From assembly GCF_001870905.1 (NCBI RefSeq), contig NZ_LNDC01000020.1:1-37581 (forward strand): a stretch of 37,581 bases of DNA, in the 5' to 3' direction. This DNA comes from Geitlerinema sp. PCC 9228 (lineage in GTDB: Bacteria; Cyanobacteriota; Cyanobacteriia; Cyanobacteriales; PCC-9228). Numbering within the stretch: the first letter of the stretch is position 1; each line of letters begins with the position of its first letter. Of the stretch, positions 1 to 37,581 are shown piece after piece. The translations under genes were made by a program, and so were the position numbers. The notes under the pieces were generated by a model. That model worked only from the letters and a program-made list of their open reading frames with translations. It did no database searches and was not told the origin of the DNA.

Positions 1-1
1 C

Positions 2-70
2 ATATCAATTAAAGAAGGTCGTAAATGGCTCTGGAAGCGGTATGAGCTGCTTCCTATTTTGCTAGAATGA
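2..70 (+). CDS. Possible C-terminal end of a gene entering from the left
   Basis: A frame open from the window edge reads 22 codons rich in Trp, Lys and Leu (it includes KWLWKRYELLPILLE) and stops with TGA at 68-70. The composition is protein-like, but the piece is too short to assign to a family. It could equally be a chance open stretch. Between it and the converging gene that ends at 193 there is only a degenerate GC-rich palindrome-like stretch around 90-120. Confidence 0.15.
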   Translation: MSIKEGRKWLWKRYELLPILLE

Positions 71-192
71 AACAGCCCTGCTTTGGTAGGGGTAGGCACG
101 GGGGCGTTACCGCCACATTTTTGTGGGTTTATGTACATCGGATTTGGTATGAGAAAGATATCCAGTTGCGGCATGGAGGGGTTTGGAAACAG

Positions 193-2088
193 CTAACGAA
201 CCACCGATACGGGAAAAACAATGGAAGGACTGGCATTTTGAAACCATTGGGTTGCAGTATCGCTATTTACAGGTGGAGAAAAGAGATATCCCTGCCCGAA
301 TTCGCACGCCATGGATAGCAGCACTTCCTGCTGGGTAGTGCGTTCGATGCCTTCAGCTACCAGTTCCATATCTAAACTGTGGGCTAGAGTGATAATGGTG
401 CGCATGATTTCGATGCCACTATCACCGCTGAGACGATTAACAAAAGCCCGGTCGATTTTCAAAGTATCTATAGGAAACTCGTGCAAGCGACTGAGGGAAG
501 AGTATCCCGTACCAAAATCATCAATACACAAATGAAATCCTTCTTTTTTGAGCTGGTGAATTAACAGTTCTGAAGAGTTGACCGCCTCCAAAAAGCTGCT
601 TTCGGTAATTTCTAATTTAATATGTTGACTGTCGAGGCCCGTTTCTTGGCAAAGTTGTAACAGGCGGCTCACAATTCCTGGCTGTTTGAGTTGGATGGCA
701 GACAGGTTGATGTGCATGGAAAGGGGGGGTAAATTGGGAAATTGCTTTTGCCACTGCCGCAACTGCCAGCAAGCTTCGTAAAAAACCCACTCTCCCAAAC
801 TACCAATTAATCCCGTTTCCTCCGCGATCGCGATGAGTTCTGCCGGCGATACCCATCCCAGTTGTGGGTGGTACCATCGAATCAGCGCTTCAAATCCCTG
901 CAATTCCCCCGTATCCAACGCCACAATGGGCTGGTAGTGCAGGCAAAAATCCCGCGATTCTACGGCCTGGCGCAGTTCGTGTTCCAAATGCAACCGGGAT
1001 AAAACCTGCTGTTGCATCTGATAGGTCAAGATTTGATAGCGACCCCGACCGGCTACTTTGGCTTGATACATAGCCACATCCACATCCCGTAGCACATCAC
1101 TTGCCTGTTGGTAGTTCATGCTGCTACCGGTAATGCCGATGCTAGCACCAGTATAAATTTTATAGCCGTTAACGATAAAGGGAAGTTGCAGTTCTTCTTG
1201 GATCGTTTCGGCGAGATGCCTGGCTCGATCGAGATCGCGGGCATCTTCAAGCAAAATAATAAATTCGTCTCCTCCAAACCGAGCGAGTTGGATGTTGTCT
1301 GTCAGGCAAGTTTGCAACCGGCTGGCAATTTGTTTGAGTAGTTCGTCTCCCACCAAATGCCCCAGACTGTCGTTGACAACTTTGAAGCGGTCTATATCAA
1401 CAAACAAAACGGCATACACATAATTGCTATCTTGAATCGATCGTTGGATGGTCTGTTCCAAACGTTCCATAAACCAAGCCCGGTTGGGCAAGCTGGTTAA
1501 CGAATCGTGAAAAGCTTGGTAATGTAATTTTTGTTCTCTCTCTAGTAAATCCAAGTGGGCTTGCTGTAACTCTTGTAAGGCACTCCTTAGGTCGGCAGTT
1601 CGTTCGTCGATGCGTTGTTCCAAACTGGCGGTGAGTTGTTGCAAAGCCTGTTCGGTGGCCGTGCGTTCCTGAACTTCTTGCTGCAGGCTCATATGGAGGG
1701 TTCGCATTCTTAAATGAAGCTGAATGCGAGCCAAAACTTCTTCTTGCTGAAATGGTTTGGTAATATAATCCACCGCTCCAATATTCAACCCTTTGACCTT
1801 ATTCGCCGTATCGGAAAGCGCAGTCATAAAAATAATCGGAATATCCCCCGCTTCCGGCAAATTTTGCAGGCGACGGCAAGTTTCAAAGCCATCGATGCCG
1901 GGCATCAGAACATCCAATAAAATTAAATCGGGTTTGGTGTAGCGTACTTTTTCAATCGCACTTTCCCCATTCTGGGCCACCAGAACTTCATAGCCCACAT
2001 CATCAAGCAGATCGCATAAAAGTTCTAGGTTGGTGGGAGAGTCATCGACAATCAAAACGACCTGAGCAGGATGGTTGCTGCTATCCAT
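193..2088 (-). CDS. Response regulator with GGDEF and EAL domains (c-di-GMP turnover)
   Basis: 631 residues. A receiver domain covers about residues 9-125, with acidic pair D15/D16, phospho-acceptor D59 (LLDVLMP) and conserved K111. A coiled coil (about 130-188) links it to a GGDEF domain with an intact GGDEF motif at 272-276 and then to an EAL domain with E400-A-L, the DDFGTGYSS loop and KIDR. Both catalytic signatures look intact. The RxxD inhibitory site expected five residues before GGDEF is absent (TDNI), so the GGDEF part may be regulatory or uninhibited and the net activity could be phosphodiesterase. The ATG at 2088 lies inside the end of the upstream kinase gene (8-base overlap), which implies translational coupling and makes this the likely cognate output of that kinase. 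Cytosolic; substrates GTP and c-di-GMP. Family assignment is firm; the direction of net activity is inference. Confidence 0.95.
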
Positions 2089-4456
2089 GGTTATTTTCTT
2101 GATACTGGCAGATGAACTGAAGCAATTCCCGTTCTCGGAATTTCACAGCAAGTTTTTGGACGTGTTGGGCAAACCGAACCGCTTGCGGGTGTTCTTCTTG
2201 AATGGTAGCAGCTTGTTTCGCGATTGCCTTTAGATTGCCACGACGTGCGAGTTCGTAAATTTTTTCCAGTTCTGAGGCAGGAGGCGCTACCATTGGCTCG
2301 TCACCGACAAGAGTGGTTGCCGCTGCCGGTTCCTGCCTGGGTGTGGTTTCTGCAAATACAAACTCAATGGGCAATAGGGAAGCCATTTTGTCCAACAAAC
2401 TGTCAATGACAATGGGTTTGGCGATGAAATCATCGGCCCCACAAGCTTGGCTACGATCGCGATCGCGGGCAAAAGCACTAGCAGAAGAGGCTAAAATGGC
2501 CGTATTGGCTAGTTGGGGATACTGGCGGAACTGGCGAATTGCCGCAAAACCATCCAAAACTGGCATAACCAAATCAGTAATAATCAAATGGGGTAAATAT
2601 TCCCTTGCCTGGTCTACAGCTTCTTGCCCGTCGGTTGCTTCAAATACTTCAAACCCTAACGGCTGAAGTAAGTTTACCAAAAAAGAACGATTTTCCCAGG
2701 CATCATCTGCTACCAAAATCCGCCGACAATTGCCCCGAATCCCCACCACCTGCCGCTGGCTTTGCGATTCGCCGGTTGGTTCGGCTTCCACCAGGGGAAC
2801 TTCAATTTCAAAAGCAAATGTAGTTCCCTTTCCCAGTTTGCTGGTAGCAGTAATTTCTCCTCCCATCATTTTTACGAAATTTTGACTAATCGCCAACCCC
2901 AATCCTGTGCCTTCTTGTTTTTTAGCACTGGAACCCACTTGCTCGAAAGGAGCAAAGATTTTCTCCAGTTGTTCCGGCGTCATGCCAATGCCGGTATCCA
3001 TCACCTGAAAGCGAAGTTTGGTTTTGTTGGTAGCTGCGTTGGCTACTCCTGCCGCACTAGCGTGTAAGGTAACTTCGCCTTGTTCGGTGAATTTAATGGC
3101 ATTGCTAAGCAAATTGAGCAAAACCTGTCGCAGTCGCTTGCCGTCAATTTTTACTTGATGGGGTAATGCGGTTTGCGGTTGGTAAGCAAAAATCAGACCT
3201 TTTTGTTCGGCTTTAACGCTGCAAATTTCCGCGACGCCTTGCAGGAATTCAGGCAAACGCACCGGTTCTGGATGTAGTTCCATTTTACCGGCTTCTACTT
3301 TGGATAAATCGAGAATATCGTTAATTAACGTTAAAAGATGGGAACCGCAGGTGTGAATAATTTCTATATGGTGTTGTTGGGTTTCGGTAAGATTGCGTTG
3401 GTGTTGCAACATTTGCGCGTACCCCAAAATGCCGTTGAGGGGGGTACGCAATTCGTGGCTCATATTGGCTAAGAATCGACTTTTGGCTTCGTTGGCAACG
3501 TCGGCTACTTCTTTGGCGTCTTTGAGTTCTTGGGTATATTCGCCAATCCACTGAATTAACTGGTTTAGGGAAGTAGCCAGAGAACCAATTTCGTCGTTGC
3601 TGGTGACGGGGGTACGCAGGTCAAAGTTGGATTCGCGCACGGCTCTTTGGGCAGTACGGGTCACTGCTACCACCGGCCGGGCGATCGCTTGACTGGTAAC
3701 TAATGCTAGTGTAGCCGCTATGGCCATGGCTAGGACAATGCCGGAAAAAACGACGATCCAACGTACGGTTTCGGCGGTTGCCAGGTGGCGGTTGGCTTGT
3801 TGCTGTTGGGTAGCAGCTTGCTGCTTGAAGCGTTCCAAACGTTCTAGAAGTTTGTCGAAGCGTGTTTCTAGGGTTTCAGCACGGTTGCTGGTGAGAGAGG
3901 TTAATATTTTTTGTTGGGTTGGTTTGACTTGTGAGGAAGGGACGTTGGGTAAATTGCTCTGCTGCCAAAGGGATTCAATAAAATTTTGGTAGTTCTGGGT
4001 TGCTTGTTGGTAATTTTGCAGCCAAGAGAGCAGTTGCGCTTGGGAAGTTTGCAATTGGGTATGGTTTTGGCGAACAAAGTTTTGAAATTGTTGGATTTCT
4101 TCTTCTACCTGGGATACTTGTGCTAAAAAATGCGATCGCTCGTAGTGAAACCACACCGAATCTTCTACCACGGACATCAAACGCTGGGGGTGCATGCGCA
4201 TGGCCAAAACGGCGTTTTCTAAATCGCGAATCAAGTCTTTTTGTTGGTTGGCTATTGCCAAACGCTGCCTGGCTTTTTCTTGATAGTAATCTCCAGCGAG
4301 CAAGCCGGCTGTTACCCCAAAAACGGCAATGGAAATCGCTACCATGTAGCCGTAACCAATTTTTTGGGCAATCCAAAGGTTTTTGAGGCGGTTTTCTACG
4401 AAGAAAACCAGCCGTTGGATTTGTTTGGATGCTTGCTGCAGTCTGAATAAAGCCAC
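2081..4456 (-). CDS. Membrane hybrid sensor histidine kinase
   Basis: 791 residues from a GTG start. The first ATG (residue 38) would cut off the conserved cyanobacterial kinase N-terminus around [10 protein letters not shown], so GTG is preferred. Transmembrane segment about 37-57, a helical extracytoplasmic sensor region rich in Gln (about 58-230), second transmembrane segment 232-254, HAMP linker to about 308, HisKA with phospho-acceptor H334 ([13 protein letters not shown]), and HATPase_c with N box (SNAIKF, about 451), DTGIG (487) and GTGLGL (516). A C-terminal receiver domain (about 578-695) has D628 in TDLVMP. A helical tail of about 60 residues after a Pro/Ala-rich linker lacks an obvious Hpt histidine. 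The upstream neighbour is a PhnD-like binding protein, a plausible ligand-sensing partner, and the downstream overlapping gene is the c-di-GMP response regulator. The ligand is unknown. Confidence 0.95.
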
Positions 4457-4581
4457 GATATCTTTACTTTGGTTGTAACCAGGAAAATCTGTTGGGTCGG
4501 TTCGCCATGCTTTTCCACGTAGGGGTCAAGTAGATGCCAATCCCTGAATAGAGAGGATAGGTTGGGTTCGGGGGAAACGAG

Positions 4582-5493
4582 TTAAGATTGACCTTCAGAA
4601 TTTAAGAAATCTCCCTGGCCGATGGCTCGATAGACGTTACGAATGGGATCGTAATCGGTATCTTGGGCAGCCACCAGTTGGGATTGTTCGTATTTCTTTT
4701 CTCGGGTAGCGAGGATGTCAATGAGTTTTTGTTGGTTGGCTAAGGTGCGATCGCGAATATCGGCAATGGTATTTTTATCCATAAAGCTGCTGGCCATAAA
4801 TACATCGTTGGGCAACGGCGGACCTTTTTTGACCATACGATAATCGTCGGCGGATATATTTTCTCGCTGCAAAAACTGTTGGTAATCCAGCCAAGGACCC
4901 GCCCAAGCATCCACCTCTCGATTGGCCAAAGCAGCCAAACTACCGCGATCGCCCAACATTTTAGCTTGATAATCGGTTTTTGGGTCAAGTCCGGCTTCCA
5001 ACAGGATTCCCGTAGGACCAATATGGCCGCTGGTGGATCCGATTTCTCGCATGGCAATTTCTTTATTTTTGAGCTCGTCTAAGGATTGGATGGGACTTTC
5101 CGCCGGTACCACCACCGCCGAATGATAGTTGGGTCGGGTAATGGCAACAATGGGTGTGGCTTCGGTGCGCGTGCGAATCAGAACGTACTCGGAAGGTCCG
5201 GAAAGAGCTATGTCTACTCGATCCAAACGCAAAGCCGCCGCCGCTTCCGTGTACCCGTTTACCGGTACAAATTCTACAGGTTGCTGCAGGACTTGGGACC
5301 AAGCTTGCCGAAATGGTTCGTATTGCTGCTTGAGGTTTTCCAATCCTTGTACGTCGGTGACAGTAAATCGCAAGGGTTTTTGCGCATTAGAAGAAGCTGA
5401 AGAGTTGCTGGCGTTGTTGGTATTGTTGGTAACGGCGGTACCGCAGCCGCTCAGAAACAGAAAACTATACCAAAGAAAATGACGTCGTTTCAT
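4582..5493 (-). CDS. PhnD-like substrate-binding lipoprotein
   Basis: 303 residues from the ATG at 5493. A TTG seven codons upstream is possible, but it would put extra residues in front of a classic lipoprotein signal. The signal peptide is MKRRHFLWYSFLFLSGC with the lipidated Cys at 17, followed by an Asn/Ser-rich spacer. The mature part matches the phosphate/phosphonate-binding PhnD fold: a VTDVQGLENL start, Y/F-R contacts around FRQAWSQVL, VDIALSGPSEYV, the IAMREIGSTSGHIGPTGILLEAG hinge region, and DAWAGPWLDY. No permease or ATPase genes accompany it; the kinase and the c-di-GMP regulator follow 125 bases downstream on the same strand. It therefore probably acts as a periplasmic ligand receptor presenting an oxyanion or similar small molecule to the kinase. 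The ligand is not deducible. Confidence 0.85.
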   Translation of the reverse strand: MKRRHFLWYSFLFLSGCGTAVTNNTNNASNSSASSNAQKPLRFTVTDVQGLENLKQQYEPFRQAWSQVLQQPVEFVPVNGYTEAAAALRLDRVDIALSGPSEYVLIRTRTEATPIVAITRPNYHSAVVVPAESPIQSLDELKNKEIAMREIGSTSGHIGPTGILLEAGLDPKTDYQAKMLGDRGSLAALANREVDAWAGPWLDYQQFLQRENISADDYRMVKKGPPLPNDVFMASSFMDKNTIADIRDRTLANQQKLIDILATREKKYEQSQLVAAQDTDYDPIRNVYRAIGQGDFLNSEGQS

Positions 5494-5752
5494 TATGAAA
5501 ACTTGTTTCGCCAATACGGTTGTTAAGACAAATACATCCAGATTTGTATAGATGTTCTATGCTTCTTCTATGTAGCACAAACAGGTTATCAGTAGGTTAT
5601 GCCCGCAAACAGTGTTCTTGTAGCTGAGATATTTTCACAAAAATTTTATGTTTAATTAGGGGTAAAATGTAGCGAAATTGTTGAAATTTATGAAAAATTC
5701 TGAAAAATCAAAGATTTGGCAAAATTAACCTTCAATTACTTGCTGTAGTGGC

Positions 5753-6361
5753 TTACAAACACCGCTCCACTGCCCGATCGACCTGTTGCCATAGGGTTTC
5801 TTCGGTATCGGAATTTTCCAAAACCACATCAGCACGTGCTTTTTTTTCTGACAAAGGCATTTGGGCAGACACCCTAGAGGTAGCTGCTTCCTGACTTAAC
5901 CCATCCCGCTGCATCAAACGTTGAATTTGCTGGTCGTGCGTACATGAGATTACCCAAATTTCGGTAGCTAAATCTGTAAAATTGGCTTCAAATAGCAAAG
6001 GAACCACCAAAACTACGGAATTTACCTGATGGGATAATTCTTGTACAAAACGCGATCGCACGTAGGGATGAATTTGTGCTTCCACCCACCGACGTTCCCG
6101 TTCGTCAGCAAAAATAATTTCGCCCAGCTTTTTCCGGTGCAACGTGCCATTTTCCCACAAAATTTGGTTGCCATATCGCTCCACCAAAGCCTGCCACACC
6201 GGCGACCCTTTTTCCACAGCCAGGCGGGCATAAACATCAGCATCCAAAACCGGAAATTGGTATTTTTTCGCCAAATAATCGGAAACCGTGGTTTTCCCCG
6301 TAGCGATGCCCCCGGTCAAACCAATTCGCCTTTGTTGGGTCGGCAAGTTAGGCTCTGACAT
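5753..6361 (-). CDS. coaE: Dephospho-CoA kinase
   Basis: 202 residues from the ATG at 6361. Last step of CoA synthesis: ATP-dependent phosphorylation of the 3' hydroxyl of dephospho-CoA in the cytosol. The P-loop GLTGGIATGKTT is near residue 13, followed by the family signature LDADVYARL; RYG, the HP of IHPYVRSRF, and VPLLFEANF are in the expected order, and the C-terminal QMPLSEKKARADVVLENS region is typical. Length matches the family (about 200). It lies 22 bases downstream of the large membrane protein gene on the same strand, so the two may be co-transcribed. About 260 bases of A/T-rich DNA separate it from the PhnD-like gene; no gene is seen there. Confidence 0.96.
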   Translation of the reverse strand: MSEPNLPTQQRRIGLTGGIATGKTTVSDYLAKKYQFPVLDADVYARLAVEKGSPVWQALVERYGNQILWENGTLHRKKLGEIIFADERERRWVEAQIHPYVRSRFVQELSHQVNSVVLVVPLLFEANFTDLATEIWVISCTHDQQIQRLMQRDGLSQEAATSRVSAQMPLSEKKARADVVLENSDTEETLWQQVDRAVERCL

Positions 6362-6383
6362 CAAATCCCTCCCCTCGCAATGG

Positions 6384-8297
6384 CTATTGTTGTTGCTGGT
6401 TGGGATGGTAGGTGTCGATTAATCCCCCAAAGGGGTCGTAAACCGCAATGGGAATTCCCACCGCATCGCTGACCCCTTCCAAAGCGGCTTGCAAACCCCG
6501 TACATGGTTGTCTACCTGAGATAGAATTTGCTGTTGCTTGCTGGCATTGGCTTCCATTACCGTAGTACGTACCCGCTGCACGTACTCGCTAGCCAAACGC
6601 ACGGAAATCATATCGGCTGTAGCCGTATATTCGCAGATTTGCGGCGTGCCCATGCAAATAGACATCAGCGACGTGCGAGCCTGTTGCAGCACTTGTGCGG
6701 TTTGCAACTGTTTCTGGGCATCTTGCAGCTCTGTCTGATAAGTTGCGGCGAGGGTTTGGGCTTTGCTGCCGTAGCCAGCATGTTGCTGTAGCTGTTGGGT
6801 GCTTTGAATTGCTTGACGCCAAGAAGCAACGGCTTCCGACCAATTCCCCTGTCGTTCTAACTCTTTGGCTTTTTGAGCAGCATTGACAGCTTGGCTGTGT
6901 AATTTTGCGGCCATGGCTTCCTCATTTTTGCGGTTTTCTGCATGGCCGAGTTCTGACTGGTAGGACGCCAATAAACTTTGGGCTTCTTGATAGGCGTGGG
7001 TACCTTGGGGCACTTCCTGCAGACGTTCGATCGCGCGCTGCCAGTTGCTGTAGACCCGCTGCCAACTCTCCCAGGAACCGGCTACGCCCTGACGGGTTTG
7101 GGCTGTGGCAACAGCGGCTCTGGCGTCATCCAGTTTTTCTTGGGCTTTTTGTTCGGCGCGAATTTCGGCACGAATGGCTCGCAGGTGGCGGCGGTATTCC
7201 GAGAGTTTTTCCGAGGCAAAATTGGCTACGGCGGCCTCTGGGGGGATGTTTTCTAGGGTCGCGATCGCATTTTCCCAATTTTTTGCCACTTCCTGCCAGC
7301 GTTCTACCGCATGGGGGGGATTTTGCGAAAGTTGGGCCGCGGTGGTGGCTTGGCGAAAGGCATCGCGCAACTGGGCAAATGGCTGGGTGAGTTGTTGGTT
7401 GGCTGCCAACCAATTTTGGGCTTGGTTATGCTGCAGCGACCAGGGGGGAATGGCCTCTACCTTTTGCCGGTGCTGTTGCAGTTTTTGCTGCCAGCCCACA
7501 ATTTCCTGGGCGGAAGTGGCGTTGGCGAGGCCAGTGGGGAGTTGCTCCTGGAACTGACGGGCTTCCTGCAATACCACACATTTGCCAATAACGCAAGGGC
7601 GACTCAAACCGTAGGCGAGACCAGCCATCAGGGTCAAACTGCCCCCTGCTAGGGCGATCGCTTTAACCAGGGTTCCCGGTGACAGCTCGGTTGGGGATTT
7701 GCGAGAAGTGCGGCGCTGCGAGCGCCCGGGGGAACGGCGTTTCTGGCTGGTACTCGTTTTGGCACTCGAAGACCCCAAGGCAACCCGGGAACGGGAATGC
7801 TTCGTCGGTGCCATATCGAAGGGATTGTCAATGTTTTCCAAATCATCTTGGTGCCACTCCGGGGCGCTGTTGGGGGAGGAAGAAAAATGCTGTTGGTGGT
7901 TGGCTGCTGGTGGCTCTGCAGGAGCGGTATGTTCTGCAGATTCTGGTGGCTCTACCGCAGAGGTGCTGGCTGCCTGGGAAGTGTCCAGATCGAACTGATG
8001 GGCTACGTAAGGCTTTTTTTGGCCACGGACGCGCAAAGCTAAGTACACGCGGGTGGGCAACTGCCCTTGGGGAAAAATATCGGCGTACAGCTGCTTGAGG
8101 CTTTGCTCCAACTTGCCGAATACCTGAGGAACCTGTACATTTTCCGCAGGGGGATGCTGCACCAAAACGACAAAGGTTTGTTTTTGAATGTCGCAGGCTA
8201 CTTGCAAGGGGGTTGGTTCGGGAAAGGCGGCTTGAAAATCCTGTTGCAAGCGCTGTCCGATTTCTCGCAGTTGCGTCGGGTGGGTGGTTGCGTTCAT
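6384..8297 (-). CDS. Large membrane-anchored coiled-coil protein of unknown function
   Basis: 637 residues, ATG start. Three parts are visible: an N-terminal globular region (1-105, beginning with a helix and containing VYLALRVRGQKKPYVAHQFDLD), a Ser/Pro/Lys-rich low-complexity linker (about 106-208) ending in a basic stretch, and a single transmembrane helix (about 211-231) followed by Cys235 and Cys240. The remaining 400 residues are Gln/Ala/Glu-rich helix with several repeats of a pattern such as W(E/Q)xA(I/V)xxL, resembling tandem helical repeats, and end in VYDPFGGLIDTYHPNQQQQ. The basic linker before the membrane span suggests an N-in topology with the helical repeats outside the cytoplasm. 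I do not recognise a named family. It shares a divergent promoter region (8298-8521) with surE. Confidence 0.8.
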   Translation of the reverse strand: MNATTHPTQLREIGQRLQQDFQAAFPEPTPLQVACDIQKQTFVVLVQHPPAENVQVPQVFGKLEQSLKQLYADIFPQGQLPTRVYLALRVRGQKKPYVAHQFDLDTSQAASTSAVEPPESAEHTAPAEPPAANHQQHFSSSPNSAPEWHQDDLENIDNPFDMAPTKHSRSRVALGSSSAKTSTSQKRRSPGRSQRRTSRKSPTELSPGTLVKAIALAGGSLTLMAGLAYGLSRPCVIGKCVVLQEARQFQEQLPTGLANATSAQEIVGWQQKLQQHRQKVEAIPPWSLQHNQAQNWLAANQQLTQPFAQLRDAFRQATTAAQLSQNPPHAVERWQEVAKNWENAIATLENIPPEAAVANFASEKLSEYRRHLRAIRAEIRAEQKAQEKLDDARAAVATAQTRQGVAGSWESWQRVYSNWQRAIERLQEVPQGTHAYQEAQSLLASYQSELGHAENRKNEEAMAAKLHSQAVNAAQKAKELERQGNWSEAVASWRQAIQSTQQLQQHAGYGSKAQTLAATYQTELQDAQKQLQTAQVLQQARTSLMSICMGTPQICEYTATADMISVRLASEYVQRVRTTVMEANASKQQQILSQVDNHVRGLQAALEGVSDAVGIPIAVYDPFGGLIDTYHPNQQQQ

Positions 8298-8521
8298 GGC
8301 TGATTCCCGTCAGTTAGCAAGCTTGTGGTTCCCAATCAAATCGATCGCATCGATTCCCAGCAATGGATAGACTAGATGCACCGGTTGGTTGTTTCGCTCT
8401 TCATTCAGGATAAAGGATGGATTGCTTCAGTGCATACAGAATTTTTTCAATTCTTTTCGCCAGTCGTTTGTGTGACAATAGTTGGTTGGCGGCATCGCTG
8501 GAGGGTTTGGAGTTCAATTTC

Positions 8522-9319
8522 ATGAGGATATTAATTGGTAACGACGACGGCATTCATGCGGTGGGCGTCCACGCCCTGGCAGAAGCTTTGGCAGAGGCAG
8601 GTCACGATATCACCGTAGTTTGCCCCGACCGGGAGCGTTCGGCAACGGGGCACAGTTTGACGCTGCACCAACCCATTCGTGCGCAAGCGGTGACCTCTGG
8701 ATTTCGGGAAGGCATTCAGGCGTGGTCTTGTTCGGGAACACCTGCCGACTGCATTAAGTTGGCTTTGGATGCTTTGGTGTCGCAACCGCCGCAGTTGGTG
8801 CTGTCGGGGATTAACCAAGGGCAAAATTTGGGAACGGATATTTTGTATTCGGGTACGGTGTCGGCGGCGATGGAAGGAAGTATTGAAGGGATTTCCAGTA
8901 TTGCCATGAGTTTGGCGAGCTATACCAGTCAAGATTTTCAACCAGCGGCGCAATTTGCGTGTAAATTGGTGGCGGATTTGCAGTCGCAGGCCCTGCCGGT
9001 GGGGACGTTGTTAAATGTGAATGTGCCACCGGTGCCAGCGGCAGAGTTTGCTGGCGTGGTGTGGGCGCGTCAGGGGGTACGCCGCTACGTGGATGTGTTT
9101 GAAAAACGGGTGGATCCTCGGGGGAAAACCTATTACTGGATTGCTGGGGAAGTGGTGGAAGAAGGGGCTGATGCGATCGCGAAGGATTTGCCAGAAGATT
9201 TGCCGGCTGATGTGGAAGCGATTCAGAAAAATTATATTACGATTACCCCTTTGCACTATAACTTGACTTGTAAAAATCGCCTGGAACAGTTGCGATCGCG
9301 ACAATTTCAGGTGTTTTAA
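8522..9319 (+). CDS. surE: 5'/3'-nucleotidase SurE
   Basis: 265 residues. The frame is open for 35 more codons upstream, but the conserved N-terminus [19 protein letters not shown] fixes the ATG at 8522, with a GGAG about 12 bases upstream. Divalent-metal-dependent nucleoside 5'/3'-monophosphate phosphatase of the cytosol. The metal-binding acidic pair is D8/D9 (NDDG); [54 protein letters not shown] and the later TPLHYNLT segment are all family signatures. Length is normal. It is divergent from the large coiled-coil protein gene. No operon partner follows directly: 219 bases separate it from the next gene, including a short perfect hairpin at 9427-9441 without a T-run. Confidence 0.96.
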
Positions 9320-9538
9320 TTGTTGCCAATTGGATCGTAGTCCCCAGCAAGTTGCTAGCAAGTTGGCAAGACGAACCAAACCAAGCGGGATAGACTGGAA
9401 TTAGAAGCATCTTGTCGCTCGTCTCGATCGCCGTTGGCGATGCTTGTAGGCTTGCCGTTGGCGTTTTCGGTTGGACTGTTTTGCTTGCCAGCTTCTGATT
9501 GGTTTTCCAGTTAGCCTTTCCAGCATAGCGAAAAATCC

Positions 9539-9937
9539 ATGAACGCTCACATTTTCGATAGTCACTCGATTATCTGTCCGGTCTGCCACCATACCACCCG
9601 AGTTCCTGCCAGTGGTTTGGTGATGGGATTGTTTACCTGTCCCCATTGCCGCTCTCGTTTGGTGGTTAGTTGGAGCGGACATTACGTTCGCGACCCGTTT
9701 ACCCTGCAGCAAATAGCTGTGGGTCAAATGCTACGCCGCCAAAGCCATCCCGTGGCTCGAATTGTGCGGGATTTTGTGCTGGCCAAACGCTCCGCGATCG
9801 CTTTTTTGGTAGCCAGCGCCGTCTTTTTGGGGTTAACTTGGTTGGGGACCGGCGACCCCCACACCCAACGCCCGGGATGGCGCGGTCTGTTCCGACAAGT
9901 GACGGAATGGGTGGATTTGACCACATCTGCCCCCTAG
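9539..9937 (+). CDS. Small zinc-ribbon membrane protein
   Basis: 132 residues, ATG start. The N-terminal part carries two CxxC knuckles (CPVC and CPHC, near residues 13 and 34) forming a zinc ribbon like those that preface many bacterial membrane proteins. The middle has a basic stretch and the C-terminal half has one hydrophobic segment (about 90-108, SAIAFLVASAVFLGLTWLG). No catalytic domain is visible, so function is unknown. A minus-strand open frame overlaps its start (9401-9727), but its composition is not protein-like, and the cysteine spacing on the plus strand argues for this frame. It stands alone between surE and the siroheme genes. Confidence 0.7.
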   Translation: MNAHIFDSHSIICPVCHHTTRVPASGLVMGLFTCPHCRSRLVVSWSGHYVRDPFTLQQIAVGQMLRRQSHPVARIVRDFVLAKRSAIAFLVASAVFLGLTWLGTGDPHTQRPGWRGLFRQVTEWVDLTTSAP

Positions 9938-10045
9938 CCAGCTGGATAGGTGGGGGAGATTGTTGCATTTTGTGAATTTTTTGAGAAGTCGTTATACTTT
10001 TGTTACCCTATACGATAACTTTCTGCTGTCTCCCCGGATTGTCCC

Positions 10046-10897
10046 TTGTCTGTAGCCTATTTGCTCGTTTTCCACGGTAGTCGCGACCCCAGACCGCAAC
10101 AGGCCGTCACCCATTTGGTACATCGGTTAGCGGCGCGGATATCCTCGCCCTATTCTGCTGCCCACCGCCAGGCTGCGACTTTAACGGTCGATACGGCTGG
10201 TGCTGATGGCATGCGTTGCTTAACGGCCCACTCGGCCGCAGCGCCCCAAGTGGCTTGCGCGCCGTTGGAGTGTGGTCCGCAGCCTTTGCATGGGGAAATT
10301 TATCGGCTGGGGAAAAAATTGTTGCAGCAAGAAGAAAATGCCCAGCATACAATTCGCATTTTACCTTTGTTCCTGCTGGAAGGGGTCCACGTGCGCGAAG
10401 ACATCCCTGAGGAAGTGGAACAAGCCAGACAGATGCTACCGGCAACGGTGAGCTTGCAACTGCTGACCTATATTGGTGCCTATTCGCCGCTGACGGTTCC
10501 CCTTGCCCAAGCCATGTCCGAACAAAAGGCGGATGCTTGGATGTTGGTTTCCCACGGAACCCGACGCTGCCATGGCAACCAGCCGGTGGAACGTACGGCA
10601 ACCCGGTTGGCGGAAATGACCCAGCAAGAAGTTTTTTGTGCCTATTGGTCCGTTTCCCCCTATATTGCGGAACGCATCGATACCGCGATCGCATCTGGGT
10701 ACCGGCGTATTGGTGTTTTGCCCTATTTTCTGTTTCCCGGCGGTTTGACCGATGCCATTGGCGAACAAATCCAGCAACTGCAAGCCAGCCGCCAAGTAGC
10801 GTGTTTTCTGACCCCGCCGTTGGGCGTACGAGACGAGTTCGTGCGTTTGTTGGACGAAGTGCTGGCAGCTGGTACAATAAACAATTCTGAGTATTAA
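10046..10897 (+). CDS. sirB: Two-domain sirohydrochlorin chelatase (CbiX/SirB type)
   Basis: 283 residues from a TTG codon; no in-frame ATG lies near the conserved N-terminus (VAYLLVFHGSRDPRPQQA). Two CbiX-type domains are fused: the first has VFHGSRDPR and the metal-handling stretch ILPLFLLEGVHVREDIP; the second has LVSHGTRRCHGN and GVLPYFLFPGGLTDAIGEQI. Each provides one of the active-site histidines typical of class II chelatases. It inserts Fe2+ (siroheme) or Co2+ (cobalamin) into sirohydrochlorin. Uroporphyrinogen-III C-methyltransferase, which makes the substrate precursor, lies 67 bases downstream on the same strand, so the pair likely feeds siroheme for nitrite and sulfite reductases. 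Domain 1 has an inserted Ala/Thr-rich stretch (about residues 34-68) that weakens similarity there. Metal specificity is not decided. Confidence 0.85.
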   Translation: MSVAYLLVFHGSRDPRPQQAVTHLVHRLAARISSPYSAAHRQAATLTVDTAGADGMRCLTAHSAAAPQVACAPLECGPQPLHGEIYRLGKKLLQQEENAQHTIRILPLFLLEGVHVREDIPEEVEQARQMLPATVSLQLLTYIGAYSPLTVPLAQAMSEQKADAWMLVSHGTRRCHGNQPVERTATRLAEMTQQEVFCAYWSVSPYIAERIDTAIASGYRRIGVLPYFLFPGGLTDAIGEQIQQLQASRQVACFLTPPLGVRDEFVRLLDEVLAAGTINNSEY

Positions 10898-10964
10898 TCG
10901 ATGGAACCAACGCCATCCTTGTTCGTTGCAGCAAAGGATTGGCTATACATTATCGAGCGCGACC

Positions 10965-11756
10965 ATGAGCGAGAAGCAATACAAAATCGATCCAGATATG
11001 CCAGTAGGGAAAGTCTATTTAGTCGGGGCGGGTCCCGGCGATCCGGGTTTGTTTACCCTCAAAGGCAAAGCTTTGCTAGAAATGGCCGATGTGGTGGTCC
11101 ACGACGCCTTGGTGAGTTCGGAAATTTTGGCGGCCATCAACCCCCAAGCCGAAACGATCCATGCTGGCAAGCGTCGCGGCAGGCATTCTTTGCTGCAAGA
11201 AGAAACCACCCGCCTTTTAATTGCCAAAGCCAGAGAACATGCTGTGGTGGTACGCCTGAAAGGGGGCGATCCCTTTGTCTTCGGCCGCGGTGGCGAAGAA
11301 ATGCAAGATTTGCTGGAAGCGGGCATTCCTGTCGAAGTAGTACCCGGTGTCACCGCTGGGGTGGCTGCCCCTGCCTATGCTGGTATTCCAGTCACCCATC
11401 GCGCCTATAGTTCTTCCGTTACCTTTGTCACCGGTCACGAAGCCGCTGGCAAATACAAACCCCGAGTCAACTGGCGGGCACTGGCGGCAGCATCGGAAAC
11501 GATTGTTATTTACATGGGCGTGCGCAACTTACCCCACATTGTATCGGAATTAAAAGCGGGCGGGTTAAGCGGTACGACCCCCGTCGCTGCCATTCGCTGG
11601 GGAACCACACCGGCGAATGAAGAGCTGTTTAGTACCCTCGATGCCGTGGTCGGCCAAATGTCGGAGACGGGATTTGAGGCACCGGCGATTGTGGTGGTGG
11701 GGGCAGTGGCTAATTTGCACGAAATTTTATCCCCAATTGCCCAAACCTTTCGCTAG
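10965..11756 (+). CDS. cobA: Uroporphyrinogen-III C-methyltransferase
   Basis: 263 residues from the ATG at 10965; an upstream TTG in frame is less likely. It transfers two methyl groups from S-adenosylmethionine to uroporphyrinogen III at C2 and C7, giving precorrin-2. Signatures: GKVYLVGAGPGDPGLFTLKG at the N-terminus, HDALVS, the AGKRRGRHSLLQEET loop, VVRLKGGDPFVFGRGGEE (SAM pocket), VVPGVTAGVAAPAYAGIPVTHR and TFVTGHE. Length is typical of the single-function enzyme, with no fused HemD or Met8 domain. The gene follows the chelatase. The precorrin-2 dehydrogenase that would complete siroheme synthesis is not in the window. Confidence 0.97.
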   Translation: MSEKQYKIDPDMPVGKVYLVGAGPGDPGLFTLKGKALLEMADVVVHDALVSSEILAAINPQAETIHAGKRRGRHSLLQEETTRLLIAKAREHAVVVRLKGGDPFVFGRGGEEMQDLLEAGIPVEVVPGVTAGVAAPAYAGIPVTHRAYSSSVTFVTGHEAAGKYKPRVNWRALAAASETIVIYMGVRNLPHIVSELKAGGLSGTTPVAAIRWGTTPANEELFSTLDAVVGQMSETGFEAPAIVVVGAVANLHEILSPIAQTFR

Positions 11757-11804
11757 AATCATTGCGGAGCCTCAATCAATTAGATTTTTCTGTTCTCATT
11801 CTGA

Positions 11805-12473
11805 ATGAATTCTGCGATCGCTTGGTTCAAAGAATATGGCAGCATCCTTTCGGTCTTTGCAAACCTTGGCATATTGCTGGTTTGGGTCCTATATGCCCAA
11901 TTGTTTTACCGAGACTATACCCGCCGACGTCGCCCCCGGATTATTATCCACCACGCCCCAGGGCAAGGGTTTGACTCGGCTTGCTTGCTCATCAACATGT
12001 CCCAAGAAACCATCCACATTATCGGTGTTTTGGTAGTCGTGCATACCACCGACGGTAGCTATACTCGGCGCGTTTCCGACTACTATCCGGTTTCTGCCGA
12101 CCAATACTCGTTGCGCGAAGTACAATCCCTGCTCAAACAAGGACCGCTTTCTCCTGGCAGTTTCCTGTTGCTGGGAACCTACGGCGATTTGCTACAAAAC
12201 ATTGCTCCGGGAACGGCAGAAGCAGCCAATCTCGCTGGTAAATCCGTCAAACCCCACGATGCCCAGCATATTACGGGTCTGGATATCAAAGTTGTCGCTG
12301 TCTTGGGGGGCGACGACCGTTCTATTGGGGCCAGTCGTGCCTTTTCCGTTACCCACAACGACGGTGCTGTGGATATTCGACCCCAAACTCTCTACACCCA
12401 ACAACTAGCCGGGCGGCGACAACGACCGCTACTCGATGCTTGGTTGCGAGAGTGCATGAACCTCAACAACTAA
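11805..12473 (+). CDS. One-span membrane protein of unknown function
   Basis: 222 residues, ATG start 48 bases after cobA on the same strand. A single hydrophobic helix near the N-terminus (about 13-35, ILSVFANLGILLVWVLYAQLF) is followed by a strongly basic stretch (RDYTRRRRPRIII), predicting the rest of the chain in the cytoplasm. The following domain is beta-rich (HIIGVLVVVHTTDGSYTRRVSDYYPV, ITGLDIKVVAVLGGDDRSIGASRAFSV) without cysteines arranged for metal binding or any nucleotide motif. I do not recognise the family. Location suggests possible read-through from the siroheme genes, but nothing ties its role to them. Confidence 0.7.
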   Translation: MNSAIAWFKEYGSILSVFANLGILLVWVLYAQLFYRDYTRRRRPRIIIHHAPGQGFDSACLLINMSQETIHIIGVLVVVHTTDGSYTRRVSDYYPVSADQYSLREVQSLLKQGPLSPGSFLLLGTYGDLLQNIAPGTAEAANLAGKSVKPHDAQHITGLDIKVVAVLGGDDRSIGASRAFSVTHNDGAVDIRPQTLYTQQLAGRRQRPLLDAWLRECMNLNN

Positions 12474-12516
12474 TCCTATTTTCTAAAAAATTTGCAATGG
12501 TTCGTTGGGAATTTTT

Positions 12517-12590
12517 GTAGGGGTGCCTCGCAAAGTGCCCCTGCCAGAAAAATTGAAAGATTTCTTAAAATCATTGTTTTTTAGAAATGG
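12517..12590 (-). repeat. Composite palindromic repeat element, copy 1
   Basis: The palindrome GTAGGGGTGCCTCGCAAAGT-GCCCCTGC (12517-12544) is followed by an A/T-rich arm ending TTGTTTTTTAGAAATGG. Read on the minus strand this is CCATTTCTAAAAAACAATGA, then about 20 variable bases, then the palindrome, the same order as the copies at 23101, 23828 and 36048. The remaining intergenic DNA (12474-12731) holds a further imperfect GAATTC-centred palindrome at about 12655-12680 and no gene. Confidence 0.75.
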
Positions 12591-12731
12591 GACGAGGACT
12601 GTCAAAACCCGACATTTGACGCTACGGATTCCCCCTATCGTTTTATATGAAAACCCCCCCTACAGGGAATTCTGCAGGGGAGATTTACAAACAGCGGACA
12701 AATTTTTCACTAGCGATGGAGGTGCTGGTTC

Positions 12732-13775
12732 CTATACAGCCACCGCTTCTTTTTCCATGTCCAAGCTGTACTTACCTTGGCTGGCAGCACTGTTCATTTT
12801 GGCACGGTGCAGCAGCAGTTTTTGAGCTTCTTCTACTTTGGAATTGTCGCCGCGCCAATGTTCCAGAGCGGATTGTTGGATAGCACGGGCGTAGGAGAAG
12901 GTGATGCGCCAAGGGCACTCTTGAGCGTACTTGGCGTTCATGATGTTCAAGTGCTGGGCAGCTTGTTCGTTGGTTTGACCGCCAGAGAGGAACGCAACAC
13001 CAGGTACGCTGGCAGGTACGTTGTTGCGCAGGCACTCGACGGTGGCGTCGGCTACTTCCTCAACGCTGGATTGTTGCGGGCACTGCTTGCCAGCAATGGA
13101 CATGCTGGGCTTCAGGATCATTTGGTCGAAAGCAATGTCCTGACGGTATAGCTGGTCGAATACCGTATGTAGGGTTTGGTTGGTGACTTCGTAAGAACGC
13201 TCGATGGTGTGGTCGCCATCGATGAGAACTTCGGGTTCTACGATGGGTACCAAGCCGCCTTCTTGGCACAGGGCAGCGTAGCGAGCCAAGGCATGGGCGT
13301 TGGCTTCGATGCAGGCGTTGCTGGGAATGTTTTCGCCAATGGTAATCACAGCACGCCACTTGGCAAAGCGAGCACCCATTTCATAGTACTCGGCAATGCG
13401 ATCGCGCAGACCGTCGAGACCTTCCGTTACTTTTTCGCCAGGATGACCGGCGAGGTCTTTGGCACCGGTATCCACCTTGATACCGATGATGATTCCGTTG
13501 TCTTTCATCACTTGGGTGAATGGAACCCCATCTTTGGTAGCCTGACGGATGGTTTCGTCGTAGAGGATGGCACCGCTAATATAATTGCTTAAATTGGGTG
13601 TTGTTAGAATTAACTCCCGATAGGAGCGACGCATTTCTTCGGTAGTGGGAACTCCTACCTTATCAAAGCGCTTGTTACAGGTACGGTTGCTTTCATCCAT
13701 CGCTAGGATGCCTTTCCCTTCAGCAACCATTGCTTTGGCCGTATTTCTTAGTTCCTCTGCGTACTTACTCATCAT
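12732..13775 (-). CDS. fda: Class I fructose-1,6-bisphosphate aldolase
   Basis: 347 residues. Two consecutive ATG codons are available; the first (13775) sits about eight bases after AGAGGG on the coding strand. Reversibly splits fructose-1,6-bisphosphate (and sedoheptulose-1,7-bisphosphate) in glycolysis and the Calvin cycle, without metal. The Schiff-base lysine is K222 in MILKPSMSIAGK; EGKGILAMDESNRTCNKRF, IGIKVDTGAKDL, FAKWRAVI (K139), LVPIVEPEVLIDGDH and VAFLSGGQTNEQA are all class I signatures. Length is standard. It is monocistronic, with a 505-base upstream region that contains extended hairpins and a downstream region occupied by a repeat element. Many cyanobacteria carry both aldolase classes; only class I is seen here. 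Confidence 0.97.
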   Translation of the reverse strand: MMSKYAEELRNTAKAMVAEGKGILAMDESNRTCNKRFDKVGVPTTEEMRRSYRELILTTPNLSNYISGAILYDETIRQATKDGVPFTQVMKDNGIIIGIKVDTGAKDLAGHPGEKVTEGLDGLRDRIAEYYEMGARFAKWRAVITIGENIPSNACIEANAHALARYAALCQEGGLVPIVEPEVLIDGDHTIERSYEVTNQTLHTVFDQLYRQDIAFDQMILKPSMSIAGKQCPQQSSVEEVADATVECLRNNVPASVPGVAFLSGGQTNEQAAQHLNIMNAKYAQECPWRITFSYARAIQQSALEHWRGDNSKVEEAQKLLLHRAKMNSAASQGKYSLDMEKEAVAV

Positions 13776-13922
13776 GGCGATCCCTCTTTACTTTCGTTCC
13801 TTACTTCCTGGACGCTGCTCTAGAAAACCTATTGCAATAAATTTCAATAAAGCTGCAATAGATAAAGTTGTTGCTTTCCAGGGTGGACAACTAACTGGTA
13901 ATCTTGATGAACTGTCCCAGAC

Positions 13923-13997
13923 TTGCTAACTTGGGCTAGCAATTTCTCTCCGCTGTTGCCCAGTGGTCCGCTGACCACCTAGCGGGCAGTCGGAGAA
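13923..13997 (-). promoter_or_regulatory. Extended hairpins in the aldolase upstream region
   Basis: The gap 13776-14280 has no convincing gene. It contains a perfect 6-bp hairpin (TTGCTA/TAGCAA, 13923-13942) and, one base later, a 54-base extended hairpin (13944-13997) whose tip is a perfect GTGGTC-CGCT-GACCAC stem and whose base is CTCCG/CGGAG. Both lie about 150-220 bases upstream of the aldolase start. They may form a structured leader of that mRNA or a small RNA. The rest of the gap (14000-14280) shows nothing I can name. Confidence 0.35.
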
Positions 13998-14280
13998 AGT
14001 TGGACCGAACCTCTTTACGATATTACCAGCTAACCGGGACGTTCCCAAAGAAAACCTTAAGAAACCATAGCGGCAATTTTTGTCTGGCTGGAAAACCCCC
14101 TCCAACTAGCCAATCGCCTAGCACGGCGGTTTTTCCAAGCACCGATATCCCCGTAAGGAACTGGTTCACCCTAATACTATCTCTATGGTGGCGCTACGAT
14201 CAAGAGCCTGATTGGCCCCATCTTCCTCAATCATGGATAGGGAAAACCGCACTGTCTGGGTAGGGGTCTCCGATAAAAAG

Positions 14281-14820
14281 CTAGGACTCCCAAATTTCTT
14301 GGGCTTCGGCTCGCTTGTCGGCGGCTACCTGCCAGAGAAACTCGATGAATTGGGTTTTATCCAGACGAAAACTTTGGGAAGAACCGTTGTTGGGGTTTTT
14401 GTGCTTGTCCACATACTCTTCCACGACCGGGAATCGTTCTGAGGTCAAACGCAGTAAATTTCCCCGACAGCGCCATCTCCACAAATCTTCGGTCTCAAAA
14501 TCGCAGCCTTGATAAGCCAGCGCCATTTTATAGGCGTATAACGAATCTTGTAGCAAAGCTTTCACCTCAGGTGCTGCGGCTTCTGGGATTTGATGCAAAG
14601 CCGAACGGGCATCGGCAACCATATCTGGATAATTTTCCAAGCTGTCGTCGGAGTCCACATAGGTTTCCAAGTTCTGCACGGCTTCCATGGCAGCTTTCAC
14701 GTTGGGATCCTCCTGGGAAAAGGAAGAGCGACAGCCAACCAAAGCCACCGCTGCCGCTACCAAGATGGGTACGGTACGCGCCAACGCAGACGCGGGAGAA
14801 GGAGCGATCGCAAATTTCAT
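14281..14820 (-). CDS. Small predicted lipoprotein of unknown function
   Basis: 179 residues from the ATG at 14820, preceded by a G-rich stretch (GGGGGG) three bases upstream; a TTG nine codons earlier is unlikely. The N-terminus is a lipoprotein signal with lipobox LVGC (Cys30). The mature part is mostly helical, acidic and Ala/Glu-rich, beginning with EDPNVKAAMEAVQNLETYVDSDD and containing two further Cys (in YQGCDFE and WRCRG) that could form a disulphide outside the cytoplasm. No family recognised. It ends 505 bases upstream of aldolase on the same strand. The 195-base gap before the next gene upstream is A-rich and empty. Confidence 0.7.
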   Translation of the reverse strand: MKFAIAPSPASALARTVPILVAAAVALVGCRSSFSQEDPNVKAAMEAVQNLETYVDSDDSLENYPDMVADARSALHQIPEAAAPEVKALLQDSLYAYKMALAYQGCDFETEDLWRWRCRGNLLRLTSERFPVVEEYVDKHKNPNNGSSQSFRLDKTQFIEFLWQVAADKRAEAQEIWES

Positions 14821-15015
14821 GAACCCCCCACAAAAAACAATTGTCAATTACAAACCAACTACCGGATTTCCATGACCATCCAATTTTCTCAAAACCACCC
14901 GGCAAGTAGCGAAATTTTGATAGCTAGTTATCAGCAACCACTTACAAGATAAATGCCGTAGCTGAAAAACCTCTGAGAAACCATCAAAAAAAAATAAAAA
15001 TTTCCCTGCCCCCCT

Positions 15016-15531
15016 TCAACTGCTATCACCATTGCTTGGGAGCGATTCTTCTAGAAACTGGCTATCCAAAGCAGCCAGCTTCATCCGGCACTGCTGCAAC
15101 CGGAACTCCAACGACTCAATTTCCGAGAGCAATTCCTGGCGAAGTTGTTCGGTTTTGCCTTGCGCTTGGTCAAAATACACCTCAATATAAGGCCAAAGCT
15201 GCACCGCCCAATCCTTGCTCGCGCTTCTAAGTTCCGTTAATACCACCACCTCACCATTGGCTTCCAGGCGAAATAACGTATACAAACGCTGTTGCTGGTT
15301 TTTCTTGCCCCCTTTTTTCTCGCAAAACAGGTACAAGCCACTGCTCTGGTAGCACAGCTGGTCGATTTGATTGACAAACGGTCCTTCAATGGAATAGCCA
15401 TCGGTTTGGGTTTTGTCCAGACTTTCTATATACTTGCACCAATTGCCCGAGGTATTTTTGACACTGCTCTCGGGAAATCCCGGTGCCTGCAAAAAGGCTT
15501 CTCGCAAATTCACAAGGACGGATGCACTCAT
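15016..15531 (-). CDS. Unknown soluble protein with C-terminal coiled coil
   Basis: 171 residues, ATG start. The N-terminal two thirds form a mixed alpha/beta region (SASVLVNLREAFLQAPGFPES, then YSIEGPFVNQIDQLCYQSSGLYLFCEKKGG and RLYTLFRLEANGEVVVLTELR), and the last 50 residues (KTEQLRQELLSEIESLEFRLQQCRMKLAALDSQF) form a heptad-like coiled coil. No signal peptide or membrane segment. I do not recognise the family. It follows queD by 34 bases on the same strand, so the two are probably co-transcribed, but a role in queuosine or pterin metabolism is not shown by the sequence. Confidence 0.65.
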   Translation of the reverse strand: MSASVLVNLREAFLQAPGFPESSVKNTSGNWCKYIESLDKTQTDGYSIEGPFVNQIDQLCYQSSGLYLFCEKKGGKKNQQQRLYTLFRLEANGEVVVLTELRSASKDWAVQLWPYIEVYFDQAQGKTEQLRQELLSEIESLEFRLQQCRMKLAALDSQFLEESLPSNGDSS

Positions 15532-15565
15532 AATTCACTCAATTTCGCACAAGACATCAGTGATA

Positions 15566-15952
15566 TCAGTCTTCGTACTCCACCCAGGAGTTCGGGGTCT
15601 CCGACACCCGTACTTTTAAGGCCACCCCTTCCGGTACTTTTTGCTTGGTTTCATCGTAAATATACTTGGCAATCATTTCCGCCGTGGTCTCGTACTCCGG
15701 GGGCAAGATATCATTTAACACCCCGTGGTCCAATCCTCCCTTGGTGACATCTTTTTTTGCCCAGCGCAAGCTTTTAAAATCAGCCACCATTACTTCATGA
15801 GGTGTATATTCAGAAGCATGCAGGGAAGTAGAGGTCGCCTCAATTTGCACCTTGTAGGTATGACCGTGCAAGCGACCGCAGGGACCGTCGTAATCTTTAA
15901 TGTAATGAGCGCTGTCAAATGTAAATTCGGTTACGAGTTTCCATTTGGGCAT
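15566..15952 (-). CDS. queD: 6-carboxytetrahydropterin synthase QueD / PTPS family
   Basis: 128 residues from the ATG at 15952, preceded by AAAGGA seven bases upstream; an upstream in-frame TTG is rejected because this start gives the family N-terminus. Converts 7,8-dihydroneopterin triphosphate to 6-carboxy-5,6,7,8-tetrahydropterin in the queuosine/7-deazaguanine pathway. Zinc ligands are H16 (FDSAH), H29 and H31 (GRLHGH), and the catalytic C25 (GPCGRLHGH) is present; LDHGVLND and the C-terminal VSETPNSWVEYED give the pterin-anchoring glutamate. Length and CxxxHxH spacing favour QueD over eukaryotic-type pyruvoyl-tetrahydropterin synthase, although cyanobacterial members may serve pterin synthesis. 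The gene is separated from the upstream SH3 gene by a rho-independent terminator. Confidence 0.92.
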   Translation of the reverse strand: MPKWKLVTEFTFDSAHYIKDYDGPCGRLHGHTYKVQIEATSTSLHASEYTPHEVMVADFKSLRWAKKDVTKGGLDHGVLNDILPPEYETTAEMIAKYIYDETKQKVPEGVALKVRVSETPNSWVEYED

Positions 15953-15986
15953 AGGATATCCTTTCCATTCGATCGGGAGGGAAGCC

Positions 15987-16025
15987 AAAAAAAATCCCTT
16001 TCGATTGTATTGTATCGAAGGGAAA
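15987..16025 (-). terminator. Rho-independent terminator of the SH3-domain gene
   Basis: On the minus strand a stem made of TCCCTT.CGAT/ATCGAAGGGA (one bulged base, eight-base loop) is followed by a run of eight T (A-run 15987-15994 on the plus strand). It lies between the end of the SH3 gene and the queD start, both on the minus strand, so it closes the former. Confidence 0.85.
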
Positions 16026-16060
16026 ACGGACCACTAGGCTGGCTGCTTAATTTGCGGGAA

Positions 16061-16086
16061 TAGGGGAGCTTCGCGAAGTTCCCCTA
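16061..16086. repeat. Palindromic repeat, copy 2, spanning a stop codon
   Basis: TAGGGGAGCTTCGCGAAGTT followed by CCCCTA; nearly perfect palindrome centred on TTCGCGAA. The stop codon of the SH3 gene (TAG, minus strand, 16084-16086) is supplied by its right arm. It lacks the A/T-rich arm of the composite copies. Confidence 0.7.
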
Positions 16087-17127
16087 CTGGCGAATCCATT
16101 GGCTAGCCACCCAATTTCCACTGTCGAGCTGTGTCCAATTGCCAGTACGCACTCCATTGGAACGAGCGGTGGCATTTGGGGACAAGCTGCCGACAATCGG
16201 ATAGTTTATACCAGGACCTGAACGTACGTTCAGGCGAGTGCCATTGGTATTGACTTGGATGGTGTTGTCAGGGGTGGTGGGGTAGGTGTTGCTGGCAGTG
16301 GTCCAACGAGCGGCAATCCATCCACCGTTCGACAGGGCAATCCAGCCGTTTTGTTCTTGCCCGGAAACCACGGTACCGTTGGCTAGGGTATTGATAACCG
16401 GGGCGTTGAGGCTGGGACGGTTACGGACGTTGAGGGGACTGCCGTTGGTGTTGACGCGCCAATTCCTGGTGGCTGGGGTGTTGGTGGTGTCTGGCTGTTG
16501 GTTGACGGCGGTGACCCAACGTTGGGATACCCAATTGCCGTTTGCGAGTTGCTGCCAGTTGCCCCTGCGGTTGTTGGTGCCTTCTATGACGCTGCCTTGG
16601 GATAAGGTGCCAACAACTGAATATTCGGTGCCAGGACCGGAACGAACGTTGAGGGGACGGCTTTTGGTGGTGACTTGCAGGTTGGTGGTTTGGTTGGTGT
16701 TGGATGGTGGGGTTTGGTTGATGGCGTAGGGACTGTTAGCGTCATTGGCGTTGGCTAGGCCCATGACAGCTGCGGTTTCCGGTCCTACCCGACCGTCGGC
16801 TAGCAGTTGGTTGTCTTGTTGGAAATCTCTGACGGCAGCGCGGGTTTGCGGTCCGAACATGCCATCTATTTCGCCGGCTTGGTAGCCGTTTTCGATGAGG
16901 GTGGATTGGATGTTTTGCACGGGTTCTCCCGTGTCGCCGCTGCGGACGATGGCAAGGCTGGAGGTGGGGATATGCGCGATCGCTACGGCTACAAGCAGTG
17001 CTGTACAATGAAGCCAGCCGGAACTGGGTAACAGCTGTGGGAGGCACCGCAGGTATGGGGCGGTTGCGGGATGGTTGTCCTCGTAGGCGCAGTAGGAATG
17101 GGTTAAGGCAAATGCGAGTGTATCCAT
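16084..17127 (-). CDS. Peptidoglycan-binding protein with three SH3b repeats
   Basis: 347 residues from the ATG at 17127. After a hydrophobic export or anchor segment (about 35-60, SSGWLHCTALLVAVAIAHIP) comes a PG_binding_1 domain (about 63-125: VRSGDTGEPVQNIQSTLIENGYQAGEIDGMFGPQTRAAVRDFQ). An Asn/Thr/Pro linker leads to three bacterial SH3 repeats, each starting with (R)LNVRSGPG or PLNVRNRPS and ending in a (N/G)WxxxxW unit (roughly 150-210, 222-278, 290-347). It is probably secreted or membrane-tethered and binds cell wall; no hydrolase domain is present, so it may be a targeting or structural protein. Divergent from the FecB-type gene, with a 299-base shared promoter region. Confidence 0.85.
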   Translation of the reverse strand: MDTLAFALTHSYCAYEDNHPATAPYLRCLPQLLPSSGWLHCTALLVAVAIAHIPTSSLAIVRSGDTGEPVQNIQSTLIENGYQAGEIDGMFGPQTRAAVRDFQQDNQLLADGRVGPETAAVMGLANANDANSPYAINQTPPSNTNQTTNLQVTTKSRPLNVRSGPGTEYSVVGTLSQGSVIEGTNNRRGNWQQLANGNWVSQRWVTAVNQQPDTTNTPATRNWRVNTNGSPLNVRNRPSLNAPVINTLANGTVVSGQEQNGWIALSNGGWIAARWTTASNTYPTTPDNTIQVNTNGTRLNVRSGPGINYPIVGSLSPNATARSNGVRTGNWTQLDSGNWVASQWIRQ

Positions 17128-17426
17128 AATCAAACTGTTTTATCGACAAGTTGGATGGCCGATCCTGTGGGCTCGTTTTCCTTGATTTGGGAATCGTATC
17201 TACTTAGAGCTAGCACTGGCAAACAAGGCCCTATGCATAAGAAATTTTTCTGCTTATCTGCTGCAATTCTCGCAACGACGTAGGAAAAACCTTGAGAAGA
17301 ATGTAACTTTTTATCAAAATTTGGGAGCTTGTCACCCATGCCGACTAGCTATCTTTCTTGAAAGACCAATTTGAGTTAACCTTGATTTTACTGGTATTGA
17401 ACAAGAGGAGGTCTGAGATTTTAAAA

Positions 17427-18656
17427 ATGAGTCCGAACCGCGATCGCGTTTTGCCCAAACCAGCAAGCATCCTAACCATTGTGGCGGTTTTGGGATTGGT
17501 ATCGGCTTGTACGAACGAAGCCCCTTCCCAACAAGCAACCGCTGCCAATTGTGCCAATCCAGTCGCCTACGACCCCAACCGAGATTACTTTCCCGAAAAG
17601 ATCGAGTTACAATATGCCGATGGTTTTCAAGTTGAATACCACCAACATTACAAAGTGGTCACGGTAAAACAACCTTGGGCTGATGCCGATCGCAGCTTTC
17701 AATATGTTTTGGTACAATGCGGTACTCCCATTCCTGCAGGATACGAACAAGCACAAGTCATTTCCGTACCTGCCGAAACTGTCGTTGCCCTTTCCACCAC
17801 CCATTTGCCCCACTTAAAAAAGCTCGGCGTTCTCGATCGCTTGCTGGCGGTCAGCAATTTCCGGCATGTTAACACCCCAGAAGTGCGCCAAAAAATTGAT
17901 GCGGGCACTATCAAAGAAGTAGGTCGCAACGCTCAAGTGGATGTGGAACAGTTGCTCACCCTCGATCCAGATTTGGTCATGACTTTTAGCTTGGGTGACC
18001 CACAAATGGATAGCCACAACCAACTTATGAAAGCCGGTCTCCCTGTCGTTCTCAATGCCGAATACCTCAGCAATTCCCCCCTTGCCAGAGCGGAGTGGTT
18101 AAAATTCACTGCCTTATTTTTCAACCGAGAAAAAATTGCCAATCGGACCTTTTCTAGCATTGCCCGCGAGTACAAACAGCTAGCCGCCGTTGCCAAGGAA
18201 AGCGACCAAAAACCGCAAGTACTGGTGGGTCACAGTTGGAAAGGGACTTGGCACGTTCCTGGGGGCAACAGCTACATGGCTCAGTATTTGCAAGATGCCG
18301 GTGCCAGCTATCCCTGGTCCGATACGGATGCCACCAGCAGCATTCCACTAGAGCTAGAAACGGTTTACGAACGGGCTGTAGATGCTAATATTTGGCTCAA
18401 TGGGGCTCAAAGTTGGTTTTCTACCGAAGATGTTCTGGCAGATGACGAACGCTACGCGCAGTTTCAAGCGTTTCAAAACGGACGCGTTTATGTCAACAAT
18501 GCCCGTTTGAACGAATACGGCGGCAATGATTATTGGGAAAGTGGCATTTCCAATCCCGATGTGGTCCTGGCGGATTTGATCAAAATCTTACATCCAGAAC
18601 TTCTACCGGAGCACGAGCTGGTGTACTATCAGAAAATTGAGTTGCAATCGCCATAG
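17427..18656 (+). CDS. FecB-type ABC transporter substrate-binding lipoprotein
   Basis: 409 residues from the ATG at 17427; a TTG 23 codons upstream is rejected because the ATG begins the signal peptide. AGGAGG lies 16 bases before the ATG, rather far. Lipoprotein signal ends LGLVSAC (Cys28). The mature chain has the periplasmic-binding fold of the iron-siderophore/cobalamin class: VVALSTTHLPHLKKLGVLDRLLAV, VDVEQLLTLDPDLVMTF, AGLPVVLNAEYLSNSPLARAEWLKF, and a long helix linking two lobes. GHSWKGTWHVPGGNSYMAQYLQDAGA is characteristic of the iron-type members. Upstream of the fold is an unusual insert (about residues 45-100: QYADGFQVEYHQHYKVVTVKQPW) seen in cobalamin/iron proteins of this group. 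Followed by a phosphoesterase and a FecCD permease. Ligand (ferric siderophore, heme or corrinoid) is not decided; no cobalamin riboswitch was recognised upstream. Confidence 0.88.
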   Translation: MSPNRDRVLPKPASILTIVAVLGLVSACTNEAPSQQATAANCANPVAYDPNRDYFPEKIELQYADGFQVEYHQHYKVVTVKQPWADADRSFQYVLVQCGTPIPAGYEQAQVISVPAETVVALSTTHLPHLKKLGVLDRLLAVSNFRHVNTPEVRQKIDAGTIKEVGRNAQVDVEQLLTLDPDLVMTFSLGDPQMDSHNQLMKAGLPVVLNAEYLSNSPLARAEWLKFTALFFNREKIANRTFSSIAREYKQLAAVAKESDQKPQVLVGHSWKGTWHVPGGNSYMAQYLQDAGASYPWSDTDATSSIPLELETVYERAVDANIWLNGAQSWFSTEDVLADDERYAQFQAFQNGRVYVNNARLNEYGGNDYWESGISNPDVVLADLIKILHPELLPEHELVYYQKIELQSP

Positions 18657-18670
18657 AAAGGTTCGTCCAA

Positions 18671-19456
18671 TTGACTGTTACCATCGCTCAGCTTACCGAT
18701 ACCCATTTGCTTCCCCAGCGCGATCGCTTTTTGCGGGGAATTGCCCCCTGGTACTCCCTGCAAGCGGTTCTGCAACCAGCTGCAGCCACTCAACCCGATT
18801 TATTGCTGCTCACAGGCGATTTGGCCGATAGCGGCGAGGCGGCAGCCTACCAGCATTTGCGGGATTTGCTGGTCCCGCACCACATTCCCGTAGCTTGGGT
18901 AGGTGGCAATCACGACGATTTGCAAGTGGCAACTGAGGTGTTGTCTTCGCCGCCGATTCGTGCCGAAAAAGCTATTTCCCTGGGGAGTTGGCGGCTGTTG
19001 CTGGTCAACTCCATCTTACCGACAGCGGAATGGGGAGAAGGATATATTTTTGCAGGGGAGCTGGCTTGGTTGCAACGGGAATTGCAAACCCATCCCCACC
19101 AGCCTACTGCGGTTGCAGTGCACCACCATCCTCTCCCCATGGGCATCGATTGGTTGGACCGGATTGCCCTGCAAAATGCCCATGAGTTTCTCACCCTTTT
19201 AGCGAACCATCCACAAGTGCGTTGGGTAACTTGCGGTCACGTGCATATGAGCAGCGATTGTTCTTACCAAGATTTTCATTGCTATACCACCCCTTCTACA
19301 TTTATGCAAGTGTTTGACGAAACCAAACATACCGACCCAGAAAGTCAAATGCCGGGATTCCGCCTGTTTTCCTTGTATAGCGACGGTGGGTACGCCACGG
19401 AAATACATCGGGTCGAATTGCCCGCAGAAGCAGAATTTGCCCCCACTACCCCATGA
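18671..19456 (+). CDS. Class III phosphodiesterase-like metallophosphoesterase
   Basis: 261 residues from a TTG start 14 bases after the binding-protein stop, with AAAGG about ten bases upstream. The calcineurin-like metal motifs are complete and in order: D10-T-H12 (LTDTH), G-D50 (LLLTGDLAD), G-N80-H81-DD, the VHHHPLPMG histidine, and GHVH near residue 195. This arrangement is the CpdA/Icc-type cyclic nucleotide phosphodiesterase group, although cyclic-AMP activity cannot be told from phosphodiester or phosphomonoester activity by motifs alone. Its stop overlaps the permease start by four bases (ATGA), so it is translated as part of a transport operon. That placement suggests a job linked to the transported ligand or to signalling about it, which is inference. 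Confidence 0.88.
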   Translation: MTVTIAQLTDTHLLPQRDRFLRGIAPWYSLQAVLQPAAATQPDLLLLTGDLADSGEAAAYQHLRDLLVPHHIPVAWVGGNHDDLQVATEVLSSPPIRAEKAISLGSWRLLLVNSILPTAEWGEGYIFAGELAWLQRELQTHPHQPTAVAVHHHPLPMGIDWLDRIALQNAHEFLTLLANHPQVRWVTCGHVHMSSDCSYQDFHCYTTPSTFMQVFDETKHTDPESQMPGFRLFSLYSDGGYATEIHRVELPAEAEFAPTTP

Positions 19457-20496
19457 AACTGGTGCGGCGTTTTCGGTTGGTTTCGCGCTGGTCTATTCCG
19501 ATTTTGCTGCTGGTGTTGCTGGTGGCTATGGGGTGGAATTTGACCATTGGTTCGGCAGATATCCCTCCAGCAGCGATCGCGCGGATTTTGCTCGGCCAAG
19601 ATACCGAATCGGCCAGCTGGCAAACCATTGTGTTCCAATTTCGCCTTCCCGAAACCCTTACCGCCACCCTAGCCGGTGCTTCTCTAGCGGTGAGTGGCTT
19701 GCAAATGCAGACCTTGTTTCGCAATCCCCTAGCCGGTCCGTTTGTGTTGGGTATCAACGCCGGTGCCAGTTTGGGGGTGGCGTTGGTGGTGTTGCTTGCT
19801 GGTCGTACCGCCAGTCAGTGGGGATGGCTGGGGAATTTGGGTTCCGTGGTTGCTGCCAGTGTGGGGGCGTCGCTGGTGTTGAGTTTGGCGATCGCGGTGG
19901 CGCAGTGGATTCGCAGCAGTACCACCTTGTTGCTGTTGGGATTGATGTTTGGGTACATCACCAACGCAGCGGTCACCATTTTGCTGCATTTCAGTCCCAC
20001 CGAACAGGTACAAGCTTATCTCACTTGGACCTTTGGGAGTTTTGGTGGTGTTAGTTGGCTGCAAATGCGCGTCTTCTTGCCGGTGGTTTTGGTGAGTTTG
20101 TTGGGGGCACACTTGCTGTCGAAAATTTTAAATTTGTTGCTGTTGGGAGAGCAGCGCGCCCAGGGGTTGGGGGTTTCGGTGAAGGTCGCCCGTTTTTGGG
20201 TGGTGGCCAATGCTTCTTTGCTGGCTGGGGTGACAACAGCCTTTTGCGGTCCCATTGCTTTTTTGGGAATTGCCGTTCCTCACCTCAGTCGGGCGTGGCT
20301 GCAAACCTTGGACCGGCGGGTGTTGCTCCCGGCAACGGCTCTGTTGGGAGGGATTTTGGCGCTGGTGGCCAGTGCGATCGCCTCTCTACCAGGAAGCCAG
20401 ACAATTTTACCCCTCAACTCGGTAACGGCTCTTATCGGTGCGCCAGTGGTGGTTTGGACTATTATCAGCCAGCGCCGCGGCAAGGGCGAGTTTTAA
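19453..20496 (+). CDS. FecCD-family ABC transporter permease
   Basis: 347 residues, ATG overlapping the upstream stop. About nine to ten hydrophobic helices; family marks include RLPETLTATLAGASLAVSGLQMQTLFRNPLAGPFVLGINAGASLG, LLLLGLMFGYITNAAVTILLHF, YLTWTFGSFGG and the coupling segment CGPIAFLGIAVPHLSRAWLQTLDRRVLLPATALLGG. This is the membrane subunit for iron-siderophore, heme or cobalamin import, working with the FecB-type protein upstream. The ATP-binding subunit that completes such importers is absent: the next gene is a diguanylate cyclase on the other strand whose stop overlaps this one by four bases (TTAA at 20493-20496). The ATPase must be elsewhere or shared. Confidence 0.95.
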   Translation: MKLVRRFRLVSRWSIPILLLVLLVAMGWNLTIGSADIPPAAIARILLGQDTESASWQTIVFQFRLPETLTATLAGASLAVSGLQMQTLFRNPLAGPFVLGINAGASLGVALVVLLAGRTASQWGWLGNLGSVVAASVGASLVLSLAIAVAQWIRSSTTLLLLGLMFGYITNAAVTILLHFSPTEQVQAYLTWTFGSFGGVSWLQMRVFLPVVLVSLLGAHLLSKILNLLLLGEQRAQGLGVSVKVARFWVVANASLLAGVTTAFCGPIAFLGIAVPHLSRAWLQTLDRRVLLPATALLGGILALVASAIASLPGSQTILPLNSVTALIGAPVVVWTIISQRRGKGEF

Positions 20497-22769
20497 TTTG
20501 GCTGGGAATCAGAACCCGAAGAGGTTTTGGGGGAGGAAGGGGTGCAACCCGTTGTGCCCCTACTGTTGGGATCGTGGTGGTTGTCTGACTGCTTTTGGGA
20601 GGCGTCGTGGTAGGTTTGCACGCGATCGCGTCCGGCGTTTTTAGCCTCGTACAACGCCCAATCTGCTTGCTGGATGAGGGATTCGGCGGTCGATTCCAAT
20701 TTGGGAATGATGGTGGCGACGCCGATGCTAACAGTTAGGCGTTGGTCGATGGGGGATTTAACATGCTCGATTTGCAAATGCCGCACTTCCGAACGAACGC
20801 GTTCCGCTACCACCACGGCCCCTTCAGCGTCTGTATGGGGCAATAGAACCCCAAACTCTTCACCGCCGTAACGTGCCACCAAATCCGCAGGACGTTGAAC
20901 TGCTTTGTTAATGGCTTGGGCGACTTTTTGCAAGCAGGTATCGCCGGTGGGATGGCCGTAGGTATCGTTGTAGGCTTTGAATCGGTCGATATCAATTAAA
21001 ATGAGCGATAGAGGGGCTTTTTCCCGCACCAGCCGCCACAGTTCCTGATTGATGCGCTCGTCGAAGCTGCGGCGGTTGAACACTTGGGTTAGAGAATCGA
21101 TGGATGCCAGCCGGTGTAGTTCCTGGTTGGCGTCTTCTAATTGTTGGTAGAGGGTGGCTTGTTGAATTGCGATCGCCAGTTGGTCGGCAATCGATTGCAG
21201 CAGTTCCCGGTCTTCGGTACGCCACAGCCAGCGGTTGACGTGGGTGCAAATTAAATAGCCCACCGGTTCCCCCTGAGTGCGTACGGGAACAGTCATGTAC
21301 CGGGAATTGTCCAAAGGCAGCGACATGGGTTGGTCGTAGTCCGGCGGCGACTGGCTGGAGGGCAACTCGGAAGCGTTTTGCCATTGGGAGTTGCTAACGC
21401 TAACGCCATCGGCGGGGCTGACCAAAGGTAAATTAATGGACAGGCGGGTTTGGTGGACCACCGCTTCTCCTTGGTCCAGTTTTTCCGAAAAGGCAGATAG
21501 GGGTTGAAAAGAAAAACGCCCCACCTGCGATCGCAAGTCGGGTTGTTTGTATTCCCATTTAATATCCAAAACCTGGGCAATGGGGTCGTACCAACCAAAA
21601 GCTGCCCGTTCCAACCCTAGCAACTTGCCCACTTCTTCTACGGTGGTAGGCAAAATTTCTTCCAGTTCTAAAGAAGCGCGAATCTTGCCGGTGAGGCGGT
21701 TTAACAATGCTTCCTGCTGGGCGCGTCCGGAAAAACTTTCTAGCAACGACCACTGGCTTTGGGCAACGATGGCGGTCAATCCCAGCAAAACGCTCATCAC
21801 TGTCGCCAGCAAATTGAGCGGTTCTAGTTGGGTTTGCATGTGCTGTTTGGGAACCACCAAAACCACCGACCAGCTGCGGTTGTCGATGGACCAGCGGCTA
21901 ACGTAAACCGCATCGCTGCCCAAAGCCATGGGGATGGTTTCCTCGATCGCTGATTGCTTGGCAATTTTGTCGGAAATTTGCAGCAGTTCGGGGGTAGGCT
22001 TGCGGACGACATTGGAGGGAAGGGTGGGGTTGGGTTCGTTGGTGGCTGCGGAGGTGGCTACTTTGGTGGCGTAGCGGGAGTAAATCAGGGGTTGCCCGGT
22101 GCTATCGATGGCTAGGGAATAGCTGCCGTTGCCGTAGTGGAGAGTGCTGACGATGTAGGCAATTTCGTTGAGGGATACTTCACCCACTAAAACTCCCATT
22201 GGTTGTCTGCTGGATTGATTTGGTGAGTTCGGCCATACGGGAACCGCGAGGCTGGCAGTGACGGAATAGCGATCGCGGTTGAAGTGGGGTTTGCCCATCG
22301 CTAGCTTTCCAGCCATGGCTTTTTGGAAATAATCGCGATCGCGCAGTTGGTCTAAGTTGATTTCTCCGTTGGTGGTATAGGAGCGATCGTTGGCAGCAAT
22401 AAACGCAAGGGAATAAAAATTCTTCAAGCGAGTCGTTTCATCTTGTAAGTACGGTTGAATTTTCCCGATGTCCATGGTGCGTAAGGTAGGAGAATTCGCG
22501 ATCGCTTCCAATTGGACTTGGTGAGCGGCAAACCAGTCATTGATTTGCGTTACTCCCTGCTTTACCTGCAAGCGCGTATTTTCCTTAAAATTATGCAAAA
22601 AAAGTCCCCGCACCATGCGATAGCTGGTAAAAGCAACAGCACTCACACCGAGAACCGTCGCTCCCATGGCGAGCAACACGGCAATACGACGGGGATGCAA
22701 CCCTTTATAAAAACGTAGCAATGGCATTACGTATGCTGAATACCAAGTTTCCCCAGAAACAGGTGACAT
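20493..22769 (-). CDS. Membrane diguanylate cyclase with sensor, GAF and GGDEF domains
   Basis: 758 residues from the ATG at 22769. The frame is open back to 22952, but the extra part is Cys/Arg-rich and overlaps a hairpin-dense stretch; ATGs at 22808 and 22727 are alternatives. Transmembrane helix (RRIAVLLAMGATVLGVSAVAFTSY), Cache-like extracytoplasmic domain (NSPTLRTMDI, LRDRDYFQKAMAGKLAMGKPHFNRD, VGEVSLNEIAYIVSTLHYG), second helix (LLATVMSVLLGLTAIVAQS), GAF domain (LLGLERAAFGWYDP to VGYLICTHVNRWLW), then GGDEF with catalytic GGEEF near residue 635 and an intact inhibitory RxxD site (RPAD, exactly five residues before). It should make c-di-GMP from GTP under product inhibition. The last 25 residues are Ser/Thr/Pro-rich and partly encoded by a palindromic repeat. 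Confidence 0.9.
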   Translation of the reverse strand: MSPVSGETWYSAYVMPLLRFYKGLHPRRIAVLLAMGATVLGVSAVAFTSYRMVRGLFLHNFKENTRLQVKQGVTQINDWFAAHQVQLEAIANSPTLRTMDIGKIQPYLQDETTRLKNFYSLAFIAANDRSYTTNGEINLDQLRDRDYFQKAMAGKLAMGKPHFNRDRYSVTASLAVPVWPNSPNQSSRQPMGVLVGEVSLNEIAYIVSTLHYGNGSYSLAIDSTGQPLIYSRYATKVATSAATNEPNPTLPSNVVRKPTPELLQISDKIAKQSAIEETIPMALGSDAVYVSRWSIDNRSWSVVLVVPKQHMQTQLEPLNLLATVMSVLLGLTAIVAQSQWSLLESFSGRAQQEALLNRLTGKIRASLELEEILPTTVEEVGKLLGLERAAFGWYDPIAQVLDIKWEYKQPDLRSQVGRFSFQPLSAFSEKLDQGEAVVHQTRLSINLPLVSPADGVSVSNSQWQNASELPSSQSPPDYDQPMSLPLDNSRYMTVPVRTQGEPVGYLICTHVNRWLWRTEDRELLQSIADQLAIAIQQATLYQQLEDANQELHRLASIDSLTQVFNRRSFDERINQELWRLVREKAPLSLILIDIDRFKAYNDTYGHPTGDTCLQKVAQAINKAVQRPADLVARYGGEEFGVLLPHTDAEGAVVVAERVRSEVRHLQIEHVKSPIDQRLTVSIGVATIIPKLESTAESLIQQADWALYEAKNAGRDRVQTYHDASQKQSDNHHDPNSRGTTGCTPSSPKTSSGSDSQPN
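20538..20561. repeat. Palindromic repeat, copy 3, inside a coding 3' end
   Basis: AGGGGTGCAACCCGTTGTGC followed by CCCT; same GGGGYG...CRCCCC type as the intergenic copies. It lies in frame in the last 25 codons of the diguanylate cyclase gene and encodes part of its low-complexity tail (RGTTGCTP). Confidence 0.65.
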
Positions 22770-22808
22770 ATTGTTAACAATTTCCCGGTCGTTAATAGCT
22801 TCTTTCAT

Positions 22809-22906
22809 CCCTGCTGGGAACGAAGCAGGGCTTTCAAGCTCCCGTCTTTTCTCGGAAGAACCAAAATAGCATGGCTTGCTTCCACGCGGCGATGGGGCGT
22901 TTCCCC
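22809..22906 (-). promoter_or_regulatory. Hairpin-rich leader before the diguanylate cyclase
   Basis: Three stems occur in under 100 bases on the coding strand: a perfect CCCTGCT/AGCAGGG 7-bp stem with 8-base loop (22809-22830) that abuts the ATG at 22808, a GGAAG/CTTCC stem (22854-22883) and a small GGGG/CCCC stem (22894-22906). It resembles no riboswitch class I can name; the two c-di-GMP classes were considered and do not fit. The reading frame stays open through it, so a coding role is not excluded. The remaining gap up to the VOC gene (22910-23339) holds repeat copy 4 and otherwise A/T-rich DNA. Confidence 0.35.
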
Positions 22907-23100
22907 TCATACAATCCCATCGAAACCACCCCATCAACCTAAATAAAGCCAAGATACCACAAAATAAAAAACATAGACCCTAGAAGTTCAATAGAAAAAT
23001 CATGAGCCATACCACCTCAATGTAGCCAATTTTGGTTGTTCGTGTCATCCGTACTATCGCAGAAGAGGAAAGCGAAAAAGAAAGAGAAGAAAAGGTAATA

Positions 23101-23173
23101 CCATTTCTAAAAAACAACGATTGCCTAAAATTTCTTAAGTTCCCTACTAGGGGCGCTTCGCAAAGCCCTCATA
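23101..23173 (+). repeat. Composite palindromic repeat element, copy 4
   Basis: Begins CCATTTCTAAAAAACAACGA, continues with an A/T-rich spacer containing TTTCTTAAG and TTCCCTACTA, and ends with the palindrome TAGGGGCGCTTCGCAAAGCC. The left arm matches copies 1 and 8 nearly base for base; the right side of the palindrome has decayed (CCCTCATAC). Confidence 0.75.
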
Positions 23174-23339
23174 CAAAAACACTACGACGATCTCTTGAAA
23201 AATTTTAGGGAAATGCTCTTCGGTGATATCTGAACGAAATTTCTCCACTCGGAGGTGCCTTTCCGTCCCTCATACGCCCACGCCCAAAAAATAGCGTTAC
23301 ACTGGAAAAAGTTGGCTTGTTTCTAGGAGTAGATATCAA

Positions 23340-23702
23340 ATGGCCGCTCAATTCAAACACGTTATGCTTATGGTTCCCGATGTGGAAGCCGCAGCTAAAT
23401 TTTATAGCGAAGGATTGGGGCTGGAAGTCAAAACCACCAGCTCGGCATGGGCGGAATTAGATGCCGATGGGACCACAATCGCCTTGCATGCCGCGCGGGA
23501 ACAATCTCAACCAAGCAATTCTCCTATTCTCAGTTTCCGCGTCGATGATATTTATGCGGCCATCCAAACCTTAGAATCCCAAGGTGCCTATGTAGAGGGA
23601 GATGTACGGGAACCTTCTTTTGGGAAAGTGGCTGCCGTACGTACCCCAGATGGGCATTTGGTGAGCCTCCTACAACCAGCTGCGGTAAGTGCTTCTTCTT
23701 AG
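23340..23702 (+). CDS. VOC (glyoxalase/bleomycin-resistance) family protein
   Basis: 120 residues, ATG with AGGAG about ten bases upstream. One vicinal-oxygen-chelate domain: two beta-alpha-beta-beta-beta units starting KHVMLMVPDVEAAAKFYSEGLGLEV and ILSFRVDDIYAAIQTLESQGAYV. The usual first metal ligand H7 is present, but the last ligand position reads VSLLQ rather than the common glutamate, so metal binding may differ and the reaction cannot be named. Length fits a stand-alone single-domain member that dimerises. It is monocistronic: its own promoter region carries repeat copy 4, and a strong terminator follows. Confidence 0.88.
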   Translation: MAAQFKHVMLMVPDVEAAAKFYSEGLGLEVKTTSSAWAELDADGTTIALHAAREQSQPSNSPILSFRVDDIYAAIQTLESQGAYVEGDVREPSFGKVAAVRTPDGHLVSLLQPAAVSASS

Positions 23703-23762
23703 TGGAGCGATCGGTTTTGATTCCTCCATTCATTCCATCAATTTTACGCTCAAATTTTTATT

Positions 23763-23801
23763 AAAACCGCCCTATTTGTCGCATGTAGGGCGGTTTTTTT
23801 T
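23763..23801 (+). terminator. Rho-independent terminator after the VOC gene
   Basis: Perfect 12-bp stem AAAACCGCCCTA / TAGGGCGGTTTT with an 11-base loop, running into a T-tract (to 23801). It begins 60 bases after the VOC stop codon. Confidence 0.92.
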
Positions 23802-23827
23802 GGTTGCTGGAAATATCCCTCATATTT

Positions 23828-23910
23828 GTAGGGGCGCAACGCACGATTCCCCCTGCTAGGGCAATTGGAAAATCCCATACCATCGTTGTTTCTCAGAAAT
23901 AGTATAATAA
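23828..23910 (-). repeat. Composite palindromic repeat element, copy 5
   Basis: On the minus strand it reads from ATACTATTTCTGAGAAACAA CGATGG through a spacer with ATTTTCCAATTGCCCT to the palindrome ending TGCGTTGCGCCCCTAC. The arm is more diverged than in copies 1, 4 and 8, but order and spacing agree. The stretch between it and the transposase relic (23911-23958) is A/T-rich and empty. Confidence 0.6.
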
Positions 23911-23958
23911 AATTTTTTTAAAATAATTTTTAAACTAAAACTTCTATGTTGCCCGCCC

Positions 23959-24950
23959 TTACCAAGGATAAGTTAGTTGGCGGGGCCAATGCATGTAACT
24001 AATTTTTTGACATACTTGGGATTGCAAATATCGCAATTTATCGAGTATCCTTTTACCAAATCTTGAAGGGATTTTAACTTCTTAAAGGAAGAAGAAATAA
24101 ACAATCAAATAACTATAGATTTGGATGTGGATTCCACGAGGATTTTGCTTATCAATCGGTCCAACTTTAGATGCATTTTTTAAAATTTCTATAATAATGC
24201 AATTTGCCATCTTTGCCGGTAAATTTCTCTGATTTCTTCATTTGTTACTTCCTCGATTGGTAGGTTGGTTGCTAAACGAAATTCTGTCCTCGTTTCTACA
24301 TTGTTGCGATCCCCTAATAAAAAATGGCTGTCTCCTAGAATTTCTAAAGTTAAGTTTTTGTTTGTTGTTAAAACAAAATACCGATCTTTTTTGTTGTAAT
24401 TGACGAATTCTTTCTTTAGATGCAAAACCTCGATCCATCATACCGACGCTGTTTTCAGGCGTTTGGTCAATCGTGGCTTGTCCATACTTATTATCATGTC
24501 CTTGTCCAAAACGACTCTCAATTCCCTCTACGGAGTTAAACCAGTCATTCTGTCCGGCAAAAAGTTTCACTTGGTGGTACCATTGACACCACATTCGTTT
24601 GGTCGTTAACGCGATCGCTGTAGAGTCTAAAGGAAATAAACTCCGAGCTTTTTTTGCCCCTTTTCGTTTCTTTAAGGACTGAATCCGTTCCTGTAAAAGC
24701 TTCTCAAAGATTGATGGGTCACGGAAGTAGGGGCGAACGCGTTGTGCCCCTACCTACTTGAAAACCTCGTCTGTTCAGCCGCAAAAATTAAATCCCTCAT
24801 ACTTGCCAAACTCTTATCTAAAACCCAGCCCAGCCAACAAGATAAAAACAAATGAGTATCTAGAACTGAGTAGTCGTTTTTCGGTAGAGGGTTCAGGAAT
24901 TCCTTAATAATTTCGGGAAAGTTTGTTACTATAGCGTTAATACTAATTTA
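23959..24950 (-). pseudogene. Decayed IS4-type transposase
   Basis: Translating the minus strand and following frame changes restores one transposase. The N-terminal part reads NFPEIIKEFLNPLPKNDYSV and THLFLSCWLGWVLDKSLASM; after a one-base shift comes RLNRRGFQV, then a palindromic repeat replaces about a dozen residues. It continues with RDPSIFEKLLQERIQSL, LFPLDSTAIALTTKRMWCQW (first catalytic Asp in LDST), YHQVKLFAG and MMDRGFASKERIRQLQQKRS. A frameshift follows near 24385, then TNKNLTLEILGDSHFLLGD, EEIREIYRQRWQIALL, a TGG-to-TAG stop where the family has LLWKFLK, and a readable tail KFLKMHLKLDRL to YMHWPRQLTYPW. At least two frameshifts, one nonsense change and one insertion/deletion make it non-functional. 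Inverted terminal repeats were not identified. Confidence 0.85.
24727..24753. repeat. Palindromic repeat, copy 6, inside the dead transposase
   Basis: GTAGGGGCGAACGCGTTGTG followed by CCCCTAC, a close palindrome centred on ACGCGT. It separates the codons for GFQV from those for RDPSIF in the transposase relic, where about 12 family residues are missing. It has no A/T-rich arm. Confidence 0.75.
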
Positions 24951-25430
24951 ACTTCTTTATTCTCTCCAACCTATCAAAAGCTGGGAGTTCTTTCTAGGGG
25001 ATATTCTTAACATGCAACATTTCTGGTCCGAATTTATGGTGTTTTTTATAAATGTCACCATATTTTAGTGTTATTTTGCCAGAGAGAATGGCTCGGATAA
25101 AAAGCTTAATGGTTGATTTTTTTTACCAATTATTAGACACGATCGCGAGATTTTTGAGAGATGCTTATTTTGTACGTTTGAAGTAGAAACTTATTTTTCT
25201 ACTTCGCCTAAAGTGTATCCCAAAATACCAAATCTACAAAAGAAAAATGTCAATGGGCGATCGCATCGATTGCCCTGCAAAGAGAAGAAAGAAAATCTAC
25301 CAATGGTCGTTATCCTGGTGAAGCAAAAGATAATTTGGTATTTCTTTTGACCAGAAGAAACCTTTTGAAAATGAATTTCGCTTTTTGTAAAACCTGAGTA
25401 AAATATTGTTTATTTTTTTTAAGCTATCCG

Positions 25431-25598
25431 TTAGAAACCATCATTCCATTTTAGCAACAACCTTCTCCGGAGGAGCGCAACCCCAGTAGCGATCGCGACC
25501 AGCGGGGGGTAAAGAAAAGCTAAAAACTCCCCCACACAGGGACAAAATATTTGATAATACAATAAAGCGAGAAAAAATTTCCCTATTTTCCCCAACAT
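25431..25598 (-). CDS. Doubtful small membrane protein
   Basis: 55 codons from an ATG. The peptide is hydrophobic with two possible spans (KFFLALLYYQIFCPCVGEFL and AFLYPPLVAIATGVALL) and ends RRRLLLKWNDGF, which would suit a tiny inner-membrane protein read divergently from hoxE. There is no clear ribosome binding site and the neighbourhood is non-coding, so this may be chance. Confidence 0.2.
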   Translation of the reverse strand: MLGKIGKFFLALLYYQIFCPCVGEFLAFLYPPLVAIATGVALLRRRLLLKWNDGF

Positions 25599-25688
25599 GC
25601 CAGCCGCATGCCCCCATTTCCAACTATCTATGCTCGTCGCTTTTCCGGTTCGCACAAAAACAACACCAATCTTGTTTTAATAACCAGC

Positions 25689-25722
25689 TCGCATTCACCA
25701 TTTTTTCTCTGTTTCGCATTCA
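25689..25722 (+). promoter_or_regulatory. Direct repeat just upstream of hoxE
   Basis: The nonamer TCGCATTCA occurs at 25689-25697 and 25714-25722, 25 bases apart, ending 12 bases before the hoxE start codon. It could be a paired protein-binding site or part of the leader; no known cyanobacterial regulator site was matched. Confidence 0.25.
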
Positions 25723-25734
25723 GTTACAATCCTT

Positions 25735-26283
25735 ATGGAATCTGTTCAAAATTCCCAAAAAAACACCCAAGCCAATCGCAACAGTCATGCTGCCCATCCC
25801 AGCGGTGACAAGCGCTTCAAAATCCTCGATGTCACCATCAAGCGCAACCACCACCGCCAAGATGCTCTCATTGAAGTCCTCCACAAAGCCCAAGAAGTCT
25901 TCGGCTGTTTGGAAACCGACGTCCTGCTCTATGTTGCCCGGGAACTCAAACTTCCCGCCAGCCAAGTATACGGCGTAGCCACCTTCTACCACCTGTTCAC
26001 CCTCAAACCCAGCGGTACCCATACCTGCGTTGTTTGTAGCGGTACTGCCTGCCACGTCAAGGGCGGCGGTGACATCATCAAAGCCCTAGAAAAACATCTA
26101 GGCATCGAAATTGGCGAAACCACCGCAGACGGAGAAATTTCCTTGATGACCGCCCGTTGCTTAGGAGCTTGTGGCATTGCGCCGGCAGTAGTCTTTGACG
26201 GCAAAGTCGCCGGCAAACAAACCCCCGAATCGGTGCTAGAACGCATCGACCAATGGCGTCAATCGAAACCAAGCAGCGAATAG
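25735..26283 (+). CDS. hoxE: Bidirectional hydrogenase diaphorase subunit HoxE
   Basis: 182 residues, ATG start. NuoE-like thioredoxin-fold subunit holding one [2Fe-2S] cluster, ligands C101, C106 (VCSGTACH), C142 and C146 (RCLGACG). The helical N-terminal domain ([42 protein letters not shown]) is typical; the first 25 residues are a polar extension. HoxE joins HoxF and HoxU to form the NAD(P)H- or ferredoxin-linked electron-entry module of the cytosolic pentameric hydrogenase. First gene of the operon, with hoxF starting 28 bases downstream. Confidence 0.97.
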
Positions 26284-26311
26284 GCTACCCCAACCGTCAG
26301 GAGTCCAACTT

Positions 26312-27916
26312 ATGGAACTATCGGAACTATTAGAAATCGGCCAACAAGAACGCACGCGTCAAAAACCCATCCGGGTTCACTGCTGTACCTCCACCGGCTG
26401 TCAAGCTGCCAACTCCCTAGGCGTCAAGAAAAAACTGGAAACCGCCGTTAACCGGAACGGATTGAGCGATCGCGTGGAAGTCGTCGGCGTCGGTTGCATG
26501 GGATGCTGCGGTCGCGGACCCCTAGTGCAAATCGATCCAGAAAACCTGGTCTACGAAGAAGTCACCCCCGAACAGGCACCCAGCATCATCAGCGGTCTCA
26601 AAGACAGTAGCGTCGTCGAAGCACAACCAGGAGATCCGGAACATCCCTTCTTCACCAAACAATTCAAAATCGTCCGGGAAACCAGCGGCAAAATCGATCC
26701 AGAACGCATCGAAGACTATATCGCCGCCGGTGGCTACCAAGGATTACACCGAGCCATCGGTGAATTTACCCCCAGCGAAATCGTCAACGAAGTATCCAAA
26801 AGTGGCTTGCGCGGTCGCGGCGGTGCTGGATTTCCCACCGGATTGAAATGGGCCACCGTTGCCAAAGCCCCAGGCGATCGCAAATTCGTCATCTGCAACG
26901 CCGACGAAGGCGATCCCGGTGCCTTCATGGACCGTTCTGTCTTAGAAAGCGATCCCCACCGGGTCTTAGAAGGGATGGCCATTGCCGCCTACGCCGTGGG
27001 GGCCAGCGAAGGCTTTATTTACGTCCGTGCCGAATATCCCCTTGCCATCGAACGCCTGCAAAAAGCCATCAAACAAGCCAAAAAATACGGCATTCTGGGC
27101 ACCCACATCTTCGAATCCCAATTCGACTTCAAAATCAACATTCGCATCGGTGCTGGTGCCTTCGTGTGCGGCGAAGAAACCGCCCTCATGCACTCCATCG
27201 AAGGCAAACGGGGCAACCCCACCCCCAGACCCCCCTATCCCGCCCAATCCGGTTTATGGGGGTACTCCACCCTCATCAACAACGTAGAAACCTTCTGCAA
27301 CATCCCCGCCATCGTTACCAACGGCGGCGATTGGTATGCCAGCATTGGCACCGAAGACAGCAAAGGCACCAAAGTCTTCGCCCTCACCGGCAAAATCCGC
27401 AACAACGGTCTCATTGAAGTGCCCATGGGCATCACCCTGCGGGAAATCGTCGAAGAAATGGGCGGCGGCGTTCCCGGTGGCGAAGTCAAAGCCGTACAAA
27501 CCGGTGGTCCTTCCGGTGGTTGCATCCCCGCTTCCCTACTCGATACCCCCGTCAGCTACGACTCCCTCGCCCAAGTCGGATCCATCATGGGGTCTGGCGG
27601 CATGGTGGTCATGGACAACCAAACCAGCATGTTGGAAGTGGCGAAATTCTACATGGAATTCTGCCGCAGCGAATCCTGCGGCAAGTGCATTCCCTGCCGT
27701 TCCGGTACCGTGCAAATGTACCACCTACTCAACAAAATTTCCGACGGGGAAGCCACCGAAGCCGATTTGGAAAAATTGGAACAACTATGCGAGATGGTGA
27801 AACACACCAGCCTGTGCGGGTTGGGTCAAACAGCCCCCAATCCCGTCATTAGTACCCTGCGCTATTTCCGCCACGAATATTCAGAACTGTTGCAACCAGA
27901 AACCATTAACGTCTGA
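26312..27916 (+). CDS. hoxF: Bidirectional hydrogenase diaphorase subunit HoxF
   Basis: 534 residues, ATG with CAGGAG upstream. N-terminal thioredoxin-like [2Fe-2S] domain (Cys24/25, Cys30, Cys62, Cys65/66), then the NuoF core: NADH-site [16 protein letters not shown] (166-180), FMN-binding [14 protein letters not shown] and [11 protein letters not shown], and [28 protein letters not shown]-terminal [4Fe-4S] site is in [12 protein letters not shown] plus SLCGLG. It carries NAD(P)H oxidation or reduction and passes electrons via HoxE/HoxU to HoxY/HoxH. All expected cofactor ligands are present and the length is normal for cyanobacterial HoxF. Confidence 0.98.
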
Positions 27917-27936
27917 AACCTACCGAGGAATCCTTT

Positions 27937-28653
27937 ATGCCTGTTACCACGCTTACCATTGACGGTACGCCCGTTGCAGTGGAAACCGGATCGACCATTT
28001 TAGAAGCTGCCCAAGAAGCCGGCGTTCGCATCCCCACCCTGTGCCACTTAGATGGCGTTTCCGATGTGGGGGCCTGTCGCCTGTGCTTGGTAGAAATTAC
28101 CGGCACTCGCAAATTGCTGCCCGCCTGCGTTACCGAAGTGGCGGAGGAAATGGAGGTACATACCAACACCGAAAAATTACAAGAATACCGCCGCATGGTA
28201 GTGGAAATGCTCTTTTCTGAAGGCAACCACGTGTGTGCGGTGTGCGTTTCCAACGGCCATTGCGAACTGCAAAATATGGCGGTGGAGTTGGGAATGGACC
28301 ACAGCCGCTTTTCCTACCGTTTCCCCCAACGGGATGTGGATATTTCCCACCCCCAATTTGGTATTGACCACAACCGCTGCATCTTCTGTACGCGCTGCGT
28401 GCGGGTTTGCGACGAGTTGGAAGGGGCACACGTTTGGGATGTGGCTCACCGCTGCGCCGGTTTGAAAATTGTGGCTGGCTTGGACCAGCCTTGGGGGGAT
28501 GTAGACGCTTGTACCTCCTGCGGCAAATGCGTCGATGCCTGCCCTACGGGGGCGATTTTCCGCAAAGGCTCTACGGTCGCCGAAATGACCCGCGATCGCG
28601 GCAAACTAGAATTTCTGCAGCAAGCACGGGAGAAAGGAGAATGGACAAGGTAA
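27937..28653 (+). CDS. hoxU: Bidirectional hydrogenase diaphorase subunit HoxU
   Basis: 238 residues, ATG after GAGGAA. N-terminal plant-type-like [2Fe-2S] domain with C36, C47, C50 and C64. A NuoG-type His/Cys [4Fe-4S] motif (NHVCAVCVSNGHCEL) follows, then two ferredoxin-type clusters, CIFCTRCVRVCDE and CTSCGKCVDACPTG. It is the wire between the HoxEF flavin module and the hydrogenase small subunit. Its last 13 bases overlap the start of hoxY, so the two are probably translationally coupled. Confidence 0.98.
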   Translation: MPVTTLTIDGTPVAVETGSTILEAAQEAGVRIPTLCHLDGVSDVGACRLCLVEITGTRKLLPACVTEVAEEMEVHTNTEKLQEYRRMVVEMLFSEGNHVCAVCVSNGHCELQNMAVELGMDHSRFSYRFPQRDVDISHPQFGIDHNRCIFCTRCVRVCDELEGAHVWDVAHRCAGLKIVAGLDQPWGDVDACTSCGKCVDACPTGAIFRKGSTVAEMTRDRGKLEFLQQAREKGEWTR

Positions 28654-29189
28654 GATTCGCTACTATTTGGTTGGGGGGCTGTTCTGGATGTCACATGTCG
28701 TTTCTGGACATGGACGAATGGCTGTTTGAACTCGCCGATAAAATCGATCTGGTGTACAGCCCCTTCGCCGATGTCAAGGAATATCCCGACCATGTCGATG
28801 TCTGTTTGGTAGAAGGATCGGTTGCCAACGAAGACAACCTGGCTTTGCTGCGGCAAGCCCGGAAAAAAACCAAAACCCTGATTTCTTTTGGCGATTGTGC
28901 GGTCACTGCCAACGTACCGGGGATGCGCAATCCCATTCGCAACAGTGCCGATGCGGTTTTGAAAGCTTGCTACGTGGATATGGGCGACACCAATGCCCAG
29001 ATGCCGGAAGCTTTGGGGGTTTTGCCTCGACTGCGCGATCGCGTGCAACCGGTTCACGAACTGGTTTCTGTCGATTATTTCATGCCAGGATGCCCTCCCT
29101 CTGCCGACCGCATTCGCAATTTCATCGACCCCCTCCTGCGCGGAGAAGAACCCCCCACTGAAGGCAGAGAAGCCATTAAATTCGGATAA
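28641..29189 (+). CDS. hoxY: Bidirectional [NiFe] hydrogenase small subunit HoxY
   Basis: 182 residues. The frame is open far upstream, but the ATG at 28641 preceded by AAAGGAGA gives the family N-terminus (MDKVRFATIWLGGCSGCHMSFLD). Proximal [4Fe-4S] ligands are C14, C17, C86 (SFGDC) and C151 (MPGCPPSADRI). No twin-arginine signal, so the enzyme is cytosolic, as expected for the bidirectional group 3d type. It transfers electrons between the NiFe site of HoxH and HoxU. Confidence 0.97.
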   Translation: MDKVRFATIWLGGCSGCHMSFLDMDEWLFELADKIDLVYSPFADVKEYPDHVDVCLVEGSVANEDNLALLRQARKKTKTLISFGDCAVTANVPGMRNPIRNSADAVLKACYVDMGDTNAQMPEALGVLPRLRDRVQPVHELVSVDYFMPGCPPSADRIRNFIDPLLRGEEPPTEGREAIKFG

Positions 29190-29204
29190 GACCGTACCAA
29201 TTTC

Positions 29205-29232
29205 CTAGGGGCGATTCGTGAATTGCCCCTAC
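29205..29232. repeat. Palindromic repeat, copy 7, between hoxY and hoxH
   Basis: CTAGGGGCGATTCGTGAATT followed by GCCCCTAC; long inverted repeat with a GATTCGTGAATT core, 15 bases after the hoxY stop and 44 before the hoxH start. In RNA it would form a strong stem-loop inside the operon message. It lacks a T-run. Confidence 0.7.
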
Positions 29233-29276
29233 AGGGGGGTTGAAAACAAGCATCCATCAATTGGGAGGTAGATTCC

Positions 29277-30701
29277 ATGGCAAAAACTGTTTCCATCGAC
29301 CCCGTGTCTCGCATTGAAGGACACGCTAAAATTACGATTTATCTCGACGATCGTGGCGAAGTCGAGGACGCGCGTTTCCACGTGACCGAATTTCGCGGCT
29401 TTGAAAAATTCTGCCAAGGTCGCCCCATGTGGGAAATGGCAGGGATTACCGCCCGCATTTGCGGCATTTGCCCGGTCAGCCACTTACTGGCTTCCGCCAA
29501 AACTGGGGATAAAATTCAGGCGGTTCGCATTCCCCCAGCCGGCGAAAAACTGCGGCGGATGATGAATTTGGGGCAGATTATCCAATCCCACGCCCTCAGC
29601 TTTTTCCATCTCAGCAGCCCCGATTTGTTGCTAGGTTGGGATAGCAACCCCGCCCAGCGCAATATTTTTGGTGTCATGTCTGCCGACCCGGATTTGGCAA
29701 GGGGGGGCATTCGCCTGCGCCAGTTCGGACAAAAAGTGATTGAAGTGCTAGGGGCACAAAAAATTCACCCGGCTTGGGCGGTTCCGGGAGGGGTGCGTAC
29801 CCCCCTTAGCGATGAAGGCAAACAGTGGATCCGCGATCGCTTGCCGGAGTCGAAAGAGACCATTCACAAAGCCCTCGATTTGTTAAAAGGACTCATCGAC
29901 CAATTCTCCGAAGAAGTGCGCACCTTTGGCAACTTTCCTTCCCTATTTTTGGGATTGGTAGGAAAAGACGGCTTGTGGGAACACTACGGCGGCAGCATCC
30001 GCGTGGTCAATAGCGAAGGTAACCGCATTGCCGACGGTCTCAGCGAAGACAACTACCAGGATTTCATCGGCGAAGCGGTGGAAAATTGGTCCTATCTGAA
30101 ATTTCCTTACTACAAACCCATGGGCTATCCCGATGGGATCTATCGGGTAGGACCCCTGGCGCGGTTGAATATTTGCAATCGCTTTGGCACCCCAGAAGCT
30201 GACCAAGCATTGCAAGAATTTCGCGATCGCACCGGTGGCACCGCCAATGCCTCTTTCTTCTATCACTACGCCCGCCTAGTAGAAATTTTAGCCGCGATCG
30301 AACGCATCGAACGCCTGGTAGAAGACCCAGACGTACAAAATTCTCGCACCCGCGCCACCGCCGGCATCAATCAGCTAGAAGGTATTGGCGTTAGCGAAGC
30401 CCCCCGGGGAACCCTGTTTCACCACTACCACGTGGACGAAAATGGCTTAATCAAAAAAGTCAACATGATTATTGCCACCGGGCAAAATAACCTGCCCATG
30501 AACCGCACCGTCGCCCAAATCGCCAAAAACTTCATTCACTCCCAAGAAATTCCCGAAGGCATGTTAAACCGCGTGGAAGCCGGTATTCGCGCTTTTGACC
30601 CCTGTTTGAGCTGTTCCACCCACGCCATCGGTCAAATGCCCCTGCATGTGGAACTGGTGGGTGCCAACGGCGACAAATTAGATGAAGTCTATCGCCATTA
30701 G
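29277..30701 (+). CDS. hoxH: Bidirectional [NiFe] hydrogenase large subunit HoxH
   Basis: 474 residues, ATG after GGGAGG. Catalytic subunit for H2 oxidation and proton reduction. The four cysteine ligands of the NiFe(CN)2CO centre are C62 and C65 ([10 protein letters not shown]) and C443 and C446 (DPCLSCSTH). After H449 comes a 25-residue tail (AIGQMPL... to YRH) that the maturation protease removes once nickel is inserted; the protease gene hoxW is four cistrons downstream. N-terminal [14 protein letters not shown] is the large-subunit signature. All ligands are intact, so an active enzyme is expected. Confidence 0.98.
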
Positions 30702-30755
30702 CTAAGATCGAAATAGAAAATCCAAATTTTCCCGTCCCCCAAATTTCCGCCAACT

Positions 30756-30785
30756 GTCCCCCTGGTGAAGGGGGACCACAGGGGG
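30756..30785 (+). repeat. Two overlapping, mutually exclusive hairpins after hoxH
   Basis: GTCCCCC-TGGTGAA-GGGGGAC (30756-30776) is a perfect 7-bp hairpin. The same CCCCCTG can instead pair with CAGGGGG (30779-30785). The pair lies in the 136-base gap between hoxH and the ferredoxin gene and has no T-run. It may modulate expression of the downstream genes by processing or partial termination. Confidence 0.55.
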
Positions 30786-30837
30786 ATCAAAGATTTACCA
30801 ATTTTTTCGTCCCGTCCTTATTCAAAATGCAGACACC

Positions 30838-31113
30838 ATGTCTAAAGAAAATTTATATCTCTGTATGGGGTCGGCTTGCCATCAAATGGGCGTATACGAA
30901 GTGTTGCCGGCCATTCAACGGTTGCTTGCCGAATACCAAGTAGACGATCGCATCGAATTTAAAGGCTCTTTTTGTTTGGAATGTTGCAGCCACGGCATTG
31001 TTATGAAATTCCGGGATACCTTATTTTTGCATATTAACCCGGAAAACGTAGAAGAAAAATTCAAACAGGAAATCCTACCGGAAATCCAAAAAGCAGTCGG
31101 GAGTACCGTATGA
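30838..31113 (+). CDS. [2Fe-2S] thioredoxin-like protein in the hox operon
   Basis: 91 residues, ATG start. Cysteines C9 and C14 (LCMGSAC) and C46, C49, C50 (FCLECCSHG) match the NuoE/HoxE-type thioredoxin-fold [2Fe-2S] binding pattern (C-x4-C ... C-x3-C) without the helical NuoE domain. It resembles a minimal (2Fe-2S) ferredoxin able to dock to NuoF/HoxF-type proteins. Its stop overlaps the start of the PAS gene by four bases (ATGA), so the two are translated together. Probable role: a soluble redox intermediate or sensor tied to the hydrogenase or to the PAS/phosphatase pair downstream. The function is inferred from fold and context only. Confidence 0.85.
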   Translation: MSKENLYLCMGSACHQMGVYEVLPAIQRLLAEYQVDDRIEFKGSFCLECCSHGIVMKFRDTLFLHINPENVEEKFKQEILPEIQKAVGSTV

Positions 31114-31622
31114 GTCCAAACAACCGCGAAAACGAAAAAAGCCTCAGCGAACTGCTGTGGGAATACGACCCCAACGGCTTAATTGTTGTTGACCCGGATA
31201 TCAACATCAAGCTGGTCAACCCTTCTTTTTGTGAAATGTTTGCCATAGACCGCAAAAAGATTACCGGTACCCCAGCCAGCCAAATTCTGGGGGATGTCAG
31301 CAACTTTCAGAAATCCTGGAACGAAAATCGCGTTATCCGCATTCGGGAGAAAGAATATCCCCACCGGCAGCTTTGGGTCAAAAAAGTCATTTTTCCCATC
31401 CCCGAACAGAAAATTGTTGCTTGCATTATGGTGGATATCACCGCCGAAATGCAGCAGCGCCAGGAAATGGTGAACTTCAAATCGGAAACGGTGAAAAAAG
31501 TTAACGAAGTGGTAGACAACCAAATGAAAGTCGCCCAGGAAATTGCGGGGTTATTGGGGGAAACCACCGCCGAAACCAAAGTTAGCCTGCTGAAAATCAT
31601 TGAAATGGTCGAACATTCCTAA
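31110..31622 (+). CDS. Stand-alone PAS-domain protein in the hox operon
   Basis: 170 residues, ATG overlapping the preceding stop. One PAS domain (about 13-112: LSELLWEYDPNGLIVVDPDINIKLVNPSFCEMFAIDR ... IVACIMVDITAEMQQRQ) is followed by a long amphipathic helix (113-168: SETVKKVNEVVDNQMKVAQEIAGLLGETTAETKVSLLKI), which normally would lead into a kinase or output domain. Here the chain simply ends, so the signal must pass to a partner. Cys41 is the only notable redox-capable residue; no heme or flavin ligand is evident. The phosphatase gene begins nine bases downstream, making it the obvious partner. Confidence 0.85.
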   Translation: MSPNNRENEKSLSELLWEYDPNGLIVVDPDINIKLVNPSFCEMFAIDRKKITGTPASQILGDVSNFQKSWNENRVIRIREKEYPHRQLWVKKVIFPIPEQKIVACIMVDITAEMQQRQEMVNFKSETVKKVNEVVDNQMKVAQEIAGLLGETTAETKVSLLKIIEMVEHS

Positions 31623-31630
31623 CAGGTTTT

Positions 31631-32845
31631 ATGACTTCTACCGCAAAAAATTCGATTCAAGAAACGGAAAAGCACCTAAAAGAAGATAATTTCTTCGATA
31701 TTTACGATTTAAGTTTAAACAAATACGGTGAAGAGCTTTGTGGTGACAAGGTTAAATATGTAAAAACAGAAAAAACTATCACCATCGTCCTTTCCGATGG
31801 CTTGGGCAGTGGGGTCAAAGCTAACATTCTCGCCAGCTTGACCACAGAAATTTTGATTAACATGCTCAATGCTGAGGTGCCGTTGGAAGAAGTAATTCGT
31901 ACGGTCATTGGGACGCTTCCGATTTGTCAGGTCCGCAAAATCGCCTATGCGACGTTTACAGTTATTCAAATTAACAACGAGACCAATCAGTTTAAAGTTA
32001 TAAATTTTGATAACCCATCGGTTTTCTATTTTCGTAAGGGGAAACCGGTAGAGCTAGATACCAAAACGGAGAAAATTTTAGATAGAAAAGTGAAAATTGC
32101 TGAAGGTTTTATTGGGCGGGGCGATTTTTTGGCGGCTAGCAGCGATGGCGTAATTTACGCTGGCTTGGGAGGAACGATGAATTTTGGTTGGGGATGGGGA
32201 AATATTGCTGCCTATATCGAACGACAACTAACCCAGCAGCAAGCTCACACGGCAAAAACTATCGTGCGCAGCGTGATGCAGGAGACCTATTCCCTATATC
32301 AGGGTCACATTGGCGACGATGCTTCCCTGGTGGGAGTTTACGTTAGGCAGCGCAATCCGTTGATGGTGTTTACAGGGCCGCCTTTGGATAAAGACCAAGA
32401 CCGCCAGTATGTGGAACGGCTGCTGAATTTCCCCGGTCAAAAAATAATTTGTGGGGGAACTACAGGGAATATTGTGGCGAAATACATGGGAGAAACGGTG
32501 GAGATGGATATTTCGACGTTGCGCAAGGAGTTGCCTCCCATTGGTAAGCTGCCGCAAATCGATTTGGTGACGGAGGGGATTTTAACCATTTCCAAGGCGA
32601 TGGAATTGTTGCGCCAGTCGAACTGCGATGTTTCTCGGCTGCCGAACGATCGAAATGGGGCGGTTTTACTGGCGACGAAGATTTTGGAGGCGGATTCGAT
32701 TTTGTTTTTGGTGGGGCAACAGATTAACGAATTCTATCAAAATCCTCTTTTGCCTAAGAATATTTCAATTCGTCGCAGTTTGGTGGAAGAGTTGGTATCC
32801 TTGTTGCGTTCCAGGCAGAAGGAAGTGTCGGTTGAGTATTGCTAG
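31631..32845 (+). CDS. SpoIIE/PP2C-type phosphatase with extra C-terminal domain
   Basis: 404 residues, ATG start. Residues about 20-240 form a PP2C-like SpoIIE domain with metal-binding acidic motifs in place: D39 (CGDKV), D56 (LSDGLGSG), D172 (SSDG) and D229/D230 (GDDASLV). It should be a Mn/Mg-dependent Ser/Thr protein phosphatase acting in the cytosol, a group that often dephosphorylates anti-sigma-factor antagonists. Residues about 245-404 form an unassigned domain beginning FTGPPLDKDQDRQYVERLL and KIICGGTTGNIVAKYMG and ending in a helical segment (ISIRRSLVEELVSLLRSRQKEV). There are no membrane segments and no receiver or GAF domain. Sandwiched between the PAS gene and hoxW, it is most simply the output of the small redox-sensing set. 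Confidence 0.88.
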   Translation: MTSTAKNSIQETEKHLKEDNFFDIYDLSLNKYGEELCGDKVKYVKTEKTITIVLSDGLGSGVKANILASLTTEILINMLNAEVPLEEVIRTVIGTLPICQVRKIAYATFTVIQINNETNQFKVINFDNPSVFYFRKGKPVELDTKTEKILDRKVKIAEGFIGRGDFLAASSDGVIYAGLGGTMNFGWGWGNIAAYIERQLTQQQAHTAKTIVRSVMQETYSLYQGHIGDDASLVGVYVRQRNPLMVFTGPPLDKDQDRQYVERLLNFPGQKIICGGTTGNIVAKYMGETVEMDISTLRKELPPIGKLPQIDLVTEGILTISKAMELLRQSNCDVSRLPNDRNGAVLLATKILEADSILFLVGQQINEFYQNPLLPKNISIRRSLVEELVSLLRSRQKEVSVEYC

Positions 32846-32849
32846 GTAG

Positions 32850-33326
32850 ATGGCACAGCCAGACAAAATTTTGGTGGTGGGGTATGGCAATTCTTTGCGC
32901 AGCGACGATGGGGCGGCGCATGCGGTGGTTTCTCGGTTGCAGCAGCAAGAGCTGCCCCAGGTGCAAGTTTTGTCGGTACACCAACTGACCCCGGAATTGG
33001 CAGAAACGCTGTCGCAGGTGCAGCGGGCAATTTTTGTGGATGTATATATGGCCCATGGAGAAACTCAGTTACGGGTGGAACCCCTCCCCAGTCAAGAGCA
33101 GCTGGCAAGGGAGGCCCGCTGGAAGTGGATCCATCAAGCCACGCCGCGATCGCTTTTAGCCCTGACCCAATTTGTCTATGGTAGCACGCCCGAAGCTTGG
33201 TGGGTTTTGATTCCTGCGGTGAATTTGGCGTTAGGGGAGACGACTTCGGCAACCGCGCAAGCCGGCATTGATGCGGCGACAGCATATATTCTCCAGCAAA
33301 TCCATCAGTGGCAAAGGGATAGCTAA
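32850..33326 (+). CDS. hoxW: Hydrogenase maturation protease HoxW
   Basis: 158 residues, ATG four bases after the phosphatase stop. Nickel-dependent endopeptidase that removes the C-terminal tail of HoxH after the NiFe site is filled. Family marks: ILVVGYGNSLRSDDGAAHAV at the N-terminus with the nickel-sensing Asp (SDDG), IFVDVYM with the second Asp, and the HQATPRSLLAL region providing the third ligand His. Length fits the HoxW/HycI/HupD group. In this genome it ends the hox operon; the A/T-rich DNA beyond has no obvious terminator apart from a loose hairpin at 33457-33487. Confidence 0.93.
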   Translation: MAQPDKILVVGYGNSLRSDDGAAHAVVSRLQQQELPQVQVLSVHQLTPELAETLSQVQRAIFVDVYMAHGETQLRVEPLPSQEQLAREARWKWIHQATPRSLLALTQFVYGSTPEAWWVLIPAVNLALGETTSATAQAGIDAATAYILQQIHQWQRDS

Positions 33327-34081
33327 TGAGCGATCGCAGCTGCTAAAGAAATTTCATATTTTTTTTAAAATTAAATAAAAATATCAAAATATCCTATCAT
33401 TTTTAATCAAAACTAGCAAATTTCCCCTAGCCGCTCTAGCAAAAATCGCCGGAAAGAAGGGTTTTGTTGCAAATACCTGAAACCCTTATCATTCCTCCAA
33501 TTGAGCCTATTTTTTTGCAGCAAATTCTTCTTCTAAATGCAAAAAGGAGGAACCAGCAAAAACGAGCGGGTTTTGACATTTCTCGTATAATATGTTTATT
33601 ATATCTTGGGCTTGATTTTCAGCCCATTCAGCAACCACCACCAACTTTTGAAACCGTTGCGAATGGGCAGTTCTGCTGTTAAAAACTGGTCCTTTCGTAG
33701 ACGAACTTGACTTTTGTCTGTTGTTGGCAGACAATCATTAGATGTAAGCGAACTTGTAAAATTTGGATGGATTGGACATAACGGCTCTAACAACCAACCA
33801 ACAACAGCCAACACCTAGAATCCTTGATATATGCTGCTTTGGCCAAGAAATTCCTAAGTTCTAGTTTCTCTAAATACAAAACCAAATTGGTCGTAAAAGC
33901 GAACGGTAGCAGTAGCCTTCGGCAAATTTCTAAGAACCACTTGCAGTTCTTGGCAAATCGAGGAAAGTGCAAAGCAAGTACGGAATAGTCGCTGGAAGAG
34001 CCATTTTCTATGGGGAAAAATTCCCCTTGTTGTTCCATCCCGGTACTCAACCGACGGGAAATGAAAATTTAGGAGGTTTCT
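33327..34081 (+). other. Gap with probable long leader of the betaine operon
   Basis: About 755 bases without a convincing gene. After an A/T-rich stretch there are small perfect hairpins: GTCTG/CAGAC (about 33716-33732), AAGAAC/GTTCTT (about 33928-33947) and GGGGAA-AAA-TTCCCC (34012-34026), the last about 45 bases before the AGGAGG of bsmA. Minus-strand frames in this stretch have no protein-like composition. The hairpins suggest a structured leader, possibly relevant to salt control, but no known class fits. Confidence 0.4.
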
Positions 34082-34921
34082 ATGAAAACTGAATACAACC
34101 AGCAACAAAAACAGGATTACGGCGGTGCCAATCCCATTGAAGTTCGCGACACGGAAACCTATCAAAAAGAATACATTCAGGGCTTTGTCGATAAGTGGGA
34201 CGATCTGATTGGATGGGATTCCAGAGCGCAAAGCGAACACACATTCTTTATTGACGCCCTCAAAGAACGCGGCGCCAAGAAAGTCCTCGACGTAGCCACC
34301 GGAACCGGTTTCCACTCCATCCGTTTGATTCAGCATGGCTTTGAGGTTACCAGTGCTGACGGCAGCCCCCACATGCTGGCCAAAGCATTTGAAAATGCCC
34401 GTCGCTACGACATCGTATTGCGGACTGTCAATGCAGACTGGCGCTGGCTGAACCGCGACGTTCACGACGAATACGACGCCATCATCTGCTTGGGGAACTC
34501 CTTCACCCACTTGTTCTCCGAACGCGATCGCCGCAAGGCTCTGGCAGAGTTCTACGCCGCTTTGCGTCATAACGGGGTATTAATTCTCGACCAGCGCAAC
34601 TACGACGCCATTTTGGACCGCGGCTTCTCCTCCAAACATACGTACTACTACTGCGGCGAAAACGTAAAAGCCGAACCGGAGTATGTAGATGATGGTTTGG
34701 CCCGTTTCCGCTACGAATTTGCCGATGATAACTCGGTCTACCACCTAAACATGTTCCCCCTGCGCAAAGATTACACGCGCCGGCTAATGTACGAGGTAGG
34801 CTTCCAACGCATCAAAACCTTTGGCGACTTCCAAGAAACCTACCACCAAGAAGAGCAAGACTTCTTCATCCACATCGCCGAGAAAATGTACATTGAAGAC
34901 GAAGACGAAGACGAACAGTAG
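34082..34921 (+). CDS. bsmA: Glycine/sarcosine N-methyltransferase
   Basis: 279 residues, ATG with a strong AGGAGG (34072-34077). Class I SAM-dependent methyltransferase that turns glycine into sarcosine and dimethylglycine, the first two steps of betaine synthesis in halotolerant cyanobacteria. Motif I is KKVLDVATGTGFHSIRL (67-82) with the acidic loop TSADGS; CLGNSFTHLFSERDRRKAL and DQRNYDAILDRGFSSKHTYYYCGENV are close to the Aphanothece-type enzyme in arrangement. The C-terminus is an acidic tail (EDEDEDEQ) encoded by a GAAGAC hexamer repeat, and the stop lies in a 9-base tandem repeat. The dimethylglycine enzyme follows 42 bases downstream. Confidence 0.93.
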   Translation: MKTEYNQQQKQDYGGANPIEVRDTETYQKEYIQGFVDKWDDLIGWDSRAQSEHTFFIDALKERGAKKVLDVATGTGFHSIRLIQHGFEVTSADGSPHMLAKAFENARRYDIVLRTVNADWRWLNRDVHDEYDAIICLGNSFTHLFSERDRRKALAEFYAALRHNGVLILDQRNYDAILDRGFSSKHTYYYCGENVKAEPEYVDDGLARFRYEFADDNSVYHLNMFPLRKDYTRRLMYEVGFQRIKTFGDFQETYHQEEQDFFIHIAEKMYIEDEDEDEQ

Positions 34922-34939
34922 GAACAGTAGGAACAGTAG
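34895..34939 (+). repeat. Tandem repeats across the bsmA stop codon
   Basis: GAAGAC is repeated three times (34895-34912), followed directly by GAACAGTAG three times (34913-34939). The first TAG is the bsmA stop codon; the other two units repeat it in the same frame. Pattern suggests slippage that lengthened the acidic tail and spaced the two cistrons. Confidence 0.85.
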
Positions 34940-34963
34940 GAAGTTTCGGGGAGATTCTCATCT

Positions 34964-35803
34964 ATGGCAGATCCAACCACCTATTCCGAAGCCGTCAGCA
35001 CCGCACGGGAGTATTACAACAGCAGTAGTGCGGAAAACTTTTACTCCACCATCTGGGGTGGGGAAGACATCCACGTAGGCATTTACCAAAGCGAAAACGA
35101 CACCATTTTTACCGCCAGCCAGCGTACGGTGGAGAAAATTGCCGAACAGCTGAAACTGGCTCCTTCCACCAAAGTGCTGGATATTGGTGCTGGCTACGGC
35201 GGTTCCGCGCGTTACCTGGTAAAAACCTACGGCTGCCCTGTGGATTGCCTCAACCTCAGCGAAGTGCAGAACGAACGTAACCGCAAGCTAAACCAAGAGC
35301 AAGGTGTAGCGGACAAAATTGACGTATACGACGGGGATTTTGAAGCTCTACCCATGTCCGATGCCAGCTACGATGTGGTGTGGTGCCAAGATTCCATTCT
35401 GCACAGCAGCAACCGCACTAAAGTTTTAGAAGAAGCCTATCGAGTTCTCAAACCAGGCGGTGAGTTTATTTTTACCGACCCCATGCAAAGCGATGACTGC
35501 AACCCCGAAGAAATCCAACCCGTACTCGATCGCATTCACTTGCCTTCTATGGGGTCCGTCGGCTTCTATCGGGAAGTAGCTGCACGTTTGGGATTTGACG
35601 AAGTTCAATTTATTGATATGTCCGAACAAATCCCCAACCACTACGGCAGCGTTCTCAAGGCGGTGAACGAGAACTACGATGCAACGGTGAAGCAGTGTGG
35701 CGAAGAGTACGTAGAAAACATGCGAAAGGGATTAAACCACTGGGTGAATTTTGGCAAGCAAGGCAAGCTGAAGTGGGGCATCCTGCACTTCCGCAAGCGA
35801 TAA
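34964..35803 (+). CDS. bsmB: Sarcosine/dimethylglycine N-methyltransferase
   Basis: 279 residues, ATG start with GGGGAGA upstream. Class I SAM-dependent enzyme that adds the last methyl group(s) to give glycine betaine. Motif I TKVLDIGAGYGGSARYL (69-85), acidic loop residue region DCLNLSEVQN, motif II DVVWCQDSILHSSNRTKVLEEAYRVLKPGGEFIFTDP and the substrate-region HLPSMGSVGFYREVA match the dimethylglycine methyltransferase family. With bsmA it makes a complete glycine-to-betaine pathway; betaine is the main osmolyte of strongly halotolerant cyanobacteria. A terminator follows 76 bases downstream. Confidence 0.94.
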   Translation: MADPTTYSEAVSTAREYYNSSSAENFYSTIWGGEDIHVGIYQSENDTIFTASQRTVEKIAEQLKLAPSTKVLDIGAGYGGSARYLVKTYGCPVDCLNLSEVQNERNRKLNQEQGVADKIDVYDGDFEALPMSDASYDVVWCQDSILHSSNRTKVLEEAYRVLKPGGEFIFTDPMQSDDCNPEEIQPVLDRIHLPSMGSVGFYREVAARLGFDEVQFIDMSEQIPNHYGSVLKAVNENYDATVKQCGEEYVENMRKGLNHWVNFGKQGKLKWGILHFRKR

Positions 35804-35879
35804 ACGCGATTTTGCCGGCCATCACCTGCTAGTGCCATCCCAAAATCTCACCAACCAATCCAATAAAATCGATCGCTCC

Positions 35880-35912
35880 ACCACCCAGACACTTGTTTGG
35901 GTGGTTTCTTTG
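35880..35912 (+). terminator. Terminator of the betaine operon
   Basis: Stem ACCACCCA / TGGGTGGT (35880-35887 with 35898-35905) with a ten-base loop and a T-rich tail TTTCTTT. It lies 76 bases after bsmB. The rest of the gap to 36329 holds repeat copy 8 and otherwise nothing I can name. Confidence 0.8.
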
Positions 35913-36047
35913 CGATCGCGGGGGGAAATACCAAACACAACCAAGAGAAAAATAAAGTTTCTGTAAAAATTGCGCAAAACTTGGCCCAAATGGCGTCACC
36001 CGTATTATTACTGAAAGTGGGGATCTTTTATTTATTCCTGCTTTCTT

Positions 36048-36122
36048 CCATTTCTAAAAAACAATGATTTGCTGGTGTTTTCCAATTTCCCTGGTAGGGG
36101 CGCTCACGCGTTGCGCTCCTAT
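36048..36122 (+). repeat. Composite palindromic repeat element, copy 8
   Basis: Begins CCATTTCTAAAAAACAATGA, then a spacer with TTTTCCAATTTCCCTG, and ends with the palindrome GTAGGGGCGCTCACGCGTTG followed by CGCTCCTAT. The left arm is identical to copy 1 over 20 bases. Best-preserved copy together with copy 1. Confidence 0.8.
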
Positions 36123-36329
36123 AAAAATACCTCGATTATTTATTGCATGTTTTTAAGAAAATGGTGTTGGGCAGGAATGTGGTTTGGAAAACATTTCCTA
36201 TTTGTAAGAAATCGTACGCTCGAACCTATCAAGCTGACAAAAATGGGGGCAAGATGGGGAAATCATGTTAGCTAGGGTTCTATCCGGGAAAAGTTCCACT
36301 ATCTAAGAAATATTGGATACGCATATATT

Positions 36330-36926
36330 GTGGTTGTTTTGGACTGCCCCTCTACGGTCGGTTTACCAAACCGTTCTCCGCATCTGTCTCCTGTACCTAC
36401 GGGAGTGACTGATTTTCGAGATTCCCCACTGCCTCAGGGAGAGTTTTTTCTTTCCGCTTCTGGTTCCGTTGGGGGAATTTTTTTACAAAAATCCTTTTAC
36501 GTAGATTTTGTGACGCCTGGTGCCTATGTGGGGGGCCATTTGGATCGTTGTTGCACCCGTGCTTTTGCGTGTGGGGATATTGGCTGGCAACCGGTTACCA
36601 ACGAGCGATCGCGTCAAACCAGCTTGTACAAACGCATCGATACCATTGCCACGATTGAAAATATTGTCCTGGAAGTGTCGCCACTACGCCGTTGTTGCCT
36701 GATGCTGGAACAAATGGCTCAGTGGTTGGGCAAAGAAGCCTTGCCGCAAATTCCCCAAGAAATCATTGCTAAAATGGTAGGGGTCCATCCAGACAAAATA
36801 GCGATCGCTTGGCAGCTATACACCAATCCCAAACATCGCCACATCGTAGCCAAATTGCTCCGCAAAAGCAATTCCATACCCCCCAAACCCCAACCAACCT
36901 TCGCCGATACCTGGGAAAATTGCTAA
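36330..36926 (+). CDS. Possible truncated Crp-like regulator
   Basis: 198 codons from a GTG; no ATG or clear ribosome site is present, so the true start is uncertain. The N-terminal 50 residues are low-quality (Pro/Ser-rich) and may be non-coding. From about residue 38 the chain resembles part of a cyclic-nucleotide-binding fold (EFFLSASGSVGGIFLQKSFYVDFVTPGAYVG), and the last 85 residues (VLEVSPLRRCCLMLEQMAQWLGKEALPQIPQEIIAKMVGVHPDKIAIAWQLYTNP) look like the winged-helix DNA-binding end of Crp/Fnr proteins. It may be a short divergent member or a degraded copy. Confidence that it is translated is moderate; the family call is tentative. Confidence 0.45.
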   Translation: MVVLDCPSTVGLPNRSPHLSPVPTGVTDFRDSPLPQGEFFLSASGSVGGIFLQKSFYVDFVTPGAYVGGHLDRCCTRAFACGDIGWQPVTNERSRQTSLYKRIDTIATIENIVLEVSPLRRCCLMLEQMAQWLGKEALPQIPQEIIAKMVGVHPDKIAIAWQLYTNPKHRHIVAKLLRKSNSIPPKPQPTFADTWENC

Positions 36927-36991
36927 ACACGATTAGAATTCGGGAGCGAGGTCACGCCCCGTCTCGCTACTGCGGGACCCAAAAGCGACAC

Positions 36992-37007
36992 GGCGGCTAA
37001 AGCCGCC
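36992..37007 (-). repeat. Perfect hairpin next to the tnpA relic
   Basis: GGCGGCT-AA-AGCCGCC, a perfect inverted repeat, begins two bases past the stop codon of the decayed IS200/IS605 transposase. Its place and form fit the subterminal hairpin recognised by Y1 transposases. Flanking ends of the element were not defined. Confidence 0.5.
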
Positions 37008-37008
37008 A

Positions 37009-37344
37009 TCAGGAATGACGTGGGTTGTTAATGCATTCCATGATTTTTGCAGTACCGACTTGACCAGTCGTGTCATAGAAATACAAACAAACGAGTCCAT
37101 AGGCTAGGCAGTTTCAAGAGATAAAGCCCTAACCATCTGATGAATTAATTGCCACTTGAGAGCCACGATCGAGCGAAATGTGAACGTGGTTAAGGGCTAT
37201 TTCCAATACTTTTAATGGTCAGCTATTGTCTCATGCAACTTCATTGAGAATAGCGGCAAGCCTAGCCTTGACCTTTCCAGTCAGCACTTTTTTGCGACGT
37301 TTATGAGCAAAACCCACCGAATGACTTGAGTGCCAATCCTGGAT
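37009..37344 (-). pseudogene. Decayed IS200/IS605-type tnpA (Y1 transposase)
   Basis: Three pieces of a Y1 transposase can be read on the minus strand in different frames. An N-terminal piece is HSSHSVGFAHKRRKKVLTG followed by KVKARLAAILNEVA and a stop. A middle piece is LKVLEIALNHVHISLD, with HVH as the HUH metal motif. The C-terminal piece starts SLWTR and ends YFYDTTGQVGTAKIMECINN. The catalytic Tyr position (usually KxYI) reads MECI, a Tyr-to-Cys change. Internal deletions, frameshifts and stops make it inactive. The rest of 36927-37581 shows no gene; a 23-codon plus-strand frame at 37405 is not identifiable. Confidence 0.6.
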
Positions 37345-37581
37345 CGAGCGATCTCCCCTTGTTAGTGAGTTGCTATCTATCTCCAATTACAGTATGCTTG
37401 TATGATGGCTAAAACATTTACGGCACAAGTCAATCGATTACCTGACAGCCCGGCGTTAGGTGCGGCACTAGACTAACCCAATCACTGGACAAAAATTGAC
37501 ATTCGTGTTGATTGCGTTCGGTTCGTCCAGCCTTGGTCTCGTAGCAGACTCCGTTATTTCGGTCATGACACCTTTGGGTGC

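Follow-up and report, generated by a model that had tools for sequence, protein, structure and literature searches.

The window, i.e., the whole stretch of 37,581 nucleotides of Geitlerinema sp. PCC 9228 DNA analysed here, contains a hox operon encoding an NAD(P)-linked [NiFe] hydrogenase. Three further genes, which encode a thioredoxin-like [2Fe-2S] protein (fdx), a PAS protein and a phosphatase (ppm), lie in that order between hoxH and hoxW. According to the sequence and the list of open reading frames, all these genes are on the forward strand:

25735..26283, + strand, hoxE, diaphorase subunit of the NAD(P)-linked [NiFe] hydrogenase (NCBIfam NF005747 HoxE, 277.8 bits, cut-off 224)
26312..27916, + strand, hoxF, diaphorase subunit (NuoF-family, 490 bits; N-terminal 2Fe-2S thioredoxin-like domain)
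27937..28653, + strand, hoxU (NCBIfam NF005745 HoxU, 415.9 bits, cut-off 333)
28644..29189, + strand, hoxY, small hydrogenase subunit, start tentative (VhuG/FrhG/ShyD-family matches under their own cut-offs)
29277..30701, + strand, hoxH, [NiFe] large subunit (PF00374, 114.5 bits; class orthologues 63-79% identical)
30838..31113, + strand, fdx, 91 aa, thioredoxin-like [2Fe-2S] protein (PF01257, 25.7 bits, cut-off 24.8)
31110..31622, + strand, PAS protein, 170 aa (PAS_9, 31.7 bits, cut-off 27)
31440..31616, + strand, predicted C-terminal signalling helix of the PAS protein, residues 111-169 (AlphaFold2 model and conservation)
31631..32845, + strand, ppm, SpoIIE/PP2C-type phosphatase, 404 aa (PF07228, 59.5 bits, cut-off 25, residues 47-236)
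32850..33326, + strand, hoxW, hydrogenase maturation protease (TIGR00072, 65.2 bits, cut-off 47.45)

The fdx and PAS genes overlap by 4 bases, 8 bases separate the PAS gene from ppm, 4 bases lie between ppm and hoxW, and 136 bases separate the end of hoxH (30701) from the start of fdx (30838). The coordinates, strands, overlap and gaps given for the trio in an earlier note on this DNA were the same on re-check, and its parts, i.e., a [2Fe-2S] thioredoxin-fold protein, a PAS protein and a SpoIIE/PP2C phosphatase, were confirmed by PF01257, PAS_9 and SpoIIE matches over cut-off. A hairpin between hoxH and fdx is present in a single copy in the genome and was rejected as an attenuator, since its fold z-score is -1.41 and 20 of 200 shuffles were equally good. 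The counts of promoter-like and terminator-like sites are close to the shuffled means (9 versus 8.7 and 17 versus 13.8, respectively). No kinase or STAS gene was recognised beside the trio within the window, and two small RsbW-like kinase frames over cut-off are found on other contigs of the same genome.

The ppm gene product comprises a PP2C-type domain (residues about 17-241) and a conserved C-terminal domain of ~160 residues (about 242-404). The metal-binding aspartates D56, D172, D229 and D230 are intact in the PP2C fold and, together with G57, are invariant across 67 phosphatase sequences. The phosphatase model matches 3pu9 (Z 24.6) and SpoIIE 5ucg (Z 24.5), with rmsd 2.8 over 214-218 aligned residues, and its closest folds include those of SpoIIE, RsbX and an RsbU domain; the VIA-align structure matches bear mainly on residues 18-241. 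The window phosphatase thus resembles SpoIIE, RsbU and RsbX in catalytic fold and metal residues, but it has no regulatory domain before PP2C and carries the extra conserved C-terminal domain, which the description in the earlier note had left out. In the window protein, this domain matched nothing in Pfam or among PDB sequences up to E 5; with Pfam and the same limit, that of locus L051 gave two weak matches (E 0.13 and 0.18) and that of L126 none.

Extra ORFs within the hox operon are also present in Synechocystis 6803, and it had been guessed that sll1222, ssl2420 and sll1225 could be the same three genes. According to the annotation in PMC4963859, sll1222 encodes a DUF820 protein, ssl2420 is hypothetical, and ssl2420-sll1225 form a PIN-type toxin-antitoxin pair, families that differ from PF01257, PAS and SpoIIE. 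The correspondence was ruled out on this published annotation, the comparison being made by family and not by alignment.

To place the trio in a wider context, 97 loci from Cyanobacteria, Chloroflexota, Firmicutes and other groups were examined, two of which (L021 and L135) are apparently one record; 80 of 336 loci were kept, and Thermotogae are absent from those 80. The phosphatase is present in 96 of the 97 loci, having been found by a search of all ORFs in L050, L069 and L071; none was recovered in L056, a short contig. A PAS gene lies upstream on the same strand in 90 loci and both PAS and fdx in 83, and therefore the trio is not a chance assembly. The order fdx, PAS, phosphatase on one strand is thus common to the window and to these 83 loci, in agreement with the earlier claim of one conserved signalling set. 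The median gaps within the trio are 9 and -1 bases, both being below 100 bases in 77 of the 83 loci. In the Firmicutes locus L085 the phosphatase is present and no PAS gene was found in the 3 kb upstream.

The length of the PAS protein has two peaks, 139-218 aa in 42 of the 90 loci and 382-653 aa in the other 48, the long proteins carrying an [FeFe] sensor core (contig ends cut the short-form L054 and L094 and the long-form L084, and L044 looks frame-shifted). The complete Firmicutes homologues, L095 excepted, have 558-653 aa and this core; Pfam domains of the long form were read in L050, L069, L071 and L130. Judged by sequence, the long middle gene (~570 aa) of Firmicutes and of the non-photosynthetic-type relatives in the phylum encodes a HydS/HfsB-type sensory [FeFe] hydrogenase, whose C-terminus corresponds to the same PAS plus a strongly conserved putative output helix. 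By sequence, the widespread form of the module thus combines a [2Fe-2S] protein with a sensory [FeFe] hydrogenase, at the end of which lie the PAS and signalling helix, and with a serine phosphatase of the PPM (SpoIIE) type. Across 244 genomes of the phylum, the PAS family (E<1e-20) and the phosphatase (E<1e-40) occur in the identical 95 genomes, the PAS frame having 170-230 aa in 9/9 Cyanobacteriia and 570-596 aa in the 86/86 others.

The patchy presence of the phosphatase, which is found in 21 of 103 HoxH-containing Cyanobacteriia genomes, and the other small ORFs known inside hox operons (PMC4963859) would suit genes that are mere operon passengers, like the PIN pair of Synechocystis. This explanation is highly improbable, since the trio keeps an identical order in several phyla, its catalytic and helix residues are invariant, with no drift of the catalytic ones in the 67 sequences, PAS and phosphatase share the same 95 genomes, and the genes are retained together after dispersal.

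The PAS protein of the window has profile matches to PAS only. Neither the PF02906 H-cluster domain nor the C-terminal 4Fe-4S domain PF04060 was matched in it, and therefore the protein is not classed as HydS. The earlier note had described it as a PAS lacking any output domain, a view that does not hold, because its C-terminus is a predicted 59-residue helix (residues 111-169; AlphaFold2, mean pLDDT 90.3, pTM 0.67), in which the family is most strongly conserved. In an alignment of 52 sequences of both forms, 7 of the 8 invariant columns fall within this helix, whose conserved stretch is Q138-L160, so that the output-helix invariants are common to short and long proteins. What the note missed is that the protein corresponds to the C-terminal end of sensory [FeFe] hydrogenases, i.e., to the PAS and putative output helix of a HydS-type protein minus the hydrogen-sensing head.

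By sequence comparison, the short form (PAS and helix, no head) is assigned to one clade of Cyanobacteriia, Chloroflexota, Omnitrophota and one unplaced bacterium. The phosphatase tree (85 sequences, 11 of 96 rows having been left out as judged near-copies) places the short form in one 37-row set with SH-aLRT 99, comprising 31 short rows, 5 without PAS nearby and 1 at an edge. A second short-form position is that of Tissierella simiarum (L095), inside the long-form Firmicutes, and the fewest changes between short and long on the tree are 2. That the head was lost, not gained, rests on parsimony over this unrooted tree with long branches flagged by the program. The headless clade appears to have gained invariant residues of its own, since W17, C41 and W70 are present in 38/38 short-clade sequences and are not the usual residues of 47 long ones (counts that leave out L054, L094, L084, L044 and L095 and still include near-copies). 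In four genomes the phosphatase is separated from the short PAS, which has been retained at another site, in one of them adjoining hoxH.

The possibility that the hydrogen-sensing head is encoded in trans was ruled out, since no PF02906 [FeFe]-hydrogenase domain was found in any of the 22 phosphatase-bearing cyanobacterial genomes searched, including that of the window (16 of the 21 from the Cyanobacteriia survey, four more from the 244-genome survey, and the genomes of L027 and L031).

In that survey of 289 Cyanobacteriia genomes, all 21 with the phosphatase are inside the 103 with HoxH, and it was found in none of the 186 genomes without HoxH (Fisher 9e-11, a value that ignores shared ancestry among 21 genomes of 13 genera; at least four of its genomes, identical in contig and coordinates, also turned up in a separate search, and thus the two counts are not additive). 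By coordinates, 15 of the 21 phosphatase genes are within 5 kb of hoxH. More widely, a further hydrogenase gene is within reach in 50 of the 72 loci with enough flank and in none of the other 22. The proposed association with hydrogenases is therefore upheld, also as regards [FeFe] hydrogenases of Firmicutes, HydABC-type genes included, and the outcome that the earlier note had named as refuting it, a trio lying for the most part far from hydrogenases or lacking co-occurrence, was not seen. The short clade also occurs beside HydA-type [FeFe] genes (L042, L047), and so the link is with NAD(P)-linked hydrogenases and not with [NiFe] enzymes alone. Six of the 97 loci, belonging to three lineages, have a full-length AdhE gene upstream of the trio.

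Both the window and several relatives have the set between hoxH and hoxW, which could suggest a role in the maturation of the hydrogenase or in its direct control, the phosphatase acting on a Hox subunit or assembly factor and fdx and PAS forming a checkpoint. The phosphatase also adjoins hoxW in L015, L030 and L131, loci in which neither fdx nor PAS was found close by. However, 82 of the 103 HoxH genomes have no phosphatase, and thus Hox works without it; 6 of the 21 phosphatase genes do not lie within 5 kb of hoxH, and the same module is found beside adhE and beside [FeFe] hydrogenases, which are not known to use a HoxW-type protease. We consider a role in maturation quite improbable.

The module resembles systems known from fermentative bacteria. 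The hfsABCD genes of Thermoanaerobacterium saccharolyticum encode a sensory [FeFe] hydrogenase with PAS (hfsB), a serine phosphatase (hfsC) and a hydrogenase (hfsD), and the ethanol and hydrogen yields of Thermoanaerobacterium hang on this switch (PMC5707799). The likeness of hfsABCD and many Firmicutes loci is one of gene order, i.e., small protein, PAS-bearing protein, serine phosphatase and hydrogenase. HfsA, which aligns poorly to known proteins and is in part like an [FeFe] large subunit (PMC11837493), is equated with fdx on its place in the gene order and not on its sequence. HfsB has the hydrogen-activating domain, which is absent from the PAS protein of the window, and the window hydrogenase is the [NiFe] HoxEFUYH. 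The same input domain distinguishes the HydS sensory [FeFe] hydrogenases of Ruminococcus albus, for which an adjacent Ser/Thr kinase and not a phosphatase was proposed as partner according to PMC5707799, and of Thermotoga maritima, where HydS is in a hydrogenase operon (PMC10055695). The signalling of H2 partial pressure to fermentation genes was proposed in R. albus and is backed by the T. saccharolyticum deletions (PMC5707799).

The fdx product has a C-x4-C ... C-x3-C motif, its four cysteines being kept in 83 rows aligned and inspected by eye, and it belongs by its profile to the PF01257-type thioredoxin-like [2Fe-2S] ferredoxins, with cluster binding predicted. Among PDB sequences it comes closest to the C-terminal part of T. 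maritima HydA (7p5h_A, 569-618, E 1.9e-5), and L130 has an fdx domain that follows a catalytic-type [FeFe] C-terminus in one fused protein. Both facts would agree with fdx simply carrying electrons for the hydrogenase, and with PAS and phosphatase being a separate two-gene regulator sensing, e.g., oxygen or light; the best fold matches of the PAS model are short LOV proteins, and fdx was not found in 7 of the 90 PAS-bearing loci, 3 of them at contig ends. Nevertheless, fdx still adjoins PAS in L142, L143 and L144, where the phosphatase has moved away, and thus fdx tracks PAS (in L145 it was not found). Moreover, in Thermoanaerobacterium, deletion of hfsA or hfsB has the same phenotype, i.e., it raises adhE and ethanol and requires wild-type hfsC and hfsD, the hfsA deletion being polar on hfsB-D, two- to six-fold (PMC5707799). 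A separate carrier is therefore unlikely.

The missing head, together with an occurrence that follows the cell's own [NiFe] hydrogenase, makes the trio look like a known fermentation switch re-plugged to a different input. We consider it fairly probable that the trio is an H-cluster-less Hfs/HydS module, i.e., a redox-gated PPM switch that is now coupled to the NAD(P)-linked hydrogenase and would steer fermentation, where we infer the input, the target and the sign. The input would be the redox state of the hydrogenase and its diaphorase, in place of H2 at the H-cluster, and it would reach the PAS protein by way of the [2Fe-2S] protein or be sensed at the PAS site with W17, C41 and W70. The conserved helix would dock on the switch helices of the phosphatase, such as those of SpoIIE (PMC5468089), and set its activity, as the RsbP PAS-coiled coil does in cis. 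By analogy with hfs genetics, fdx and PAS would restrain the phosphatase and free it on the signal. The enzyme would then remove phosphate from a regulator that is phosphorylated on serine, probably a STAS-type anti-anti-sigma factor, and fermentation genes such as adhE, perhaps hox itself, would follow the redox load. A more specific version, which we put forward tentatively and as somewhat doubtful, is that HoxEFUYH replaced the lost H-cluster as sensing head, its electron or NAD(P)H state reaching PAS, with a new redox site (W17, C41, W70), through the [2Fe-2S] protein, so that the enzyme would be its own sensor and set the phosphorylation of a fermentation regulator.

A parallel for such a drive is RsbQ-RsbP of Bacillus subtilis, in which the PAS of RsbP (PAS-coiled coil-PPM) drives the serine phosphatase via a coiled helix and a second protein feeds PAS (PMC3183031). 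The two systems differ in that RsbP unites PAS and phosphatase in a single chain whereas the window encodes them as two proteins, the partner of PAS is a hydrolase in the former and a [2Fe-2S] protein in the latter, and RsbP-PAS is without the DIT motif whereas VDIT precedes the helix in the window protein. At the level of sequence, the window phosphatase is 38-43% identical to phosphatases of Firmicutes loci; the Hfs/HydS module is a kind already known, of which the H-cluster-less form tied to [NiFe] Hox would be a variant. A literature search, with subscription journals mostly outside its coverage, found no paper on the trio in hox operons.

The identification of the interaction partner of a group D sensory hydrogenase was called critical in a 2026 paper (PMC13104023), and the finding that PAS and phosphatase share an identical set of 95 out of 244 genomes, together with the shared output helix, points to the adjacent phosphatase as the partner of PAS-bearing sensory hydrogenases. 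The headed and headless forms provide a natural experiment, with one phosphatase output with and without the H-cluster head, a contrast that separates sensing by the head from the drive of a PPM phosphatase by PAS and helix. For the cyanobacterial cell, the trio, whose phosphatase is found only with HoxH among the sampled Cyanobacteriia, is a concrete three-gene candidate for telling it the state of its bidirectional hydrogenase.

The earlier note had described three cistrons between hoxH and hoxW, with a 4-base overlap and gaps of 8 and 4 bases, and this arrangement was confirmed from the coordinates and the sequence. The window (contig 20; genome size 4.8 Mb) is cyanobacterial judging from its closest relatives, and its relevant features are the following.

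Operon order: hoxE, hoxF, hoxU, hoxY, hoxH, fdx, PAS, ppm, hoxW
30757-30786: GC-rich hairpin inside the 136-base hoxH-fdx gap
30838-32845: fdx, PAS, and ppm (the trio)
32351-32842: C-terminal domain of the phosphatase, about 160 residues
34082-34921 and 34964-35803: tandem pair of SAM methyltransferases 3' of hoxW

The protein types proposed in that note were also borne out: Fdx matches PF01257, the second protein (170 aa) matches a PAS domain, and the product of ppm, hereafter the phosphatase, carries a PF07228 SpoIIE domain (residues 47-236). The hairpin occurs once in the window's genome, and its fold is not clearly better than that of shuffled sequences. The methyltransferases, assigned by Pfam methyltransferase matches only, are presumably similar to the enzymes that methylate glycine/sarcosine and dimethylglycine in betaine synthesis.

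Among 60 genomes (the window's own and relatives), the phosphatase is present in five, i.e., the window's and four others at 67-73% identity, three of which have the complete hoxEFUYH-fdx-PAS-ppm order. Among 84,980 species genomes scanned, 336 relatives were found; the best 80 of these 336, together with the window, the first relatives, and later loci, make up the 97 loci examined (L numbers), which span Cyanobacteria, Chloroflexota, Omnitrophota, Firmicutes, and one unplaced bacterium. The phosphatase was found in 96 loci, an upstream family PAS in the same orientation in 90, and PAS plus fdx in 83, with both gaps below 100 bases in 77 of the latter; fdx was not found in either of the two Omnitrophota loci. 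Twelve loci were fetched from the window's phylum: seven have a long form of the middle gene, two a short form, and three a phosphatase without nearby PAS or fdx. Across 244 genomes of this phylum, matches to the PAS family (E<1e-20) and to the phosphatase (E<1e-40) fall in an identical set of 95, a count that excludes a weak partial phosphatase match (E 8.8e-5) in one genome (G230). In L126-L129 and L137, from the small-genome clade of the phylum, the phosphatase is separated by a second fdx-like gene from the [FeFe] hydrogenase that comes after it.

The complete middle genes of Firmicutes, with one exception, encode 558-653 aa with an [FeFe] sensor core, and the three that were scanned (L050, L069, and L071) show the Pfam order 4Fe-4S, Fe_hyd_lg_C, FeS, PAS, the domain layout described for HydS and HfsB, both of them sensory hydrogenases. 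In Cyanobacteriia, Chloroflexota, Omnitrophota, and the unplaced bacterium, the middle gene encodes 166-218 aa and starts at the PAS domain; that of L044 (139 aa) is apparently frame-shifted. Within the window's phylum, the PAS frame has 170-230 aa in nine of nine Cyanobacteriia. Each of the other 86 genomes has a frame of 570-596 aa; 85 of them, of 1.6-2.3 Mb, belong to one family (f46) that we take to be probably gut Vampirovibrionia. Judged by sequence, the window-type middle gene corresponds to half of a hydrogen sensor. The possibility that the missing head is supplied in trans in cyanobacteria was rejected, since the [FeFe]-hydrogenase domain PF02906 was absent from all 22 phosphatase-bearing cyanobacterial genomes searched. 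The same search found it absent in two of three Chloroflexota genomes, and present in the third, in the genome of L045, and in both Omnitrophota genomes.

In a tree of 85 phosphatases, the short form falls in one 37-row set (SH-aLRT 99). A second short PAS, from Tissierella simiarum (L095), lies inside the long-form Firmicutes, and two changes between short and long suffice. Because long forms flank it on both remaining sides of the unrooted tree, the simplest reading is that the short form arose by loss of the head; the L130 branch is very long and the program cautions that long branches meet, which makes the rooting tentative. The T. simiarum case, an independent headless PAS between fdx and the phosphatase (region 9209-12664 of L095), is complete within the contig; fdx ends 22 bases ahead of the PAS, and a gene for a 488-aa [FeFe] hydrogenase stands behind. 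The genome has two PF02906 frames (490 and 462 aa), neither of them a 570-aa sensor.

The association with hydrogenase that the earlier note had proposed to examine across genomes was upheld. Of 289 genomes of the class Cyanobacteriia, 21 carry the phosphatase (E<=1e-30) and 103 carry HoxH (E<=1e-100); every one of the 21 phosphatase genomes has HoxH, and none of the 186 HoxH-less genomes has the phosphatase (Fisher 9e-11; 13 genera, ancestry not corrected). By coordinates, the phosphatase lies at most 5 kb from hoxH in 15 of the 21. HoxH was recovered at 71-79% in ten cyanobacterial genomes in which the phosphatase locus either sat on a short contig or had no full hoxH close by, and at 56-60% in two Chloroflexota, a third having a fragment. 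The genomes of L045, L046, and L047 gave no HoxH match at E 1e-10; HydA-type [FeFe] genes lie near the trio in L042 (by Pfam) and L047. Against the tie, among loci with at least 5 kb of upstream and 3 kb of downstream flank, no further hydrogenase gene was found in 7 of 28 short-form, 11 of 40 long-form, and 4 of 4 PAS-lacking loci. Four genomes of one family have the phosphatase alone, and each keeps a short PAS elsewhere (E 1e-54 to 1e-62), as fdx-PAS behind hoxH (one), fdx-PAS alone (two), or PAS without detected fdx (one). For joint function, such co-retention after dispersal is better evidence than proximity of the genes. In L130 (8481-9374, minus strand), a frame that starts near the contig end joins the C-terminal part of an [FeFe] hydrogenase to a following fdx domain, with HydS and the phosphatase immediately downstream; this fusion links fdx to the hydrogenase enzyme. 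Two ORFs precede the phosphatase in L015 (8437-9680), which we take to look like DUF820/Uma2 proteins, recalling sll1222 of the Synechocystis hox operon.

Residues D56, G57, D172, D229, and D230, whose role in the metal site is established for PP2C enzymes, are invariant in 67 phosphatases, as are G275-G276 and T314-E315-G316 of the C-terminal domain. This domain is conserved from Cyanobacteria to Firmicutes, and the window's copy has no Pfam or PDB sequence match. In 52 PAS sequences, seven of the eight invariant columns (Q143, I145, A146, L149, G150, E151, and L160) fall in the C-terminal helix, modeled as one 59-residue helix after the PAS fold (pLDDT 90.3, pTM 0.67). W17, C41, and W70 are present in all 38 short-clade PAS sequences and not in the PAS of L095; at position 41, the 47 long-form sequences have E (26), M (6), N (5), or Q (4), the other six not being printed. 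A conserved helix and a changed PAS core fit what is predicted if the phosphatase switch is now fed by the NAD(P)-linked hydrogenase instead of an H-cluster head: the output would be kept and the input changed.

The phosphatase model matches a Sphaerobacter phosphatase (Z 24.6, rmsd 2.8, 218 residues) and SpoIIE (Z 24.5, rmsd 2.8, 214 residues), followed by the RsbU-RsbW part of Rv1364c; RsbX also scores high. SpoIIE, RsbU, and RsbX act on phosphoproteins of STAS pathways, and the kinase that naturally opposes such a phosphatase would be of the RsbW type. Two small RsbW-type HATPase_c_2 frames lie on other contigs of the window genome, and one Firmicutes gene row, in Clostridia (L063, 431-11152), contains an RsbW-type HATPase_c_2 kinase, a PAS-less [FeFe]-FeS protein, HydCBA-type genes, fdx, HydS, and the phosphatase, and presumably also DRTGG-like and PHP-like proteins. 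SpoIIE is switched when its two switch helices move under a long regulatory helix (PMC5468089). RsbP joins PAS, coiled coil, and PPM in one chain that receives its input from a partner protein (PMC3183031). The trio seems to follow this design with the elements on separate chains; we infer all its steps, from electron transfer through to the target.

As for the output, PMC5707799 states that deletion of hfsA or hfsB in T. saccharolyticum raises ethanol about 1.8-fold and increases adhE expression, that this effect needs wild-type hfsC and hfsD, and that the hfsA deletion is polar. Since adhE rises in this hfsC- and hfsD-dependent manner, HfsA/HfsB can be read as holding HfsC back, with the polarity of the hfsA deletion in mind. 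HfsA is equated with fdx by gene position only; according to PMC11837493, it aligns poorly to known proteins, with partial resemblance to the [FeFe] large subunit, and HfsC is termed serine-phosphatase-like. In 6 of the 97 loci, a full-length adhE precedes the trio in the same orientation; these loci are from cyanobacteria (L027 and L031), Firmicutes (L076, L086, and L090), and family f46 (L137), with gaps of 9 bases in L076, 3 in L086, and 152-770 in the other four; a seventh, partial hit lies at the edge of L048. This arrangement is independent support for adhE as an output.

A literature search of limited coverage turned up no publication that describes the headless form together with Hox. 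In Firmicutes, the module and its components are already known as hfs/HydS, and what we call new here is its headless variant, occurring with Hox.
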